A program made the translations under genes and the position numbers. A stretch of 59,359 bases of DNA from Thermodesulfobacteriota bacterium. Its GTDB lineage: Bacteria; Desulfobacterota; WTBG01; CAIYCZ01; CAIRTM01. How positions within the stretch are numbered: position 1 is the first letter of the stretch; each line of letters opens with the position of its first letter. The notes beneath the pieces are model-generated. The model was not told the DNA's origin and did not search any database. It was given only the letters and a program-made list of their open reading frames with translations. Positions 1-59,359 of this stretch are shown one piece after another. Where the stretch lies: positions 1 through 59,359 of the forward strand of contig JANQGV010000165.1 of assembly GCA_028282925.1 (NCBI GenBank). Reading direction: 5' to 3'.

Positions 1-39
1 GACGTTTTCGTCGTGACAAGTTGCAGGGCGCCCTTTCTT

Positions 40-78
40 TCCCCCCTTTCTTTGGGGCGAACAAAGAAAGGGGGTAGA
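40..78. repeat. short inverted repeat near the window start
   Basis: A CCCTTTCTTT-type arm and its complement AAAGAAAGGG flank a G/C-rich centre. Positions 1-186 otherwise hold only the downstream terminator, and no gene is visible there. The palindrome may be a transcription terminator or a small intergenic repeat; its role is unknown. Confidence 0.35.
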
Positions 79-121
79 AGACGCGCAGCGTCTTATAAAT
101 ATATTCTCTCCTGATCGTAAA

Positions 122-157
122 AAAATCACCGGCTCCAATGCCGGAGCCGGTGATTTT
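122..157 (-). terminator. rho-independent terminator of the lipoprotein-hydrolase gene
   Basis: A 15-bp perfect stem (122-136 paired with 143-157) with a 6-nt loop lies just past the stop codon at 187. The A-run on the plus strand becomes the U-tract of the minus-strand transcript. Confidence 0.85.
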
Positions 158-186
158 AATTATTATATTAATCCCGCCTGTTTCAG

Positions 187-2841
187 CTATTCAGTTTCAA
201 TAAACACCTCAACATTGGGGTCAATATCCTTGCCCGAGGTGGAGACATAGTACAGAGCCTCCTGGTCGTTCAAGGCATAGGCCCGCAAAAACAGGGCGCT
301 CCAGCGGGCCGAGGTCTCAATGGCTACGGCCTGGTCCAGCGTGGGCTCGTTGGGATCTTCCCCGGGCCCCGGCGGATTATTCACATCGCACAGCACATAA
401 TGGTTTGCACCCTCAATAGAGACAAACATTTTGGGCGGGTCCTGTATCAGGTCGTACGACTGCTGGGTTACTGAATACCTGGCATTATTATCGATGCTGC
501 CGTTGATGATCGCCATGGGCATGCCGTTGTTGTAGGTTTCCCTGATCTTGAAATCAAAGGGTTTGCCCCGCGGTTTGGTATTGATGCCGCACAGCGCCAC
601 CGCCTTAAGCTCCTCGGGCAGCACGAAGGTTTCACCCTCATCACAAAAAGGATACTCGCACTCGTTCTGGATAGCACCGATTGTGCAGGCCGCGCCGAAT
701 GAATGGCCCAGCATGACCAGGGTTTCGGTATCAACCAGCCCGTAAAGCGGCGATGAGGCGTTATCGTTTTGCGCCGCCGTATACGACAGCGTATCGTTCA
801 TCTGCCGCGCCTGGGAAAAAAGACCCTCGGACGAATACCCCGGAAATTCAAAAACGTTCATATGGTTGGGCACCACCACGATGAATCCATATTGGGCAAC
901 CGTGCGGGCATAGGTTGCATAATAGGATTTATCAACCCGGCCGCCCTGCAGCAAAAGCGCAACCGGAAACGATTGCGTTGCGTTGTCGGCTTTCGGGTAG
1001 TACACATCTGCCGGATCATTGTCCCCGGGGATGGTTGTTGCATAGGTATCAACCTTATCAAACTGCGGCTGCGGGGTTGAAGGGACAACAGACTGGCGAT
1101 AGATCATGCCGCCCTCGGGCGGCTCAAGACCTTCGGGGCTGTCTACGGTGCCCTTGTTTATCGATGCATAGAGATACCCCTTGTACTTAACAAAAGCATC
1201 GAAGGCGGTTGCATGCTTGTCGCCGAAGCCGTTGCGGGTTACCGGCAGCCAGGTTAGACCGTCCTCTGTTTTCCAGAGCTGCGCACCGGTAAGGCTCTCC
1301 TGGGTGGCGCCGATGGTGGGCGCAAACAGGGACACCAGCCCTGCATACATGGTATCGTTGTCCACAAACAGGTTTGCGGCCGTATTTTGATAGTAGAACA
1401 GGCTGCTCATGTTGCGCTTGCCGTCAAAGCCGTTGGGCAGGCTGCCGTCGTCGCCGCCCACGCTGTGAAACCAGCTCCCGTCTTCGGAGCTGCCGGTGGG
1501 CGTGTACATAACCCGGGCCCCGGCCAGCGACTGTATGCCTACATGCAGCATGCCGTTAAAATCGGCCAGGCTCCAGGGCATAAAATCTCCGTTGAACATG
1601 GAGCAGTCCATACCGCACCCGAACCCGTTTTCATTGGAGCCTTCATCATTGTCATCAACCCCGGCATCCACAATCAGCTCCCATCCGCTTTCGGTCAGCT
1701 TTGCCATCCGGGAGCAGCGCCCCTGGTCGCCCGAAGCACCGGTGCCGCCGGCATAGAGCACGGGCTCGCCGGACACCGATGATACACACAGGTCGGTTAT
1801 GCTGGTGCTCACCGGCTTAATGCCGCGGGGATACAGATCGTTGTTATGATAATTGCCGAAGCTGTTTGTGGGCTCGGTCACGGTCCAGGTGTCGCCGTCT
1901 TCGGTATACCAGATCTGCCCGCCGCGTTCATAGTTGAGGCCGGTGCTGACGTACAGCTTGCCCTCGAAAATCACCATGCCGGTTACCATCCGGTTCCAGT
2001 AGTCGCCGAACCCGCTTTCATCCATACCGGTCCCGATTTCATAGGTGTCGCCGGTCGTCACCGCCCCGAGATCGGTTTCATGGGGCGGAAACGGATTATC
2101 AAGATGCTGGGCCCCGCAAATGGTGTACTCGGTAAAGTCATCATTGGCGGTGCTGTCTACCTCATTCTGCTGCACCACCACCTCGGTTGCCGTATTAGAG
2201 AGAATATCAAACAGCCTGAATTTCCCGTCACCGCTCATGATCTCCAGCGTCGCGCCGGCCCACTGGTCGGCCTGCCAGCTCTTACTGCTGTCGGTAAACA
2301 CTGCCGTTGTTTCACTGTCTGAATCGTCGCAGCCGCTGATTGCGCTGATCGTTCCGGTCTCCTCAGAGTCTTTCCGGGCGGAGATAACCGGCTCCCAGGT
2401 GGTGCCGTCGTAGCGCCAGATTTCACATCCCGTTGAGCGGCGCACCCGGCCCTGGCACCCAGAAGAAAAACCGCAGTACAGCTTGTCGTTAAACACAATC
2501 ATCTCACCCCACAGGCAGTTAAGCCAGGGGTTGCCGTATACCCCGTTCATCTCGCCGCCGGGATACGGCACCTGCTCCCAGGTGGTTCCGTCGCCTCGCC
2601 AGATCTCGGCACCCTCGGCCTCATTACGGGTCATCACATACAAAGAGTCCTGATACTCGGCCATGGCTACAATCGAATAGTTGTTCACGCTGCCGAACCC
2701 GGGCTCTATGACCTTTTCCCATTGCGACCCATCTTCAACATCCGGGATCTGTTCAATATCACATCCCCCGAAAAACATCAGCACCATTACCAGCACACAG
2801 AGCAACGCCCTGCACGCATACCCATATCCGTACTTCCTCAT
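187..2841 (-). CDS. secreted lipoprotein: propeller-like N-terminal part fused to an alpha/beta-hydrolase
   Basis: The 884-residue protein starts at the ATG at 2841, preceded by a strong AAGGAGG; the frame is open further upstream but has no Shine-Dalgarno there. Residues 1-27 form a lipoprotein signal ending FFGGC, so it is probably anchored in a membrane. Residues about 40-600 carry repeated 'IWR.DG.TWE' and 'LYAG'/'LYVS' strands, typical of a beta-propeller or kelch-like fold. Residues about 640-884 are an alpha/beta-hydrolase of the dienelactone-hydrolase/chlorophyllase-like kind. The nucleophile elbow is GHSFG (Ser714), with probable Asp784 and His814 completing the triad. The substrate is unknown; an ester on the outside of the cell is an inference. 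It is monocistronic with its own terminator. Confidence 0.8.
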   Translation of the reverse strand: MRKYGYGYACRALLCVLVMVLMFFGGCDIEQIPDVEDGSQWEKVIEPGFGSVNNYSIVAMAEYQDSLYVMTRNEAEGAEIWRGDGTTWEQVPYPGGEMNGVYGNPWLNCLWGEMIVFNDKLYCGFSSGCQGRVRRSTGCEIWRYDGTTWEPVISARKDSEETGTISAISGCDDSDSETTAVFTDSSKSWQADQWAGATLEIMSGDGKFRLFDILSNTATEVVVQQNEVDSTANDDFTEYTICGAQHLDNPFPPHETDLGAVTTGDTYEIGTGMDESGFGDYWNRMVTGMVIFEGKLYVSTGLNYERGGQIWYTEDGDTWTVTEPTNSFGNYHNNDLYPRGIKPVSTSITDLCVSSVSGEPVLYAGGTGASGDQGRCSRMAKLTESGWELIVDAGVDDNDEGSNENGFGCGMDCSMFNGDFMPWSLADFNGMLHVGIQSLAGARVMYTPTGSSEDGSWFHSVGGDDGSLPNGFDGKRNMSSLFYYQNTAANLFVDNDTMYAGLVSLFAPTIGATQESLTGAQLWKTEDGLTWLPVTRNGFGDKHATAFDAFVKYKGYLYASINKGTVDSPEGLEPPEGGMIYRQSVVPSTPQPQFDKVDTYATTIPGDNDPADVYYPKADNATQSFPVALLLQGGRVDKSYYATYARTVAQYGFIVVVPNHMNVFEFPGYSSEGLFSQARQMNDTLSYTAAQNDNASSPLYGLVDTETLVMLGHSFGAACTIGAIQNECEYPFCDEGETFVLPEELKAVALCGINTKPRGKPFDFKIRETYNNGMPMAIINGSIDNNARYSVTQQSYDLIQDPPKMFVSIEGANHYVLCDVNNPPGPGEDPNEPTLDQAVAIETSARWSALFLRAYALNDQEALYYVSTSGKDIDPNVEVFIETE

Positions 2842-3050
2842 TGGTTCTCCCTCCTTTATTTTAAAACATCCGAATAAACCACTATATCTTAAAACCAAAA
2901 AGTGCGTCTATATTAATAACAATAACACACCCATCAAACTTATCTAGGGTATTACACTACATACAGTTAGTCAATAACCTAACTATTAGCCCGACCTAAG
3001 CAATATCTCTAAAACAGAACAAAATCTCAAATGTTACCCAAAAAAACAAA

Positions 3051-3078
3051 ACCCGTAATCTCCTGAAAGATTACGGGT
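3051..3078. terminator. orphan hairpin with flanking A-run
   Basis: An 11-bp perfect stem (3051-3061 with 3068-3078) and 6-nt loop, with A-rich sequence on its left. It looks like a terminator of a minus-strand transcript, but no minus-strand gene lies immediately to its right. It may be left over from a gene lost when the neighbouring locus was truncated. The rest of 2842-3180 holds no gene I can support. Confidence 0.5.
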
Positions 3079-3165
3079 TGTTATATCCAAATTTTGCCAA
3101 AGGCCGGAAACGTTCAATTGAACCCTTCCATCACATCCCACGCCACCACGCGATACTTATTTAAA

Positions 3166-3192
3166 TATTTAAGGGCGTCCCCCTTTTCGCCC
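3166..3192. repeat. remnant resembling the right end of the RAYT element
   Basis: The sequence TTAA-GGGCGTCCCCCTTTT closely resembles the right terminus of the RAYT element at 6103-6126 (TTAAACGGACGTCCCC followed by TCTTTC). It sits exactly where the homology of the primase-helicase frame begins, with an in-frame TAA at 3170-3172. It may mark an old insertion or excision that removed the 5' part of the gene. Confidence 0.4.
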
Positions 3193-3205
3193 AAGCCAGG
3201 ATACA

Positions 3206-4906
3206 ATGCCGGCAGGCGGTTTTGGAAATCTTATCGCGCTGCCGCTTCAGAAAAAACCACGCGAAATGGGGAATACTCTTTTCCTGGATCAAAATTTCAA
3301 TCCTTATGATGACCAGTGGGCATTCTTGTCTTCAGCAACAAAGATGCTTCCTCATGATGTAAAAACGATAGTAACTGCAGCCATGCAGCGTGGAGATATT
3401 ACAGGTGTAAAGGCATGTATTACAGAAGAAGACGATGTTTTCCCATGGCAACAACCTCCCTCACGGCAGATGCAACAAAAACCCATCATGGGGCCATTGC
3501 CGGAAAAAGTGCAACTGGTGCTCGGCAATCAGATCTATATTGAAAAGGCCGTGCTGCCTCCTGCATTACGGAACCGTCTAATCCGGATTGCCGCTTTTCA
3601 AAATCCGGAATTTTATAAAAACCAGGCAATGCGATTGCCGACATATGACAAGCCCCGCATCATTCATTGCTGTGAAGATTTTCCGGACCACATCGGATTG
3701 CCGCGCGGCTGCCTGGATGAAGTAACGGAACTTCTGCACTCACTCAACATAAAACCATCTGTGGTTGACGAACGTTTCCCGGGTGTTCCCATAAACTGCA
3801 TATTCACCGGAGAACTTCGGCATGAGCAAAAGCCGGCCGCAGAGGAAATGCTTCGGCATGACAATGGGATTTTGGCTGCTACTACGGCGTTTGGGAAAAC
3901 GGTAGTTGCAATATATTTACTGGCAAAACGCGGAGTCAACACCCTGATACTGGTTCACCGCAGGCAACTGCTTGATCAATGGATTGTCCGACTGCAGAGT
4001 TTTCTTGACATTACGGCTGATAACATCGGTCAGATCGGAAGCGGCAAACGAAAACCGACAGGAATCATTGATATTGGTACCATTCAGAGCCTGAGCAAAA
4101 GAGGTGTTGTTGATGATATTGTCGGTGAGTACGGCCACATCATTGTCGATGAATGCCATCATATTTCCGCACCAAGCTTTGAGATCGTAGCCCGGCAAAG
4201 CAAAGCGTGCTATGTAACCGGCCTCTCTGCAACCGTTGTACGTAAAGATGGGCATCACCCGATAATTTTCATGAACTGTGGCCCCATCCGCTACGGAATC
4301 GATCCTCGCAAGCAGGCTGCTTCAAGACCGTTTGTCCATAAAGTTATTACCAGAAAAACCACCTTTAGCTTACCCGCCGCACTTGCCAGCACAGATTCTC
4401 TGAAAATGCATGACCTCTATGGTGCCTTATCGGTTGATGACAAGCGAAACCGGATGATCGTTGACGATGTTCTGATGTCGCTGAAAGAAAATAGATCACC
4501 GTTGGTGTTGACTGAAAGGAGAGAACATATTGAAACGCTTGTGACACTCCTATCTCCTCACGCAAAAAACATCCTGGTATTTAAAGGCGGCATGGGCAAG
4601 AAACAAAGAAAGGCACTTGAAGAAAAACTTCAAAGTATCCCGGATCATGAGGAAAGAATTATTGTCGCCACCGGCCGCTACCTCGGCGAAGGCTTTGATG
4701 ATGCTCGATTGGACACCCTGTTTCTGACACTGCCTATATCATGGAAAGGAACGCTTGCACAGTACACGGGTCGCCTGCACCGCTCTCATGATATGAAGAA
4801 GGAAGTTGTTATATATGATTACGCAGACCTTAACATACCAATGCTTGCTAAAATGTACGCCAGGCGACTTCATGGCTACAAAACTATCGGGTATCAAGTG
4901 GAATAA
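3206..4906 (+). CDS. 5'-truncated TOTE-type primase-helicase (helicase part intact)
   Basis: The frame gives 566 residues from ATG 3206, but recognisable family sequence already runs in frame from about 3185 (FRPSQDTMPAGGFGN), behind a TAA at 3170. This motif and the following GNTLFLD...DQW segment are the C-terminal end of an archaeo-eukaryotic-type primase domain as found in TOTE conflict systems. The primase front half is therefore missing. Residues about 200-566 form a superfamily 2 helicase with Walker A TAFGKT (226-231), a DEAD-box-like DECH (315-318), motif III SAT (341-343) and a C-terminal RecA fold ending in a conserved YADL segment. No obvious Shine-Dalgarno precedes 3206, so expression is doubtful. 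I read it as a decaying defence gene, although the helicase domains look complete. Confidence 0.7.
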   Translation: MPAGGFGNLIALPLQKKPREMGNTLFLDQNFNPYDDQWAFLSSATKMLPHDVKTIVTAAMQRGDITGVKACITEEDDVFPWQQPPSRQMQQKPIMGPLPEKVQLVLGNQIYIEKAVLPPALRNRLIRIAAFQNPEFYKNQAMRLPTYDKPRIIHCCEDFPDHIGLPRGCLDEVTELLHSLNIKPSVVDERFPGVPINCIFTGELRHEQKPAAEEMLRHDNGILAATTAFGKTVVAIYLLAKRGVNTLILVHRRQLLDQWIVRLQSFLDITADNIGQIGSGKRKPTGIIDIGTIQSLSKRGVVDDIVGEYGHIIVDECHHISAPSFEIVARQSKACYVTGLSATVVRKDGHHPIIFMNCGPIRYGIDPRKQAASRPFVHKVITRKTTFSLPAALASTDSLKMHDLYGALSVDDKRNRMIVDDVLMSLKENRSPLVLTERREHIETLVTLLSPHAKNILVFKGGMGKKQRKALEEKLQSIPDHEERIIVATGRYLGEGFDDARLDTLFLTLPISWKGTLAQYTGRLHRSHDMKKEVVIYDYADLNIPMLAKMYARRLHGYKTIGYQVE

Positions 4907-4921
4907 TGCAATTTGAGGAAC

Positions 4922-5053
4922 ATGATGCATAAGACAATTGAAGAGTTCAAAGAAATCATCGGAGATACAGAATACGCCACAGTGAAGCAAATGCTTAGGG
5001 TTATCGGCCCTGATGCCCGCACTCACAGTACAAATAAGGGGACATCCGTTTAA
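4922..5053 (+). CDS. small frame cut off by the RAYT left end
   Basis: A 43-codon frame starts at ATG 4922, 15 nt after the helicase stop, with GAGGA just upstream. The first 34 or so residues look like an ordinary soluble helical protein start (KTIEEFKEIIGDTEYATVKQ). The last residues (NKGTSV) are translated from the RAYT left terminus at 5038-5060, which supplies the stop. It is probably the 5' stub of a second gene of the helicase operon interrupted by the element. I do not recognise a family. Confidence 0.4.
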   Translation: MMHKTIEEFKEIIGDTEYATVKQMLRVIGPDARTHSTNKGTSV

Positions 5054-6120
5054 TATTGACTTATTATTTTTTGTTCAAGTTTGGCCTTTTGCACTATCGC
5101 CTTGCCTCGCTTTACGGCGTTACTCACTGCCGATGGGCTGATGTTAAGCTCTAGGGCAATGGATTTACAACTAAGCTTCAACTTCCGTGCTGCTAAATAA
5201 CATACTGCCGATCTGATCTCAGCAATTTTGCGCTCACGGCATCCGCTACAAAGATCATCAATGTCCGTTTTATAATACGCGGCAACACGTGACAACAATT
5301 TTTCAAAATCAAACCCCTGCATCTGCAATGAGGTACTTTGCTGCATTTCTTCTTCCACCTGTTTCAGGACTGCGGCAACAAAATCACTCGATCCCAGTAT
5401 TCTTTCATCACCTTTGATCCTGACTCCCCGACGCGTGTGTTCCTTTAACGATTTCCACCCACCAATAGACCTGAGAAGCCCACCCCCAACGAGCTCGGGG
5501 CGGCGGCCCAGGTTCATACCTTCCTTCACAAAAGTTCGATACTTCCTGCGTGCCTGCCTCAGTGTTTTGTCAAACAATTTCAGTACTTCCTTTGTACTCT
5601 GCCATTCATGTGTCAGTGTTCCCATTACTACCGCATGACCGCTATACCGATATGTTTTCAATTCCTGCATATCTGCAACGATTCCTGCGCGCAGGGGGTT
5701 CAAATGAATATAGCGTATCAACTCCAGTAAATAGGAATCTTTTTCACACAGAATGGATTTATATCGATTCTGGAACAACTGACCATGGCGTTTATAACTG
5801 CGGTTAAAATCCTGGGCATACCCGGTCAGCAGACGTCGCATCACCGTGGCAATCGGCACCGTGCCGGTCATTAAAAGCAAATGGACATGGTTGGACATCA
5901 GGGACCATGCATAACAGGGGGTCTCGGTGTCGGTCAATATGCCGCCAAGCCGCTCGACAAAACGCTCCTTGTCGGTATCATTCCTGAAAATGTCCTTTTT
6001 CTCTATCCCTCGTATGATGATATGATGCAACGCACCGGGGGCATCTATGCGGGCTTGTCGTGGCATAACCTCATTTGTATCACCTGCTCGCCTTTATGTC
6101 AATATTAAACGGACGTCCCC
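5038..6120. mobile_element. RAYT-type (IS200-like) element with 23-bp inverted ends
   Basis: The transposase gene at 5050-6066 is bracketed by inverted repeats 5038-5060 and 6098-6120. These match at 22 of 23 positions; the single difference is GGGGACATCC versus GGGGACGTCC. The left end overlaps the transposase stop codon. Partial copies of the GGGGAC end occur near 3170 and at 9796-9815, which suggests past activity in this locus. Confidence 0.75.
5050..6066 (-). CDS. REP-associated tyrosine transposase (RAYT)
   Basis: This 338-residue protein belongs to the Y1 HUH single-strand transposase family. The HUH motif is in SNHVHLLLM at about residues 58-66 and the catalytic tyrosine in the conserved ELIRYIHLNPLRAG segment at about 115-130. 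The opening MPRQARIDAPGALHHI is typical of RAYTs. A C-terminal extension (about 230-338) ends with a helix-turn-helix (ALELNISPSAVSNAVKRG) that could read the palindromic ends. The flanking near-perfect inverted repeats support a complete element. RAYTs are thought to mobilise or process REP palindromes. Confidence 0.9.
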   Translation of the reverse strand: MPRQARIDAPGALHHIIIRGIEKKDIFRNDTDKERFVERLGGILTDTETPCYAWSLMSNHVHLLLMTGTVPIATVMRRLLTGYAQDFNRSYKRHGQLFQNRYKSILCEKDSYLLELIRYIHLNPLRAGIVADMQELKTYRYSGHAVVMGTLTHEWQSTKEVLKLFDKTLRQARRKYRTFVKEGMNLGRRPELVGGGLLRSIGGWKSLKEHTRRGVRIKGDERILGSSDFVAAVLKQVEEEMQQSTSLQMQGFDFEKLLSRVAAYYKTDIDDLCSGCRERKIAEIRSAVCYLAARKLKLSCKSIALELNISPSAVSNAVKRGKAIVQKAKLEQKIISQY

Positions 6121-6303
6121 TCTTTCTCCCCCTGATAAAAACTCCAAGTCACATGGTTTCCATCGCTGCAAAAGTCAGATTTGCACTCGTTATGAACGCT
6201 AATTTTTCATCAGTAACTCCATATTTTGCATGTACAGTAACATTTCATTTACCCTTAGTTTTCGAATCCAAACTCCATTTTCTGGCAGCATCCATAAGCG
6301 CTC

Positions 6304-8187
6304 CTAAGCATCACGAACAGACACAAGTGTACAGAGGTGTTGCATATTGTCCATACGCGATCTTGTCTTATACCCCAAATGATCACACACTGCTTCAATT
6401 TTCTGGCAAAAGATGTCGGCGTCCAAGGAAGTCATCCAAAGCTCGCCAGAGTCCTCTCGATTTGTACTTTGCCATTCCGTCTCATCATCCAGTGGATGTT
6501 CGGGGCGAAACGGATGGACGTTGAATATTTTGTTATCAACCTGTGTGATCCACCCAGCTCCAACCTCAGTCAGTGCCCCCCAAGATTTCTTCGTGTTTCT
6601 ACTGGTAACGAAAATGACAAAGATTTTCTCTGTAGAATAGCTTTCTACAAAAAAATCGCGCAGATACTCATACACCTTCATTCCCTCAGGGATGCGGCTA
6701 ATTTCGTGGTCACAGTTGGTATACAGAATATCCTCTTGAGGAGAACGGTTATGGATGAGCATCTGATATATGATATCTGCAAATGGCTTATCGCCACGCG
6801 TCTGGCTGATAAGAATGCGACGCTTTGCTTGATCAACTTGCTGTTTGAGACCCAAATCCGGAACATTATCGTTGATAGAATCGGCAATAATCCTTTCAAT
6901 AGATTCAGGGGGGAGCTTTGCGGAAAGTCCGATTTTTTCAGAAATCAGTTTCGTTGCTCGGCTTATAACTTCGTTGCGAAAATGGTCCACGTTGGCCTTG
7001 AGCAATGCTTCTTTCTGACGTTGTTCTTCCAATTTCAACTTCTTCTTTTCTGCGCCTACCAAATCCGCATAGAAATCTCGCTTGCGCAAGATATCGGAGA
7101 GGAGCGTTTTCCTTACGTAGTCAAGTGTGGCCAAGTATCGAGGATCATCCGACTTGTACCCCTGTCGATTGCTAAGTGCCATATCAGGCAATTCGGTGAG
7201 TTCAAACAAGTCAACATGAAGCTGCCCAACTACGTAAACCTCATTTAGCTTGTTCTGCCCAACAAGCGGTAAAATATTGAATTCACCCATCTTTTTATTA
7301 GCAATTAAGGAAATAAAATTGTCTGGAAAATCAGTAATTTCAGCCTTTCTGCCACGTGTTGTGGAGTATGCGCCTATCCACCCTTCAATTTTTAGCTGAT
7401 ATTCTCGTTTTTGCCCTTCCGTATTTTCCATCTCTACCGGGATTTCGACAGCAGCCATTCCCTCAACAAGTTCCGCATGTCTCTCAGGATGTTGGCGTGG
7501 TACCAACGAACGCAGAAAGTCGAATGCGCTACCAAGAGTAATCAGACTACATAGATCACCCATAACATGCCGGTCAAAGTCTCCTATGATAATCTTCTTT
7601 TCTCCCCGAATTACATGAATTCGGAAATCGTTGTTCACCACAGGGAAGATCTTCAGTAAATTTTTCTTTACAGCCGTCAACGTTTTGTGAAGACGGTATT
7701 CCGGGGAACGCATGACGACAGCAGATCCGTTTCCTTCAACTTTTGTGAAGCGAATCCGATTCTCCGGAATTGGGGTCAGCAGATTGTTATCGGTTGGGTG
7801 TCTAGACAAGACAAATCCCGATAATTCTTTTCCACATCGTGTCATCACCTCTACGTTCTCGGAAACAGACAAGGCTGCCAGTTTACCAACGCCTTTGCGA
7901 CCCATCCTGCGCCGATTACCAGATCGGGTGAATGATTGCTCCTCGGTCACACGTGACGCTGCTGCTACATTCAAATACTTTTCAATGTCCCCATCGTCAT
8001 AAGACATGCCGTGCCCATCATCCTCTACCGTGATATCATCGGGATTAGCAATGACGTAGACATTATGGGCGTCTGCGTCGTATGCGTTGGCAATAAGTTC
8101 TGCCAATACATAGTAGATATTGGTATAGAGGCTCGGACCGAGAAGCTCTAATATTCGAGGGTCAATGCTCAGTTTATATTCTTTCAT
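6304..8187 (-). CDS. GHKL ATPase (MORC/MutL-like) with C-terminal TIR-like domain
   Basis: The protein has 627 residues; its ATG at 8187 overlaps the stop of the upstream frame as ATGA and has GGAGG 8 nt upstream. Residues 1-200 form a GHKL ATPase: E30/N34 in ELIANAYDADA, DDGHGM at 56-61 and GRKGVGKLA at 96-104. An S5-like segment follows with LPDMALSNRQGY, typical of MutL/MORC-like proteins of restriction-modification loci, then a charged coiled coil at about 385-420. Residues about 457-600 read as a TIR-like domain: a first strand ILISQT, then DKPFAD, CDHEISRIPEG, FVIFVTSRN and SWGALTEVGAGW, with Glu541 at the position of the NADase glutamate. It lies downstream of a C5-cytosine methyltransferase. 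A role as NAD-depleting anti-phage effector is inference; the TIR assignment rests on motif reading only. Confidence 0.75.
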   Translation of the reverse strand: MKEYKLSIDPRILELLGPSLYTNIYYVLAELIANAYDADAHNVYVIANPDDITVEDDGHGMSYDDGDIEKYLNVAAASRVTEEQSFTRSGNRRRMGRKGVGKLAALSVSENVEVMTRCGKELSGFVLSRHPTDNNLLTPIPENRIRFTKVEGNGSAVVMRSPEYRLHKTLTAVKKNLLKIFPVVNNDFRIHVIRGEKKIIIGDFDRHVMGDLCSLITLGSAFDFLRSLVPRQHPERHAELVEGMAAVEIPVEMENTEGQKREYQLKIEGWIGAYSTTRGRKAEITDFPDNFISLIANKKMGEFNILPLVGQNKLNEVYVVGQLHVDLFELTELPDMALSNRQGYKSDDPRYLATLDYVRKTLLSDILRKRDFYADLVGAEKKKLKLEEQRQKEALLKANVDHFRNEVISRATKLISEKIGLSAKLPPESIERIIADSINDNVPDLGLKQQVDQAKRRILISQTRGDKPFADIIYQMLIHNRSPQEDILYTNCDHEISRIPEGMKVYEYLRDFFVESYSTEKIFVIFVTSRNTKKSWGALTEVGAGWITQVDNKIFNVHPFRPEHPLDDETEWQSTNREDSGELWMTSLDADIFCQKIEAVCDHLGYKTRSRMDNMQHLCTLVSVRDA

Positions 8188-8540
8188 TTATGTAACCTCC
8201 ATTTCATTTTGTCCTCTTCGGGGAGGCGTTCATAAAATCGTACATAGCCATATTGCCATCTTTTTTGACTAAGGATGTCTCCTTTTTGCGGGGAGACAAG
8301 GTTTTTCCGTTTTCTTATTGTCGTGCAGACCTTGAGCGACCCCTTCCTCGTATCATTTGTGATTTAGTTTGAGCAGGCATTGAAGTACTTCACGTCGAGC
8401 TTCTTCAAAAACGGTGCACCTACTGCCTTGCTTCGTTTCGTGGAATCCATGCCTAGGACTAAATCATGCCAGCCATACGCGTCGGCAACAGCTTGATTCA
8501 TTTGAGCTTGAACGGTAGATGAATAGCAAATTGTTTCCAT
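8184..8540 (-). pseudogene. 118-codon frame with one internal stop between methyltransferase and GHKL-TIR
   Basis: Starting at ATG 8540, six bases after the methyltransferase stop, a frame runs 58 codons to TAA 8366-8364. It then continues open in the same frame to a TGA overlapping the GHKL-TIR start as ATGA. The first half contains NQAVADAYGWHDL, which resembles the C-terminal tail of type IIG/MmeI-like methylases. The second half (WQYGYVRFYERLP) is not recognised. Either a nonsense mutation split one gene, or a real 58-residue gene is followed by leftover sequence. No start codon with a ribosome site is visible for the second half. Confidence 0.45.
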
Positions 8541-8546
8541 GTATTC

Positions 8547-9590
8547 TTATGAATATTTTTTTGCATTTTTGATGATACTGCGTCCGATCGCTTGCCCAAG
8601 CTTGACCGGTACGGCATTGCCAATGAGACGTCCGACATGTTTCACATAAAGCGGTCCACCTGGACAGACAAATTGATAGCCCTTTGGAAAACTTTGAAAC
8701 ATAGCACCTTCCCTCAAGGAAATCGCTCTATCTTGTTCTGGGTGGCCAAAACGTCCATTACCGAAACCATAAAACTGCGTCGTCATGGTCGGTGCTGGCT
8801 CGTCCCAACACATGCGCCCATAAACGCTGGGGTAGGTCTTGCCACTCTTCTTTTTATGGCATTCGGCTACCAGGCTACGATCCCAATCTCGCCAAGTCCC
8901 CCCCGGCTCCGATTGACGAATGCGTTCAAGATTTTTTTCTGAAAGAAGACTCGCCTGGTGCATTCGGTCATTCACATCAGTTTCGCCAGCATTCAAAGGC
9001 TTCAGGTTTTCTACCATTTGACGAACGGTGATATATTTATCCGAAGTGTGAGTAGGCTTTATTAGATTAATTGGTCCAAACTTGGAAGCCAAGAGAACCA
9101 AACGATGCCTTGTCTGAGGAACGCCGTAATCAGCACAATTCACGACACCATAATCCAAATGGTAATTCAATCTTTTGAGTTTGTTTGTGAATCTCTTGAA
9201 GACGGGATATTTTTGCAGCAAAGGCACATTCTCCATGGTAACTAACTCCGGCTCTGCCTCCTCAACAAGTCTCAGAAATTCGTATAAAAGACGCCATTTA
9301 CTATCCTTTTTGACTACTTTTCCCTGGCTATAAGTAGAAAATGGTTGACATGGTGCACACCCTGCGAGAAGACGATTTTTAGTTTTCCCCCAAATTTTCT
9401 TAAGTCGTTCACCATCAATCTCATCAATACTTTGTTCGATAAAACTGGCTCCGGTGTTTTTCGTTATTGGATATTCGCAAGCAGGATCAATATCTATACC
9501 CGCCATGACTTTAATACCAGCTTTCTCCAACCCTCTGGTCAGTCCACCCGCCCCACAAAACAGATCAATAGCTGAAATTTTTTGTTTCAT
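8547..9590 (-). CDS. C5-cytosine-specific DNA methyltransferase
   Basis: A 347-residue enzyme that transfers a methyl group from SAM to C5 of cytosine. Visible motifs in order: I (DLFCGAGGLTRG, residues about 9-20), the catalytic PCQPFS with its cysteine near residue 81, ENVP near 120, a GVPQTRHRLVLL-type motif VIII near 160, and motif X (LIGNAVPVKLGQAIG) near the C-terminus. The length is normal for a solitary or type II enzyme. It is the first gene of a three-frame operon with the GHKL-TIR protein; no classical restriction endonuclease is visible. By analogy with restriction-modification systems it would mark self DNA. Confidence 0.9.
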   Translation of the reverse strand: MKQKISAIDLFCGAGGLTRGLEKAGIKVMAGIDIDPACEYPITKNTGASFIEQSIDEIDGERLKKIWGKTKNRLLAGCAPCQPFSTYSQGKVVKKDSKWRLLYEFLRLVEEAEPELVTMENVPLLQKYPVFKRFTNKLKRLNYHLDYGVVNCADYGVPQTRHRLVLLASKFGPINLIKPTHTSDKYITVRQMVENLKPLNAGETDVNDRMHQASLLSEKNLERIRQSEPGGTWRDWDRSLVAECHKKKSGKTYPSVYGRMCWDEPAPTMTTQFYGFGNGRFGHPEQDRAISLREGAMFQSFPKGYQFVCPGGPLYVKHVGRLIGNAVPVKLGQAIGRSIIKNAKKYS

Positions 9591-9795
9591 TGAATTCTAA
9601 AATAATATTAGCGAAAGATTAATAGGGTCTGATTTATTTTTCAATTTACCTGACAAAAAAAGAATCGAAAAATTCGCAGGCGTATTGTTATAAAATCAAA
9701 TGATAATATACATGGTTATACCTTCAGGGCTGGCCAAGCGTCAAGGAATAAAAGCTGAGTAAAATTACCCACTTGGAGAATTCGTGGACGACAGA

Positions 9796-9815
9796 GGGGA
9801 CATCCCATAGTCCCC
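9796..9815. repeat. GGGGAC hairpin related to the RAYT ends
   Basis: GGGGAC (9796-9801) and GTCCCC (9810-9815) form a short hairpin. Its first ten bases GGGGACATCC match the left RAYT terminus at 5038. It is probably a solo end or a REP-like remnant. The remaining 9591-9848 shows no gene; it is AT-rich and probably holds the methyltransferase promoter. Confidence 0.4.
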
Positions 9816-9848
9816 AGGTCAACGTTGAAAAAAGGCATCTTGTCGATA

Positions 9849-10661
9849 TTACGATTCATCTTTATTGATAATTAATCTTTTATTTGGAATATCAAACGTA
9901 ACCTTGCAATTATCCCATAGAGCAATACCAATTACACCATCGTAGATAAGGCCCATCTTGAAATCAACCCGGGGATTGATGAGTTTTATATCTGGTGCAC
10001 CGGACAATGATATTTTTGGATTCTGTATAAGTTCGCACATATGCCGGGAATTGAGTGTCATCCCCCTTCCCGAGCCGGTGTCGATTTCCAACTCTACTAT
10101 AGTAGTATCGCCGATTACAAAATCTGCAAAAATATCCAGGGCTTTGTCCCGGTCCTGTTTCAATGTAATCGGAACTATTACACCTTGCTGTAAAAGGCCA
10201 TCCAGCGATTCCTCATCTTCAATGATTACCTCATTAGTGACAAAATCAAGGCTGACAGCCTGATGTTCAATGAACTTTAATGAAATAACACCGTCAATTT
10301 TTAATCGGTCAAGATATCGCCAATACACTACTAAGGGATTTTTTTGTTCAAGTTGTCCCAAAGCTAGGGAAGACGCTTGGAATAACTCAAAATCCAACCT
10401 TTGTCCGGTACTGCGAAAACCCGTATAATATCCAGCCGGTTGAGTGTCCAGTTTTCTGAAGAAACCTTCAGAGAACGCATGAATTCCGCTGCCTGTATCA
10501 AATATGAATTCTCCTTCAAAACCGTCATTAACCGTCATGTGTATTGAGATCAGTTCTTCCTGCCAATATTCGAAAGGAAATTTCTCCACTCCCTGCGCGG
10601 TATTTTTTTGAATGATGACAAGTACAAGGCATACCACTACTGTTTTAAATAATTTCACCAT
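9849..10661 (-). CDS. exported retropepsin-like aspartic protease
   Basis: A 270-residue protein with an AGGAG ribosome site just upstream of ATG 10661. The N-terminus (LFKTVVVCLVLVIIQKNTAQG) is a signal peptide, placing it in the periplasm or outside. Two aspartic-protease signatures are visible: FIFDTGSG near residue 55 and LEIDTGSG near residue 195, about 140 residues apart. That is two half-domains in one chain, like bacterial pepsin/retropepsin-like putative proteases (gag-polyprotein aspartyl protease type). Each half has the expected hydrophobic strand before the Asp. The substrate is unknown. It stands alone among small accessory genes. Confidence 0.7.
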   Translation of the reverse strand: MVKLFKTVVVCLVLVIIQKNTAQGVEKFPFEYWQEELISIHMTVNDGFEGEFIFDTGSGIHAFSEGFFRKLDTQPAGYYTGFRSTGQRLDFELFQASSLALGQLEQKNPLVVYWRYLDRLKIDGVISLKFIEHQAVSLDFVTNEVIIEDEESLDGLLQQGVIVPITLKQDRDKALDIFADFVIGDTTIVELEIDTGSGRGMTLNSRHMCELIQNPKISLSGAPDIKLINPRVDFKMGLIYDGVIGIALWDNCKVTFDIPNKRLIINKDES

Positions 10662-10775
10662 TGTTCTCCTTTTTTACTGGTCAGGACTACGGACTTCTTA
10701 AGATTCCGGCACGTTATGTCGGACCCCACTCTTTCAGAGCGGTTCGCCCCCTGGCCCTGCATGCTCATCCGCGTG

Positions 10776-10946
10776 TTACTCTTCTCTTTCCGAATGTTCT
10801 TCTAACTCTTCTACGCTATCGACCCTGGTGCCGTCGGGCGCTATAGTAAAAGCAACTGTAGCGTTATCTAATGTTGCCCCGGTTAAGACCGCCCTTGTAA
10901 AGTTTGCGTTCAACATATTCGACAAGGTCAGATCAGCTTCAGTCAT
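10776..10946 (-). CDS. short pentapeptide-repeat protein or fragment
   Basis: A 56-residue frame from ATG 10946, with AAAGGAG about ten bases upstream; an in-frame GTG at 10958 overlaps that site and is less likely. Residues 3-28 (ADLTLSNMLNANFTRAVLTG) follow the A(D/N)LXX pentapeptide pattern that builds a right-handed quadrilateral beta helix. Full-length family members are much longer, so this may be a remnant. The acidic tail has no recognisable domain. Confidence 0.45.
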   Translation of the reverse strand: MTEADLTLSNMLNANFTRAVLTGATLDNATVAFTIAPDGTRVDSVEELEEHSEREE

Positions 10947-10985
10947 ATAAACCTGCACTCCTTTTAGCGGAACCGGAACTGTGTA

Positions 10986-11486
10986 TTAATCTCTACTCCA
11001 GATTATCTTGTACCCTCTCATTTTTTTTGCATCGACAAAAACAATTCTCTCAGGAATCACTTTGATGTAGATTAAATTGTTCTTAACCGCATCTACCGGC
11101 AAATCCTGACCAAACGCTTTTAATGCTTTTTCAGTATGTGTTATTTTCCAGCCATGGTTAAATTCCACTTCGTTCTCAGCACAGGTTATGATGTGTGCCT
11201 TGCCCCACATCTGGAGACCACGAGTATCATCCCATCCAAACTCACTTTCTACCGGATCAAAAATAGACAACGATACCTGTGGGTTTGTTAGTATATTTGC
11301 TGTTTTTCCTTCTTCCTTTTTTTCAGTAGATATCCAGATGTTTAAGCCCTCAAAATGATACATCACTGGAGTTGCACGGGGAATATTGTTGTTTGATGTC
11401 GCCAAAACGCACGTTTTATATTTGGGCCTGTGTATTTCAATATATTCGCGTATCTCTTTTTCTATTTCATCCAATTCTTTTGTCAT
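10986..11486 (-). CDS. pyridoxamine 5'-phosphate oxidase-like FMN-binding protein
   Basis: A 166-residue protein from the ATG at 11486. The alternative ATG at 11492 lies against the AAGGAGG site, so the second fits better. The pattern is that of the split-barrel PNPOx-like family: an N-terminal helix, then CVLATSNNNIPRATPVMYHF, IWISTEKKEEGKTANI and PQVSLSIFD, with GLQMWGKAHI in the central strand. Members bind FMN or F420 and reduce small molecules or act as stress proteins; the substrate cannot be told from sequence. It appears monocistronic. Confidence 0.75.
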   Translation of the reverse strand: MTKELDEIEKEIREYIEIHRPKYKTCVLATSNNNIPRATPVMYHFEGLNIWISTEKKEEGKTANILTNPQVSLSIFDPVESEFGWDDTRGLQMWGKAHIITCAENEVEFNHGWKITHTEKALKAFGQDLPVDAVKNNLIYIKVIPERIVFVDAKKMRGYKIIWSRD

Positions 11487-11595
11487 TATCATCCCTCCTT
11501 GATATCACAGACTTGACCACACGCTTCAGGGTTCAAAGCGACCCCTTTTACGCTTTCACACCTCGACCTGCAGATAGATCTCTTTGCAAAGTATT

Positions 11596-12006
11596 TCATC
11601 GAAGAGGCGGTTTTGAGAGCAACTCCCCTGCCAGCTCCGAGACGGTCCATTCCTCAACAATTCTGTCCCCTTCGAATCGGGAAATCACCATATCAACCCA
11701 TTTCACTTTTTTCCCACTCGGAAGAGCGCCCATCATGTTTGCCGTATGAGTACCCCTGAGTGTGCGCTGCCACACAATAGTATCACCGGCCTGAACATGG
11801 ACCTCAACTTTCACAACCTTGACATCCGGAATAGCCGAACGAAGCTGTTTGGTCCACCGTTTTATGAATGCATGCCCTTTATACTCCTTGTCTCCTGAAT
11901 GGGCAACGTAATCCGTCGCAAAGATTTCATCTATAACATCCAGGTTTCCTTTTTCAATAAGCTCAACATTTCCGAATGCAATGTGTTCTTCATGTGTTCT
12001 GACCAT
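11596..12006 (-). CDS. SnoaL-like / ester cyclase family protein
   Basis: A 136-residue protein with a cystatin-like alpha+beta barrel pattern: an N-terminal helix, EIFATDYVAHSG, a central YKGHAFIKRWTKQLRSAIPD segment and a strand set ending in WVDMVISRFEGDRIVEEW. This is characteristic of SnoaL-like polyketide cyclase/ester cyclase relatives. Those proteins bind hydrophobic small molecules, and many have no known reaction. GGAGAAT precedes the start. I would not assign a specific substrate. Confidence 0.7.
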   Translation of the reverse strand: MVRTHEEHIAFGNVELIEKGNLDVIDEIFATDYVAHSGDKEYKGHAFIKRWTKQLRSAIPDVKVVKVEVHVQAGDTIVWQRTLRGTHTANMMGALPSGKKVKWVDMVISRFEGDRIVEEWTVSELAGELLSKPPLR

Positions 12007-12027
12007 TTAAATTCTCCTATCTGAATT

Positions 12028-12065
12028 CCTTTTGTCGGATTTCATTTCATTCTATCCGACCTACC
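12028..12065. repeat. 38-bp direct repeat, copy 1
   Basis: Identical to 12623-12660. Each copy contains a small hairpin (TCGGAT ... ATCCGA, 12035-12040 with 12054-12059). The copy lies immediately 3' of the membrane protein gene at 12069. Confidence 0.85.
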
Positions 12066-12068
12066 AGC

Positions 12069-12563
12069 TTATTCCTCCTGTGAAGCAGCCTGGGTGCATT
12101 CTGCCTTGGCTTCCTTTAAAGCCTTCTGGTACAATTCTGTTGTTTTGAGCAGATAAATCATTAAACACACAGCTACTGAAAATGCAATTAATGGTTTTAT
12201 AACATACAGGCTTTTATAACCAATCAGGTTAATAAGTGGATCAGTTAAAGCCAGTGGTATGGTTCCCAAAAAATATATAGCTTTTAAAAATAAATGTTTT
12301 TGACTTAATGCTGCTAGAAAAATGCTAGCGGGAATAAAAAACCAGCAGAAGTTTGAGAGGGTTTCAAGAATGCTATCGGAAAACAAAACCGGCTTAGATA
12401 AAATTATTGATCCATGGGCCTGCATGTTTTCCTGAATTTCAAAGATACATGCGATCGAAAACATTGAAAACAAGAAAAGAAAAATAATTGGTGTTGCAAA
12501 ATCCTCATCTCCTGTAATGTTCTTCAAAACGAATCTCCCAATCAGTTTGATACCCCCGGACAC
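12069..12563 (-). CDS. small integral membrane protein, 5' end possibly displaced
   Basis: A 164-residue protein with about four membrane helices, near residues 24-42, 68-86, 92-112 and 118-138, and an acidic soluble tail. The only start in place is GTG at 12563, with no usable Shine-Dalgarno. The frame stays open upstream through the palindromic repeat ending at 12588. Bases around the start are a shortened copy of sequence at 12701-12745. The true N-terminus may therefore have been replaced. I do not recognise a family; the function is unknown. Confidence 0.5.
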   Translation of the reverse strand: MSGGIKLIGRFVLKNITGDEDFATPIIFLFLFSMFSIACIFEIQENMQAHGSIILSKPVLFSDSILETLSNFCWFFIPASIFLAALSQKHLFLKAIYFLGTIPLALTDPLINLIGYKSLYVIKPLIAFSVAVCLMIYLLKTTELYQKALKEAKAECTQAASQEE

Positions 12564-12587
12564 CTCAACCGTCTTCTGGATCAGCCT

Positions 12588-12660
12588 GTAGGTCGGGTAG
12601 AGCAGCGCGAAACCCGACGGCTCCTTTTGTCGGATTTCATTTCATTCTATCCGACCTACC
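12588..12660. repeat. palindromic element with GTAGGTCGG ends, containing direct-repeat copy 2
   Basis: GTAGGTCGG (12588-12596) and CCGACCTAC (12651-12659) are inverted ends of a roughly 73-bp element. The 38 bp at 12623-12660 are identical to 12028-12065. Internal GTCGGGT ... ACCCGAC arms add a second hairpin. It resembles REP/MITE-like intergenic palindromes. Confidence 0.7.
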
Positions 12661-12748
12661 GGCTTCCCTTCTTCGGATCAACCCAGGGGCACGCTGATCT
12701 TCCCCCGGAAAAACGGACACCTCGGTCAGGGGGCAACCGTCTTCTGCG

Positions 12749-15700
12749 TTAGTCTTTACGGCGCAGGCCATATTCATTCAGTTTGTTATACAGGGACGCG
12801 AGGCAGATGTTCAGCTTGCGCGCCGTGCGGTCATAATCATGATCGCAAAGCTGCAGGGCCTGGGCCAACACGTCGCGCTCGGCACGGGCTTTTGCCACCT
12901 GGGCGGCGGCCTTGAGCGGCTTGGGATTTGAAAACACATCCGCTTCCGGCACGGGGGCAGTGGCCAGCGCGATCTTTTGAGACGTGTCCGCGAAAAGGCT
13001 TTCGACCGTACCGCCCATCAGGCAGAACCGCTCGATCATATTCTGCAACTCCCGCACATTACCCGGATAGGCATACTGCATAAAAAGCTGCATGTCCCGA
13101 TCGGTTAGCGCGGGAACCTCCTGCTTCAGCTTCTTCTGCACCTGCTCCATGAAATGCTGTATCAGAATGGGGATATCCTCTGCCCGCTCGCGCAGGGGCG
13201 GTATTGCAATGGGAACAACATACAGGCGATAAAATAAATCCTGCCGAAAGGTGCCCCGGGCTACTTCCTCGCGTAAATCACGGTTGGTGGCGGCGATGAG
13301 ACGCACATCGACAGATCTTGGTTTGGTGTCGCCGACCCGGGTAACCTCACCCTGTTCAAAAACCCGCAACAGCTTGACCTGCATGTCTTTATCCATTTCC
13401 CCGATTTCATCCAGAAAGAGCGTGCCGCCGTGTGCTTCCAGGAAATAGCCGTTTTTGCTTTCAAAGGCGCCGGTGTAGGCCCCCTTGACATGACCGAAAA
13501 ATTCCCGCTCCATCAGCTCCCGGGGAATAGCGCCGCAGTTGACCGACACAAAGGGCCTGTTTTTGCGCCGGCTGTTATAGTGCATGGCATTGGCAATCAG
13601 TTCCTTGCCGGTGCCGGTCTCACCGGTAATCAGGGCCGTTGCATCGCTGTCCTTGATGGTCTCGATTGTCTGGTACATCTTCCGCATGGCCGGGCTGTTG
13701 CCGATGATATTGCCGTAGCAGAATTTGTCTTCCAGCTTCTGCGTGAGGGTGTCTATCTTTTTTTCCTGCTCACGGGTGGTTTGCATCAGACTTCGGATGC
13801 GCAGAAGGGATGTAATGCGTGCCAGCAACTCCAGGGAGTTGAACGGCTTGACGATATAATCATCGGCGCCTTCTTCGAGCCCCTCGATTTTCATTTCAAC
13901 ATCCGCGCGGGCCGTCAGGAAAACAAAGGGGATGTCCCGCAGGTCTGCATCGGCTTTAACGGCATTCAGCATGCCGTAGCCGTCCATTTCAGGCATCATG
14001 ACATCGCAGATAATAACATCGGGCCTGCGCTTTGCCGTTTTCTCCAGGCCCTCTTTGCCGTTGGCGGCGCTCATGTAGTCATAGTGCTCGCTAAGAATGC
14101 CGCCGACATAGCGGCGGATATCCGGGTTGTCGTCCACAATCAGGACCAGCGGTTTGTTGCCGGTCAGATGTTCGCTGCGCACCTCTTCATCCGGCATAAT
14201 ATCGGCACATTCAACTTCGGGTTGCAGGGTCAGGTCGTACAACGCGGGGGCAGGCAGTTCGTCGGCGGCGCCTGGGGCTGTGTGCAGCTCGACAGGCACG
14301 AATACCGAAAAAGTTGAGCCTTCACCATACGTGCTTGCAACGGTAACACAGCCGTCCATAAGCTGGGCGAGTTCCCGGGCTTGGGCAAGCCCGATGCCGG
14401 TGCCGGACTGGTCGCGATGCGAGTCTTCACCGGCCCGCTGAAAACGTTCAAAAATCCTGCCCAGATCTTCTTGCTTGATGCCGATACCCGTATCGGCTAT
14501 TGTTACCTTGAGAAGAGTCCGGTCCTCTGCGGGGTGCAGGTCACACGCCCCGGCCAGGTGTGTGCCGTGCTCGATGCTCACCGTTATGGTGCCGCTTTCC
14601 GGGGTAAACTTGAATGCATTGCCGATAATATTGAACAGGATCTTTTCCATCTTGCCCGGATCGATGGCGCAGAAGGTAAGCTCTTCATCGGGGACGAACT
14701 GCAACGAAATCTTCTTCTTGCCGGCAACCGGTGAAAATGAATCGAGGATCGCCGCTACAAAGGCGTTCACCTCTTTTTTTTCATACACCACATGCTTGGC
14801 GCCTGACTCAAGGCGGCTGAAATCAAGCAGCTGATTGACGAGCTTGAGTAACTGCCGGGTGTTTTTCAAAGCAATCGAAAGCTGCCCCCGGGTGTCACGG
14901 GTGATTTTGCCGAACTCGCCCCGGGCAATACCTTCCAGGGGGCCCATTGCAAGCGTAAGGGGTGTTCTGAATTCATGGGTTATATCCACAAACAGCCGCC
15001 GCTGAAATTCATAGGCCTCCTGAAGGGCTTTTTCCGCCTTTTTCCTTTCGGTTATATCCCGGGCCGAACAGACCCCGCCCATAAATTCTCCTTCGGCGGT
15101 CATTTGAAACGTTGCCGTAATTTCAAAGGGAATAACCTGCCCCCGGTTGTTGAGGAAGTAGTACTCCCAGTTGTCCAGGGTGACGCCGTCTTTGCGCTCT
15201 AAAAAACTCTTTTCAAAATGTTTGAACCGGTCATAGCGCGACTGAGAGTCAAGATGAATCGTCTCGCCGGTCGTTGAAGCATAGTTTCCCTCTGTGGGTA
15301 TCAGCTCCCAGACGTGAGCACCTTCTATTTCTTCCCTGGGTTTCCCCAGCATATCGGCAAAGGACTGGTTTACCCGGGTAATCCTGGCCGAGCCGTCGGT
15401 AATAAAAATGCCGTCGCCGCAGGATTCCAGCACATTTTCAAGGAAGTCTTTTGCGTCCCGGACTTCCTTTTCGGCTTTTTTCCGCTCGGTGATGTCCCGC
15501 ACCGCACCGATGCCGCCGGAAATGGCTCCGCCCGTATCCCGCTGGAAGGTGATGGTGATTTCAAGGGGCACCACGTCGCCCCCGGCGTTGAACATGTAAT
15601 ACTCCCAGTTTTCAATCTTGCCGCTGGGATGGGGCCGGGTAAACTCCTCGACCTTGCTGAACTGATAGTCGGCATAGGCTTTGTCCAGCGTGACAGATGA

Positions 15701-16363
15701 GCCGGTGGTGGAGGTGTAGGTGCCCTCTACCGGGCCCAGCTCATACATGAGCAACCCCTCGAGATCCTCCCGGGGTTTACCCAGCATCTCCACAAGCGAT
15801 TCGTTGACACGGGTGATCCTGCCGCTGGAATCGACAATGACGATCCCGTCGCCGCAGGACTCCACAACATATTCCAAAAACTCTTTGGCCTCCCTGACGT
15901 CTTCCTCAAGCTTTTTCTGCTCCCGGATAGTGCTGTCGGGCAACTCACCGGCGTGCTGGTCGCGGAGGGCTTCATAGTCGATGGTGATGTTTTTCAGGGC
16001 GCTTTTGGCCGCATGCAGTTCACGAAGGTCTGCTATAAAAGCCAGCGCCGCGCCGCCCTGCCCCTCTCCGGCGTCCAGCCTGGTATAATGAACGGCAACC
16101 GGGATGCTCTCGCCCCCGGCCGTTTCAAGTTCGGTTACCTGGGACTCGGGCAGAATTTTCAGCAGATCCACACCCTGTTTAAACACCCTGAAATATGAAA
16201 AGACCGTGGCAGGTTCCCCGCCTTCCCGGCCTTGACCTGCCAAAGCGCAAAAAGCCCTGTTTGCCTGAACAATTGCTCCCCGGGCGTCGAACAGCACAAC
16301 CGGCACCTGCAGGTTTCCGAAAACACCCTCGAACAACTCGTCTATGGCGGTACGTACATTCAT
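12749..16363 (-). CDS. all-in-one PAS-histidine kinase-receiver-sigma54 AAA+-Fis HTH regulator
   Basis: At 1204 residues this is a whole signalling chain in one polypeptide. In order: PAS (about 10-120), PAS (160-295), PAS (305-440), HisKA with His463 in [10 protein letters not shown], HATPase_c (565-695, N-box GNAFKF, G-box DTGIGI), a receiver with Asp787 (740-860) and a sigma-54 AAA+ domain (885-1115). The AAA+ domain has Walker A GETGTGK at 914-920, the loop GAYTGA at 961-966 and Walker B LFLDE. A Fis-type helix-turn-helix closes the protein (about 1160-1204). No transmembrane segment is visible, so it is cytosolic. The two later PAS domains are near copies of each other. It should autophosphorylate, pass phosphate to its own receiver and activate sigma-54 promoters; targets are unknown. 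Confidence 0.93.
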
Positions 16364-16499
16364 AAAAATTCCAGTCTATACTGTGAGTAGCGGCATATGG
16401 GGGAACTGCGGGAAAGTGCACGCAGGAAAACAAGGGGTAAGCATGTATGCTGCTTTCTTCACCGTAGAAACGCTGCCGATCTTGCTTCCCGGTGTTAAT

Positions 16500-16578
16500 G
16501 GGGCGCCCATGGCGGTACGCCGCTGTGACGATGGGTGACCACAACGCGAGGCGTTGGACGTTCTCCGACAGTTTCCTA
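16500..16578. repeat. partial copy of the GGAGGCTG palindromic repeat family
   Basis: Read on the minus strand, the sigma-factor stop TAG is directly followed by GAAACTGTCGGAGAACGTCC, and later a GCGGCGTACCGCC core. This matches the left end and core of the complete copy at 20730-20872. The other end is not seen, so the copy is degraded. The rest of 16364-16500 holds no gene I can support. Confidence 0.6.
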
Positions 16579-17949
16579 GTTTTTAGCCAGCAGCGATAAA
16601 AGCATTCGCAGTTCTTTGTTTTTGCGAAGTTTTCGCAAGGCCTTGTTTTCCAGTTGCCGTACCCGTTCGCGTGAAACGGAAAAGCGGCTGCCCACTTCTT
16701 CAAGTGTCTTCTCGCCTTCATCGCTGAGGCCGAAGCGCAGTTTCAGAATCGAGGCCTCCCGGGGTGGCAGGGTATCGATAATTTTCGTCGCATTTTCCTT
16801 AATAATATCTTCACAGATGTTTTCCACCGGGGACGGCTTATCGTCCGACAAAAAATTCTCCAGGGGGTCGATATCATCGGCGGATGAGGTTTCAAGAGAT
16901 ACCGGGTCTTTAAAGGCGGTGATGATACGGGCGATTTCGGAAGGCGACATCTTCACCTTGCGGGCGATATCGCCGATTGAGGACTCTTTGCCTTCATCCT
17001 GAAACAGCTCCCGGGCGGCCTTTTTTATTTTGTAGAATTTCTCATTGACATAGACCGGTATGCGGATTACCCTGCTTTTCTCTTCAATAGCCCGGTTAAT
17101 GCTCTCCCGAATCCACCACGATGCATACGTATTCAGCCGAAACCCTTTGCGATAATCAAATTTCTCCACCGCTTTGATCAGACCCAGGTTACCCTCCTGC
17201 ACCAGGTCCCTGAATGAAACCAGCCTGTTCTTGTAGTGACGGCAAATGCTGACCACCAGGCGCAGGTTACCCTGAATCAGCTTCTGCCGGGCTTCCCTGA
17301 TCTGGGGCTCGATTTTAACCAGCCGCTCCCAAATCTCACGCAGGGCATGGAGGTCCTCGCGTGATTTTGAGGTTTTCCTGCTGTTCTTTTTATCCAGATC
17401 CCGGAACACCTGCCACTGCTTCAGCTCCTTGATCATGGTTTTTGCAAGGAAATCGGTCAGCTCCGATTTCAACTTCATTTTCTCTTTGGTCAGCTTGCGC
17501 TTCTCACGCTGAACAAGATGCTGCTGCAACTGCAGGTCTATTTTTTCTATGCGTTTGTGTAACTCTATGGCTTCTTTTAAGTGAAGATATTCGTAGAGGG
17601 ATTCATTGGTATGCAAAAGCAACTGGCTCAGGGGCTTTGAAAACTTGCCCGAACTCAGCAACTCAACGGCCTGCTTCAAAAGCTTTACTTTCTCTTTGGT
17701 ACGCCGGCTGAGAGTGCGGGCCCACTGCAGTTCCTCTTTTTGATCAAGCAAAGGAATCTTGCGTATTTCCTTAAGGTATATCTCAAGGGGGTCTTTCTGG
17801 ACGGGACTGCTTTTCGCTACCGGTTTCTCTTTTGGAGCCTCTTCTTGCTGGGTTCCATTGTCGAAAACCACCTCGTGCAGTTCTTCAATGTCGCTTCCCG
17901 TCTTTTTTTTGCCGTCGTCTTTGATTGAATCTTTCATAAGCAGAGACAC
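16576..17949 (-). CDS. sigma-70 family RNA polymerase sigma factor (RpoD/RpoS type)
   Basis: A 457-residue sigma factor. Region 1.2 is [16 protein letters not shown] (about 53-68). A basic insert of about 100 residues separates it from region 2, which contains [24 protein letters not shown] and [16 protein letters not shown]. Region 3 follows, then region 4 with the helix-turn-helix [20 protein letters not shown] near the C-terminus. There is no sigma region 1.1, so it is shorter than a typical primary RpoD and could be an alternative group 1/2 factor. The start is uncertain: GTG 17949 and ATG 17937 are both possible and neither has a strong ribosome site. Its stop TAG abuts a dispersed repeat. 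Confidence 0.85.
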
Positions 17950-17995
17950 CGGAATTGAAAGTTAATAGAGTATAGAGACAATCCTTTCGCACGTT

Positions 17996-18283
17996 TTACT
18001 GTTTCTGGTTCTTTTTGAAGGCCTGCAGGCATTTTTTGCTGCAAAAATAGTGGGTTCCGCCGGAAATCTCCGCAGATACCGCTTCATGCCGGGGAATATA
18101 CACTTTACACACCGGGTCCTGTACCATTTCGCTTATTGCCTCGGGCTGCCTGTCCTGTCTCTCCCGCTGCGTAAATCTATATTCGGCAGATTGTGGAGAC
18201 ATAAACAGTTTTTTTATGATTTTTATGAAAAAAAACACAAGCAGCAGGAAAAAAACAATGCGAATCAGCAACGATACTATCAA
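17996..18283 (-). CDS. small membrane-anchored YHS/TRASH-type metal-binding protein
   Basis: A 95-residue protein with one N-terminal membrane helix (LLIRIVFFLLLVFFFIKII, about residues 4-23), a charged linker, and a C-terminal DPVCKVYIP ... HYFCSKKCLQAF segment. Three cysteines in this arrangement define the YHS/TRASH-like metal-binding fold (PP0621-like family). Its ATG overlaps the folK stop by four bases, so the two are translationally coupled. The exact role is unknown; metal sensing or delivery at the membrane is a guess. Confidence 0.75.
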   Translation of the reverse strand: MIVSLLIRIVFFLLLVFFFIKIIKKLFMSPQSAEYRFTQRERQDRQPEAISEMVQDPVCKVYIPRHEAVSAEISGGTHYFCSKKCLQAFKKNQKQ

Positions 18284-18786
18284 TAATCACTCCTCTTGAT
18301 TTTCAGCACTTTTTTATCATCATCAACCTGTTGCAGCAGGTGCCGGATCTGCTGCTTCAGAACCGGGTGAATCCAGTCGGGGGCGATTTCAGCCAGGGGC
18401 TCCAGGACAAAACGGCGCTGATGCAAAAACGGGTGCGGTACTGTTATGGATGCATTACCGACCACCGCATCGTTGAAAAACAGCACATCCAGGTCGATGG
18501 CCCGCGGCCCCCAGGTTTCCTGTTTTTTTTTGCCGATCATGGCTTCCACGTTCTGCAAAAAGGACAACGTGCCGTCAAGGCCCAAAGAAGTTTCAAGCCG
18601 TGCCGCGCAGTTCACAAACCACTGCTGGTCTTCATGCCCCCAGGGCTCTGTTTCATACAGCGACGATACCGCGATAACACGAACAGAATCCCCGTTGTTG
18701 CACAGATCGAGGGCATGCAAACAGTTTCCTTCCCGCTCACCGATATTCGACCCGATTCCGATAAAAACGGTGTTCACTTCAGACAT
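18280..18786 (-). CDS. folK: 2-amino-4-hydroxy-6-hydroxymethyldihydropteridine pyrophosphokinase
   Basis: FolK transfers pyrophosphate from ATP to 6-hydroxymethyl-7,8-dihydropterin in folate synthesis. The 168-residue length is usual. Signatures: FIGIGSNIGERE near residue 8, SSLYETEPWG near 41, and the family signature WGPRAIDLDVLFF near 92 with the metal-binding aspartates, then VPHPFLHQRRFVLEPL. It lies downstream of dapB and overlaps the YHS gene, forming a dapB-folK-YHS run. Confidence 0.95.
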   Translation of the reverse strand: MSEVNTVFIGIGSNIGEREGNCLHALDLCNNGDSVRVIAVSSLYETEPWGHEDQQWFVNCAARLETSLGLDGTLSFLQNVEAMIGKKKQETWGPRAIDLDVLFFNDAVVGNASITVPHPFLHQRRFVLEPLAEIAPDWIHPVLKQQIRHLLQQVDDDKKVLKIKRSDY

Positions 18787-18823
18787 TGCCGCACCCCTGC
18801 ATCGTTATGCGCAGGCGCATACC

Positions 18824-19639
18824 TCAGGACCGCAGCCCCAGAACATCCTGCATGTCATACAGGCCGTTGGGCTGCTGCTGCAACCACCGGGCGGCATACA
18901 GCGCCCCCTGCACAAAACAGTCGCGGCTGTGGGCCCGGTGCACCAGCTCCAGGCGTTCGCCCAGCCCGCCGAAAACAACCGTATGCTCACCGGCCACATC
19001 ACCCGCCCTGAGGGTCTGTATGCCGATATCCTCCGGCTTGCGCTCTCCGGTTACCCCCTTGCGCTCGTAGACCCCCACTTTCGAAAGGTCTCGTCCGTAT
19101 GAATCGGCCACAATCTCCGCCAGCCGCAGTGCCGTACCGCTGGGGGCATCTTTTTTGTAGCGATGGTGAATTTCAACTATCTCGGTATCATATCCCTCGT
19201 TTAAAAGGGCCGCCGCCTCCTGCACCAGCTTGAAAAGGGTGTTGACGCCTCTGCTCATATTCGGAGCACAGACACAGGGAAACGAGCTGCTGAGGCGCTC
19301 TATCTCCTGTAATTGTTCCTGGGAAAAGCCGGTCGTGCCGATTACGGCACGCTTCCCCTTACTGCCGGCAAAACGTATTGTCTCCATGGACACGTCCGGG
19401 AAAGTAAAGTCGATAATCACATCAAAATCACCGGGGATTTCTTCCAGGGACGCATGAATCACAATATCGTCATAGGGCAGGCCCACCGCCTCCTGCAGAT
19501 TCTTTCCGACGTGATCACTGTGGGCGCTTTCGGTGGCACCGGCAAGGCGATGTTCATCAGATTCCGCTATCAAACTGCATATGCGCTGCCCCATTCTGCC
19601 CGTTGCACCGACAACCACACAAGATACGCTTTTCTCCAT
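18824..19639 (-). CDS. dapB: 4-hydroxy-tetrahydrodipicolinate reductase
   Basis: DapB reduces the product of DapA to tetrahydrodipicolinate with NAD(P)H, in the lysine and meso-diaminopimelate pathway. The ATG at 19639 is chosen because AAGGG lies at correct spacing before it; the ATG at 19654 would place that site inside the gene. The 271-residue protein shows the Rossmann start VVVGATGRMGQRI, VIGTTGFS, the catalytic region EIHHRYKKDAPSGTA and the closing GALYAARWL helix. No frame damage is seen. Confidence 0.95.
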   Translation of the reverse strand: MEKSVSCVVVGATGRMGQRICSLIAESDEHRLAGATESAHSDHVGKNLQEAVGLPYDDIVIHASLEEIPGDFDVIIDFTFPDVSMETIRFAGSKGKRAVIGTTGFSQEQLQEIERLSSSFPCVCAPNMSRGVNTLFKLVQEAAALLNEGYDTEIVEIHHRYKKDAPSGTALRLAEIVADSYGRDLSKVGVYERKGVTGERKPEDIGIQTLRAGDVAGEHTVVFGGLGERLELVHRAHSRDCFVQGALYAARWLQQQPNGLYDMQDVLGLRS

Positions 19640-19877
19640 TGCACAACCCTTCATGTAAGAATTATCTTTTCCAGATTACATACGATATTTTACTTTACTT
19701 CACAAAAAAAATCTGCATAAATTATTGAGCAATAAAAATACATATAAAGGCATTGATTTATACGGCATACACCGGAAAAAATCCGGATGTACGCCCATAA
19801 TCAAGACAAACTATGGTTATATATCTTCATTTTCATATGATGTCAACATCCCTGCACAGGGTACAATCCAGGTTGTA

Positions 19878-20327
19878 ATGCGTGCCGTCATTCAAAGAGT
19901 AAAAAACGCTTCAGTCACTGTAAGCGGCGAACAGGTCGGCGCCGTTCAAAAAGGAGTATTGGTCCTGCTGGGCGTATGCGATTCGGATACGATTGAAGAC
20001 GTAGAGTATATAGCAGCGAAAACTGCTCATTTACGAATATTCCCGGACGAGAACGATAAAATGAACCTGAGTTTACTGGACATTCGGGGAGAGGCGCTGG
20101 TTGTATCTCAATTTACCCTGTTCGGCGACTGCCGCAAAGGGCGGCGCCCGTCGTTTTCCGGTGCAGCCCGGCCCGAACATGCAGAAAAGCTGTATCAAAA
20201 GGTCATTTCCCAATTACAACATCACGGCATTACCGTCGCCTCCGGGGTGTTTCAAGCCATGATGGACGTTTCCCTGGTTAATGACGGCCCGGTTACCCTG
20301 CTTCTTGACAGTAAAAGACTCTTGTAA
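19878..20327 (+). CDS. dtd: D-aminoacyl-tRNA deacylase
   Basis: Dtd hydrolyses D-aminoacyl-tRNAs and so keeps D-amino acids (and glycine on tRNA-Ala) out of protein. The start is set at ATG 19878 ([13 protein letters not shown]), giving the standard 149 residues; the open upstream extension has no homology. Key motifs are visible: [18 protein letters not shown] with the active-site SQxxL, and the cross-subunit Gly-cis-Pro motif in [11 protein letters not shown] near the C-terminus. It is transcribed away from dapB. Confidence 0.93.
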
Positions 20328-20367
20328 TCATCTCTTTTAACAGTACGCATATAAAGGACATTCCATT

Positions 20368-20730
20368 ATGAAAATCAATGATCGTGGTGAATCAAAACTG
20401 GGGTGTGCCGTTCTGATTATCCTTTTTGTTTTCGGTATATGGGTCGGCCTGAAATGGGGCTATGCCCAGTGGGACTATGAATCCATGCGCCAGGAAGTCT
20501 CGGAAACAGCTCAATACTGGTACGATAAAAACGCTAAAACTAGCAAGCCTATTATCGATGAAATATTCCGTCGGGCCGACAAAATAGGTTTGGAATTATT
20601 TGAAGATGATGTTGAAGTGGTTCTGAAAGAAAACGGCCTTATCATAGACGTGTGGTGGTCGACACCCATAGAGCTACCGGGTTATACCCATATTATCGAC
20701 TATCATGTCCACAAAGCCCGCTTCCACTAG
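20368..20730 (+). CDS. small single-pass membrane protein of unknown function
   Basis: A 120-residue protein with one membrane helix (LGCAVLIILFVFGIWVGLKWGY, about residues 11-32) and an external or periplasmic alpha/beta tail. The layout is similar to small DUF4845-like proteins, but I cannot confirm that family. AAAGGACATTCC precedes the start. Its stop TAG is also the first three bases of the dispersed palindromic repeat starting at 20730, so the C-terminus may have been set by the insertion. It follows dtd on the same strand. Confidence 0.6.
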   Translation: MKINDRGESKLGCAVLIILFVFGIWVGLKWGYAQWDYESMRQEVSETAQYWYDKNAKTSKPIIDEIFRRADKIGLELFEDDVEVVLKENGLIIDVWWSTPIELPGYTHIIDYHVHKARFH

Positions 20731-20872
20731 GAGGCTGTCGGAGAACGTCCATCTATCTCGATCATATCGGGATTGCGCTCATCCTTCGTCACGGCAACGT
20801 ACCGGCAGGCAAGTACGTCTCGTTCCTCTGAATTTCGCGCGCCTTGTATCTGGGCCTTCTCCAACAGCCTCC
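20730..20872. repeat. complete 143-bp palindromic repeat element
   Basis: The ends GGAGGCTGTCGGAGAA and TTCTCCAACAGCCTCC are inverted repeats, matching at 15 of 16 positions. The interior has a GTACC ... GTAC core and can fold as one long imperfect hairpin. Related copies lie at 16500-16578, 20884-20900, 21085-21136 and 52241-52365. Confidence 0.8.
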
Positions 20873-20883
20873 CGTTATCGGGT

Positions 20884-20900
20884 ATTCCGACAGTCTCCTA
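20884..20900. repeat. short fragment of the palindromic repeat end
   Basis: CCGACAGTCTCCTA is the reverse complement of the TAGGAGRCTGTCGG family end, 12 bp after the complete copy. It is too short to be a full element. Confidence 0.5.
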
Positions 20901-20929
20901 AAGCATTTCACTTTTTTCTGTAGCCCTTA

Positions 20930-21038
20930 ATAATCGTAAAGGTTGGTGCGGTGAGAGCTATGGATTAAACCTAAGTGCTCCCCTTTGCTGCGAGCACTTA
21001 GCCGTCGGCAATCAAACCGTAGCAACCTTTGCGATTAT
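20930..21038. ncRNA. nested-hairpin element, candidate structured RNA
   Basis: A 16-position outer stem (20930-20945 with 21023-21038, one mismatch) encloses large internal loops and a 10-bp perfect inner hairpin (20971-20980 with 20992-21001, 11-nt loop). It lies in a 400-bp gene-free stretch between two pieces of the palindromic repeat. It is not SRP RNA, tmRNA or a riboswitch I recognise. The overall shape (closing stem, bubble, terminal hairpin) recalls 6S RNA, but the length and sequence do not fit. It may equally be a mobile palindrome. The strand is unknown. Confidence 0.35.
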
Positions 21039-21084
21039 CCTCTGTGGCTATACTATTGTGGGAATTGCTCTAAAGGAGGCAAGC

Positions 21085-21136
21085 TCTGAGTGTACCGGCA
21101 GGTCGCAGTAGATGAACCTTCTCCGGCAGCCTCCTA
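21085..21136. repeat. partial copy of the palindromic repeat at the polyprenyl synthase stop
   Basis: Read on the minus strand, the stop TAG of the downstream-facing gene is followed directly by GAGGCTGCCGGAGAAGG and TTCATCTA. This matches the family end seen at 20730, and CTGCCGGTAC matches part of the core. No opposite end is present. Confidence 0.6.
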
Positions 21137-22111
21137 TGTTTTTCGTGTGACAACATACTCCGCCAGATCTATCAACGGTTGTTTTTGCGAGCTTTCATCA
21201 AAAGCATCAAGGGCTTTAACGGCATCGGCGGCATATTTTTTCGCCTGGTCCACCGCATACTCGCTGCCCTGGTACTTTTCCACCAGTTCGATGACACGGG
21301 ACAAATCCTGTTCGCTGATGGTATCGGTGGTGAAAAACCGTGATAAATAGTCCCGGTCTTCGGAACTGCTGCGATTCAGTGCCGCTATAAACGGTAAGGT
21401 GACGCTGCCTTCCTGCAGGTCCTTGCCGATGGTCTTCCCGAACTCTTTTTCGGAGGCCGTATAATCCAGGACATCATCCATAATCTGAAAAGCGATCCCC
21501 AGGTTAAAGCCGTAGTCTTCCAGGGCCTGTTCCTGTCGTTCAGACACCTTGCTGAGCATTCCGCCGGACTTTGTACAGGCGGCAATCAGGCTGGCGGTCT
21601 TGTTCTGTACGATATAATAATAGTCTTCTTCAGACAGCATTGGGTCGCCGGTTTTCGCCACCTGGTAGATCTCCGCTTCGGTAAGGCAGGAACAGGTTCG
21701 GGCAATCACTTCCATAATGCGCACATCGCCCACGGAGATGGCCAACGAGAACGCCTTGGAAAAGAAGAAATCCCCGGCCAGTATTGTAGACTGGTTTCCC
21801 CACAGGAGATTGACCGACGAGTTGCCTCTGCGCATTTCGGCATGGTCTATAACATCATCATGCAACAGAGTCGCGGTATGGATAAACTCAAGCGCGCAAG
21901 CCAACGCAATATGTTTATTGCCGGAATAGCGGCAAAAACGTGCAGCCAGAATCAAAATAAGAGGTCGAAAACGTTTTCCCCCGCTATCCAGGATATACGC
22001 ACACACATCGCCGAGTGGATCAATCTCGCTTGCAGCACTGGCGCGCAGGCTTTCTTCCACCCTGGACATGTCGTCACGAACACTCTCTATCAGATGATCT
22101 ATCGCCTTCAA
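21134..22111 (-). CDS. trans-polyprenyl diphosphate synthase (octaprenyl type)
   Basis: A 325-residue all-helical isoprenyl synthase that extends allylic diphosphates with IPP, making the side chain of a quinone. Both aspartate-rich motifs are visible: FARM in LLHDDVIDHAEMRRG near residue 85 and SARM in FQIMDDVLDYTASE near residue 212, plus GGKRFRP near residue 44. The size and lack of bulky residues before the first motif fit a medium-chain (IspB-like) enzyme; chain length cannot be read with certainty. The stop TAG abuts a dispersed repeat. Confidence 0.9.
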   Translation of the reverse strand: MKAIDHLIESVRDDMSRVEESLRASAASEIDPLGDVCAYILDSGGKRFRPLILILAARFCRYSGNKHIALACALEFIHTATLLHDDVIDHAEMRRGNSSVNLLWGNQSTILAGDFFFSKAFSLAISVGDVRIMEVIARTCSCLTEAEIYQVAKTGDPMLSEEDYYYIVQNKTASLIAACTKSGGMLSKVSERQEQALEDYGFNLGIAFQIMDDVLDYTASEKEFGKTIGKDLQEGSVTLPFIAALNRSSSEDRDYLSRFFTTDTISEQDLSRVIELVEKYQGSEYAVDQAKKYAADAVKALDAFDESSQKQPLIDLAEYVVTRKT

Positions 22112-22121
22112 TTACTCTCTC

Positions 22122-22925
22122 CTACCGGACCCGGGCAAGGGTAATCACATCCACCTGCTTTGCCTTGTTGAGCTTCAACACCCGGGCACATTCATTTACC
22201 GTTGATCCGCTGGTCAAGACATCGTCAACCAGAAGTATGCGTTTTCCGTCCAGGGGCCTGCCGCAATAGCTGAACGCCCCGCGAACATTTTTCCGGCGTT
22301 CTTTTTTTACAAGTACCGTTTGAGGCTGCGTCCGCCGGTTTCTGCGCAACAGTTCTCTCCAGACCGGCACATCCCACTGCCCGGCAAGACGTTCCGCAAG
22401 CATCAGCGCCTGGTTATATCCCCGGTCTCGCAATCGTTGCGGATGAAGCGGAACCGGAATAATAACATCATAGCTCTTTACGGGCAGCATATGTGCCCCC
22501 CGTTCAGCCAGCACCTGTGCCAGGGGCTTTGCAAGAGCGGTCTTGTGCCGGTACTTGAAATCGTGAATTGCCGTGCGCAACAGGCCCTCATAGGCCCCGG
22601 CAGCCCGGGCACAATCAAAATGCGGGGGGTTGGTTGTGCATGTCCCGCACCTGTGGTGTGCGCCCTCCGGTGATTCAAACCACATACCGCATGTCACACA
22701 CAGCGGACCGTCACCGGCGCAAACGGCATCCAGACAGTTGCCGCACAGATAGCCGTCATTATACGAAAAAATAAACTCACCACACAACAGGCATTGTGGC
22801 GGAAAAAGAAAATCGACCGCAGCATACAGATACCTCAGTATACCATACCGCAAAACACCCTCAACCTGCCACGGATTCCTGGAAAGGAATCCGTGGACAT
22901 TCGGTCCACAGGTTTTCAAGGTCAT
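22122..22925 (-). CDS. comF: ComF-family double zinc ribbon phosphoribosyltransferase
   Basis: A 267-residue ComF-like protein. The N-terminal zinc-ribbon cysteines are CLLC ... CGNC and CVTC ... CGTC (about residues 45-100), followed by a type I phosphoribosyltransferase domain with ILLVDDVLTSGSTVNE near residue 233. ComF proteins are needed for DNA uptake in competent bacteria, but the reaction is not established. As drawn it overlaps rsfS by 65 bases. A TTG start at 22853, behind GAGGG, would remove the overlap and fits the family length better. It sits just upstream of the polyprenyl synthase gene. Confidence 0.85.
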   Translation of the reverse strand: MTLKTCGPNVHGFLSRNPWQVEGVLRYGILRYLYAAVDFLFPPQCLLCGEFIFSYNDGYLCGNCLDAVCAGDGPLCVTCGMWFESPEGAHHRCGTCTTNPPHFDCARAAGAYEGLLRTAIHDFKYRHKTALAKPLAQVLAERGAHMLPVKSYDVIIPVPLHPQRLRDRGYNQALMLAERLAGQWDVPVWRELLRRNRRTQPQTVLVKKERRKNVRGAFSYCGRPLDGKRILLVDDVLTSGSTVNECARVLKLNKAKQVDVITLARVR

Positions 22926-23220
22926 AAAAGGCCCGCACGCTGTCTTGGAAAATATGTATTATAACATCGTCAAAATCAAGCAAAACCCAGGTAGACTCCC
23001 GCAGACCTTCTGTGCCGAGCGCCTGAATACCCTCATCAGCTTTCAAGCTCTTTTCGATATGATGTGCTATTGCCTGCACCTGCCGGTCGGATGCGGCACT
23101 GCAGATAATAAAATAGTCTGCCAGAGCCGATATTTCTTTCAACTCCAGTACAACAATATTTTCGGCTTTTTTATCATCAGCCAGCCTGGCACACATACGC
23201 GCCTTGTCCAGCGACTCCAA
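22861..23220 (-). CDS. rsfS: ribosomal silencing factor RsfS
   Basis: RsfS binds L14 of the large ribosomal subunit and blocks subunit joining in starving cells. The 119-residue protein has the family core KAENIVVLELKEISALADYFIICSA and the segment WVLLDFDDVIIHIFQDSVRAFYDLENLW. An AAGGAGGATT site precedes the start. It follows nadD on the same strand, the usual proB-nadD-rsfS order. Confidence 0.95.
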   Translation of the reverse strand: MESLDKARMCARLADDKKAENIVVLELKEISALADYFIICSAASDRQVQAIAHHIEKSLKADEGIQALGTEGLRESTWVLLDFDDVIIHIFQDSVRAFYDLENLWTECPRIPFQESVAG

Positions 23221-23318
23221 TAAATCCTCCTTATAGCATAGTTATGATATAACACGGACTGTTCCGCCACCACGGAACATATCCTTCAGTCTCCGACATA
23301 CGGTTTCCCGCCGTTTTA

Positions 23319-23984
23319 TCAGAGATACAGACCCTGCTCCTTAATATACGCCTCAACCGCATGGTGAACAAGGTATTTTATACTTTTGCCTTCATGTATC
23401 CTGTTGCGAATATCGGTTGAGGATATATCAAGCAGCGTAATCGTGCAAAACCCGACCGTTGAGCCGGAGGTATGCCTGTACAGACCCTCTTCACCGGCAG
23501 GCGTAAAATCACCGGCAATATCCTGGGGGATGCACTCGTCTGCGCCCTGCTCACCGTGACCGGGGCGGTTCATGACGATGAAATGACATGACTGAAAAAA
23601 AAGCGGGTACTCTTTCCAGGTATGTATTTCCTTGAATGCATCAATCCCCATAATAAAAAAAAGCTCGGCACTGTTTTTATACACATCGTTAAAACAGGAA
23701 ATTGTATCAATTGAGTAGGAGCTGCCCCGGCGGGCAAGCTCCACGTCGGAAACATCAAATAACGGGTTATCGGCAATGGCAAGCTGCACCATTGCATAAC
23801 GATGTTCAGCCGGTATGCACGGCGCCTTTTTATGCGGCGGCAAAAACGCGGGTATAAAAACAATTTTTGAAAGAGCATACTTTTCACGGATCTCTTCGGC
23901 AACCCGTACATGTCCCATATGTACCGGGTTGAAGGTGCCCCCGAAAAGTCCGATTTTCATCTGCGTGTCGGTTATGGTATCCAA
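23319..23984 (-). CDS. nadD: nicotinate-nucleotide adenylyltransferase
   Basis: NadD adenylates nicotinate mononucleotide in NAD synthesis. The (T/H)xGH nucleotidyltransferase motif appears as FGGTFNPVHMGH, and the C-terminal ISSTDIRNRIHEG (family ISST.IR) is intact. The start is uncertain: the drawn frame begins at a TTG at 23984 behind AGGG, while ATG 23960 (MKIGLFGG) matches the usual N-terminus but lacks a clear ribosome site. The length of about 213-221 residues is normal. Confidence 0.93.
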   Translation of the reverse strand: MDTITDTQMKIGLFGGTFNPVHMGHVRVAEEIREKYALSKIVFIPAFLPPHKKAPCIPAEHRYAMVQLAIADNPLFDVSDVELARRGSSYSIDTISCFNDVYKNSAELFFIMGIDAFKEIHTWKEYPLFFQSCHFIVMNRPGHGEQGADECIPQDIAGDFTPAGEEGLYRHTSGSTVGFCTITLLDISSTDIRNRIHEGKSIKYLVHHAVEAYIKEQGLYL

Positions 23985-24065
23985 TCCCTACTCTCTTCGA
24001 AAACAGGCCCGGCATACGACGAGCGGAATGAGCAGGCAACACTCGTCCTCAACACGGAATCCGCT

Positions 24066-25211
24066 TTACCCTTCCCTGAGAATCACCAGGTCATCCCGGT
24101 GGATAACTTCCGGGTTACGGCACACTCCCAGAATGCCCTGAATATCCGCGGTGTTAAGGCCCTTGATCTTGTCTATGTCCGCCGAACTGTAGGCCGACAG
24201 CCCTCTGGCAAACTCGGAACCGTGCCGGTCGCAGCAGCTCACCGCCTCTCCGGCATCAAAATCACCCTGCGCCCCGGTAATACCGCTCGGCAGCAAACTG
24301 CGATCATGCTCAACAATGGCCCTCAATGCACCGTCATCTACCTGGATGACCCCCTGGGGTTTCAGGGTATAGGCAATCCAGTGCTTTCGGCTGGCAAGCT
24401 TGTTCTTCTCGGGCAGGATTAATGTACCGACCTCTTCGCCTGCAAGAACACGTGCCAGATTACCGGGAGTTTTACCGTTTGCAATAATGGTCGGCACCCC
24501 GAACCGGGCCGCGGTTTTGGCGGCGGTTATTTTTGTCGCCATCCCACCCCGGGATATTTTGCTTTTCGTGCCGAGTGCCAGTTGTTCTATGTCACTGTCG
24601 ACGTTTTCAATCAGCGAAATAAGCCGCGCATCTTTAAACCGGCGCGGGTCTTTATCAAAGCACCCGTCGATATCCGTCAAAATGATAAGCAGATCCGCCT
24701 GCGCAAGGTTTGTAACCATGGATGATAACGAATCATTGTCGCCGAATTTGATTTCTTCAACAACAGTGGTATCGTTTTCATTGATGATGGGCACAGCCTG
24801 GTACTCAAGCAGACTGTGCAGGGTATGGCGTGCATTTAAAAAGCGCTGCCGGTCTCTGAGGTCGCCATGGGTCAACAAAATCTGGGCGACATGGATGTCG
24901 AATTTTCCGAACATCCGCTCATAGAGCCCCATAAGACCGATCTGACCGACGGCCGCCGCCGCCTGCTCCTGGGCGATAAGACGGGGCCGCTCTCTCAGGC
25001 CCAAACGCCCCATACCCGCGGCAATAGCGCCGGAACTGACAAGCACAAACTCCCTGCCCCGTGCGCGCACGTCGGCAATGGTCTCGATAACATCGGAAAA
25101 CACCTTCCGGTCAAGTTTCCAGGAAGGTGTTGTCAACACATAGCTGCCAAGCTTCAGAACAACACGTTGTACTTTTGTAATGATGTCTTTTCTGATAGTG
25201 TTGGCTGCCAC
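24066..25211 (-). CDS. proB: glutamate 5-kinase
   Basis: ProB phosphorylates glutamate, the first step of proline synthesis. The 381-residue protein has the amino-acid kinase domain (VVLKLGSYVLT, FVLVSSGAIAAGMGRLG, INENDTTVVEEIKFGDNDSLS, LTDIDGCFDKDPR) followed by a C-terminal PUA domain from about residue 285 (GVIQVDDGALRAI), the standard architecture. No proA is adjacent. In many deltaproteobacteria an obg gene precedes proB; here rpmA does so directly. Confidence 0.95.
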   Translation of the reverse strand: MAANTIRKDIITKVQRVVLKLGSYVLTTPSWKLDRKVFSDVIETIADVRARGREFVLVSSGAIAAGMGRLGLRERPRLIAQEQAAAAVGQIGLMGLYERMFGKFDIHVAQILLTHGDLRDRQRFLNARHTLHSLLEYQAVPIINENDTTVVEEIKFGDNDSLSSMVTNLAQADLLIILTDIDGCFDKDPRRFKDARLISLIENVDSDIEQLALGTKSKISRGGMATKITAAKTAARFGVPTIIANGKTPGNLARVLAGEEVGTLILPEKNKLASRKHWIAYTLKPQGVIQVDDGALRAIVEHDRSLLPSGITGAQGDFDAGEAVSCCDRHGSEFARGLSAYSSADIDKIKGLNTADIQGILGVCRNPEVIHRDDLVILREG

Positions 25212-25225
25212 AGCAGGTGTTCTCT

Positions 25226-25489
25226 CTATGCCGCGGTAAGAGGAACGATACTGACTTTCTTTCTCTCTTTGCCGAGCCGCTCATATTTGACCACACCGTC
25301 AATCTTGGCAAAAAGGGTAAAATCCCTGCCCATGCCGACATTGGTACCGGGATGAATCCTGGTACCGAGTTGCCGCACAAGTATGTTTCCCGCTTTAACA
25401 ACCTGACCGCCGTAACGCTTTACACCGCGCCGCTGACCGGCACTGTCGCGTCCGTTTCTCGAACTACCACCAGCTTTCTTATGAGCCAT
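25226..25489 (-). CDS. rpmA: 50S ribosomal protein L27
   Basis: The 87-residue L27 starts [16 protein letters not shown] and includes the family signature [15 protein letters not shown]. There is no N-terminal leader that would need Prp cleavage. AGGAGGTAGAAAC precedes the start. Its usual partners rplU (upstream) and obgE (downstream) are both missing from this locus. Confidence 0.97.
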
Positions 25490-25519
25490 TGTTTCTACCT
25501 CCTGAATTGAAGCTATACA

Positions 25520-26464
25520 TTACTTTTTGTATTTTTTCAGATATTTAAAGAATTCGCTCTCAGTACTCAACAGCACCCGCGTATCATCGTTGAGAGACTT
25601 CTTGTAAATTTCCAGGGTATTGACGAAAGAATAGAATTCGGGGTCTTTATTATAAGCATCGGCATAAATTCTGGTTGCCTCCCCGTCTGCTTTACCTTTT
25701 ATCTCTTCAGCCTTCCGGTAGGCCTCGGATTTGATTTTCCGCAGCTCTTTCTGCCGGTCACCCTCGATCTTCTTGCTTTCGCCCTTGCCTTCGGAACGGA
25801 ATTTTTCAGAGATCTGCTTGCGCTCGGCAATCATGCGCTCGTACACTTTTTTACGGACCTCTTCAACATAGTTAACGCGCTTGATCCGGAAATCGATAAT
25901 CTCAATACCGAATTTTTCAAGCTTCGGCTTGGCCTGTTCCAGTATCCCCTTGGTCATTTGCTCGCGACCGAGTTCAATCTCTATTTTCTCGTCGACCTTG
26001 TCCGGCAACCCGACGATGGTCACCTTTTCGGCTTTCATAAGGCGGTTTGAACTGCGTACGACCTCAATGAGATTATTGGAGGTGATAAAATTGTAGGTTG
26101 CCGCATCCAGGATATCATCCAGCTTTTTCTGCGCCGCACCCTCATGAATGACCGCCTTGTAGAACATCAGGGGGTCTTTAATGCGCCAGCGGGCAAAGGT
26201 ATCCACCGTAATAAAGGTTTTGTCCTTGGTTGGAATCTGACCGGCCTCACCGTCCCATTCCAGTAAAATTTTATCAAACTCATTGGCTTTCTGGATAAAA
26301 GGCACTTTTACATGCAGCCCTGGGTCGGTAATCGCTCCACCCACGGGCTTTCCGAACTGTGTAATAATAACCTGCTTGGTCTCATCAATTGTATAAAAAG
26401 GCTGTCCGACAATGATAATAAAACCGATGGCGATAACGGTCAGAATAGAGACTTTTTGTATCAT
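25520..26464 (-). CDS. hflC: HflC, membrane protease modulator
   Basis: A 314-residue SPFH/prohibitin protein that pairs with HflK to form a membrane cage around FtsH. One N-terminal membrane helix (ILTVIAIGFIIIVGQPFY, about residues 7-24) is followed by the SPFH domain (VDTFARWRIKDP) and a long charged coiled coil (EKFRSEGKGESKKIEGDRQK). The ATG overlaps the hflK stop by four bases, so the genes are coupled. Confidence 0.93.
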   Translation of the reverse strand: MIQKVSILTVIAIGFIIIVGQPFYTIDETKQVIITQFGKPVGGAITDPGLHVKVPFIQKANEFDKILLEWDGEAGQIPTKDKTFITVDTFARWRIKDPLMFYKAVIHEGAAQKKLDDILDAATYNFITSNNLIEVVRSSNRLMKAEKVTIVGLPDKVDEKIEIELGREQMTKGILEQAKPKLEKFGIEIIDFRIKRVNYVEEVRKKVYERMIAERKQISEKFRSEGKGESKKIEGDRQKELRKIKSEAYRKAEEIKGKADGEATRIYADAYNKDPEFYSFVNTLEIYKKSLNDDTRVLLSTESEFFKYLKKYKK

Positions 26465-27504
26465 TTTTGCGGCCCTCCCTTCTGTCCCAGGTCAAGCAGC
26501 GGCAGGAGCGAACTTTGCTCAGGGTCCAGAATATACTTCGTGCCGAGTTTGGGCACCACATCCTCCATGGTTTCAAGGTACAGGCGCCGACGGGTTACGT
26601 CTTTGGCTTTGCTGTATTCCTTCCACAAATTCTCAAATCTGCTTGCATCACCTTTGGCCCGGTTGATACGCTCCAGTGCATAGCCTTCAGCGTCCTTGAT
26701 CATGCGCTCCGCATCACCCCGTGCTTCGGGAATGACCTTATTGTAGGCTTCCCGGGCCTGGTAAATTGTTTTTTCTTTTTCCTGCAGGGCCTGGTTGACC
26801 TCATTAAAAGACGGCTGCACCGGCTCCGGCACCGTTGTCTTTTTAAGCTCAAGGTTGACGATGGAAATACCGGTTTCGGCATCGTTCAAGGCCAGTTGCA
26901 AATCGTTTTTGGCGGTAGCGGCGATTTCCAGGCGCTCGGTTATCACCTCATTGATGCTGCGGTCGCCCACAACCCGGCGCATTATGGCCTCGGACAAATC
27001 CCTCAGGGTTTCGGTTACATTGCGGACCTTGAACAAAAACTTGTAGGGATCCCCTATCCGGTACTGGACGACCCAGGGCACCAAGGCGCAATTCAGATCG
27101 CCGGTCAGCATCAGCGACTCTCCCAGAAACTGCCGGTCTGCCGCATACTGGGTCCGGATGCCCGCCCGGAGGGTCCGGATACCGAACTCTTCGGTATAGA
27201 CATACTGCTCCTTGACCTTGGTAACTTTTTCGATACCCGCCGGAAATTTAAAGTTGGCCCCCGACGTTGCCAGCCTGACAAACTTGCCGAAACGCTGGAC
27301 GATACCCACTTCACCCGGCTGAATCGTATAAAAACAGGAATAGGCGATCATTGCCAAAACCACGAGCACAATCAATATGATTCCTGATATACCGCTTTTT
27401 GAGAACCAGTTCTTGATTTTTTTCAAAACCTCTTCCAGATCGGGTGGCTGATCCTGCTTTTTCCATGGACCCTTCTGAATATTGTCGTCGTCATCCCAAG
27501 CCAT
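26461..27504 (-). CDS. hflK: HflK, membrane protease modulator
   Basis: The start is set at ATG 27504 (MAWDDDDN), seven bases after GAGAGGA; the open extension to 27519 lacks a ribosome site. A 347-residue protein with the typical acidic N-terminus, one membrane helix (ISGIILIVLVVLAMIAYSCFY, about 40-60), an SPFH domain and a long helical segment (EVNQALQEKEKTIYQAREAY). It forms the HflKC complex with the overlapping hflC product. Confidence 0.93.
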   Translation of the reverse strand: MAWDDDDNIQKGPWKKQDQPPDLEEVLKKIKNWFSKSGISGIILIVLVVLAMIAYSCFYTIQPGEVGIVQRFGKFVRLATSGANFKFPAGIEKVTKVKEQYVYTEEFGIRTLRAGIRTQYAADRQFLGESLMLTGDLNCALVPWVVQYRIGDPYKFLFKVRNVTETLRDLSEAIMRRVVGDRSINEVITERLEIAATAKNDLQLALNDAETGISIVNLELKKTTVPEPVQPSFNEVNQALQEKEKTIYQAREAYNKVIPEARGDAERMIKDAEGYALERINRAKGDASRFENLWKEYSKAKDVTRRRLYLETMEDVVPKLGTKYILDPEQSSLLPLLDLGQKGGPQK

Positions 27505-27854
27505 TGATAATCCTCTCATATTAAAATTTTAAGGACTAAGCTCCATCCCTCAATGAGGGAACATTAAATTTTACAAAAAAAACAAGCATTTTGTCAAGTT
27601 TTATAATTTTTTCCTTCAATTTTCCAGTTCTTTTTAAGGGCAATCGTATTTTTTCTTCAGCGCCTGAAATTCCACCGGAATCCCTGGAGCAACTCACAAC
27701 ATTCCAAAGCCCCAATTTCGCACGTGCCCGGCAGGAGCACCTTGAGGTGCGATTGATGAAACATGTGATTTTTACGGCCTTTATCGCGGCCATACTACCT
27801 TATGTAAAAGTGCTCTAACGTATACAACAATGTCTCCATCCCCGGTCTTAAGAG

Positions 27855-27885
27855 CGAAAAAGCCTCCCGAAAGGGAGGCTTTTCG
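27855..27885 (-). terminator. terminator of the por operon
   Basis: GCCTCCC and GGGAGGC arms around a GAAA tetraloop, extended by A/T pairing, lie 31 bases past the porB stop. The plus-strand A-run gives a U-tract in the porB transcript. The adjoining 27520-27850 stretch holds no supported gene. It contains one GCACCTTGAGGTGC hairpin at about 27740. Confidence 0.85.
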
Positions 27886-27916
27886 AATAGTGCCGGTACA
27901 TCTGACTGAAAAAGGC

Positions 27917-28834
27917 TTACTGGCCGCACTTTTTCAGGAGCGCTTCGTACTTTTCAGTCACCTTGGTCTGAATTTCGTCAATCAGATCGTCGGTGAGGTG
28001 GCGGAACCGGCCCTGGGCCTTGATGTAGTCGCGAATAGGCTTCAGTTCCTTGACCGTTTTGGTCAGGCGCCACTGGCCGTTCTCAACTTCATACAGCGGG
28101 AAAATACCGGTTTCAACCGCCATGCGTCCCAGCTCAATACCCATCTCGGGTTTTGAGCGCCAGCCGGTGGGACATACCGAGTAAATGTGCAGATATGAAG
28201 GCCCTTTTGTTTCCTGGGCTTTCTTGACCTTTTTAGCCAAATCGCTGGCATAGCTGGGACAGGCCGTGGCAACATAGGGAATATTATGTGCCGCGGCAAT
28301 GGCCGGCATGTCCTTTTTCCAGGTAACCTGGCCGATACTGTTTTTCCCGGTCGGGGATGTCGTTGTGGTTGCTCCGAATGGTGTGGCACTGGAACGCTGG
28401 ATACCCGTGTTCATATAGGCCTCATTGTCAAAGCAGACATTGATAAAATTATGGCCGCGTTCCATAGCTCCGGAAAGAGCCTGAAAACCGATATCACAGG
28501 TTGCTCCGTCTCCACCCATGGCAACAACGTTCACATCCTGTTTGGGACCCCGGTTTTTACGCTTCATGGCCCTCAATCCCGCTTCAATCCCGGAGGCAAC
28601 AGCTGCGGTATTCTCAAAAAGGGTATGAATCCAGGGAACCATCCAGTTGGTTGTAGGCAGCGGAGAAGAGACGATCTCCATGCAGCCCGTGGCATTGGCA
28701 ATAATTGTGTCTTTTCCAAGCGCTTTACAGACCTGACGCACTGCCAGCACTTCAACACACCCGATACAGGCACGATGGCCCGGAGAAAAAAGCTCACCAC
28801 CATCTTTCAGCTTTTGTAGTGTTTGCTCGTTCAT
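27917..28834 (-). CDS. porB: pyruvate:ferredoxin oxidoreductase, beta (TPP-binding) subunit
   Basis: A 305-residue subunit that binds thiamine diphosphate and one 4Fe-4S cluster. Cysteines are seen in HRACIGCVEVL and ATGCME, with a later CPTGW. The TPP/Mg motif is GGDGATCDIGFQALSGAMERGHNFINVCFDNEAYMN split across residues about 105-140. It overlaps porA by four bases and closes the porG-porD-porA-porB operon. Pyruvate is the likely substrate by overall similarity; another 2-oxoacid cannot be excluded. Confidence 0.92.
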   Translation of the reverse strand: MNEQTLQKLKDGGELFSPGHRACIGCVEVLAVRQVCKALGKDTIIANATGCMEIVSSPLPTTNWMVPWIHTLFENTAAVASGIEAGLRAMKRKNRGPKQDVNVVAMGGDGATCDIGFQALSGAMERGHNFINVCFDNEAYMNTGIQRSSATPFGATTTTSPTGKNSIGQVTWKKDMPAIAAAHNIPYVATACPSYASDLAKKVKKAQETKGPSYLHIYSVCPTGWRSKPEMGIELGRMAVETGIFPLYEVENGQWRLTKTVKELKPIRDYIKAQGRFRHLTDDLIDEIQTKVTEKYEALLKKCGQ

Positions 28835-30006
28835 TCTCTTACTCCAATAGTTTCGTATTGTATATCAAGGTTATTATCAATAATTTCGCGTCCGCGGCTG
28901 AACATCTGCTCGAACTGCTCCGGCGTAATGTCGCGGCCGCCCAGGCCTCCGATAAAATTAACAACCGGTTTCTGCTCTTTTGAGCCGTACAGGGCCGACT
29001 TGATTTCGGAACAGAGCGGTCCACCGGGGCCGCCGTAGGAAATACAGCGGTCGAAAACGATAAGTTTTTCGGCATCCTTCACTGCATCACGCAGTTCATC
29101 AAAGGGAAACGGACGCCACAGGCGCATGCGCACGAGACCGACTTTTTCGCCCTTGGCGCGCAGGGTGTCAACGGCAACCGTGGCTGTTTCGGTAAAGCTG
29201 CCGATGGCGATCAGCAGGGTATCGGCATCTTCGGTCTTGTAGGTTTCAACCGGTTTATACTGGCGGCCGAAACGCTCGCCGAATTCGTTCCAGACCTTTA
29301 TGATGGTTTGCTTGGAAGGCCGCAGCGCTTCTTCCTGCGACTTCCGGCATTCGGTATACAGCACGGGCGGTGCAAAAGCGCCCATGGTTACCGGTTTATT
29401 GGGATCAAGGGGATGCGGAAAATTCATCGGGGGAATAAAGTCACCGATGTCATCTTTCTCCAGCATTTCCAGCGGCTCGACAACGTGGGACACATTGAAT
29501 CCGTCCATGTGCACCATTACCGGGAACAGCACGTTGGGGTCTTCGGCAATCTTGAACGCACACAGTGAAAGATCGAACACTTCCTGGGCGTTTTCCGTAA
29601 AATACTGAATCCAGCCGCAGTCACGGGTTGCCATAACATCAGAGTGGTCGCCCCAGACATTGAGCGGTCCGGAAAGGGCGCGGTTTGATACGGCCATAAC
29701 AATGGGAAGCCGCATTGATGAAGCTATATACAGCACCTCGTGCATCAGCTCCAGCCCCTGGCCGGCGGTTGCCGTAAACGTACGTGCGCCTGCTGCTGCC
29801 GAACCGAGGCAGGCACTCATGGCTGAATGCTCTGATTCAACACAAATAAACTCCGCATTAAGCTCGCCGTCGGCAACGACTTCGGAGAGATGTTCAACGA
29901 TATGTGTCTGAGGGGTGATAGGATAGGCCGCCACCACATCAACATCTGCCAGTATTGCAGCATCGGCAATGGCAAATGAGGCCTCAGTTCCTACTCGCTT
30001 GCTCAT
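28831..30006 (-). CDS. porA: pyruvate:ferredoxin oxidoreductase, alpha subunit
   Basis: A 391-residue subunit with the pyrimidine-binding domain of 2-oxoacid oxidoreductases. Typical stretches are AYPITPQTHIVEHLSE near residue 35, ESEHSAMSACLGSAAAGARTFT near 58 and SNRALSGPLNVWGDHSDVM near 110. A C-terminal transketolase-like domain follows (VGLVRMRLWRPFPFDELRD). It begins one base after porD (shared base at 30006) and overlaps porB, so all four subunits are likely made together for anaerobic pyruvate oxidation or synthesis. Confidence 0.93.
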   Translation of the reverse strand: MSKRVGTEASFAIADAAILADVDVVAAYPITPQTHIVEHLSEVVADGELNAEFICVESEHSAMSACLGSAAAGARTFTATAGQGLELMHEVLYIASSMRLPIVMAVSNRALSGPLNVWGDHSDVMATRDCGWIQYFTENAQEVFDLSLCAFKIAEDPNVLFPVMVHMDGFNVSHVVEPLEMLEKDDIGDFIPPMNFPHPLDPNKPVTMGAFAPPVLYTECRKSQEEALRPSKQTIIKVWNEFGERFGRQYKPVETYKTEDADTLLIAIGSFTETATVAVDTLRAKGEKVGLVRMRLWRPFPFDELRDAVKDAEKLIVFDRCISYGGPGGPLCSEIKSALYGSKEQKPVVNFIGGLGGRDITPEQFEQMFSRGREIIDNNLDIQYETIGVRE

Positions 30007-30299
30007 TACTTTTCCTCCTGTTCAATTGTTATTGCCCCTTTGGGACACTCGTGGGCACAAATGCCGCACCCTTTACACCAGTACAGATCGGCTTCGTAAT
30101 AACCCTCTTCATCCTGTACAATACAGGGCTCCGGACAGAAACCGAAGCAGCGACCGCATTTTACGCATTTGGCTTTGTCCCAGACCGGAACCTGGGAGCG
30201 CCAGTCGCCGGTTTTGTATTGCGCTGCACTTCCCGGCTCGTGGATAATACAACCCACGGTGATATCTTTCCAGGTCATTTCAAAATCTTTTTTTGCCAC
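30006..30299 (-). CDS. porD: pyruvate:ferredoxin oxidoreductase, delta (2x4Fe-4S) subunit
   Basis: A 97-residue ferredoxin-like subunit carrying electrons from the enzyme to ferredoxin. The start is GTG 30299, one base after the porG stop and seven bases after GGAGGAG; the open frame upstream overlaps porG and is rejected. Two complete clusters are encoded: CVKCGRCFGFCPEPC and CKGCGICAHECPKG. Gene order and spacing place it inside the por operon. Confidence 0.93.
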   Translation of the reverse strand: MAKKDFEMTWKDITVGCIIHEPGSAAQYKTGDWRSQVPVWDKAKCVKCGRCFGFCPEPCIVQDEEGYYEADLYWCKGCGICAHECPKGAITIEQEEK

Positions 30300-30300
30300 G

Positions 30301-30852
30301 TCAGTTCTCCTCCATCTTGGTTTCTTCAAATGCTTTCTGGCAGACCGTGATGTTCTTTTCGGCGATCCTGCCAAAGCGGTGCTTAAGGGGCTCAATGAGG
30401 GAGTCCATGTCAACAAGGCCGGTTGCTTTCACCAGCGCCCCGATCATGGTCGTGTTGGTGATCGGCAGGCCCAGCACCTCGCGGGCGATATTGGTTGCAT
30501 CAACAGTTGCCGTTTTGGCCGTAATGTTATGCTCTTTTTTGATTTGATCGATGGGCTTTTTGGTATTGATAACGATAATACCGCCCTCTTTCAATCCCGA
30601 GGTAACATTGGCAACGTCAATCAACGATGGGTCGAGCACGACGACCACATCCGGCTCGCGGATCTCATAGCGGGCCTTAATTGGAGCATCATCAACCCTG
30701 ATGAATGACAGAACGGGTGCTCCGCGCCGTTCCGGTCCAAAGCTTGGAAAGGCCTGGGCGTATTTCCCTTCACTAATTGCCGCCAGAGCAACCAGTTCGG
30801 CAGAGGTAACACCTCCCTGCCCGCCTCTTCCGTGAATTCTTACTTCAATCAT
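30301..30852 (-). CDS. porG: pyruvate:ferredoxin oxidoreductase, gamma subunit
   Basis: A 183-residue subunit with the family start EVRIHGRGGQGGVTSAELVA, FPSFGPERRGAPVLSFIR near residue 36 and the closing MIGALVKATGLVD segment. It is the first gene of the por operon, preceded by AGGAGGAC and a near-consensus sigma-70 promoter at 30919-30948. Confidence 0.93.
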   Translation of the reverse strand: MIEVRIHGRGGQGGVTSAELVALAAISEGKYAQAFPSFGPERRGAPVLSFIRVDDAPIKARYEIREPDVVVVLDPSLIDVANVTSGLKEGGIIVINTKKPIDQIKKEHNITAKTATVDATNIAREVLGLPITNTTMIGALVKATGLVDMDSLIEPLKHRFGRIAEKNITVCQKAFEETKMEEN

Positions 30853-30918
30853 ATAGAGTCCTCCTGTCTAAACTCAATCTATTCCCCTCGACACATACTG
30901 CCGTGAAAAAGAATGGGT

Positions 30919-30948
30919 ATTATAATCATACTCCCTGCCGTTTGTCAA
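30919..30948 (-). promoter_or_regulatory. sigma-70 promoter of the por operon
   Basis: On the minus strand, a perfect TTGACA (30948-30943) and a perfect TATAAT (30924-30919) are separated by 18 bases, about 70 bases upstream of porG. No operator-like palindrome is obvious around it. Confidence 0.75.
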
Positions 30949-31023
30949 CGCATTAACAAAGGAAAAATGAACAATTATACAATTAAGATCATTTAACCAC
31001 GATTCATACCAGTATAGCATAAA

Positions 31024-31623
31024 TTATTTCATTTTGTGCCGCCCTTCAAGAGCATTTTTTAAAGCCATCTGATCGGCATATCCGATGTCTCCGCCGGGAG
31101 TTACCCCCTGGGCTATGCGGGTCACCAGCACATCATAGGCTCTGAGCTGGTCGGCGATATACACGGCCGTGGCATTGCCGTTCATTGTCGGATTTGTGGC
31201 AAGGATAATCTCGCTGATGGCGTCCTGCTGGACGCGCTGCACCAGCTCCTTTATGCGCAATTGATCAGGCCCGATTCCGTCGATGGGGGCGATGGCGCCG
31301 TGCAGTACATGGTACGTCCCGGCAAATCCTCCCGTCCGTTCCACGGACAGGATATCGGCCGGCGTTTCCACCACACAAACACTGGTTGCGTCCCGGACCG
31401 GGTTGGCACACACCTGGCACAGTTCACTTTCGGAATAGTTGAAACACCGGCTGCAAAAACAGATTTTCTCGCGGGTCAGGACGATACTGCGGGCCAGTTC
31501 AAGGGCGTCTTCTTTGGGGCAGTTCACCAGAAACAGCGCCAGGCGGGTGGCGGTTTTTTCACCGACGCCGGGCAGGTGTGTCAGGCACCGCACCAGGTGC
31601 TGAATGGGGTTGTCGGCGTTCAT
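31024..31623 (-). CDS. recR: recombination protein RecR
   Basis: RecR works with RecO/RecF to load RecA at gaps. The start is ATG 31623 (MNADNPIQ), just after GAGGG; the longer frame to 31662 overlaps ybaB and is rejected. The 199-residue protein shows the HhH segment LTHLPGVGEKTATRLALF, the zinc finger CSRCFNYSESELCQVC and the Toprim domain (VVETPADILSVERTGGFAG). It is the last gene of the dnaX-ybaB-recR group. Confidence 0.95.
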   Translation of the reverse strand: MNADNPIQHLVRCLTHLPGVGEKTATRLALFLVNCPKEDALELARSIVLTREKICFCSRCFNYSESELCQVCANPVRDATSVCVVETPADILSVERTGGFAGTYHVLHGAIAPIDGIGPDQLRIKELVQRVQQDAISEIILATNPTMNGNATAVYIADQLRAYDVLVTRIAQGVTPGGDIGYADQMALKNALEGRHKMK

Positions 31624-31630
31624 GCGGCCC

Positions 31631-31942
31631 TCACAGATTGAGGCCGGGGATCCGCAGACCACCGGTTATTTTACTCAGTTCTTCCTGCATCAGGTTACGC
31701 GATGACCGCAGGGCTTCATTAACAGCCGCCGTTACCAGGTCCTGCAGCATGTCCACATCTGCGGGGTCGACGACTTCCGGGGCAATGCGGATTGAAACAA
31801 TTTCCTGCCTGCCGTTTGCCGTCACCGTTACCATACCGGCCCCGGAAGAAGCTTCAACCGTTTTACCGGCCAGTTCTTCCTGCACGCCGGCGATCTTTTC
31901 CTGCATTTTCTGGGCCTGTTTCATCATGCCGCTTAAATCCAT
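31631..31942 (-). CDS. ybaB: YbaB/EbfC nucleoid-associated protein
   Basis: A 103-residue DNA-binding dimer of the YbaB/EbfC family, with the typical start MDLSGMMKQAQKMQEKIAGV, the central GMVTVTANGRQEIVSIRI and the C-terminal DLVTAAVNEALRSSRNLM helix. It lies between dnaX and recR, with a 7-base gap before recR. This arrangement is conserved across bacteria. Confidence 0.95.
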   Translation of the reverse strand: MDLSGMMKQAQKMQEKIAGVQEELAGKTVEASSGAGMVTVTANGRQEIVSIRIAPEVVDPADVDMLQDLVTAAVNEALRSSRNLMQEELSKITGGLRIPGLNL

Positions 31943-31954
31943 TACCTATCTCCC

Positions 31955-33604
31955 TTACGCATCATCCGTGCGAATATCTACTATTTTACCGTTAAAGGTC
32001 TCCATCACTTTTTGAATAACGGGGTTATGCATTGCCTGGGTCTGGCGTTTTTTTTTCAGCTCTTCCCGGTCGTCAATCACCTGCTGTTTTTTTTTTTGAT
32101 CCCGGGAGGCCGTGATCGCTACCTGCATCTGCCTGCCGAAAAACTCCGTACACCAGGCAACAAGCCTTTTCTCGTTTTCCGGCTCCTTCATCTGGTCGAG
32201 GAAAAACGAGCCGGCAGGCAGGCTGATGGTCACGGTCTGATCGCCCGTGAGCGCTACGCTGCCGTGGGCCAGCTTGGACGCGGTGGGGGGATGTTTTTTG
32301 GCAATAAAGGACAGCAGGGCCTCCCCGTCACTGTCTGAAGGAGCGCCTGCCGGTGCCGCTTCAACGGCGGCCCCGCCCTGTTCGGCCGGCTGCGGTCTTT
32401 TCCGCGGCGGCGCACTGGGCTGAGGGGGCGCAACAGAGGCCGCCGCCGGAGAAACGCCCCCGCCGGAGGCAAGGCTTTCTATCTTATCGATGGCCTCATC
32501 CAGCAGCATCGCCTGTTTACAGTGGACCATTTCCAGCAAACAAAGCTCCAGCGCAATTCGGGGAAAACGGGAACGCACCATTTCCGGTTCGGATGCAAAA
32601 CAGAGCCGAAAACAGCGCAGCAACTCCTCCAGGGATACGCGCCCGGCAAACCCTTCCAACTGCTTCAGGTCCTCATCGGCCAGGTCGACCAGCCTGGCGG
32701 AACTGCCGGCCGACTTTATCACCAGCAGGTCCCGCAGCAATTCCAGAAAGCTGAAATAGAACTGTTTCAGGTCGACACCGTATTCATATACTTCGGACAG
32801 ACCCTCGATCACCTCCTGGGCATTTTCCTCCAGCACGGCTTCAAGCACCCGGTAGAGAAAGCGGCGGTCGATATGACCGAGCAACTCCTCAAGATCTTCA
32901 TCTTTGACCGTGCCACCGCAATAGGCAATGGCACGCTCAAGCAGGGTCTGGGCGTCCCGCATGCTCCCGTCGGATTCACGGGCAATCAAAAACAGCCCCC
33001 GCTGGCTTATAGTCACCTCTTCATTGCGGGCGATCTCGGTCAGGTGGGCCGCTATTTCCTTAATGGGAATGCGTTTAAAATCGAACCGCAGGCAGCGGGA
33101 AATAATGGTATCGGGTATTTTGTGCGGCTCGGTGGTAGCGAACATAAAAATGACATGCTCGGGGGGTTCTTCCAGGGTCTTCAGCAGCGCGTTGAACGCC
33201 GATGTGGACAGCATGTGCACTTCGTCGATGATATAAATCTTGTAACGGTCGCGGGACGGCAGGTATTTGATATTTTCCCGCAGAGTCCGGATGTCGTCGA
33301 CCCCGGTATTGGAGGCACCGTCGATCTCGTGCACATCGAGGCTGTTGCCGGCCGTAATTTCCCGGCACGAAACACACTCCCCGCAGGGCGACTCGGTCGG
33401 GCCCGTATGGCAGTTCAGGGCCTTTGCCAGTATGCGGGCGATGGAGGTCTTGCCCACCCCCCGCTCACCGGTAAAGAGAAATGCGTGGGCGATACGCTTG
33501 TCCCGGATGGCGTTTTTCAGGGTCCGGGTGACATGCTGCTGCCCCACAACATTTTCAAACAGTTGCGGGCGGCATTTTCTGGCTATAACTTTGTATGAAG
33601 ACAT
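31955..33604 (-). CDS. dnaX: DNA polymerase III subunit gamma/tau
   Basis: A 549-residue clamp-loader subunit. The AAA+ part has Walker A FTGERGVGKTSIAR near residue 44, a C4 zinc module (CHTGPTESPCGECVSC, about 64-79), Walker B IIDEVHML near 124 and sensor ATTEPHKIP near 155. A Pro/Ala-rich linker (about 380-425) leads to a tau-like C-terminal domain. Runs of 11 and 9 adenines occur near the 3' end (32087-32097 and 32048-32056 on this strand). They could allow slippage, but only the last 40 or so codons would be affected. Confidence 0.95.
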   Translation of the reverse strand: MSSYKVIARKCRPQLFENVVGQQHVTRTLKNAIRDKRIAHAFLFTGERGVGKTSIARILAKALNCHTGPTESPCGECVSCREITAGNSLDVHEIDGASNTGVDDIRTLRENIKYLPSRDRYKIYIIDEVHMLSTSAFNALLKTLEEPPEHVIFMFATTEPHKIPDTIISRCLRFDFKRIPIKEIAAHLTEIARNEEVTISQRGLFLIARESDGSMRDAQTLLERAIAYCGGTVKDEDLEELLGHIDRRFLYRVLEAVLEENAQEVIEGLSEVYEYGVDLKQFYFSFLELLRDLLVIKSAGSSARLVDLADEDLKQLEGFAGRVSLEELLRCFRLCFASEPEMVRSRFPRIALELCLLEMVHCKQAMLLDEAIDKIESLASGGGVSPAAASVAPPQPSAPPRKRPQPAEQGGAAVEAAPAGAPSDSDGEALLSFIAKKHPPTASKLAHGSVALTGDQTVTISLPAGSFFLDQMKEPENEKRLVAWCTEFFGRQMQVAITASRDQKKKQQVIDDREELKKKRQTQAMHNPVIQKVMETFNGKIVDIRTDDA

Positions 33605-33655
33605 AGAACGAAGCCCGGAACACTATCAGGAAATTTGATTTGAGCAATAAAAAAA

Positions 33656-33753
33656 TTAGCCGGATACACCGAACACACAGACTCGCTGCTACCGTTGCTT
33701 CCTTCCGGACCTGGCGGAGTTCGCGGCTCCTCTGTTGTTCAGGATCCGGCTAA
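33656..33753 (-). ncRNA. ffs: signal recognition particle RNA (small bacterial type)
   Basis: The minus strand carries the universally conserved SRP hairpin GTCCGGAAGGAAGCA and GGTAGC in a structure closed by a 10-bp stem TTAGCCGGAT/ATCCGGCTAA (33656-33665 with 33744-33753). A run of U follows the 3' end as terminator. About 98 nt, the 4.5S type, lying just upstream of dnaX. Confidence 0.93.
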
Positions 33754-33792
33754 ATCGTTATCTTCTTTATGTATACACCTGAAAGGAATTAC

Positions 33793-33883
33793 TGGCGGAG
33801 AGAGAGGGATTCGAACCCTCGGTACGCGTTAACGCACACACGATTTCCAGTCGTGCACCTTCAGCCAACTCGGCCATCTCTCC
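33793..33883 (-). tRNA. tRNA-Ser(GGA)
   Basis: A complete 91-nt class II tRNA with encoded CCA. The acceptor stem GGAGAGA pairs with TCTCTCC, the D-arm is TGGCCGAGTTGG, the anticodon loop CTGGAAA gives GGA (33848-33846), a long variable arm follows, and the T-arm is GGTTCGAATCC. The 5' end lies inside the 3' end of tadA. Confidence 0.96.
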
Positions 33884-34364
33884 GCATAGTTCGTTTCTGT
33901 TCAAAAAAATCCTGCAACAGGAAACCGCATTCCTTCTCCAGCACGCCGCCCCTGACATCGAACCGGTGATTCAGCGTATCACTACCGGCAAAATCAAAAA
34001 CCGACCCTGCCGCTCCGGTGCGGGGGTCATAGGCGCCGAAAACCAGTCGTGCGATGCGGGCCTGTATGAGCGCGCCCATGCACATAATACACGGCTCAAG
34101 GGTCACATACAACTCCGTATCGGTCAAGCGGTAATTGCCCACCTGTTGCCCGGCCTGCCGCAACACCATAATTTCAGCGTGGGCGCTGGGGTCGTGCAAG
34201 GTTATGGAGCTGTTGTATCCGCGGGCCAGTATTTCACCGTCTTTAACAAGTACGGCCCCGATCGGCACTTCCTGCTGCTGCCGGGCTTTTCCCGCTTCCC
34301 GGAGGGCCTCCCGCATGAACCGCTCGTCCTGTCTGCTGCTGTCTGTATGCATATCCCGCTGCAT
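33861..34364 (-). CDS. tadA: tRNA-specific adenosine deaminase
   Basis: TadA converts A34 of tRNA-Arg(ACG) to inosine. Zinc-site motifs are intact: HAEI in SAHAEIMVLR (His/Glu) and PCIMC in TLEPCIMCMGAL. The start is uncertain; ATG 34364 and ATG 34352 both give about 163-167 residues, and neither has a strong ribosome site. The frame to 34496 adds unrelated residues. The last 23 bases overlap the 5' end of tRNA-Ser on the same strand, so the final residues (MRRDGRVG) are read from tRNA sequence. Confidence 0.9.
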   Translation of the reverse strand: MQRDMHTDSSRQDERFMREALREAGKARQQQEVPIGAVLVKDGEILARGYNSSITLHDPSAHAEIMVLRQAGQQVGNYRLTDTELYVTLEPCIMCMGALIQARIARLVFGAYDPRTGAAGSVFDFAGSDTLNHRFDVRGGVLEKECGFLLQDFFEQKRTMRRDGRVG

Positions 34365-34455
34365 ATGTACATTAGACGTTGAAATGTAACACAATACACG
34401 GTCAAAGTCAATAATCACGGGCCGCCGGAAAACACAAAAGACCGCTTGATGCGAC

Positions 34456-34487
34456 AAAAAAAGGCCTGTTTCATGACAAACAGACCT
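34456..34487 (-). terminator. terminator of the nrdD-nrdG operon
   Basis: A stem of AGGcCTGTTT (34462-34471) with AAACAGaCCT (34478-34487), one mismatch, is followed on the minus strand by seven U. It lies about 30 bases past the nrdG stop. Confidence 0.75.
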
Positions 34488-34517
34488 CATGGTCATTGGA
34501 GGATCAACAGTGAAAAA

Positions 34518-35231
34518 TTACGGCTGCAACCCGATCAGCCTGTCCACCTGGTCTTGAAAAACGCCGATCTCTTCTTCCGAAAACGGCTTCAGGTCCTGCA
34601 GGCTGGGATCAAGGAGGGCGCTTGACGGGCTGAAATTCTGAACGCGCAGTTTCTGGGCTCCATTCAGATCCCTGGCAAGCTTGTAGATTTCTTCGGGACC
34701 ATGATAGGTCGGAACCACGGTGACCCTGAATTCATGCTGAACCGCACGGCTGCTCAGCAACAGGTCGATACTCTCTTTGACGGTGTCGATCATATGGGCA
34801 GTACCGGTGATCTTACAGTAGCTCTGTTCATCCAGGCACGACTTAACGTCCATGGCAACATAATCCAGTAGGTCCTCTTCAATAAGCGTTTTGAGAATTG
34901 TGGGATTGCTGCCGTTGGTATCGATTTTGGTGAGAAAACCCTGCTTTTTCAAAAACCTGAAAACATCGGGCAGAGACGGATGCAGGGTGGGTTCTCCTCC
35001 GGACACGCACACCCCGTCTATCCACCCCTTTTGGCTTATCAGATGTGACGCAATGTCCTCCCAGGCCACATCCTGCAGGGCATCAGGACGCATAACCAGA
35101 TCGGCATTGTGGCAATAGGGGCAGCGGAAGTTGCACCGCGAGAAAAAGATGACCGAGCAGATTTTCCCCGGCCAGTCCACAAACGACGTCTCTATAAAAC
35201 CCTTTACCGGTATGTCTTTTATTTTTTCCAT
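34518..35231 (-). CDS. nrdG: anaerobic ribonucleotide reductase activating protein (radical SAM)
   Basis: NrdG cleaves SAM to put the glycyl radical on NrdD. The 237-residue protein has the radical-SAM cluster motif CNFRCPYC near residue 33, the GGE motif in VCVSGGEPTLHPS and a typical start KGFIETSFVDWPGKI. This longer, deltaproteobacterial or archaeal-like form is annotated as an NrdG-type activase. Downstream of nrdD with one small gene between. Confidence 0.93.
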   Translation of the reverse strand: MEKIKDIPVKGFIETSFVDWPGKICSVIFFSRCNFRCPYCHNADLVMRPDALQDVAWEDIASHLISQKGWIDGVCVSGGEPTLHPSLPDVFRFLKKQGFLTKIDTNGSNPTILKTLIEEDLLDYVAMDVKSCLDEQSYCKITGTAHMIDTVKESIDLLLSSRAVQHEFRVTVVPTYHGPEEIYKLARDLNGAQKLRVQNFSPSSALLDPSLQDLKPFSEEEIGVFQDQVDRLIGLQP

Positions 35232-35257
35232 GGAATTCCCGGCGCGATACCTGGAGC

Positions 35258-35521
35258 CTAGATCCCGCCCATTATCTCTTTGATCGCCTCGGCGCTGGGC
35301 ACTTCTCCCCTGAAATCGGCCACGGCGTTTTCCTGTTCATCTTCCACAATAATCGTAGGTGTTGCCTGGACACTGTAAAACGATGCCTCCGCCAGCCCGT
35401 CGGCTGTTCCAACATCATATTCCGTAACCGTAAACCCCTCATCTTTGAGGGTAGCACCCACCTGCTTTGCCTGGGGGCATTTTGCGCAACTGCTCTGCAC
35501 AAAAAGTTTTATGTGACCCAT
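35258..35521 (-). CDS. thioredoxin/glutaredoxin-like protein
   Basis: An 87-residue thioredoxin-fold protein with an N-terminal redox motif SSCAKCPQAKQV (Cys12-Ala-Lys-Cys15) and the cis-Pro loop ATPTIIVED near residue 55. It sits between nrdD and nrdG with 8- and 26-base gaps. A role as a reductant for NrdD or its activase, in the manner of NrdH or the thioredoxin/formate alternatives, is a reasonable inference. It could also serve other targets. Confidence 0.8.
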   Translation of the reverse strand: MGHIKLFVQSSCAKCPQAKQVGATLKDEGFTVTEYDVGTADGLAEASFYSVQATPTIIVEDEQENAVADFRGEVPSAEAIKEIMGGI

Positions 35522-35529
35522 ATCAACTC

Positions 35530-37647
35530 CTAATGTATTGCAAAATATCCTTTGTTTTTATTTCTTTCTTTCAGCTCGCCGAGCTTGCCCTTGTTCCAGC
35601 TTGATATTTTCGTAAAATAGCCGGTTATCCTGGTGATGCCGTCCACTTCAGGCGATCCGCAGTGCGGGCAGGATTCACGCAGGCCGCGGACGGTTTTGCC
35701 GCACTGTAGGCAGTTCGTAAACTCGGGCGAAAATGCAATCTGGTCGTTAAGGGTTTCCTTGAACACCTTGACCACAAAATTAGCCAGTGATTCCTTGGAC
35801 GGTTTGGACTCGCCCAGCCAGACATGGGTAATGGCGCCGGCCTCGATAATCGGGTGGAAAAGCCCTTCGAGCTGCACCCGTTCCACCGGGTTTTCCCGGG
35901 AGGAAACCGGCAGGCAGGTCGAGTTGGTATAGTAGGTCTCGCCGTAGGGGATGCTGCCCTTGACAAAGCTGGGGGCCTTGTCCGGGAAATCCCGCAGGTC
36001 AAGTTTGGCAAAACGATAGGCCGTGCTTTCCGCCGGGGTCTGTTCCAGCACAAAATGCATACCGTGCTGCTCACTGAACTTTTCGCACAGCAGATTCATA
36101 TGTGAAATCACTTTCAGTCCGAACTTAAGGGCCCGTTTTGACTCGTTCAGTTCCTCGCCGACGTGGAATTTAACCAGCTCGTTCAGACCGACCATGCCGA
36201 TCAGGAACGATGCCCGGTGCATGCGGATATAGGGCATGCCGTCCTTGTTCATGGTCAGCAGCGACAGGGGACCCGTTTCTCCCAGGGCCAGAAGGTCTTC
36301 AATAAAGGACTTCTTTTCAAGGTGCGCCTTGACGGCAATCTCCATCATCTCGGTCAGCTTCTGAAACATCACCTCCTGGTCGCCGTTGCTCTGGTAGCCC
36401 AGGCGCGGCAGGTTTATGGTAACGTTCTGCAGCGCGCAGAAGCGCATCCGCCAGGGCTGCTTGGCATCGAGCAGGTCGTTATCGTTGAGTTTGAAGCTCA
36501 ACCGGCAGCATTCGGATATTTTCGCGGTCTCGCCCCGGTCGAATACAAAATAGGTGGTGCCCTTTTCACTGGCAATATCACAGATATGCATCAGGAACTT
36601 CTCATGCCCCTCGGTCCTGAAAAACTTCTCGGTAATATGAACCAGGGGTTTGGGGAAGAAGAACGGCCGTCCGGTGCCGTCGCCCTCTTTATACACATCG
36701 AAAAGCGCCCACACAAACCGCTGGGCTTCCTTTTCATAATCGCCGTAGGTCTTGCCGGTAAATTCGCCTCCCGGGCCGATGGCCGGAACATCCTCGAAGT
36801 GCTTGGGCACTTCCCAGTACAGGTTGATATCGGTGAAAATGGCCTGCCCGCCGCGGGCAACGGCCTGCTGTGAAAATTCGTATACCATCATCTGGGCCAG
36901 CTGTTTTACTTCGCGGTCGCTGCGCCCTTCCAGGTACGGCGCGAAAAACAGGTTGACCGCATCCCAGCCGATGGCCCCGGCAAAATGGCTTTGCAGGGCT
37001 GCGGCAAATTTAACCATATGGGCCAGCAGAACTTCGGGCTGCTTGGCGGGCTTGGCATTGGAAAGCGAATTGGGAAGATGGAGGCCGAACTTTTTAATGT
37101 ACTCAAGGGATTGGCCGGAACAGTAGGGCCGGTCGACAAAGCCGAGGTCATGCAAATGCATGTCACCCCGCATATGGGCATCGCCGACATCCGGTGAAAA
37201 TACTTTCAGGAGCGCGTACTCTTTTTTAATGCCCTCCGCCAGGGTCAGGTTGGTTGCTTCCGGGCCGTGGGGTACATTTGCATTTTCTTTATTGGGATGC
37301 AGGATAAGCTGGTCCACATCATACAGCGGCACACCCAGCCGGGTATGCTTTTTACGGGCGTCTTCAAGCCCGCGTTCAATCAGTTTGGAGTCGACCAGTT
37401 CACGAATCAGGGGTGCCGTGACCCACTTGATTTTGGCTTTTACAATGATATCCTGGACTTCCTTACTGATCTCCTCGGCAATTTTCGTATCAAGGCTTGC
37501 CTCCCGAACAAGCGCTTCAACGATTTTCTGCCGGTCCCACCCTTTGAGGTCTTCGCCGGACGTTCTGACAAACAGTGCTAAATCGGTGGTTTCACTTGGT
37601 TTTTCGGTGTTTTCCTGCCGAGCTTTAAGCTCAACGATTGACCCCAT
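35530..37647 (-). CDS. nrdD: anaerobic ribonucleoside-triphosphate reductase
   Basis: NrdD makes deoxyribonucleotides without oxygen using a glycyl radical. The start is ATG 37647 (MGSIVELK) after GGGGAGGGAG. The 705-residue enzyme has an N-terminal ATP-cone (about 20-105), the barrel with conserved segments such as FTDINLYWEVPKHFE, a C-terminal zinc site (CLQCGK ... CPHCGS) and the glycyl radical loop RITGYF near residue 675. It is first in the nrdD-trx-nrdG operon. Confidence 0.95.
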   Translation of the reverse strand: MGSIVELKARQENTEKPSETTDLALFVRTSGEDLKGWDRQKIVEALVREASLDTKIAEEISKEVQDIIVKAKIKWVTAPLIRELVDSKLIERGLEDARKKHTRLGVPLYDVDQLILHPNKENANVPHGPEATNLTLAEGIKKEYALLKVFSPDVGDAHMRGDMHLHDLGFVDRPYCSGQSLEYIKKFGLHLPNSLSNAKPAKQPEVLLAHMVKFAAALQSHFAGAIGWDAVNLFFAPYLEGRSDREVKQLAQMMVYEFSQQAVARGGQAIFTDINLYWEVPKHFEDVPAIGPGGEFTGKTYGDYEKEAQRFVWALFDVYKEGDGTGRPFFFPKPLVHITEKFFRTEGHEKFLMHICDIASEKGTTYFVFDRGETAKISECCRLSFKLNDNDLLDAKQPWRMRFCALQNVTINLPRLGYQSNGDQEVMFQKLTEMMEIAVKAHLEKKSFIEDLLALGETGPLSLLTMNKDGMPYIRMHRASFLIGMVGLNELVKFHVGEELNESKRALKFGLKVISHMNLLCEKFSEQHGMHFVLEQTPAESTAYRFAKLDLRDFPDKAPSFVKGSIPYGETYYTNSTCLPVSSRENPVERVQLEGLFHPIIEAGAITHVWLGESKPSKESLANFVVKVFKETLNDQIAFSPEFTNCLQCGKTVRGLRESCPHCGSPEVDGITRITGYFTKISSWNKGKLGELKERNKNKGYFAIH

Positions 37648-37698
37648 GGCTCCCTCCCCATACATATGGTTTGTATCTCTATCTTGTATTTTGGACTA

Positions 37699-37728
37699 TA
37701 TAAAACACTAGATATGGGGGGTTGTCAA
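37699..37728 (-). promoter_or_regulatory. nrd operon promoter with an NrdR-box-like sequence between -35 and -10
   Basis: On the minus strand TTGACA (37728-37723) and TTTATA (37704-37699) are 18 bases apart, about 50 bases upstream of nrdD. Between them, CCCCATATCTAGTGT (37719-37705) resembles NrdR boxes (ACACnATATnnnGGGG type). A second box at the usual spacing is not convincing. Confidence 0.55.
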
Positions 37729-37824
37729 GTAAAAATAAGCAGAGAATATAATAAATTTTAAAAATAGAAGGAATGCGGGGGTTTGAGCGAATGCAGGAAT
37801 GCGGGCGTCGGACCGATACCGGCG

Positions 37825-38283
37825 TCAGTTGTTCACCAGCGACCACAACTGCTCAAAAAAACCTTTGTTTTTTTTCTGTCCTTTCAAAAATCGCCGCAGT
37901 TGTTCCTGGTCGGGCTTGTCTATTTCCAGAAAAACGATGCCGACCTGGTATCTGAACTCGTCGCAGTCACGGGCAACGTCATACCAGCAGACTTCACCTA
38001 CAGTCCGGACAGGCTTTTCATCGGGGAAAACACTTATATCCAGTTGCAACAGATTTTCCCTGGATCCGGGTGACCCGGAAAGCATATTGACCGTGCCGAT
38101 AACAATGTTGCGGGTCTCCAGGCAGATACCTTCCATAGAAAGGTTGAGACTTTTCACATGCAGGGGACTGATGCCTCCCGGTACTTCCTCGTCGGTAAGG
38201 ATGGTAAGGGTAACGTCGAGGGGCATGTCAAGCCGCTGAAACTTTCGTTTTTCTACGCCTTTTGCCGTCACTACACTCTCCAT
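37825..38283 (-). CDS. PilZ-domain protein
   Basis: A 152-residue protein with the PilZ start RKFQRLDMPLDVTL (the RxxxR motif appears as RKFQR, residues 13-17) and a later SLNLSMEGICLET that fits the D/NxSxxG motif. PilZ domains bind cyclic di-GMP. Position 1 of the motif is somewhat relaxed, so binding is not certain. Its neighbours include an rfaE2 gene and a pilus/secretion ATPase, which agrees with a role in surface functions. Confidence 0.8.
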   Translation of the reverse strand: MESVVTAKGVEKRKFQRLDMPLDVTLTILTDEEVPGGISPLHVKSLNLSMEGICLETRNIVIGTVNMLSGSPGSRENLLQLDISVFPDEKPVRTVGEVCWYDVARDCDEFRYQVGIVFLEIDKPDQEQLRRFLKGQKKNKGFFEQLWSLVNN

Positions 38284-38323
38284 AGATACCTTACACCTGA
38301 AAACGGGTCGGAAATACGAATTA

Positions 38324-38839
38324 TCAGCCGTTTTGCTGCTCTGATAGATACTTTTGTATTATTTTGCTAATTATATCGGTCGTAGACGCCCCATACTTTA
38401 GCGGAATTGTTAAGACCGTGCCGCCGGCCTCTTCCACAACATCGCGACCGATAATGGAATCCAGGCCCCAGTCACCCCCTTTTACCAGCACATCGGGCTT
38501 CAGGGCGGTAATGACCCGCAGGGGGTCGGGCTCGTCAAAGGCCGTTACGAAATCAACCGACTCCAGAGCCGCCAGTACCTCGGACCGCTGCTGCTGGGGC
38601 ACCACCGGCCGCGTCGGCCCCTTCAGGCCCCGCACCGAGCTGTCGCTGTTCATGGCCACAACCAGCGCATCGCCCTGCATGCGCGCTTCCTCCAGCAGGT
38701 TGACGTGTCCGGCGTGTAAGATGTCGAAACAGCCGTTGGTAAAAACAACCTTCTTTCCCGCTTCCTTCAGATCGGACACCCGTTTCTCAAGCGACGGCAG
38801 GGTCTGGATTTTGTCTTTCAGGCTTCCTGGCTGATACAC
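38324..38839 (-). CDS. rfaE2: D-glycero-beta-D-manno-heptose 1-phosphate adenylyltransferase
   Basis: This 171-residue enzyme is the stand-alone C-terminal half of HldE. It makes ADP-heptose for the lipopolysaccharide inner core. The nucleotidyltransferase motif VVFTNGCFDILHAGHVNLL is near residue 32, with KGGDW near residue 118 and the closing ASTTDIISKI. It overlaps the end of the upstream ATPase gene by 22 bases. Its presence supports an LPS-bearing Gram-negative host. Confidence 0.93.
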   Translation of the reverse strand: MYQPGSLKDKIQTLPSLEKRVSDLKEAGKKVVFTNGCFDILHAGHVNLLEEARMQGDALVVAMNSDSSVRGLKGPTRPVVPQQQRSEVLAALESVDFVTAFDEPDPLRVITALKPDVLVKGGDWGLDSIIGRDVVEEAGGTVLTIPLKYGASTTDIISKIIQKYLSEQQNG

Positions 38840-40620
38840 CGCAATACCTCGTTATATGTTGTTCGTCCCTTTAACACTTTTTGCACCGCACTCTCCCTGA
38901 GCAGTTTCATCCCTTCTTTCATACCCTGCTTTTTGATCACATCCGACGATTCCTTGCGGTTGACCAACAGTTTTACCGGGTCGGTAATACTCAGTATTTC
39001 AAAAACCGCCTCACGCCCTATATAGCCGGTTTGGCGGCACTGCAGGCAGCCCTTGCCCCGCTTCATCATGATAAGATCGTCCATATTGTCCGGGGGCAGT
39101 TCCAGCCCCAGGCTGCAGAACTCATCGCGGGAAATGGAAAACGTCTCCGAACAATGGGAACAGACCGTGCGCACCAGGCGCTGGGCCACGATCCCCAGCA
39201 GGGTCGAGCTGATCAGAAACGGCTCGATGCCCAGGTCGAGCAGCCGGGTCACGGCCGAGGCCGCATCATTGGTATGCAGCGTGCTGAGTACCAAGTGCCC
39301 GGTCAACGCGGCCTGGATGGCGTTTTTGGCGGTCTCCTGGTCCCTGATCTCGCCTACCATGATAATGTCGGGGTCCTGCCGTAAAATGGTGCGCAGGATT
39401 GAGGCAAAAGTAATATCAACCGCGGGCTGTACCGCGATCTGGTTGTAGTCTTCACACACCATCTCGATCGGGTCTTCGACGGTTGTGATGTTTTTTTCCG
39501 AAGAAGCCAGAAATTGCAGCGAAGAATAGAGCGATGTTGTTTTGCCGCTTCCGGTCGGGCCCGTAAAAAGGATAATGCCGTGGGGCTGTTCCAGAAAACC
39601 CCGGTACCGGATCAGCTCCGCCGTATCAAACCCCAGATTTTCAAGCTCCTGGAAAAGAATTTCAGGGTTCAAAACACGCAGCACGGCCTTTTCACCGAAT
39701 GCAACCGGCACCGTCGACACACGGATCTCAACATCGCGCTCCTGGTGCTGCACTTTAATACGGCCGTCCTGGGGCCGGCGTTTTTCGGCAATGTCCAGCC
39801 GCGATATGGATTTAATGCGGGATACCATGGCATTGTGCACAACCGGGGGCACCGAATAGATTTCGTACAGCACCCCGTCTATCCTGAGCCTCACGATACT
39901 CTTGTCCCTTTTGGGCTCGATATGAATATCGCTGGCCCGCTGCTCAAAGGCGTAGCGGAACAGGTAGTCCACCGCGTTCTGGATATATTTATCGGTGGAT
40001 TCTATTTCGCCCACCGATCCGATCTTGGCATACTGTTCAAAGTTGCCGATATCGGCAAAGGGCGACACCAGCTCACGCTCGGCCTTTACCACCGACTGTT
40101 TAAAGCCGTAAAACTCCTGGATCAGCTTGACGATATCCGATTTGGTGCTGAGGACCGGCACGATTTTAAGTTTCTGGACCTTCTGCAGGTCCTCCAGCAC
40201 GTCCCGGTTATAGGGGTCGACCATGGCCACCTGCAGCTCCCCGTTCTCGATACTGATGGGCACCACCAGGTGGCGGATTGCAAAGGCTTTTGAAACCGTG
40301 CGGGTCACGACGTCGATATCAAGCTCCAGCGGGTCGATCTTTTTAAACGGCACCCCGATGGCATCGGCCACTTCACGCATCACCGCCTCTTCGGACAGAA
40401 CCCCCTTCACGGGTTCGGCATGGGTGATGTTCAGTGAAGCGATAATTTCAGCCGGCGTTGCGCCCGAACTTCCCAGGTCCCCCTTGAGCTCATTCAGTTT
40501 GTGTATCTTGCCGCTCTGCTCGTGCTGTTTTTCCAGTACCAGGTCCTTATTGGCCGCAGTTATCACCCGTCGCTTCAACAGGATGGCGCAGTAATCAGCA
40601 AGCTCAAGTCTGTTTTTCAT
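38818..40620 (-). CDS. GspE/PilB-family pilus or type II secretion ATPase
   Basis: The start is ATG 40620 after GGAG, giving 600 residues. Segments in order: MshEN-like N-terminal domain (about 60-180), Walker A GPTGSGKTTSLYSSLQF near 355, Asp box GEIRDQETAKNA near 420, His box LVLSTLHTNDAASAV near 440, and a zinc-binding CSHC ... CLQC loop before the C-terminus. It powers assembly of type IV pili or a type II secretion pseudopilus. The pilus-tip operon just upstream favours a pilus role, but PilB and GspE cannot be separated here. Confidence 0.88.
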   Translation of the reverse strand: MKNRLELADYCAILLKRRVITAANKDLVLEKQHEQSGKIHKLNELKGDLGSSGATPAEIIASLNITHAEPVKGVLSEEAVMREVADAIGVPFKKIDPLELDIDVVTRTVSKAFAIRHLVVPISIENGELQVAMVDPYNRDVLEDLQKVQKLKIVPVLSTKSDIVKLIQEFYGFKQSVVKAERELVSPFADIGNFEQYAKIGSVGEIESTDKYIQNAVDYLFRYAFEQRASDIHIEPKRDKSIVRLRIDGVLYEIYSVPPVVHNAMVSRIKSISRLDIAEKRRPQDGRIKVQHQERDVEIRVSTVPVAFGEKAVLRVLNPEILFQELENLGFDTAELIRYRGFLEQPHGIILFTGPTGSGKTTSLYSSLQFLASSEKNITTVEDPIEMVCEDYNQIAVQPAVDITFASILRTILRQDPDIIMVGEIRDQETAKNAIQAALTGHLVLSTLHTNDAASAVTRLLDLGIEPFLISSTLLGIVAQRLVRTVCSHCSETFSISRDEFCSLGLELPPDNMDDLIMMKRGKGCLQCRQTGYIGREAVFEILSITDPVKLLVNRKESSDVIKKQGMKEGMKLLRESAVQKVLKGRTTYNEVLRCISQEA

Positions 40621-40733
40621 GATCGGCTCTCCAGTAATTCGGACGAGGGGGTCACTCCTCCCCTCGCACACCCGAATCAGGCATCTTTCATCTCCCCATT
40701 TATACTCAATTTTTAAAAAAAATCAAACCCAAT

Positions 40734-40761
40734 AAAAAAGCCCCTGCGCAGGGGCTTTTTT
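40734..40761. terminator. terminator of the pilus-tip operon
   Basis: A perfect palindrome: A-run, GCCCCTG/CAGGGGC stem with GC loop, T-run. It lies 31 bases past the stop of the last gene (40792) and can act on both strands. Confidence 0.88.
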
Positions 40762-40791
40762 GTTTCTCAACCAGGGGAAAAGGCGCCGCTC

Positions 40792-41190
40792 TTATTCAGG
40801 AGTACGCTTATTCAGGTTGAATTTTTCCGTTGCGTTTTCAGCGTACTCAAGCACTTTCATGCTGATCAACTCAGGATCACGCTGTTTGTCCGACCGGTAA
40901 TACACTTTTAATTTCACGGCACAGGGCACTTTGAGGCTCTTCAACGACAGGGGCTTGCCGTCTATGCCCGTGATCGTACTCGAACGGGACACGATGATAT
41001 AATCGGACGGCAGTTCAAACCGGTGCTTCGTTATCAGGATGCAGTTGGGCCCTTTGCCGTCTATCACGGCTTTGCCCTTGCCCAGCCTCCCTTCGGCATC
41101 AAGCAACCCCGCAACCGCACCGCTTCCCGCAACCGTCCACATCAGCAGAGAGACAATTACAACCTTTATAATACCTGTCATGGTCTTCAT
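40792..41190 (-). CDS. small exported protein following pilY1
   Basis: A 132-residue protein with a signal peptide (VVIVSLLMWTVAGSGAVAG, cleaved near residue 28) and one small beta-rich domain. It starts inside the last codon of pilY1 (four-base overlap), so it is translated with it. I do not recognise the family. The coupling suggests a periplasmic partner of PilY1 or of the minor pilins. Two cysteines (PNCILI and VPCAVK) could form a disulphide. Confidence 0.75.
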   Translation of the reverse strand: MKTMTGIIKVVIVSLLMWTVAGSGAVAGLLDAEGRLGKGKAVIDGKGPNCILITKHRFELPSDYIIVSRSSTITGIDGKPLSLKSLKVPCAVKLKVYYRSDKQRDPELISMKVLEYAENATEKFNLNKRTPE

Positions 41191-44100
41191 AGCTTTTCTC
41201 CTTCCTTCCAGTAAATCGGTGTACTCTTGACCGGGAATGCCGTGTCGAATTGAATACGCACAATTTCACCGGTACTCTCCTGTATAAAGGCGGTGCCCCC
41301 TTTCTCTCGACCGACATGGATACCGATGTCGGGCGGCAGCCCCTGCCCCAGGAACATCACATCCAGGAATTCATCGCCGGTCTTGCCGATAATCGATTTA
41401 CGGAAAGCGGTACCGGTTTCATAGAACAGGGCAAACAGCCTCCCAGATCCGCCGTAGCCGCAGGGGTCGATATTGGGAGAAAAGGTGGGAACGAGCAAAA
41501 TGCCTCCCAGCAGGGCCGGTTTGGACAGAATCCGTTCCGAGGGACCCGAAGAGGTACAACTACCTGTGTCGCTCAGGATTCCTTCGCACAACCGGCGGTA
41601 CCAGCCGCTGAACTGGGCATCGCGAGCCTCTTCCAGCAGATCGGTAAAGGTACCGGAACCGGATGAAAGGCCCTCGACGCGATCCTCGTGCACCGAGTAA
41701 ACACCGGCATCGTATAAATCGTTTATGGTCAGCGCCGGGCATGCGGCACCATAGTTCAGGTAACAGCCGGTTTGATTGTCCCGGTCTCCGTTGAAGAACG
41801 GGTCCTTGATACCGAAAATCAGGTTTTCGTCCTCGGTAAATTTGTCTGCCTGCTCAACATACCGGCCGCTGCCGAAAAAGATCCAGACATTGTTCTTGGA
41901 ATCGTTACTCAGGGTAACCGGGCTCGTTATCCAGCGCTCACCCACATCCATGACCGTGCTGACCGTCCAGTTGTTCACATCGGTATCATAATTGGTCCTG
42001 CGCGGATCGAATTCGGTATTGAGCTGGGGAATCGTAATTTTACGTATCAGAGACTTGCGGTCCGACCATGTCCCGGTTGCCGAATAGTTCACGCCGAAAT
42101 AGATGGCGTCGACATTATAGTTCAGTCCCTTGTCAAGGGAGACGGCAACATTGGTAAAGGAATCCTGCCCCAGGCCCACCGCAAAATCCCTATACGCTAC
42201 TTTACCACCGGTCTTCAGGTCGATAATATAGAAGTGGGCCTCATTGGTCGACTTGCCGCCGAACTCGCTGGGGCCGGAACCGAAGGCCAGATACCATTCG
42301 CCCTGGTGCCAGGATTCACTGGTTCTGCTCCAGGTAGTACCCACGCTCAGGATTGCCGGCCGGTTGGTTGTAAACCCGAGGTCGGGGAACTGGGACGGAT
42401 CAAGCTCCCACATCAGTTCAGGATCGCGCGGGTTGGTAACATCTATGGCAAAGTAAGTCGATTTATAGGTGCCGCCGCCGGCCGCTATTTCATTGCCGCC
42501 GTAATTCATGCCGCACACCAGCACGGTGCCCCAGCCGTTGGGATGTTTGTCGTCACTATCGAAGACCGGGGCGTCAAAAACCCGGGGTTTGATGTCAACG
42601 TACGTCGCGTGGCACTCCTCGGTATAATCCGGGTCGGCCATCCACTTCAGATGCGGCAACAGGTTTTTAGGCACATATGCCCAGAGTTCGTCACCGATAT
42701 TGATGCTGCCGATACCCATGGTGTCGGGAATTTCACTGAGATAACCGGGTGCTTGGTCCGGACGCACAAATGTCTGGTTGTCGGTCAGGTATACACCGCT
42801 ACTGAAGGCATGCAGCATGCCGTCGTTACCGCCCACATACACCACCGTCTCGCGGTTCAGGTATTTTCTTAAATAGGGGTGATAGGTAACATCATCGTAA
42901 ATCAGGCCGTAGTTGTCCGTCGGTTTCGAGATGGAAAGCGGGGTGGAGTTTACAATATCGCCCAGCTTCCACAGCCGCCCGTCATCCATGGTTCTGGAGC
43001 GCAGGTTCGGGCTACCCTGGTATTCCGACGATCCGTCTTCTACCCCGCGAACAAAACTGATCAGGTTATTGGCGCGCTCACCGGCATCCACTCCCAGGTA
43101 GGTTGTCGGTGAGCAGGTTTCATTGTCTTTCACACCCAGGAACGGCTCAATTGCCGACTGATTGCTGGTGTCGAATTCGGTAAACTGGGGATCGGGTTCG
43201 CTGCCGGTGCCCACATAGGTCATTATTTTGCGGTCGCCCACATACCTGTCGGCCAGTAGATCGCCGCCCTCCCAGATGGGTATTATCTCATCCAGGGATT
43301 TCGATTTACTGGGATCCGGCGTGCTCTGGCTTGGATACGGGTTGCCGCTGCTCGGCTCAAACACATAGGCCCTGGTTTCATTGGTTGCCTCATCGAGGTA
43401 GAACTGGATAATATTATCTTTTTCAAGGTCGAGCGTATAGTTCTTTTCACTGTCTTCTCTTGTATATCCGAAGGGATCGACCCACAAAGACTGCAGGTAG
43501 CCGATCCAGCGCAGGGGCTGAATGCCCACCGGCTCTTTGGGTTTGAAGTAGGCCTGCACCAGGGTGCCTTCACCCTCGCCGCGGGTAGAGAGAACCGACA
43601 CGGCCGTGGCCGAAGCCGCCCGGGCAAGAATGCTGCTCAGGGCATTCAACAACTCGGCTTCCAAAAGGTAGCCGTCGCTGGCCTCGAAATAGGTATCCGG
43701 CTCGCCGTCGCCGTCCTGATCCCATTCCGTACGTTCTTCAGCCGGGTCGCTGTAATCGCCGTCGGGCTTGTTGTCGCCGTCCTGATCCACAAATCCACCG
43801 TTACGGGCCGCGTCACGCAACAACTGACGGGCATTGGTTTCGTCCCCGAATGCATATACGGTATAGAGTATAATATTCTGTTCGCCGTCCAGGTCGTCGC
43901 GCAGATCGGTGGTGCGGGCCTTGAGGGCCAAATCGTCGAGATAGTCCGAACCGCTTGATCCGTACGAACCGGGATCGTTGCCGTCGCCGTCATAGTCGCC
44001 GATATAGGCGATCATGTCACTGTTCTGGTCCTGGGTCGACGCGCCGTCGGTGAGCAGGATCACAAAGCTCTTGGCGCATTCAATTTTTACACCGTTCTGG

Positions 44101-45638
44101 TAAAAGGGGTCATTGGCAGACCCCCTGCCGTATTTGTAGGCATACCTTTGGCTGGCGCCGGAGCCGTTGTACCAGGCACCTTCCGGCCAGCCGCTGACGG
44201 CCTTCTGCATATAGTAGTGCATGCCCACGTAAAATGTTTCGGCCAGCGGGGTCCAGGTGTTGGCGTTCCGGGTACTCATATCATCCACGATGTCCTGGAT
44301 TGAGCTGCCCATGGGCCGGGCTACTCCGCCGCCTTCCTTTTCATAAAACCACGCATTGGTCCAGCGGGCCTGATCGCCCACCTTCTGGATAACACCCGCA
44401 ATGCTGCCGTTCAGAAAGTCGTCACTTTCGCCCGGGAAGTTCCGGTCTTTTTTAATTTTAATACTGTAGCTGGTGCTGCCGTCCACCTTAAGGATCGCAT
44501 TATCGACCTTATAGGAATGACTGCCTGAATAGGGCGTCAGTCCGTCGGTGTCGGTAAACGATCTGGTCCAGTCACGGTCAGAGGTGTTTTCGGCCACCAG
44601 GGTGGCTTCCCCGGAGCCGGCAACCGTTGCACCGGTCTGCTTGCCGCCCACCATAACTTTGCGCACAACGTCCAGGCGGCGCATGGTCATCCAGTTGAGC
44701 CAGTTACCGTACCAGTCGCCGCTGGTATCGTCCCGCATGAATTTACTCTCACCGTCGTCCGGATCGGTTTCATATGTATACCACCCGTCCGGGTTGAAAT
44801 AGCCGTAGTAAACAGTACAGTTGGTGGCATTGTCGCCCGTGTCGAGCTCAATATGCAGCACCGGCGCTTTATCGTAATTGGAGCTTGAATAGGCATAGGC
44901 GTCGCGCTTGCCGGTGCCGGCAAACAGAAAGGTCATGGCATTGCCGGTGTCCCAGCCGGTGCCGCCCTCGGTACCGTCCCGGTTGACGATTTCCTGCACA
45001 ATGGTGGTCAGATCGGGGGTACGGGTTGCATTGTCACGCTGGTTGTTCGACCAGGCCGGAACGTTGCTCCAGGCAACCGAGGCCCCGGTGCGGGGCCGGG
45101 CTGAAAGGTTGAAGTCATTATTACTGAACCGAACGGTATCGTCGGCGTCCTGGCCCCAGATGACGAGATTTGTTGCATCGGCCGTGCCTCCCTTGGCGGT
45201 GAACTGGATATAGGCCCGGGCAATGGTCGCGCCCTGGGGAACCAGGATGTCCTGGAAACGGACTCCCACCCAGATAAAATTATCGTTCCATCCGCCCAGG
45301 TCCAGGTCGTCACTGCCGTACCACACATGCCCCGGGTCCTCATGACTGCCGGTAATCATCTCTTCGGCATCGTCACGGCTCTGGCTCACCGCAATATCAA
45401 AGCTGTTACAGTTGGGGCCGCCGCTGTAGGCATCCTCGTAGGCCTCGGTATTCATACTGCCCGAGTTGTCCATAATAACCAGGATATTGGGATTGGTGGA
45501 TGCGCTCTGGGCCGGCGGCAAATTATAGGAGTTACAGTAATCCGACAGTTGCGCGCAGGTGGCCCCGGCTGTCTGCACCCAGGCAACGCTGAGCAGAATG
45601 GTCGCCAACACCCCTTTGCTGATGAATGCTCTATTCAT
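41187..45638 (-). CDS. pilY1: PilY1-type pilus tip adhesin
   Basis: The start is ATG 45638 with AAAGGAG six bases upstream. It makes 1483 residues with a signal peptide ending near AGA. A von Willebrand A-like domain begins with DNSGSM (MIDAS, about residue 55). It is interrupted by a DNRLRE-like beta-sandwich (about 90-260; 'FQDILVPQGATIARAYIQF'). The domain resumes around VILLTDGAS, and a seven-bladed PilY1 C-terminal propeller follows (VVYVGGNDGMLHAF, EIAAGGGTYKSTYFAIDV). Calcium-type DxDxDx loops (DQDGDNKPDGD) are present. It should cap type IV pili and control extension, retraction or adhesion. Confidence 0.9.
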   Translation of the reverse strand: MNRAFISKGVLATILLSVAWVQTAGATCAQLSDYCNSYNLPPAQSASTNPNILVIMDNSGSMNTEAYEDAYSGGPNCNSFDIAVSQSRDDAEEMITGSHEDPGHVWYGSDDLDLGGWNDNFIWVGVRFQDILVPQGATIARAYIQFTAKGGTADATNLVIWGQDADDTVRFSNNDFNLSARPRTGASVAWSNVPAWSNNQRDNATRTPDLTTIVQEIVNRDGTEGGTGWDTGNAMTFLFAGTGKRDAYAYSSSNYDKAPVLHIELDTGDNATNCTVYYGYFNPDGWYTYETDPDDGESKFMRDDTSGDWYGNWLNWMTMRRLDVVRKVMVGGKQTGATVAGSGEATLVAENTSDRDWTRSFTDTDGLTPYSGSHSYKVDNAILKVDGSTSYSIKIKKDRNFPGESDDFLNGSIAGVIQKVGDQARWTNAWFYEKEGGGVARPMGSSIQDIVDDMSTRNANTWTPLAETFYVGMHYYMQKAVSGWPEGAWYNGSGASQRYAYKYGRGSANDPFYQNGVKIECAKSFVILLTDGASTQDQNSDMIAYIGDYDGDGNDPGSYGSSGSDYLDDLALKARTTDLRDDLDGEQNIILYTVYAFGDETNARQLLRDAARNGGFVDQDGDNKPDGDYSDPAEERTEWDQDGDGEPDTYFEASDGYLLEAELLNALSSILARAASATAVSVLSTRGEGEGTLVQAYFKPKEPVGIQPLRWIGYLQSLWVDPFGYTREDSEKNYTLDLEKDNIIQFYLDEATNETRAYVFEPSSGNPYPSQSTPDPSKSKSLDEIIPIWEGGDLLADRYVGDRKIMTYVGTGSEPDPQFTEFDTSNQSAIEPFLGVKDNETCSPTTYLGVDAGERANNLISFVRGVEDGSSEYQGSPNLRSRTMDDGRLWKLGDIVNSTPLSISKPTDNYGLIYDDVTYHPYLRKYLNRETVVYVGGNDGMLHAFSSGVYLTDNQTFVRPDQAPGYLSEIPDTMGIGSINIGDELWAYVPKNLLPHLKWMADPDYTEECHATYVDIKPRVFDAPVFDSDDKHPNGWGTVLVCGMNYGGNEIAAGGGTYKSTYFAIDVTNPRDPELMWELDPSQFPDLGFTTNRPAILSVGTTWSRTSESWHQGEWYLAFGSGPSEFGGKSTNEAHFYIIDLKTGGKVAYRDFAVGLGQDSFTNVAVSLDKGLNYNVDAIYFGVNYSATGTWSDRKSLIRKITIPQLNTEFDPRRTNYDTDVNNWTVSTVMDVGERWITSPVTLSNDSKNNVWIFFGSGRYVEQADKFTEDENLIFGIKDPFFNGDRDNQTGCYLNYGAACPALTINDLYDAGVYSVHEDRVEGLSSGSGTFTDLLEEARDAQFSGWYRRLCEGILSDTGSCTSSGPSERILSKPALLGGILLVPTFSPNIDPCGYGGSGRLFALFYETGTAFRKSIIGKTGDEFLDVMFLGQGLPPDIGIHVGREKGGTAFIQESTGEIVRIQFDTAFPVKSTPIYWKEGEKL

Positions 45639-45698
45639 GGCTGCTCCTTTCATAGATATCTCCCGCAAGGAAAAAATTATTATTATCATGCACACGGC

Positions 45699-46403
45699 TT
45701 AACGGCGCGGTATAAATTCAAAGCCGATGGTGTGTGTTTTTCTCAGCTTGAGTGTTTCGCCGATGAGCCCGATCGCTTCAATCTCATAGCGAATAATTTT
45801 CGTATCGGCCCCGGACCCTTCGGCCCCGCTGCCGAACTCGGTGGCGCTGCCGGCAGGTTCGCGGGCGCCCATTTTATCCACGTCCACCAGGGCGTTAAAG
45901 TCTCCTGTTAAATAGATCTGCGTTTTGGCGGGGTCGCTTATAAGATCGCTGTAGGAAACAGGGCTGCTGCCGCTGCTTATGGTGGGTAACCCGTCTTTCT
46001 GTACTTTACCGCCGGTAGTCCCGGCCCGTGCGCCTCGGCCGTCCTGGGCCATGTCCCTGGCATCATCGGCCAGCGGTGCGCCGCCGAGGTCCGCCTTGGT
46101 TTCCATTGTTTCCAGCGCAAAATCGATGTCATTGACCATAACCTGTGTCTTGGTATCACCGTACTGGGGGTCGGCCTGCTCTTCGGCGTTGAGCATAACC
46201 AGCAATTCGGCCGCGGCAATCATGCCCGATTCGGCCTGGTAGAAAGCCTTCTTGACAAACTTTTCATTGGCCGAAATATCCACCTCGGTAGTCGTGGTCA
46301 TCATGGATGCCATGCCGATCATGGTGAGCAGCGCCAGCATAAACAGGGCCACAACCAGCACAATCCCTTTTTCATTTTCTATGCCTGCTTTCATTATGCA
46401 CAT
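45699..46403 (-). CDS. pilX: PilX-type minor pilin assembly protein
   Basis: The start is ATG 46403, seven bases after AAAGGAG, giving 234 residues. The N-terminus (GIENEKGIVLVVALFMLALLT) is the PilX_N prepilin-like segment with a helix but without a standard type III cleavage site. EFVKKAFYQAESGMIAAAE-like sequence follows. Neighbours pilV, pilW, fimT and pilY1 make the assignment firm. Confidence 0.85.
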   Translation of the reverse strand: MCIMKAGIENEKGIVLVVALFMLALLTMIGMASMMTTTTEVDISANEKFVKKAFYQAESGMIAAAELLVMLNAEEQADPQYGDTKTQVMVNDIDFALETMETKADLGGAPLADDARDMAQDGRGARAGTTGGKVQKDGLPTISSGSSPVSYSDLISDPAKTQIYLTGDFNALVDVDKMGAREPAGSATEFGSGAEGSGADTKIIRYEIEAIGLIGETLKLRKTHTIGFEFIPRR

Positions 46404-46428
46404 AGCTGTTCTCCTTTTGTGCTGAAGG

Positions 46429-46866
46429 TTATTCCCACCGGGTTGAGCGAATAAACTTAAAATTAAGCTCTTTGGAAGCGTCGGTTGTTCCCGGCCGTGA
46501 AGCATATACCGTTACCGTGGTCACCATTTTCAGGGGTGTGCCGCCGAAGGTCTGGTAACGCACATTGTAGTCGGTATAGTGCTCGCTTACCTCCGTACCG
46601 TCAGCGGGATACCCTTCGGAGGTATAGGCGAATATCGGATCCCAGGGCGGCGGCGGTTCCGGTGAAAACACAATCGGCCGCGCAATAATATTCTCCATAA
46701 TTTCTTCGCCGCCCAGCACCTGCTTGGTCAACTGGTGGGAAAAGGTGCTCTGCTGAATGGCCCGCGTCTGCATGGCGGCCCCGCTCATAAGGCCGATAGC
46801 CAGCACCACCACCGCACACAGCATTTCAAGTATGGTAAAACCGGATTCATTTAATCGCTTCATCAT
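46429..46866 (-). CDS. pilV: PilV-type minor pilin
   Basis: The start at ATG 46866 lies after AGGAG. The 145-residue protein has a type IV prepilin leader and helix (NESGFTILEMLCAVVVLAIGL), with cleavage expected after Gly and Glu at +5. The rest is a small beta-rich head. It starts 66 bases after the pilW stop and precedes pilX. Confidence 0.85.
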   Translation of the reverse strand: MMKRLNESGFTILEMLCAVVVLAIGLMSGAAMQTRAIQQSTFSHQLTKQVLGGEEIMENIIARPIVFSPEPPPPWDPIFAYTSEGYPADGTEVSEHYTDYNVRYQTFGGTPLKMVTTVTVYASRPGTTDASKELNFKFIRSTRWE

Positions 46867-46932
46867 TTTCTTTCTCCTGGTATGCAGGTATATCCTCAAT
46901 ATTAATTCCACAAAACCGGCCTGCTCCATAGC

Positions 46933-47778
46933 CTAAATGCCGCTCCCTATGGGTTTCAGGCCGATATTACGGCATTTCACCTCGGTTATAAGCAGCCTGC
47001 GTTTGAAAGAGTCGTCGAACGGTCCCCAGGGCGAAGGCGTTGATTCCCGCAGGTTGGCGACCCGGTTCGAATCGGCCGAAGCCGGGGTGTAGGTTTCAGT
47101 GTTACGGTATTTGGGAATCCTCGCCTTTGTACGAAACAGAATTGAAACATATATGGCTACAATATCGTCGAGCTCACCGGATGTGGGCGCAATGGTTTCG
47201 ATACCGGTATTCAGGACATAGCAAAATTCCAGGGCGTCAACATTTTCTGCTAAAACCTGGGAACCGGTGGTACTATCAGTGAATGTGTCACTTGTTTCGT
47301 CCAGCGCCAAGCGGTACTGCCTGGTGAGCCGACACGGGGATCCGTCGCTCTTCCATCCGCCCGACCTGTTGATCCCGTCGGCAATGCCGTCATAGTCGGC
47401 ATCGTTGCTCAATTCAAAATAGATAATTTCGCCGGTATCCTGGGAATCGTTGTCCGAATTCAGGTCGGCCCTGATTTCAAGGGCCGCAACCGGTTTGCGT
47501 GGAGAAGTAAGACCGCGATCCGTAAAACCGGCTCCGGTTGCCTGTGTCGTCGGATCATACCCGGCCATCCGCAAATCCCGGGCCAGGAAAAAACCGCCCG
47601 TCCGGACATCCTGCTGCATATTGGAGACCTTCTCCTGCTTGAGATATGCCTCCTGCTGATTATAGTAGGTTTGATAAATAGCCGTCAGAAGGATAGAAAA
47701 CATTGCCAGTGCAATCATAACCTCTATCAGGGTAAAGCCGCGCATTGTCTTCATCGTGTTTTCCGTATGTTGATTCAT
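46933..47778 (-). CDS. pilW: PilW-type minor pilin
   Basis: A 281-residue prepilin-like protein: leader MNQHTENTMKTMRG then FTLIEVMIALAMFSILLTAI, the standard cleavage site and membrane helix. A long beta-rich C-terminal head follows (DLRMAGYDP, typical of PilW). AAAGGATG precedes the start. It lies between fimT and pilV in the pilus-tip operon. Confidence 0.87.
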   Translation of the reverse strand: MNQHTENTMKTMRGFTLIEVMIALAMFSILLTAIYQTYYNQQEAYLKQEKVSNMQQDVRTGGFFLARDLRMAGYDPTTQATGAGFTDRGLTSPRKPVAALEIRADLNSDNDSQDTGEIIYFELSNDADYDGIADGINRSGGWKSDGSPCRLTRQYRLALDETSDTFTDSTTGSQVLAENVDALEFCYVLNTGIETIAPTSGELDDIVAIYVSILFRTKARIPKYRNTETYTPASADSNRVANLRESTPSPWGPFDDSFKRRLLITEVKCRNIGLKPIGSGI

Positions 47779-47843
47779 AATACATCCTTTCGGATCGTTT
47801 GTACGTTCGCCCCTGCCGGGGGACTATTCAGATTGCTACCCGC

Positions 47844-48353
47844 TTATTCCCAGGTGGTCCCGTTCCACTGCTGCACGGATATGGCGCCGCCTGTGCTTAT
47901 AAATATCCGCCGCGCCCCGCCCTTGTTGTTTTCGAGCCATATTCCAGAATCATTGTTACCGTCGGAATTGCTCATGCCCTGGGCATCGAAGGTAAGAGTT
48001 TTTCTGTTAACGGCGCTAATATTAATGGCATGGGTGACCGCTACCGAACCACTGCCGTAGGTAAGGCCGCTGCCGTAATAGTCCGACAGCGTCCCGCTGT
48101 CAGGAAACTTTTTGCCGTTAATTACATACTGATTTTTCACATCGTCGAAAAAAATTGTTACGGTCTCGCCGTCACGAACGGCCGTTGAACGGGCCTGCCG
48201 CAGCTTCGCCTGCAAATCCGTTGCGGCCTGCCTGATGCGGTATTTAGGAAGCCCGGATACAATGTTGGGGGTAGAGATCAGGCCGATTAACGCTATAACC
48301 GCCACGACAACCAGGAGCTCAACCAGTGAAAAGCCTTTTTTATTGATGATCAT
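47844..48353 (-). CDS. fimT: FimT/GspH-type minor pseudopilin
   Basis: The start is ATG 48353 after AAGGAGA. The 169-residue protein opens with INKKGFSLVELLVVVAVIALI, a class III signal with cleavage after Gly. A GspH/FimT domain follows (LRQARSTAVRDGETVTIFF, LTFDAQG near residue 120). It is the first gene of the operon fimT-pilW-pilV-pilX-pilY1. No convincing sigma-54 promoter was found upstream. Confidence 0.88.
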   Translation of the reverse strand: MIINKKGFSLVELLVVVAVIALIGLISTPNIVSGLPKYRIRQAATDLQAKLRQARSTAVRDGETVTIFFDDVKNQYVINGKKFPDSGTLSDYYGSGLTYGSGSVAVTHAINISAVNRKTLTFDAQGMSNSDGNNDSGIWLENNKGGARRIFISTGGAISVQQWNGTTWE

Positions 48354-48599
48354 GACACCAGTCTCCTTGTGAGTATTACCATCACGTCTTTTATAAGGCA
48401 TGAAGCATGCCCAAAGATTAAATCATTACACAAACGCATGATTTTACTTATTAAGTTAATTTTTGCTTCAGCCAACCAGGAATAAAACAAACCACAATTG
48501 TTAAATTAATTAACAATAATTATAAACTATTTTTACAACAGACCTGAAACCCCCTGTATATTCGCCCCTCCCCCTGGACGCCCAGGGCCGAAACACCTG

Positions 48600-48816
48600 T
48601 GTATTAAATAAAGTAATATCGCCGGGAAACGGAACATACTTGAGCATGACTTTTGGGATAAATTCATACTTTCGGCGTATTTACCGGCGTGAGCGCCTGT
48701 GCTACTAACTTAATGAAAGGCCTGTAAGGTTCATGTGGTTCAAAAAACGGCCGAGTCATAACATAATGGGAAATAACGCCGTACAACCGCCGGACCGGTT
48801 TTCCGGTTCTTTTTTT
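48600..48816 (+). promoter_or_regulatory. leader with terminator hairpin upstream of the PHP gene
   Basis: ACCGG TTTT CCGGT (48794-48807) followed by nine U ends about 43 bases before the PHP start codon, on the same strand. No plus-strand gene lies upstream. The terminator may end an attenuated leader or a small RNA starting somewhere in 48540-48700, a G/C-rich stretch with GGCG ... CGCC pairings (48690-48700). I do not recognise a riboswitch. The rest of 48354-48540 is AT-rich and is probably the fimT promoter region. Confidence 0.35.
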
Positions 48817-48859
48817 TTGATATGAACAAACGATTTGCAAAGGGGTTAAAAAAGGAGCA

Positions 48860-49603
48860 ATGTTAAAAGTCGATCTCCATTTGCACACCTGCGATTGCCG
48901 AAAAGAGGCCGGAATAGGCTACGATGCGTTTGAGCTGATCGATGCAGCTGCCGAACAGAGCTTTGATGTCATTTCAATTACCAATCACGACACCATCACG
49001 TACAACAACCGCCTGAAAGAGTACGCTGGTGAGCGCGGTATCGTACTGATACCCGGCATTGAATTGACGCTTCACGGCAAACATATCCTGGCCTACAATG
49101 TGTCCGACTGCATCACCGGATGCACCTCTTACGCAAACCTGCAGAATCGGAAAAACGATAACAGCCTGTTTATTGCGCCGCACCCCTTTTACCCGGCCCG
49201 GCACAGCCTGGGAAAACACTTTTTCCAGTGGCAGGGTCTCTTCGATGCGGTTGAATTCTGTCACTTCTACACAAAGCGCTTTGGTTTCAACGGCGAGGCC
49301 GTACGCCATGCCCGGCAATACGGACTCCCCATGGTGGGGACATCCGACAGTCATTCAATGCATCAGCTGGGTACGACCTACTCAATGATAGATGCAGAAA
49401 AAAATGACGAGGCCATAATAGCGGCGATAAAAAAAGGGGCTGTTGAAATAATGACAAAACCGCTGTCTCATACGCTGATCGCAAAAATCATGCAGGAAGT
49501 GTTTATCAAAGTGCCTTTCAGGCAGATTGCGGGGGCCTGCTCCACAGCATTCACCTCCCTGTGGCAGCGACAGCAGGCTGCAAAAGGCGAACGTTCGGTA
49601 TAA
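48860..49603 (+). CDS. PHP-domain phosphoesterase
   Basis: A 247-residue protein of the polymerase-and-histidinol-phosphatase metal-dependent hydrolase family. Motif 1 is DLHLHTCDC (residues 5-13), motif 2 is SITNHDT near residue 40, then PGIEL near residue 69, APHPFYP and the closing TSDSHS. All expected metal ligands are present. AAAGGAG precedes the start. The substrate is unknown; relatives act on nucleotides or sugar phosphates. It faces the etf operon across a shared terminator. Confidence 0.85.
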   Translation: MLKVDLHLHTCDCRKEAGIGYDAFELIDAAAEQSFDVISITNHDTITYNNRLKEYAGERGIVLIPGIELTLHGKHILAYNVSDCITGCTSYANLQNRKNDNSLFIAPHPFYPARHSLGKHFFQWQGLFDAVEFCHFYTKRFGFNGEAVRHARQYGLPMVGTSDSHSMHQLGTTYSMIDAEKNDEAIIAAIKKGAVEIMTKPLSHTLIAKIMQEVFIKVPFRQIAGACSTAFTSLWQRQQAAKGERSV

Positions 49604-49641
49604 AGGCCGTCTATCTACCCGCACTTTTCAGCTACCATTAC

Positions 49642-49696
49642 ATACGCATAAAAAAAGCCCCCCGCTTTACAAGCGGGGGGCTTTTTTTATGCGTAT
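49642..49696. terminator. bidirectional terminator between PHP and etfA
   Basis: A 25-bp near-perfect palindrome with a GCCCCCCGCTT/AAGCGGGGGGC core, flanked by A and T runs on both sides. It serves the convergent PHP (+) and etfA (-) genes. Confidence 0.93.
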
Positions 49697-49715
49697 TAGG
49701 AAATGAAAAACCCGA

Positions 49716-50705
49716 TTATTCAGCCATCAGCTTCTTCATTTCGTCGGTCAGGGCCGGAAGTACTTTGAACAGATCGTCGACAATCCCATAGTCGCACTTG
49801 GTGAAAATGGGGGCTTCTTCGTCTTTATTGATGGCAACGATTACCTTGGAGGTTCCCATACCGGCGTAGTGCTGAATGGCACCGGAAATACCGCAGGCAA
49901 TGTACAGGTTGGGGGAAACGACCTTACCGGTCTGTCCCACCTGGTCGGAAACCGGACGCCAGCCGGCATCCACTGCAGCGCGTGAAGCACCTACGGTTGC
50001 GCCGATGACTTCGGCCAGGTCTTCCAGCATTTTGTAGTTCTCGGCTGCCTTCATGCCGCGGCCGCCGGAAACAATGATTTCTGCTTCGGTCAGGTCGACC
50101 TTGCCGGCGTCACCCTTGATGACTTCCACAACGGAAACTTTGATATCGCCGGCTGAAATCTCGGGGGTTACATTCTCAACCTCAGCGGACCGGGATGCAT
50201 CCGGTTCGGAAGCGATCAGAACGTTGGGGCGAATGGAGGCCATCATAACATCGGCGTTCTGATAGGTGATCTCGGCGTAAGCTTTGCCCGAATACATGGG
50301 GCGTTTCGCGCACAGGCTGTCACCTTCCATTTTAATTTCAATACAGTCGGAAGCCAGTCCGGCGCCGATGCGTGCGGCCACTTTCGGTGCAAGGTCTTTA
50401 CCCAGCACGGAAGCGCCCATGAGCACTATTGACGGCTGCTCTTTAGTGATCAGGTCACACAGGGCCTTGGCATAGGCATCGGTGGTGTACTGACCCAGCA
50501 GATCATGATCTACCAAATATACTTTGTCGGCGCCATAGGGGGCAAACTTGTCGCCCAGGCCGACAATGTCCTTGCCGAGGCATACGGCACACAACTGCTC
50601 GCCTTTTGCGTCGGCAATTTTCCTGGCTTCACTTAACATTTCAAAGGTAACCTTTCTAACGTTACCCTGGTCTTGCTCAGCAAATACCCAAATTCCTTTT
50701 CCCAT
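49716..50705 (-). CDS. etfA: electron transfer flavoprotein, alpha subunit
   Basis: A 329-residue FAD-binding subunit. The C-terminal FAD domain is complete: [57 protein letters not shown] and [19 protein letters not shown]. It partners EtfB in moving electrons from acyl-CoA or other dehydrogenases. It lies 52 bases downstream of etfB. Confidence 0.96.
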
Positions 50706-50757
50706 TGTTTTATATCTCCTTGTAGAATAATTTCGTTAGTAATGGTTACAACACAGA

Positions 50758-51549
50758 TTAAATAGCCTTTGCCTCTTCTCTGAGGGCCTTGGCCAGTCCT
50801 GCGGCCTTCTCCTCGGCGCTCTCGCCGCTGATCAGCTTGGCGGCCGTGCGCTGGGCCGGGCTGGAAAAGTTAGCTGCTTTGGTCTTTGATCCGGCAGCGC
50901 CCACGGTTCCGGCGTCGATACCCAGGTCTGCAAGTTTCACAGGGTTGAGGGGTTTCTTTTTGGCCTTCATAATACCGGGAAGCGAAGCATAGCGCGGCTC
51001 GTTCAGGCCTTTCTGTGCTGTAATAACGCAGGGAATCGGCATTTCAATCACTTCTTCACCACCGACGATCTGGCGGTTTACTTTTACTTTGTCACCGGCA
51101 ACCTCAACCTTGGTTACCAGAGACGCGTGGGGCAGACCCAGAAGCTCTGCCAGGGCCACACCGACCTGTCCCTGGTCGTCGTCGATGGCCTGTCTGCCGC
51201 AGAAAATGAGGTTGTAGTCCATCTTTTTAATCTGCTCGGCCAGAACTGTGGCGGTTGCCATTGCATCACTGCCTTCACAGGCGGGATCGTCGATATGCTC
51301 GGCCTTGTCGGCGCCCATTGCGAGGCCCGTTCTGATTGCTTCTACACAGCGGTCGGGGCCCATGCATACCAGGGTCACCTCACCGGCACCGGCTTTCTCT
51401 TTCTGTACCAGTGCTTCTTCGATGCCGAACTCATCATAGGGACTAATAACAAACTTAACGCCGTCCAGTTTAACATCAGACGCGTCGGGTTTGACCACAA
51501 TCTGCGCTTCTGTGTCAGGAACCTGTTTTAAACATACAATACTATTCAC
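50758..51549 (-). CDS. etfB: electron transfer flavoprotein, beta subunit
   Basis: A 263-residue subunit with the family start IVCLKQVPDTEAQIVV, CGRQAIDDDQGQVG near residue 118 and the signature VNRQIVGGEEVIEMPIPCVITAQKGLNEPRY split over residues 155-186. It is the first gene of etfBA, with AGGGAGGACA upstream of the ATG. The acyl-CoA dehydrogenase partner is not in the window. Confidence 0.95.
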   Translation of the reverse strand: MNSIVCLKQVPDTEAQIVVKPDASDVKLDGVKFVISPYDEFGIEEALVQKEKAGAGEVTLVCMGPDRCVEAIRTGLAMGADKAEHIDDPACEGSDAMATATVLAEQIKKMDYNLIFCGRQAIDDDQGQVGVALAELLGLPHASLVTKVEVAGDKVKVNRQIVGGEEVIEMPIPCVITAQKGLNEPRYASLPGIMKAKKKPLNPVKLADLGIDAGTVGAAGSKTKAANFSSPAQRTAAKLISGESAEEKAAGLAKALREEAKAI

Positions 51550-51733
51550 ATTGTCCTCCCTACTTTTTAGAATTTGTTAAGTAGTTTATATAATACCTTC
51601 AGCTATAAAGTATCCTTTAAGCAAAGAAAAAAAATAACATAACCACTTTTGCAGTGTCAATATAATTTTCAGGGGGGCCGTCGGCAAAACCGATGAAATC
51701 TTTACCGTTTAAACGGCACCCCGGAAGAGGGGG

Positions 51734-51820
51734 TTGGCAGCCGATCTCATTAAAAAGGGTAACAATGAGGGGATATTTGAGGTTGTTTTATAAAATGGGG
51801 TAACCGAGATCGGCTGCCAA
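51734..51820. repeat. 87-bp palindrome with 15-bp perfect arms
   Basis: TTGGCAGCCGATCTC (51734-51748) and its exact complement (51806-51820) flank an AT-rich centre. A second hairpin group follows: CCTCCT/AGGAGG (51858-51874) nested beside TCCGGCAGATG/CATCTGCCGGA (51877-51926). These lie in the 827-bp gene-free stretch 51550-52376. No start-to-stop frame there has a ribosome site and recognisable sequence. Confidence 0.55.
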
Positions 51821-52240
51821 AATTCATGTAAATACGTTGCAATTTTATGCCATGAAACCTCCTGCGAAAGGAGGGGTCCGGCAGATGCTCTCCGGCTTCT
51901 ACCTGTACCGTAAAACATCTGCCGGATGTATTACGTATAATTGCAACTCGTATGCCATCCGCCTCAAAAAAAAGCATTTATACAATACCCTGATAAAACA
52001 TCTCTTTTTCACACGCCTGGGGACAAATAACGTCCCCGTCATGCCGTAGAAACCCCTCGCTTGCGCCAATCTGACAAGCCCCCTGCCACAATGACAATCC
52101 AGACAAATATCAGCATCGCCCAGGCACAACTCCCGGCAACGATCCAAAAGATTTTTTTACATGTTTGTTTAAAAATGGGGGGTGTTGAATTTTACAGAAA
52201 TATCACCCGCACGGAAAGTTGTATTTTCTTTAGAGAACTG

Positions 52241-52365
52241 GAGGTTGTTGGAAAATATTCAGATACAAGGCACTCGTTATCATGAGGAGTGAGGCGTACG
52301 TGGTTGTACGCCGCAATGACGAATGATACGAGTAACACCGTAGATGGATGTTTTCCGGCAACCTC
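52241..52365. repeat. 125-bp palindromic repeat, same family as 20730-20872
   Basis: The ends GAGGTTGTTGGAAAA and TTTTCCGGCAACCTC (13 of 15 positions) enclose nested arms ACTCGT ... ACGAGT and a perfect GGCGTAC/GTACGCC core (52293-52299 with 52306-52312). Aligned with the reverse complement of 20730-20872 it shares CAGATACAAGG and TAGATGGA.TTTTCCG-type blocks. It ends 12 bases from the response-regulator stop. Confidence 0.75.
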
Positions 52366-52376
52366 GCTACAGAAAA

Positions 52377-53756
52377 CTATTCTTCGCCTTCCATCCGCCG
52401 GTATAACGTCCTCGTCGAGACCCCCAAAATCCGGGCGGCAACATTCTTGTTGCCCTTGGCCTGCCGCAGGGTCTCGTCCATGACCATGCGTTCAATATCC
52501 TTGAGGGGGATCTTGCCGACCGGGATCGTCAGCATCCGCTCGTCGGCGGTCACCTCGGCCCCTTCCCGGGCCGCATTAATAATGTCGTCCTGCAGGTCCG
52601 AAGGCATGATCACTGTATCGCGGGTCAGCACCACCGCCCGCTCAATGGTATTTTCAAGTTCGCGGACATTTCCCGGCCAGGTGTAGCGCATCAGAATGTC
52701 CATGGTCTCCCGGGCAATACCTTCGATAGCTTTATTGTTTTTTCTGCTGTACATGCGCAGGAAGTGGTCTGCCAGCAGCGGGATATCGTCCTTGCGCTGC
52801 ACCAGCGACGGCAGTTGCACGTTGATGACATTCAGACGGTAATAGAGGTCTTCACGGAATTTTCTCTGTTCAACCAGCGCTTTGAGCGATGCATTTGTGG
52901 CGGCAATCAGGCGCACATCCGCCTTGAAGGTTTTGCCCCCGCCCAGCCGCTCGAACTCACCGCTCTGCAGCACCCGCAGAAGCTTGACCTGCACCGCCGG
53001 GTTGATGTCCCCGATTTCATCCAGGAAGAGCGTGCCGGAATGGGCCAGCTCGAAGCGTCCTTCGCGCCGGCTGACCGCCCCGGTGAAAGCTCCCTTTTCG
53101 TATCCGAACAGTTCGGCCTCCAGCAGCGTTTCCGGCAAGGCCGCACAGCTCACCTTCACAAAGTTTTTTTGACTCCGGGGGCTCAAATCATGAATCGCCT
53201 TTGCAATAACTTCCTTGCCGACCCCGCTGTCGCCGGTGATCAGGATATTGGCCGAGCTGGGCGCTACCTGGGCCACCAGGTCCATGACCGTGCGCATGGC
53301 CGGGCTGCGCCCGATCACATTATCGGCGCCCTGGGTGTCCTTAAGCCGCTCGTGCAGCATCCTGTTTTCCATAACCAGCGAGCGTTTTTCAAAGGCCTTC
53401 TGGACGATTTTCAGAACCGTTACTTTATTGAACGGTTTTTGGATAAAATCAAAAGCACCGTCCTTCATCACCTCAACCGCGACCTCCACAGTGCCGTGAC
53501 CCGTGATAAGAATCACCTCAATGTCCGGCGCTATGGTTTTTGCTATTTTAAGGAGCTCTATGCCGTCGACATGGGGCATTTTCAAATCCGTCACCACAAC
53601 ACCGATGTCCTCTTTCTGCAGGATCGCAATCGCTTTTTCGCCGTCGTCGGCTTCAAACACCTGGTAGCCTTCCTTGCTCAATATTTTCCTGAGCGCCTCG
53701 CGGATGCCGGGCGTATCGTCCACAACCAGTACTGATGTGTCACCGGAAAAATCCAA
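52377..53756 (-). CDS. NtrC-family sigma-54-dependent response regulator
   Basis: A 459-residue regulator: receiver with Asp57 (TDLKMPHVDG), AAA+ domain with Walker A ITGDSGVGKEVIA near residue 170, GAFTGA loop intact, Walker B LFLDEIG, arginine finger region, and a Fis-type helix-turn-helix at the end (ARILGVSTRTLYRRMEGEE). All parts needed to remodel the sigma-54 closed complex are present. It lies 3 bases after its kinase gene. The next gene cluster is acsA, a possible target. Confidence 0.94.
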   Translation of the reverse strand: MDFSGDTSVLVVDDTPGIREALRKILSKEGYQVFEADDGEKAIAILQKEDIGVVVTDLKMPHVDGIELLKIAKTIAPDIEVILITGHGTVEVAVEVMKDGAFDFIQKPFNKVTVLKIVQKAFEKRSLVMENRMLHERLKDTQGADNVIGRSPAMRTVMDLVAQVAPSSANILITGDSGVGKEVIAKAIHDLSPRSQKNFVKVSCAALPETLLEAELFGYEKGAFTGAVSRREGRFELAHSGTLFLDEIGDINPAVQVKLLRVLQSGEFERLGGGKTFKADVRLIAATNASLKALVEQRKFREDLYYRLNVINVQLPSLVQRKDDIPLLADHFLRMYSRKNNKAIEGIARETMDILMRYTWPGNVRELENTIERAVVLTRDTVIMPSDLQDDIINAAREGAEVTADERMLTIPVGKIPLKDIERMVMDETLRQAKGNKNVAARILGVSTRTLYRRMEGEE

Positions 53757-53759
53757 CGT

Positions 53760-55829
53760 CTATTCCTCCTTTGCCGGCGGGGTTTCTTCCTCCCACCTGG
53801 GGAGCTTCACCGAAAAACGGGTCCCCTGGCCCGCCCTGCTTTCACAGGTAATTTCGCCTTTGTGCTCTGTAACGATATGCTGCGTAATGGAAAGGCCCAG
53901 ACCGGTTCCGCCGCTTTTGGTTGTAAAAAAAGGCGTGAAGATCTTATCGACCTGCTCCGGCGGCATACCGGGACCCGAATCGCTGAAATCTATTACAATC
54001 CAGGGTCCTTCCGTCCGGGTAATAACGTCAATGGTGCCGCCGGTACCCATTGCCTCCATGGCGTTCTGGATAATATTCAGGAACGCCCGACGGATCTGGT
54101 CCTGGTCCACGCGGGCCATGGGCAAATCATATTCAAAGCTTGTTTTAAAAACAATCTTCTTACGCCGCAAATCTTCTTCGAGCAGGCTGAATAGGCCCTC
54201 GATGATGTTGTCGATATCATGTTGCTCGGGCCTGATGGTCGGGAAACGGGTACACTCAAGGTACTCCTGCAGCACCCGGTGCAGGCTCTCGATTTCCGAT
54301 TTTATTTTGGTGAGCAGGCTTTTGGCCTCACCGGATTCAACCCCGCTGTATCCGTCGATTTCATCTTCAAGCAGGTCGATATTCAGGGTAAGTGTTCCCA
54401 GGGGATTACGGATCTCATGGGCAACCTGGGCCGCCATTTTGACGATAACCGATTTACGCTCATGCTGCAGCAACTCCTGCCGGAGCTGCATTTCGCCGGT
54501 CACATCCTTTACGCATTCGGCCACCCGCACCGTATTGCCCTCCTGGTCCTTCAGGGGAAAGGCCGAAAGGTGAAAATAATATTTCTTGCCGGCAAGCGTT
54601 GTGCTGACCCGCTCCCGGAAAACCGGCTGCCCGGTAACAAAGGCCTCCTTGGCCGGACACCCCAGGCACAGGTCGTTCTCCTGCTGAAACACCTCAAAGC
54701 AGCGCTTGCCTTTAAAAAAGTCCTGGGGCTTGCCCTGCCATTTTGAAACGGCCTTGTTGACCATCAGAACCCGATAATCCTTGTCGATGATGGATATACC
54801 GTCGGTAATGCCGTCGAACACCTCCTGGCGCCAGCTCAACTCCTGGCTGGCATGGATTTTTCTCTTCGCCTGCACTGACAGGAGCCACGCCCCCGCGATA
54901 ATGGTAATGATAAAACAGGCCAGAAACACAACCGGCCCGGCGATACCACGCATGAGGGGCGCCATTGCCTCACGGTACGGTGCCGATACCCCGATCGACC
55001 ACAGCATGGACCTGAAGTGAATCGGACTGTAGGAAACCAGCTTTTTAACAGGCTTCTTTTGACCGACATGCCAGCCGGTATACTCGCCCTTGCCTTCCTC
55101 GCCCCGGGTCATTTCCCGGTTGATAATAACTTCCAGGGTGTAATCGGTGCTGCCCGGCCACAGATCCTTGAGCACGTCCAGGGCCTTCCGGCCTTCCATT
55201 GAGGGGTTGGGATGGGCCAGCAACATGCCTTTGCTGTCGATCATCCAGGCATACCCCGAGGTGCCCGTCTGAATGGGATAAATAAACTCTTTCTTGATGG
55301 CCCCGAAGTCGGGGATACAGCACAGCCATTGCGCGGTGCCGCGCAGAGGCACCCCCACCACAAACGAGAGGCTTTTTTGTGAACCGATGGTGATGGACAT
55401 GCTGTCGGTCATAAACGCATCCGCATTGCTTGAGGCCGCCTGGGCAATAGAGGGTTTCAGAGAGCGCAGCCACGTGGGCGCCACGGATACATCGTCGGGG
55501 TAGCCGAACAGGAGGTTCGCCTCCCGGTCCACCAGGAAAACGGCCTGCAACATGTCCTGCCGGTGATTGAACAGCACTTCCAGAACAGATTCTTTTCCGG
55601 TCCGGGTATACATATCGGCGGCCGTATGCAGGCTGGTCCGGATATTGGCGATCGACTGCTCGATTCCCCGTGCGGCTTCCCGCACCAGGAACAACTGCTG
55701 GCGGTTGAAGGCATCGGCGGTGTTTCTAATGATGATTCGCTGGCTGGCAAACGCAATAACGGCGATCCCTGCAATTATTGCGGCCGCAACAATCCAGAAC
55801 GCCAGGACCGCAGATGTTCTGTTTTTCAT
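53760..55829 (-). CDS. membrane sensor histidine kinase with Cache-like and PAS domains
   Basis: The start is ATG 55829 (MKNRTSAVLAF). The 689-residue kinase has a membrane helix at about residues 8-28, a periplasmic Cache-like sensor (about 40-305, with GTSGYAWMIDSKGMLLAHP), a second helix (VFLACFIITIIAGAWLL) and a PAS domain with a cysteine pair (CLGCPAKE). The His box is QVAHEIRNPLGTL and the HATPase_c G-boxes are DSGPGMPP and GTGLGLSI. A small-molecule ligand such as a carboxylate is plausible for the sensor but unproven. It is co-transcribed with the NtrC-type regulator. Confidence 0.92.
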   Translation of the reverse strand: MKNRTSAVLAFWIVAAAIIAGIAVIAFASQRIIIRNTADAFNRQQLFLVREAARGIEQSIANIRTSLHTAADMYTRTGKESVLEVLFNHRQDMLQAVFLVDREANLLFGYPDDVSVAPTWLRSLKPSIAQAASSNADAFMTDSMSITIGSQKSLSFVVGVPLRGTAQWLCCIPDFGAIKKEFIYPIQTGTSGYAWMIDSKGMLLAHPNPSMEGRKALDVLKDLWPGSTDYTLEVIINREMTRGEEGKGEYTGWHVGQKKPVKKLVSYSPIHFRSMLWSIGVSAPYREAMAPLMRGIAGPVVFLACFIITIIAGAWLLSVQAKRKIHASQELSWRQEVFDGITDGISIIDKDYRVLMVNKAVSKWQGKPQDFFKGKRCFEVFQQENDLCLGCPAKEAFVTGQPVFRERVSTTLAGKKYYFHLSAFPLKDQEGNTVRVAECVKDVTGEMQLRQELLQHERKSVIVKMAAQVAHEIRNPLGTLTLNIDLLEDEIDGYSGVESGEAKSLLTKIKSEIESLHRVLQEYLECTRFPTIRPEQHDIDNIIEGLFSLLEEDLRRKKIVFKTSFEYDLPMARVDQDQIRRAFLNIIQNAMEAMGTGGTIDVITRTEGPWIVIDFSDSGPGMPPEQVDKIFTPFFTTKSGGTGLGLSITQHIVTEHKGEITCESRAGQGTRFSVKLPRWEEETPPAKEE

Positions 55830-56019
55830 AAGGCATACACTCCGCAAGTGTGTAGTACGCACATCGCCCGATATCGGCCCGAATGTGAACCGCGCGGACA
55901 CGATCCGGTTACTTCATGTATACTAAAAGAATCGGGAGTAAAAAGCAATGAAATTAGAAAGGGTTATTTTTTCGCCCGGGCACTCTTGATTTGAGAGGAT
56001 GCGGACGCACGCCATAAAA

Positions 56020-56061
56020 AAAGGCTTATGAGCCCGGCAAAATGCCGGGCCATAAGCCTTT
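56020..56061 (-). terminator. terminator of acsA
   Basis: AAAGGCTTATG pairs with CATAAGCCTTT, and GCCCGGC with GCCGGGC inside, forming a stem of about 18 bp. The plus-strand A-run gives the U-tract. It lies 28 bases past the acsA stop. Confidence 0.9.
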
Positions 56062-56088
56062 ACAGGTCGGAATTCAGCAAGCGTGTAA

Positions 56089-58059
56089 CTACTGCTTGTT
56101 GGATACCAGATCATCAACAACTGCGGGATCTGCCAGGGTGCTGGTGTCACCCAGGTCACCGGTATCGCCGGCAGCGATCTTCTTCAGGATACGGCGCATG
56201 ATCTTACCGCTACGGGTCTTGGGCAGACCGGCTGCGAACTGGATCTTGTCCGGGGTGGCGATGGGGCCGATCTCGGCGCGTACGTGTTTCACAAGCTGTT
56301 TCTTGAGATCGTCGGTTCCGTCGATTCCGGCGTTCAGAGTAACGAATGCATAGATACCTTCGCCTTTGATCTCATGGGGCATACCGACAACTGCTGCTTC
56401 GGCAACCACATCGTGAGCAACCAGGGCGCTTTCGATCTCGGCGGTACCCATACGGTGACCGGAAACGTTGATAACGTCGTCCAGGCGGCCCATCAGGATA
56501 AAGTCGCCGTCTTCGTCGATGCGGGCGCCGTCGCCGGTGTAGTAGCGGCCTTTGAACTGGCTGAAATAGGTTTCTTTAAAACGGTCGTGGTCGCCGTATA
56601 CGGTGCGCATCATACCCGGCCACGGCTGAGTAATGGTGAGGTGACCGCCTTCGTTTACGTCGACAGGGCTGCCGTCTTCGCGGATAATTTCGGGTTTAAC
56701 ACCGAAGAACGGGCGGTTGGCCGAACCCGGTTTGATCTTCATGGCGCCGGGCAGCGGGGTAATCAGGAAGCCGCCGGTCTCGGTCTGCCAGTACGTGTCG
56801 ACGATGGGACATTTGCCGCCGCCGATTTTGTTGTAGTACCACATCCAGGCTTCGGGGTTGATCGGTTCGCCGACGGTTCCGAGAATCCGGAGGCTGCTCA
56901 GATCGATGCCGTCCAGCCAGGAGTCGCCCTGGGCGTTGATGGCGCGGATAGCGGTCGGAGCGGTGTAGAACTGGTTGACTTTGTATTTCTCAACGATCTT
57001 CCAGAAGCGGGAGTAATCCGGGTAGCTGGGAACACCTTCAAACATAACGCTTGCAGCGCCGTTTGACAGCGGTCCGTATACGATGTAGCTGTGACCGGTA
57101 ACCCAGCCGATGTCGGCCGTACACCAGAAAGTGTCTTCCTCTTTCAGGTCGAAGGTGTATTTCAGGGTTACGGTGGTGTAAAGCAGGTAACCGGCGGTGG
57201 TGTGCAGAACGCCCTTGGGCTTACCGGTGGAACCGGAGGTGTACAGGATGAACAGGGGATCTTCGGCGTCCATCTGCTCGGGCTCGCAATATGTGGGCAG
57301 TCCCTTGGCGTTCATTTCTTCGTGCCACCATACGTCGCGCCCGTCTTTCATGGGAACGTCGGCGTTGCAGCGGTTGACAACGATCTGGGTCTCAACGCTC
57401 GGGCACTCTTCCAGAGCCTTGTCGGCGTTGCCCTTCAGGGGGATAACCTTGCCGGAGCGGAAGCTGGCGTCGCTGGTGATCAGGATTTTTGCTTCGCAAC
57501 CCTGGATACGGTCGCGCAGGGCCTCGGCGCTGAAGCCGCCGAATACGATTCCGTGGATGGCGCCGATACGGGCACAGGCCAGCATGGCGATGGGCAGCTC
57601 GGGAATCATGGGCAGATAAATGGCAACACGGTCGCCCTTCTTAACACCTTTGGCCTTCAGAACGTTGGCGAACTTGTTGACTTCGTAGTACATTTCCATG
57701 TAGGTGTAGGTGCGGGCATCGTCTACCGGCTCACCCTGCCACATGAGAGCGGCTTTGTTTTTGCGCTCGGTTTTGATATGACGGTCGAGGCAGTTGTAGG
57801 AAACATTCAGCTTGGCGCCTTTAAACCACTCAATGCGCATGGCATCGCCCCAGTCATAGTCCAGGACCTTGTCCCATTTTTTGAAGAACTCGATGTTCTC
57901 ATCGGCCTGTTCGGCCCAGAATCCTTCCGGGTCTTCGATGGAGCGCTTGTACATCGCTTCGTACTGCTCAATGCCTTTAATGTAGGCGTTTTCCTGCAGG
58001 TCTTTAGGAATATCAAAGACTTTATTGTATCCATCCAGCGTTTTTTTCTCTTCAGCCAT
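56089..58059 (-). CDS. acsA: acetyl-CoA synthetase (AMP-forming)
   Basis: AcsA activates acetate to acetyl-CoA with ATP. The 656-residue enzyme has the AMP-binding signature [11 protein letters not shown] near residue 268, TYWQTETGG near 415, the hinge/core [13 protein letters not shown] near 500 and the acetylation-site lysine in [11 protein letters not shown] near 613. GGAGGAACAA precedes the start. Together with Por it lets the cell enter acetate into pyruvate or the acetyl-CoA pathway. Codon use (GCC/CTG-rich) suggests high expression. A sigma-54-like site lies about 150 bases upstream. Confidence 0.96.
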
Positions 58060-58208
58060 TTGTTCCTCCTTCTAACTGATTGTCTGTTCCTTTGGCAGTC
58101 ATCCTGTCTCTGTACAGAACCGATACCACCAAGTGCATATGTTTTTTGTATTCGCTAAATCTTCTCTATCTATATTTTAAGACACGGTATCGTGAATATT
58201 ATTGTGTA

Positions 58209-58224
58209 AACAAGTACTGTGCCA
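58209..58224 (-). promoter_or_regulatory. weak sigma-54 promoter-like site upstream of acsA
   Basis: On the minus strand TGGCACAGTACTTGTT has a perfect -24 half (TGGCAC) and correct spacing to TTGTT. The -12 GC is GT here, and that position is usually invariant. Other than this, 58060-58755 shows no gene or strong structure. Confidence 0.3.
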
Positions 58225-58755
58225 ATAATAGAGGGGGTCTTTTTAAGGACCAAGTATAAAATAAGGATGTTATTTCATGCATTTCAGTTTGTCAATAAAA
58301 ATCTTGGACGGCTACCGCTTTGCCACATTGTCAATGCAGTGTATGCCGGTATTGTTAATAAAAAAATGCTTTTTATATTAAAAAAAAACAAATGCATGCA
58401 ATAAAAACCCTGGTTTAACGCTGAAACACATATGACAATTTGACAGCAGCTTTTCCAAGACCAAAGGATACGACTGCCGACAGTCCCGCGACCCCTGCGC
58501 GCACGTGCTTCAGTCCGACACAACCCGGAGACGTCCCGTTACAGGCCTGAAGTCCTCAACACGTTGTTTTAACTTGACATTTAATCTAAAACCACAAAAC
58601 CCTCACCAAGCACCCCCTGAAAAAGTGCTCCCGCCCCCGGATAAATGCATAATGGCTTCATTTTTGCTTATTAACTCTGTTTTAATAGCCGAAAACTACT
58701 AATAATACGCAATTGCCGATATGGCTTTTTAACAATCCCGAGGAAACTAAACGTC

Positions 58756-59359
58756 GTGACATCCATGCAAAAACCAAAACCCGACGAAACAAAATCGAAT
58801 CTGCACCCCCTGGAAGCATCCGTGCTGTCCCTTGCCACCGGAAAGGTGGAGCAGACCGCCCCGGTCGCCGAAGAAACCGACCAGGTCCTTATGATGCCCA
58901 AGGCCGAACCGGCTCCCAAAGCAGAAGAGGAAGAGCCCGAAGCCGCCCCCCTGCAAAAACTCCAGGTAATCTCGGATACCATTAACGGGTGCATGCACTT
59001 TGTCGGCAAGCAGGTGCTGGGCCGCGAAGAAATCATCCGGCAGTCGTTCATGGCCCTGATCACCGGCGAACATCAACTGCTGATCAGCCGTACCGGTATG
59101 GCAAAATCACTGCTGGGGCGCCAGATCTTCGCCTGCTTCGACGGGGCTACCATCTTCGAGAAACAGCTCACCAAGGACACCATGCCCGAAAACCTGTTCG
59201 GGGCCTATGATATCGAGGCCATGAAAAAGGGTAAAATGATTCACAACGTGGAGGGCTCCCTGGTGCTTTCCCATTTTGCCTTTCTGGACGAAATTTTCGA
59301 CGCCAACGATATGCTGCTCAGGTCGCTGCTGTCCGTGCTGAACGAAAAGCAACTGGTCA
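58756..59359 (+). CDS. MoxR/RavA-like AAA+ ATPase, cut by the window end
   Basis: The frame starts at GTG 58756 (GAGGA eleven bases upstream) or ATG 58765, and runs open to the last base, about 201 codons. Residues 1-75 are an acidic, low-complexity lead-in (EEEEPEAAPL). The AAA+ domain begins near residue 80. The P-loop reads SRTGMAKSL where MoxR proteins have GxxGxxKS, and Walker B reads FAFLDEIFDAND followed by LLRSLLSVLNEKQ, the RavA/MoxR hallmark. Such ATPases usually pair with a VWA-domain protein; the continuation lies outside the window. Confidence 0.85.
   Translation, partial: MTSMQKPKPDETKSNLHPLEASVLSLATGKVEQTAPVAEETDQVLMMPKAEPAPKAEEEEPEAAPLQKLQVISDTINGCMHFVGKQVLGREEIIRQSFMALITGEHQLLISRTGMAKSLLGRQIFACFDGATIFEKQLTKDTMPENLFGAYDIEAMKKGKMIHNVEGSLVLSHFAFLDEIFDANDMLLRSLLSVLNEKQLV

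Follow-up and report, generated by a model that had tools for sequence, protein, structure and literature searches.

The window analysed here, a whole stretch of 59,359 nucleotides from a Thermodesulfobacteriota bacterium (contig JANQGV010000165.1), carries near its start a minus-strand gene for a predicted 884-residue lipoprotein that joins a propeller to a chlorophyllase-type hydrolase (187..2841; ATG at 2841, stop at 187). The gene is real and intact, with a Shine-Dalgarno-like GGAGGG upstream of the ATG and, just 3' of the stop codon, a terminator-like hairpin with a 15-pair stem (122..157; the region has 7 hairpins of this kind where 3.8 are expected). On the upstream side lies a helicase-like ORF in divergent orientation, so the gene stands solitary in the window, and none of the neighbouring ORFs examined is a tetrapyrrole gene. 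The signal peptide (2761..2841, minus strand), read by eye, has a hydrophobic stretch followed by LMFFGGC27, the lipobox FGGC placing the putative lipid-bearing residue at Cys27, followed by Asp28. This agrees with the preliminary description, which had called the product a lipoprotein, and from it we infer that the protein is tethered to a membrane. In E. coli, Asp at position +2 after the lipid-bearing Cys causes retention in the inner membrane, which counts against the outer-surface position once suggested for the window protein. The other four proteins with the same fusion have Lys, Thr, Glu and Ser at +2, so an outer-surface position may yet hold.

The front half (residues 36-588; 1078..2736, minus strand) is, on repeat analysis and structure prediction, a seven-bladed β-propeller. 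Seven blades could be laid out with a mean pairwise score of 32.8, compared with 19.7 in 500 shuffles (s.d. 0.86, highest 22.3), whereas control tiles taken mostly from the hydrolase half scored 18.3 against 18.3 in shuffles, giving no repeat signal. In the AlphaFold2 model of the protein (20 sequences, mean pLDDT 72.4, pTM 0.64) the strands fall into seven groups, giving seven four-stranded repeats in which the last blade is closed by an N-terminal strand of the form DGSxWExV. The related motif DGTTWE, which had drawn attention to this half originally, is present twice, at residues 84 and 145. A β-rich insert of about 110 residues between blades 2 and 3 (residues 160-270; 2032..2364, minus strand) is conserved in the module family. 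In VIA-align comparisons, residues 36-588 of the model matched the PLL4 lectin (Z 24.7, 298 residues aligned, rmsd 2.9 Å), LGI1 (Z 24.6, 321 aligned, rmsd 3.1) and CylK (Z 24.5, 328 aligned, rmsd 3.9). At the sequence level, the best Pfam match to residues 1-584 had an E-value of 0.49, and a profile of 19 members of the propeller family matched no PDB sequence at E<=0.1. The proposal of a propeller-like front half was thus well founded; nothing in our analysis shows the sensor or adhesin role that accompanied it.

The second half (residues 590-884; 190..1074, minus strand) is assigned to the chlorophyllase-type α/β-hydrolases on sequence relationship. The PETase family (PF12740, cut-off 28) was exceeded at 31.9 bits for the whole protein and 36.1 for the domain alone, as was PAF-AH for the domain alone (23.9 bits, cut-off 20), and Chlorophyllase (PF07224, cut-off 26) was approached from below at 22.8 and 25.4 bits. 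Among the five propeller-fused proteins, only the window protein and L038 exceed the PETase cut-off, and two relatives exceed that for Chlorophyllase (L049 at 27.4, L038 at 29.3). Searching the PDB with the single sequence placed polyester hydrolases on top (E 6e-8), with PE-H (6scd) among the top two matches, and a hydrolase profile also retrieved wheat chlorophyllase (8fjd, E 4.5e-4). In a model of the hydrolase alone, built from four sequences (pLDDT 62), PET hydrolases (Z 17.7, 222/300 residues, rmsd 3.3 Å, 18% identity) and wheat chlorophyllase (Z 17.4, 242 aligned, rmsd 3.6, 17% identity) tie by predicted fold.

The residues needed for catalysis appear to be in place. The nucleophile elbow GHSFG (residues 712-716; 694..708) carries Ser714, and Asp784 (490..492) and His814 (400..402, within GANHY) complete a plausible catalytic triad as deduced from the alignment, with spacings of 70 and 30 residues. 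All three stand as numbered in the preliminary description and are invariant in 11/11 aligned rows, as are GHS-x-G, the Gln-Gly pair Q632-G633, K638 and C728. That description had looked to structure prediction for both halves: the propeller was borne out, and the triad geometry is unconfirmed, the stretches with D784 and H814 having low pLDDT in the models. Its assignment to a dienelactone-hydrolase-like enzyme did not hold, as PF01738 is absent from the matches at E<=1 and chlorophyllase, PETase and PAF-AH-type models match instead; the sole dienelactone hydrolase match in the source genome sits on another contig. An S9 prolyl oligopeptidase was likewise rejected, with no match to Peptidase_S9 (PF00326) at E<=1 for either the whole protein or its hydrolase half. 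In PET hydrolases, a Met in the substrate-binding motif follows the catalytic Ser. All 12 PET hydrolases tabulated in one study carry this Met (PMC8767016), which is replaced by F, Y, A or L in 11/11 rows of our alignment, and we therefore rejected a PETase proper.

The closest hydrolase relatives outside the source bacterium's family are cyanobacterial, at 40-45% identity in our alignments. A tblastn search of 72,556 plasmid records with the whole protein returned just three matches, all cyanobacterial and all to residues 590-882 (45.5, 42.9 and 38.5% identity; E 4e-41 to 2e-55), only one of which is annotated as a chlorophyllase. Aligned jointly, the window domain shares 43% identity with the Nostoc protein, 45% with that of Calothrix and 40% with that of Acaryochloris; these are 42-50% identical among themselves and all exceed the Chlorophyllase cut-off (31.7-36.1 bits). 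Identity to PET hydrolases is around 20% (about 12-22%). Membership of the cyanobacterial-type chlorophyllase family is thus well supported by sequence comparison.

The two halves have separate histories. The source genome has 13 matches to the 884-residue protein, itself included: one full-length paralogue at 61% identity on contig C220, and eleven confined to residues 4-610, some of them fragments. Matches at E<=0.001 occur in 17 of 58 genomes of relatives, and full-length homologues at 58-66% identity in the source genome and three others (G002, G003, G005). Across 395 genomes of the phylum, the propeller profile found 12 at E<=1e-20, all from the source bacterium's class, and the hydrolase profile 6 at E<=1e-25, all from its family. 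Among the phylum genomes sampled, the propeller is therefore restricted to a single uncultured class, as a multi-copy module. In a named genome collection, a pattern scan yielded 22 loci. For 19 of these the record title reads Thermodesulfobacteriota or delta- or plain Proteobacteria, and the other three are short repeat-level matches (Actinomycetota, Solincola and a Thermoplasmatota archaeon).

The domain pair of the window protein, with the chlorophyllase-type hydrolase C-terminal to the propeller, recurs in L038, L049, L050 and L051. A different hydrolase, Abhydrolase_5, lies N-terminal to the propeller in L059, L032, L066 and L067, and C-terminal to it, after a thrombospondin-3 repeat, in L052, which is cut by a contig end. 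Other propellers have FG-GAP repeats, tails that look Fn3-like by eye, or no partner. The FG-GAP-bearing paralogues also gave sub-cut-off matches to a Tc-toxin FG-GAP-like model; these stretches are accounted for by FG-GAP models that are over cut-off there. In a tree of 32 propellers, the five chlorophyllase-type fusions form one group (89/85) and the four with Abhydrolase_5 first another (98/96), a branch with full support divides the two, and L052 lies separately from both. On this phylogenetic evidence, the module has acquired hydrolases on three or more independent occasions, in either domain order. The propeller has also been lost or exchanged, because in the hydrolase tree the propeller-less L057 and L058 nest inside the fused enzymes (98/96, 100/99). 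Of the 39 propeller places, 8 have an Abhydrolase_5 fused or within 10 kb, where 0.66 would be expected (Poisson P 5e-7), and in one genome (G001) only 9 bases separate a propeller gene from an unfused Abhydrolase_5 gene. The preliminary description had called the combination unusual. A propeller followed by an α/β-hydrolase is the order already found in S9 enzymes; what is unusual is a chlorophyllase-type hydrolase family on this lineage-restricted propeller, and none of the literature records listed was relevant to propeller-PETase fusions.

The company of the full-length paralogue bears on the substrate. On C220 it heads a same-strand run comprising, in order, an NAD(P)-binding protein, Fe_bilin_red, DUF1302, DUF1329, a flavin-reductase-like protein with a sub-threshold PCP_red match, Abhydrolase_5 and Oxidored_FMN. 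FDBR and NAD-binding genes related to those on C220 (57-68% identity) are found in G003, with RND, YCF48, DUF1329, DUF1302 and Abhydrolase_5, and in G002, where they adjoin two nitrogenase-component-1 and two NifH-like proteins that are DPOR-like. One of these nitrogenase-component-1 proteins has an over-cut-off PCP_red domain, its nearest model being BchB at a score far under cut-off (178 versus 490 bits). Expansion of the bilin reductases is a class-wide trait: PF05996 has 14 matches in the source genome and 6-17 per genome in the 13 of 58 genomes that are positive, all from the same class, and only Synechococcus was positive among 14 controls. A profile of 18 of these homologues matches the ferredoxin bilin reductase 6qwq at E 4e-29. 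Heme oxygenase was found in 0/14 genomes of the class, with three controls positive. The BchB model for chlorophyll synthesis was over cut-off in 0/13 genomes, which have only sub-cut-off nitrogenase-like homologues, and its Synechococcus control was positive. A search for the Staygreen Mg-dechelatase gave 0/17 matches, with the control likewise silent.

We also asked how often these genes lie together. Propellers were counted at 39 places, drawn from 40 of 62 match rows after merging two rows of a split gene and omitting three hydrolase-only rows, a single short fragment (E 1.1e-9) and the 18 weak matches from E 4.6e-8 upwards. For bilin reductases, 140 of 145 rows were used, the five weakest being omitted and seven below the curated cut-off kept; DUF1329 was counted at 91 places from 95 rows (three split genes merged, one row dropped), and all 36 Abhydrolase_5 rows were taken in. 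A general linkage of propeller and bilin-reductase genes was rejected (2/39 within 10 kb versus 2.41 expected), and that of propellers with DUF1329 was non-significant (3/39 versus 1.79). Under the null used for all these counts, which ignores contig ends and is in this respect conservative, and across related genomes that are not independent, DUF1329 lies near bilin-reductase genes within 10 kb at 16 of 91 places (5.84 expected, P 4e-4) and within 5 kb at 6 of 91 (3.17 expected, P 0.1), and Abhydrolase_5 lies within 10 kb of DUF1329 in 9 of 36 cases (1.75 expected). For the 13 DPOR-like genes, two by eye lie within 10 kb of bilin reductases (0.91 expected) and two of DUF1329 (0.47 expected), too few to claim co-location.

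Taken together, these observations suggest an envelope-anchored esterase that most likely hydrolyses detrital chlorophyll or pheophytin at its phytyl ester, a reading that we hold to be evenly balanced between right and wrong. The signal peptide and lipid-bearing cysteine would tether the protein to the envelope, and the propeller would serve as a family-specific platform, probably docking on a particle, glycan or partner. With His814 and Asp784 assisting, Ser714 would act as nucleophile on a hydrophobic ester, most likely the phytyl ester in the chlorophyll or pheophytin of algal detritus, to give phytol and chlorophyllide or pheophorbide. DUF1302/DUF1329-type machinery may then take up the products, and the ring may be reduced by enzymes of the bilin-reductase fold, of the kind whose genes neighbour the paralogue. 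Several features argue for a chlorophyll ester. First, the cyanobacterial relatives are closest, and GHSFG and the triad spacing match the description of OaCLH, the chlorophyllase of Oscillatoria acuminata. Second, the paralogue's run combines Fe_bilin_red, DUF1302, DUF1329, a sub-threshold PCP_red match and a second hydrolase. Third, FDBR and NAD-binding pairs adjoin DPOR-like genes in G002 or DUF1302, DUF1329, YCF48 and RND genes in G003. The scores of L049 and L038 above the Chlorophyllase cut-off and the tie in fold between wheat chlorophyllase and PET hydrolases also count in its favour. Against it count the scores of the window protein, under the Chlorophyllase and over the PETase cut-off, the absence of an adjoining tetrapyrrole gene, the general lack of linkage between propeller and bilin-reductase genes, and the service of DUF1302/DUF1329 in terpene and Tween metabolism.

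A rival reading is a general lipase or esterase that acts on hydrophobic esters (wax, steryl, terpenyl, cutin- or polyester-type) and does not favour tetrapyrroles, its propeller binding a particle, which we regard as a genuine, if lesser, possibility. The over-cut-off PETase match, the PET hydrolases at the head of the fold lists, and the proximity to DUF1329 of Abhydrolase_5, the second hydrolase family tied to the propeller, all speak for it, and DUF1302/DUF1329 are described in monoterpene clusters (PMC6394551) and P. putida requires them to use Tween 20 (PMC10866462). However, the cyanobacterial chlorophyllase-type relatives are far closer than PET hydrolases, and the PET-hydrolase Met is missing throughout the alignment. 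We find the polymer or xenobiotic role first envisaged for this enzyme less likely than a chlorophyll-type ester. That the propeller is the working part, as adhesin, lectin or assembly scaffold, with the hydrolase a minor or decayed passenger, seems improbable: many copies lack an enzyme, and lectins and LGI1 are among the nearest folds, but the triad is invariant, and hydrolases have joined the module repeatedly and also occur as its immediate neighbours. An S9-type gated peptidase or acyl-peptide hydrolase, in which the propeller would cover the active site like a lid, is very unlikely. It would share the domain order, and S9 enzymes make up most of the whole-chain Foldseek list, but those matches have query-normalised TM scores of 0.12-0.21 and rmsd >21 Å, hydrolase relatives without propeller and propellers without hydrolase exist, and the S9 Pfam family gave no match. 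S9 prolyl oligopeptidases also have a hydrolase segment ahead of the propeller, whereas only the signal peptide and some 10 residues precede the first propeller strand here. Finally, that the enzyme turns over pigment made by the organism itself, as the chlorophyllase of a phototroph would, is in keeping with its cyanobacterial type but is scarcely credible given the BchB result.

Returning to the chlorophyll-ester reading, a cyanobacterial-type chlorophyllase lipoprotein in an apparently non-phototrophic lineage, with a paralogue beside a bilin-reductase homologue, offers a testable gene set and suggests a possible means by which bacteria of this sort could use the green pigment of dead algae as food. 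Much chlorophyll lies buried in sediments. To our knowledge, no anaerobic pathway by which bacteria degrade it has been established, and none appeared in the titles and abstract openings listed from the literature. A bolder proposal, which we put forward tentatively and think unlikely as it stands, is that this gene belongs to an undescribed anaerobic, reductive route of chlorophyll degradation in an uncultured Desulfobacterota-type class. The propeller-borne chlorophyllase would strip phytol at the envelope, DUF1302/DUF1329/YCF48/RND machinery would move the hydrophobic products, and the expanded bilin-reductase-fold proteins and DPOR-like nitrogenase complexes would reduce the tetrapyrrole, these reductive steps replacing the oxygen-dependent ring opening of plants. 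This reading rests on gene company rather than activity. Additionally, a propeller with at least three hydrolase captures, in either order, can be viewed as an enzyme-carrying platform.

Among known systems, the nearest assayed counterpart is OaCLH (AFY81906), described as a 325-residue enzyme with a signal peptide and a mutagenized triad, S159/D226/H258 (spacing 67 and 32), that acts on chlorophylls a and b as well as on bacteriochlorophyll a and pheophytin a (PMC7802212). The same report gives GHSFG as the motif of most cyanobacterial chlorophyllases and PE-H 6scd as the closest structure. OaCLH thus resembles the window protein in its α/β-hydrolase, signal peptide, GHSxG, Ser-Asp-His order, similar spacing and likeness to PE-H; it differs in its phototrophic source, in a length too short for a propeller and in that the description drawn on here mentions no lipobox. 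As OaCLH was compared by this published description, the tie to an assayed enzyme is an indirect one. Another assayed cyanobacterial enzyme, from Cyanothece ATCC 51142, is cited in PMC8702186. The cyanobacterial proteins aligned directly share the triad, but those of Nostoc sp. C057 (WP_179076201, annotated chlorophyllase) and Calothrix NIES-4101 (BAZ36596) stand alone, without a propeller, and that of Acaryochloris (WP_235112333) has RTX calcium-binding repeats in its place. PET hydrolases and cutinases (IsPETase, PE-H, LCC) are similar in fold (Z 17.1-17.7) and share the over-cut-off PETase match, but have no propeller and differ at the motif Met. S9 prolyl oligopeptidases share the order of propeller and α/β-hydrolase, but the window protein lacks their Pfam signature and N-terminal hydrolase segment, and its domain types occur apart. 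PLL/PHL lectins, the LGI1 EPTP domain and CylK have a like propeller (Z 22-25) at 6-15% identity, without a fused esterase. Finally, the pre-PcyA reductases of heterotrophs, described as mostly accompanied by heme oxygenase and globins (PMC10151467), occupy a setting unlike that of the source bacterium's class.

Genes for ferredoxin-dependent bilin-reductase homologues are abundant in this apparently heterotrophic, uncultured class, with 6-17 per genome in genome G000 and 12 further class genomes (for example, at L124:13211-13930, L150, L157 and L159). Heme oxygenase was not found in any of the 14 class genomes searched, in a search for which three controls were positive. At the position of the PcyA catalytic Asp, an alignment inspected by eye has D in about half of its 18 rows and E or N in the rest, with F once. 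Bilin-reductase and Abhydrolase_5 genes also accompany the RND-YCF48-DUF1329-DUF1302 cluster at several of the loci where it recurs (L187, L188, L189, L190 and L181), and DUF1329 itself reaches as many as 19 matches within one genome.

Between its second and third blades, the propeller carries an insert (window 2032-2364) that may be a mobile beta-domain, because query residues 172-258 also match alone within a 1,943-residue frame of the distant genome G047. On an Acaryochloris plasmid (L176:7317-8963), the same kind of hydrolase is fused to RTX calcium-binding repeats, which may provide a further export route for an enzyme of the chlorophyllase type.

Elsewhere in the window, an HSP90/MutL-like ATPase gene (6304-8187, minus strand; recognized by eye), whose PADLOC matches are type II restriction-enzyme models, adjoins a cytosine DNA methyltransferase gene (8547-9590, minus), and the two are likely a restriction-modification pair. 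The gene at 5050-6066 (minus), which judging by eye from a motif resembles a REP-type transposase, has no PADLOC match. In the helicase-like protein at 3206-4906 (plus), the first 131 residues resemble the C-terminal end of PADLOC's CRISPR-associated PrimPol model (E = 9e-22).

Finally, nitrogenase-like complexes occur at L181:8904-13656, L182:10275-15175 and L184:2666-9387, the last adjoining CbiX/ferrochelatase-like proteins. They comprise BchB/BchN-like and two NifH-like proteins, with a PCP_red tail, and their nearest match is DPOR, at scores far under the DPOR cut-offs.
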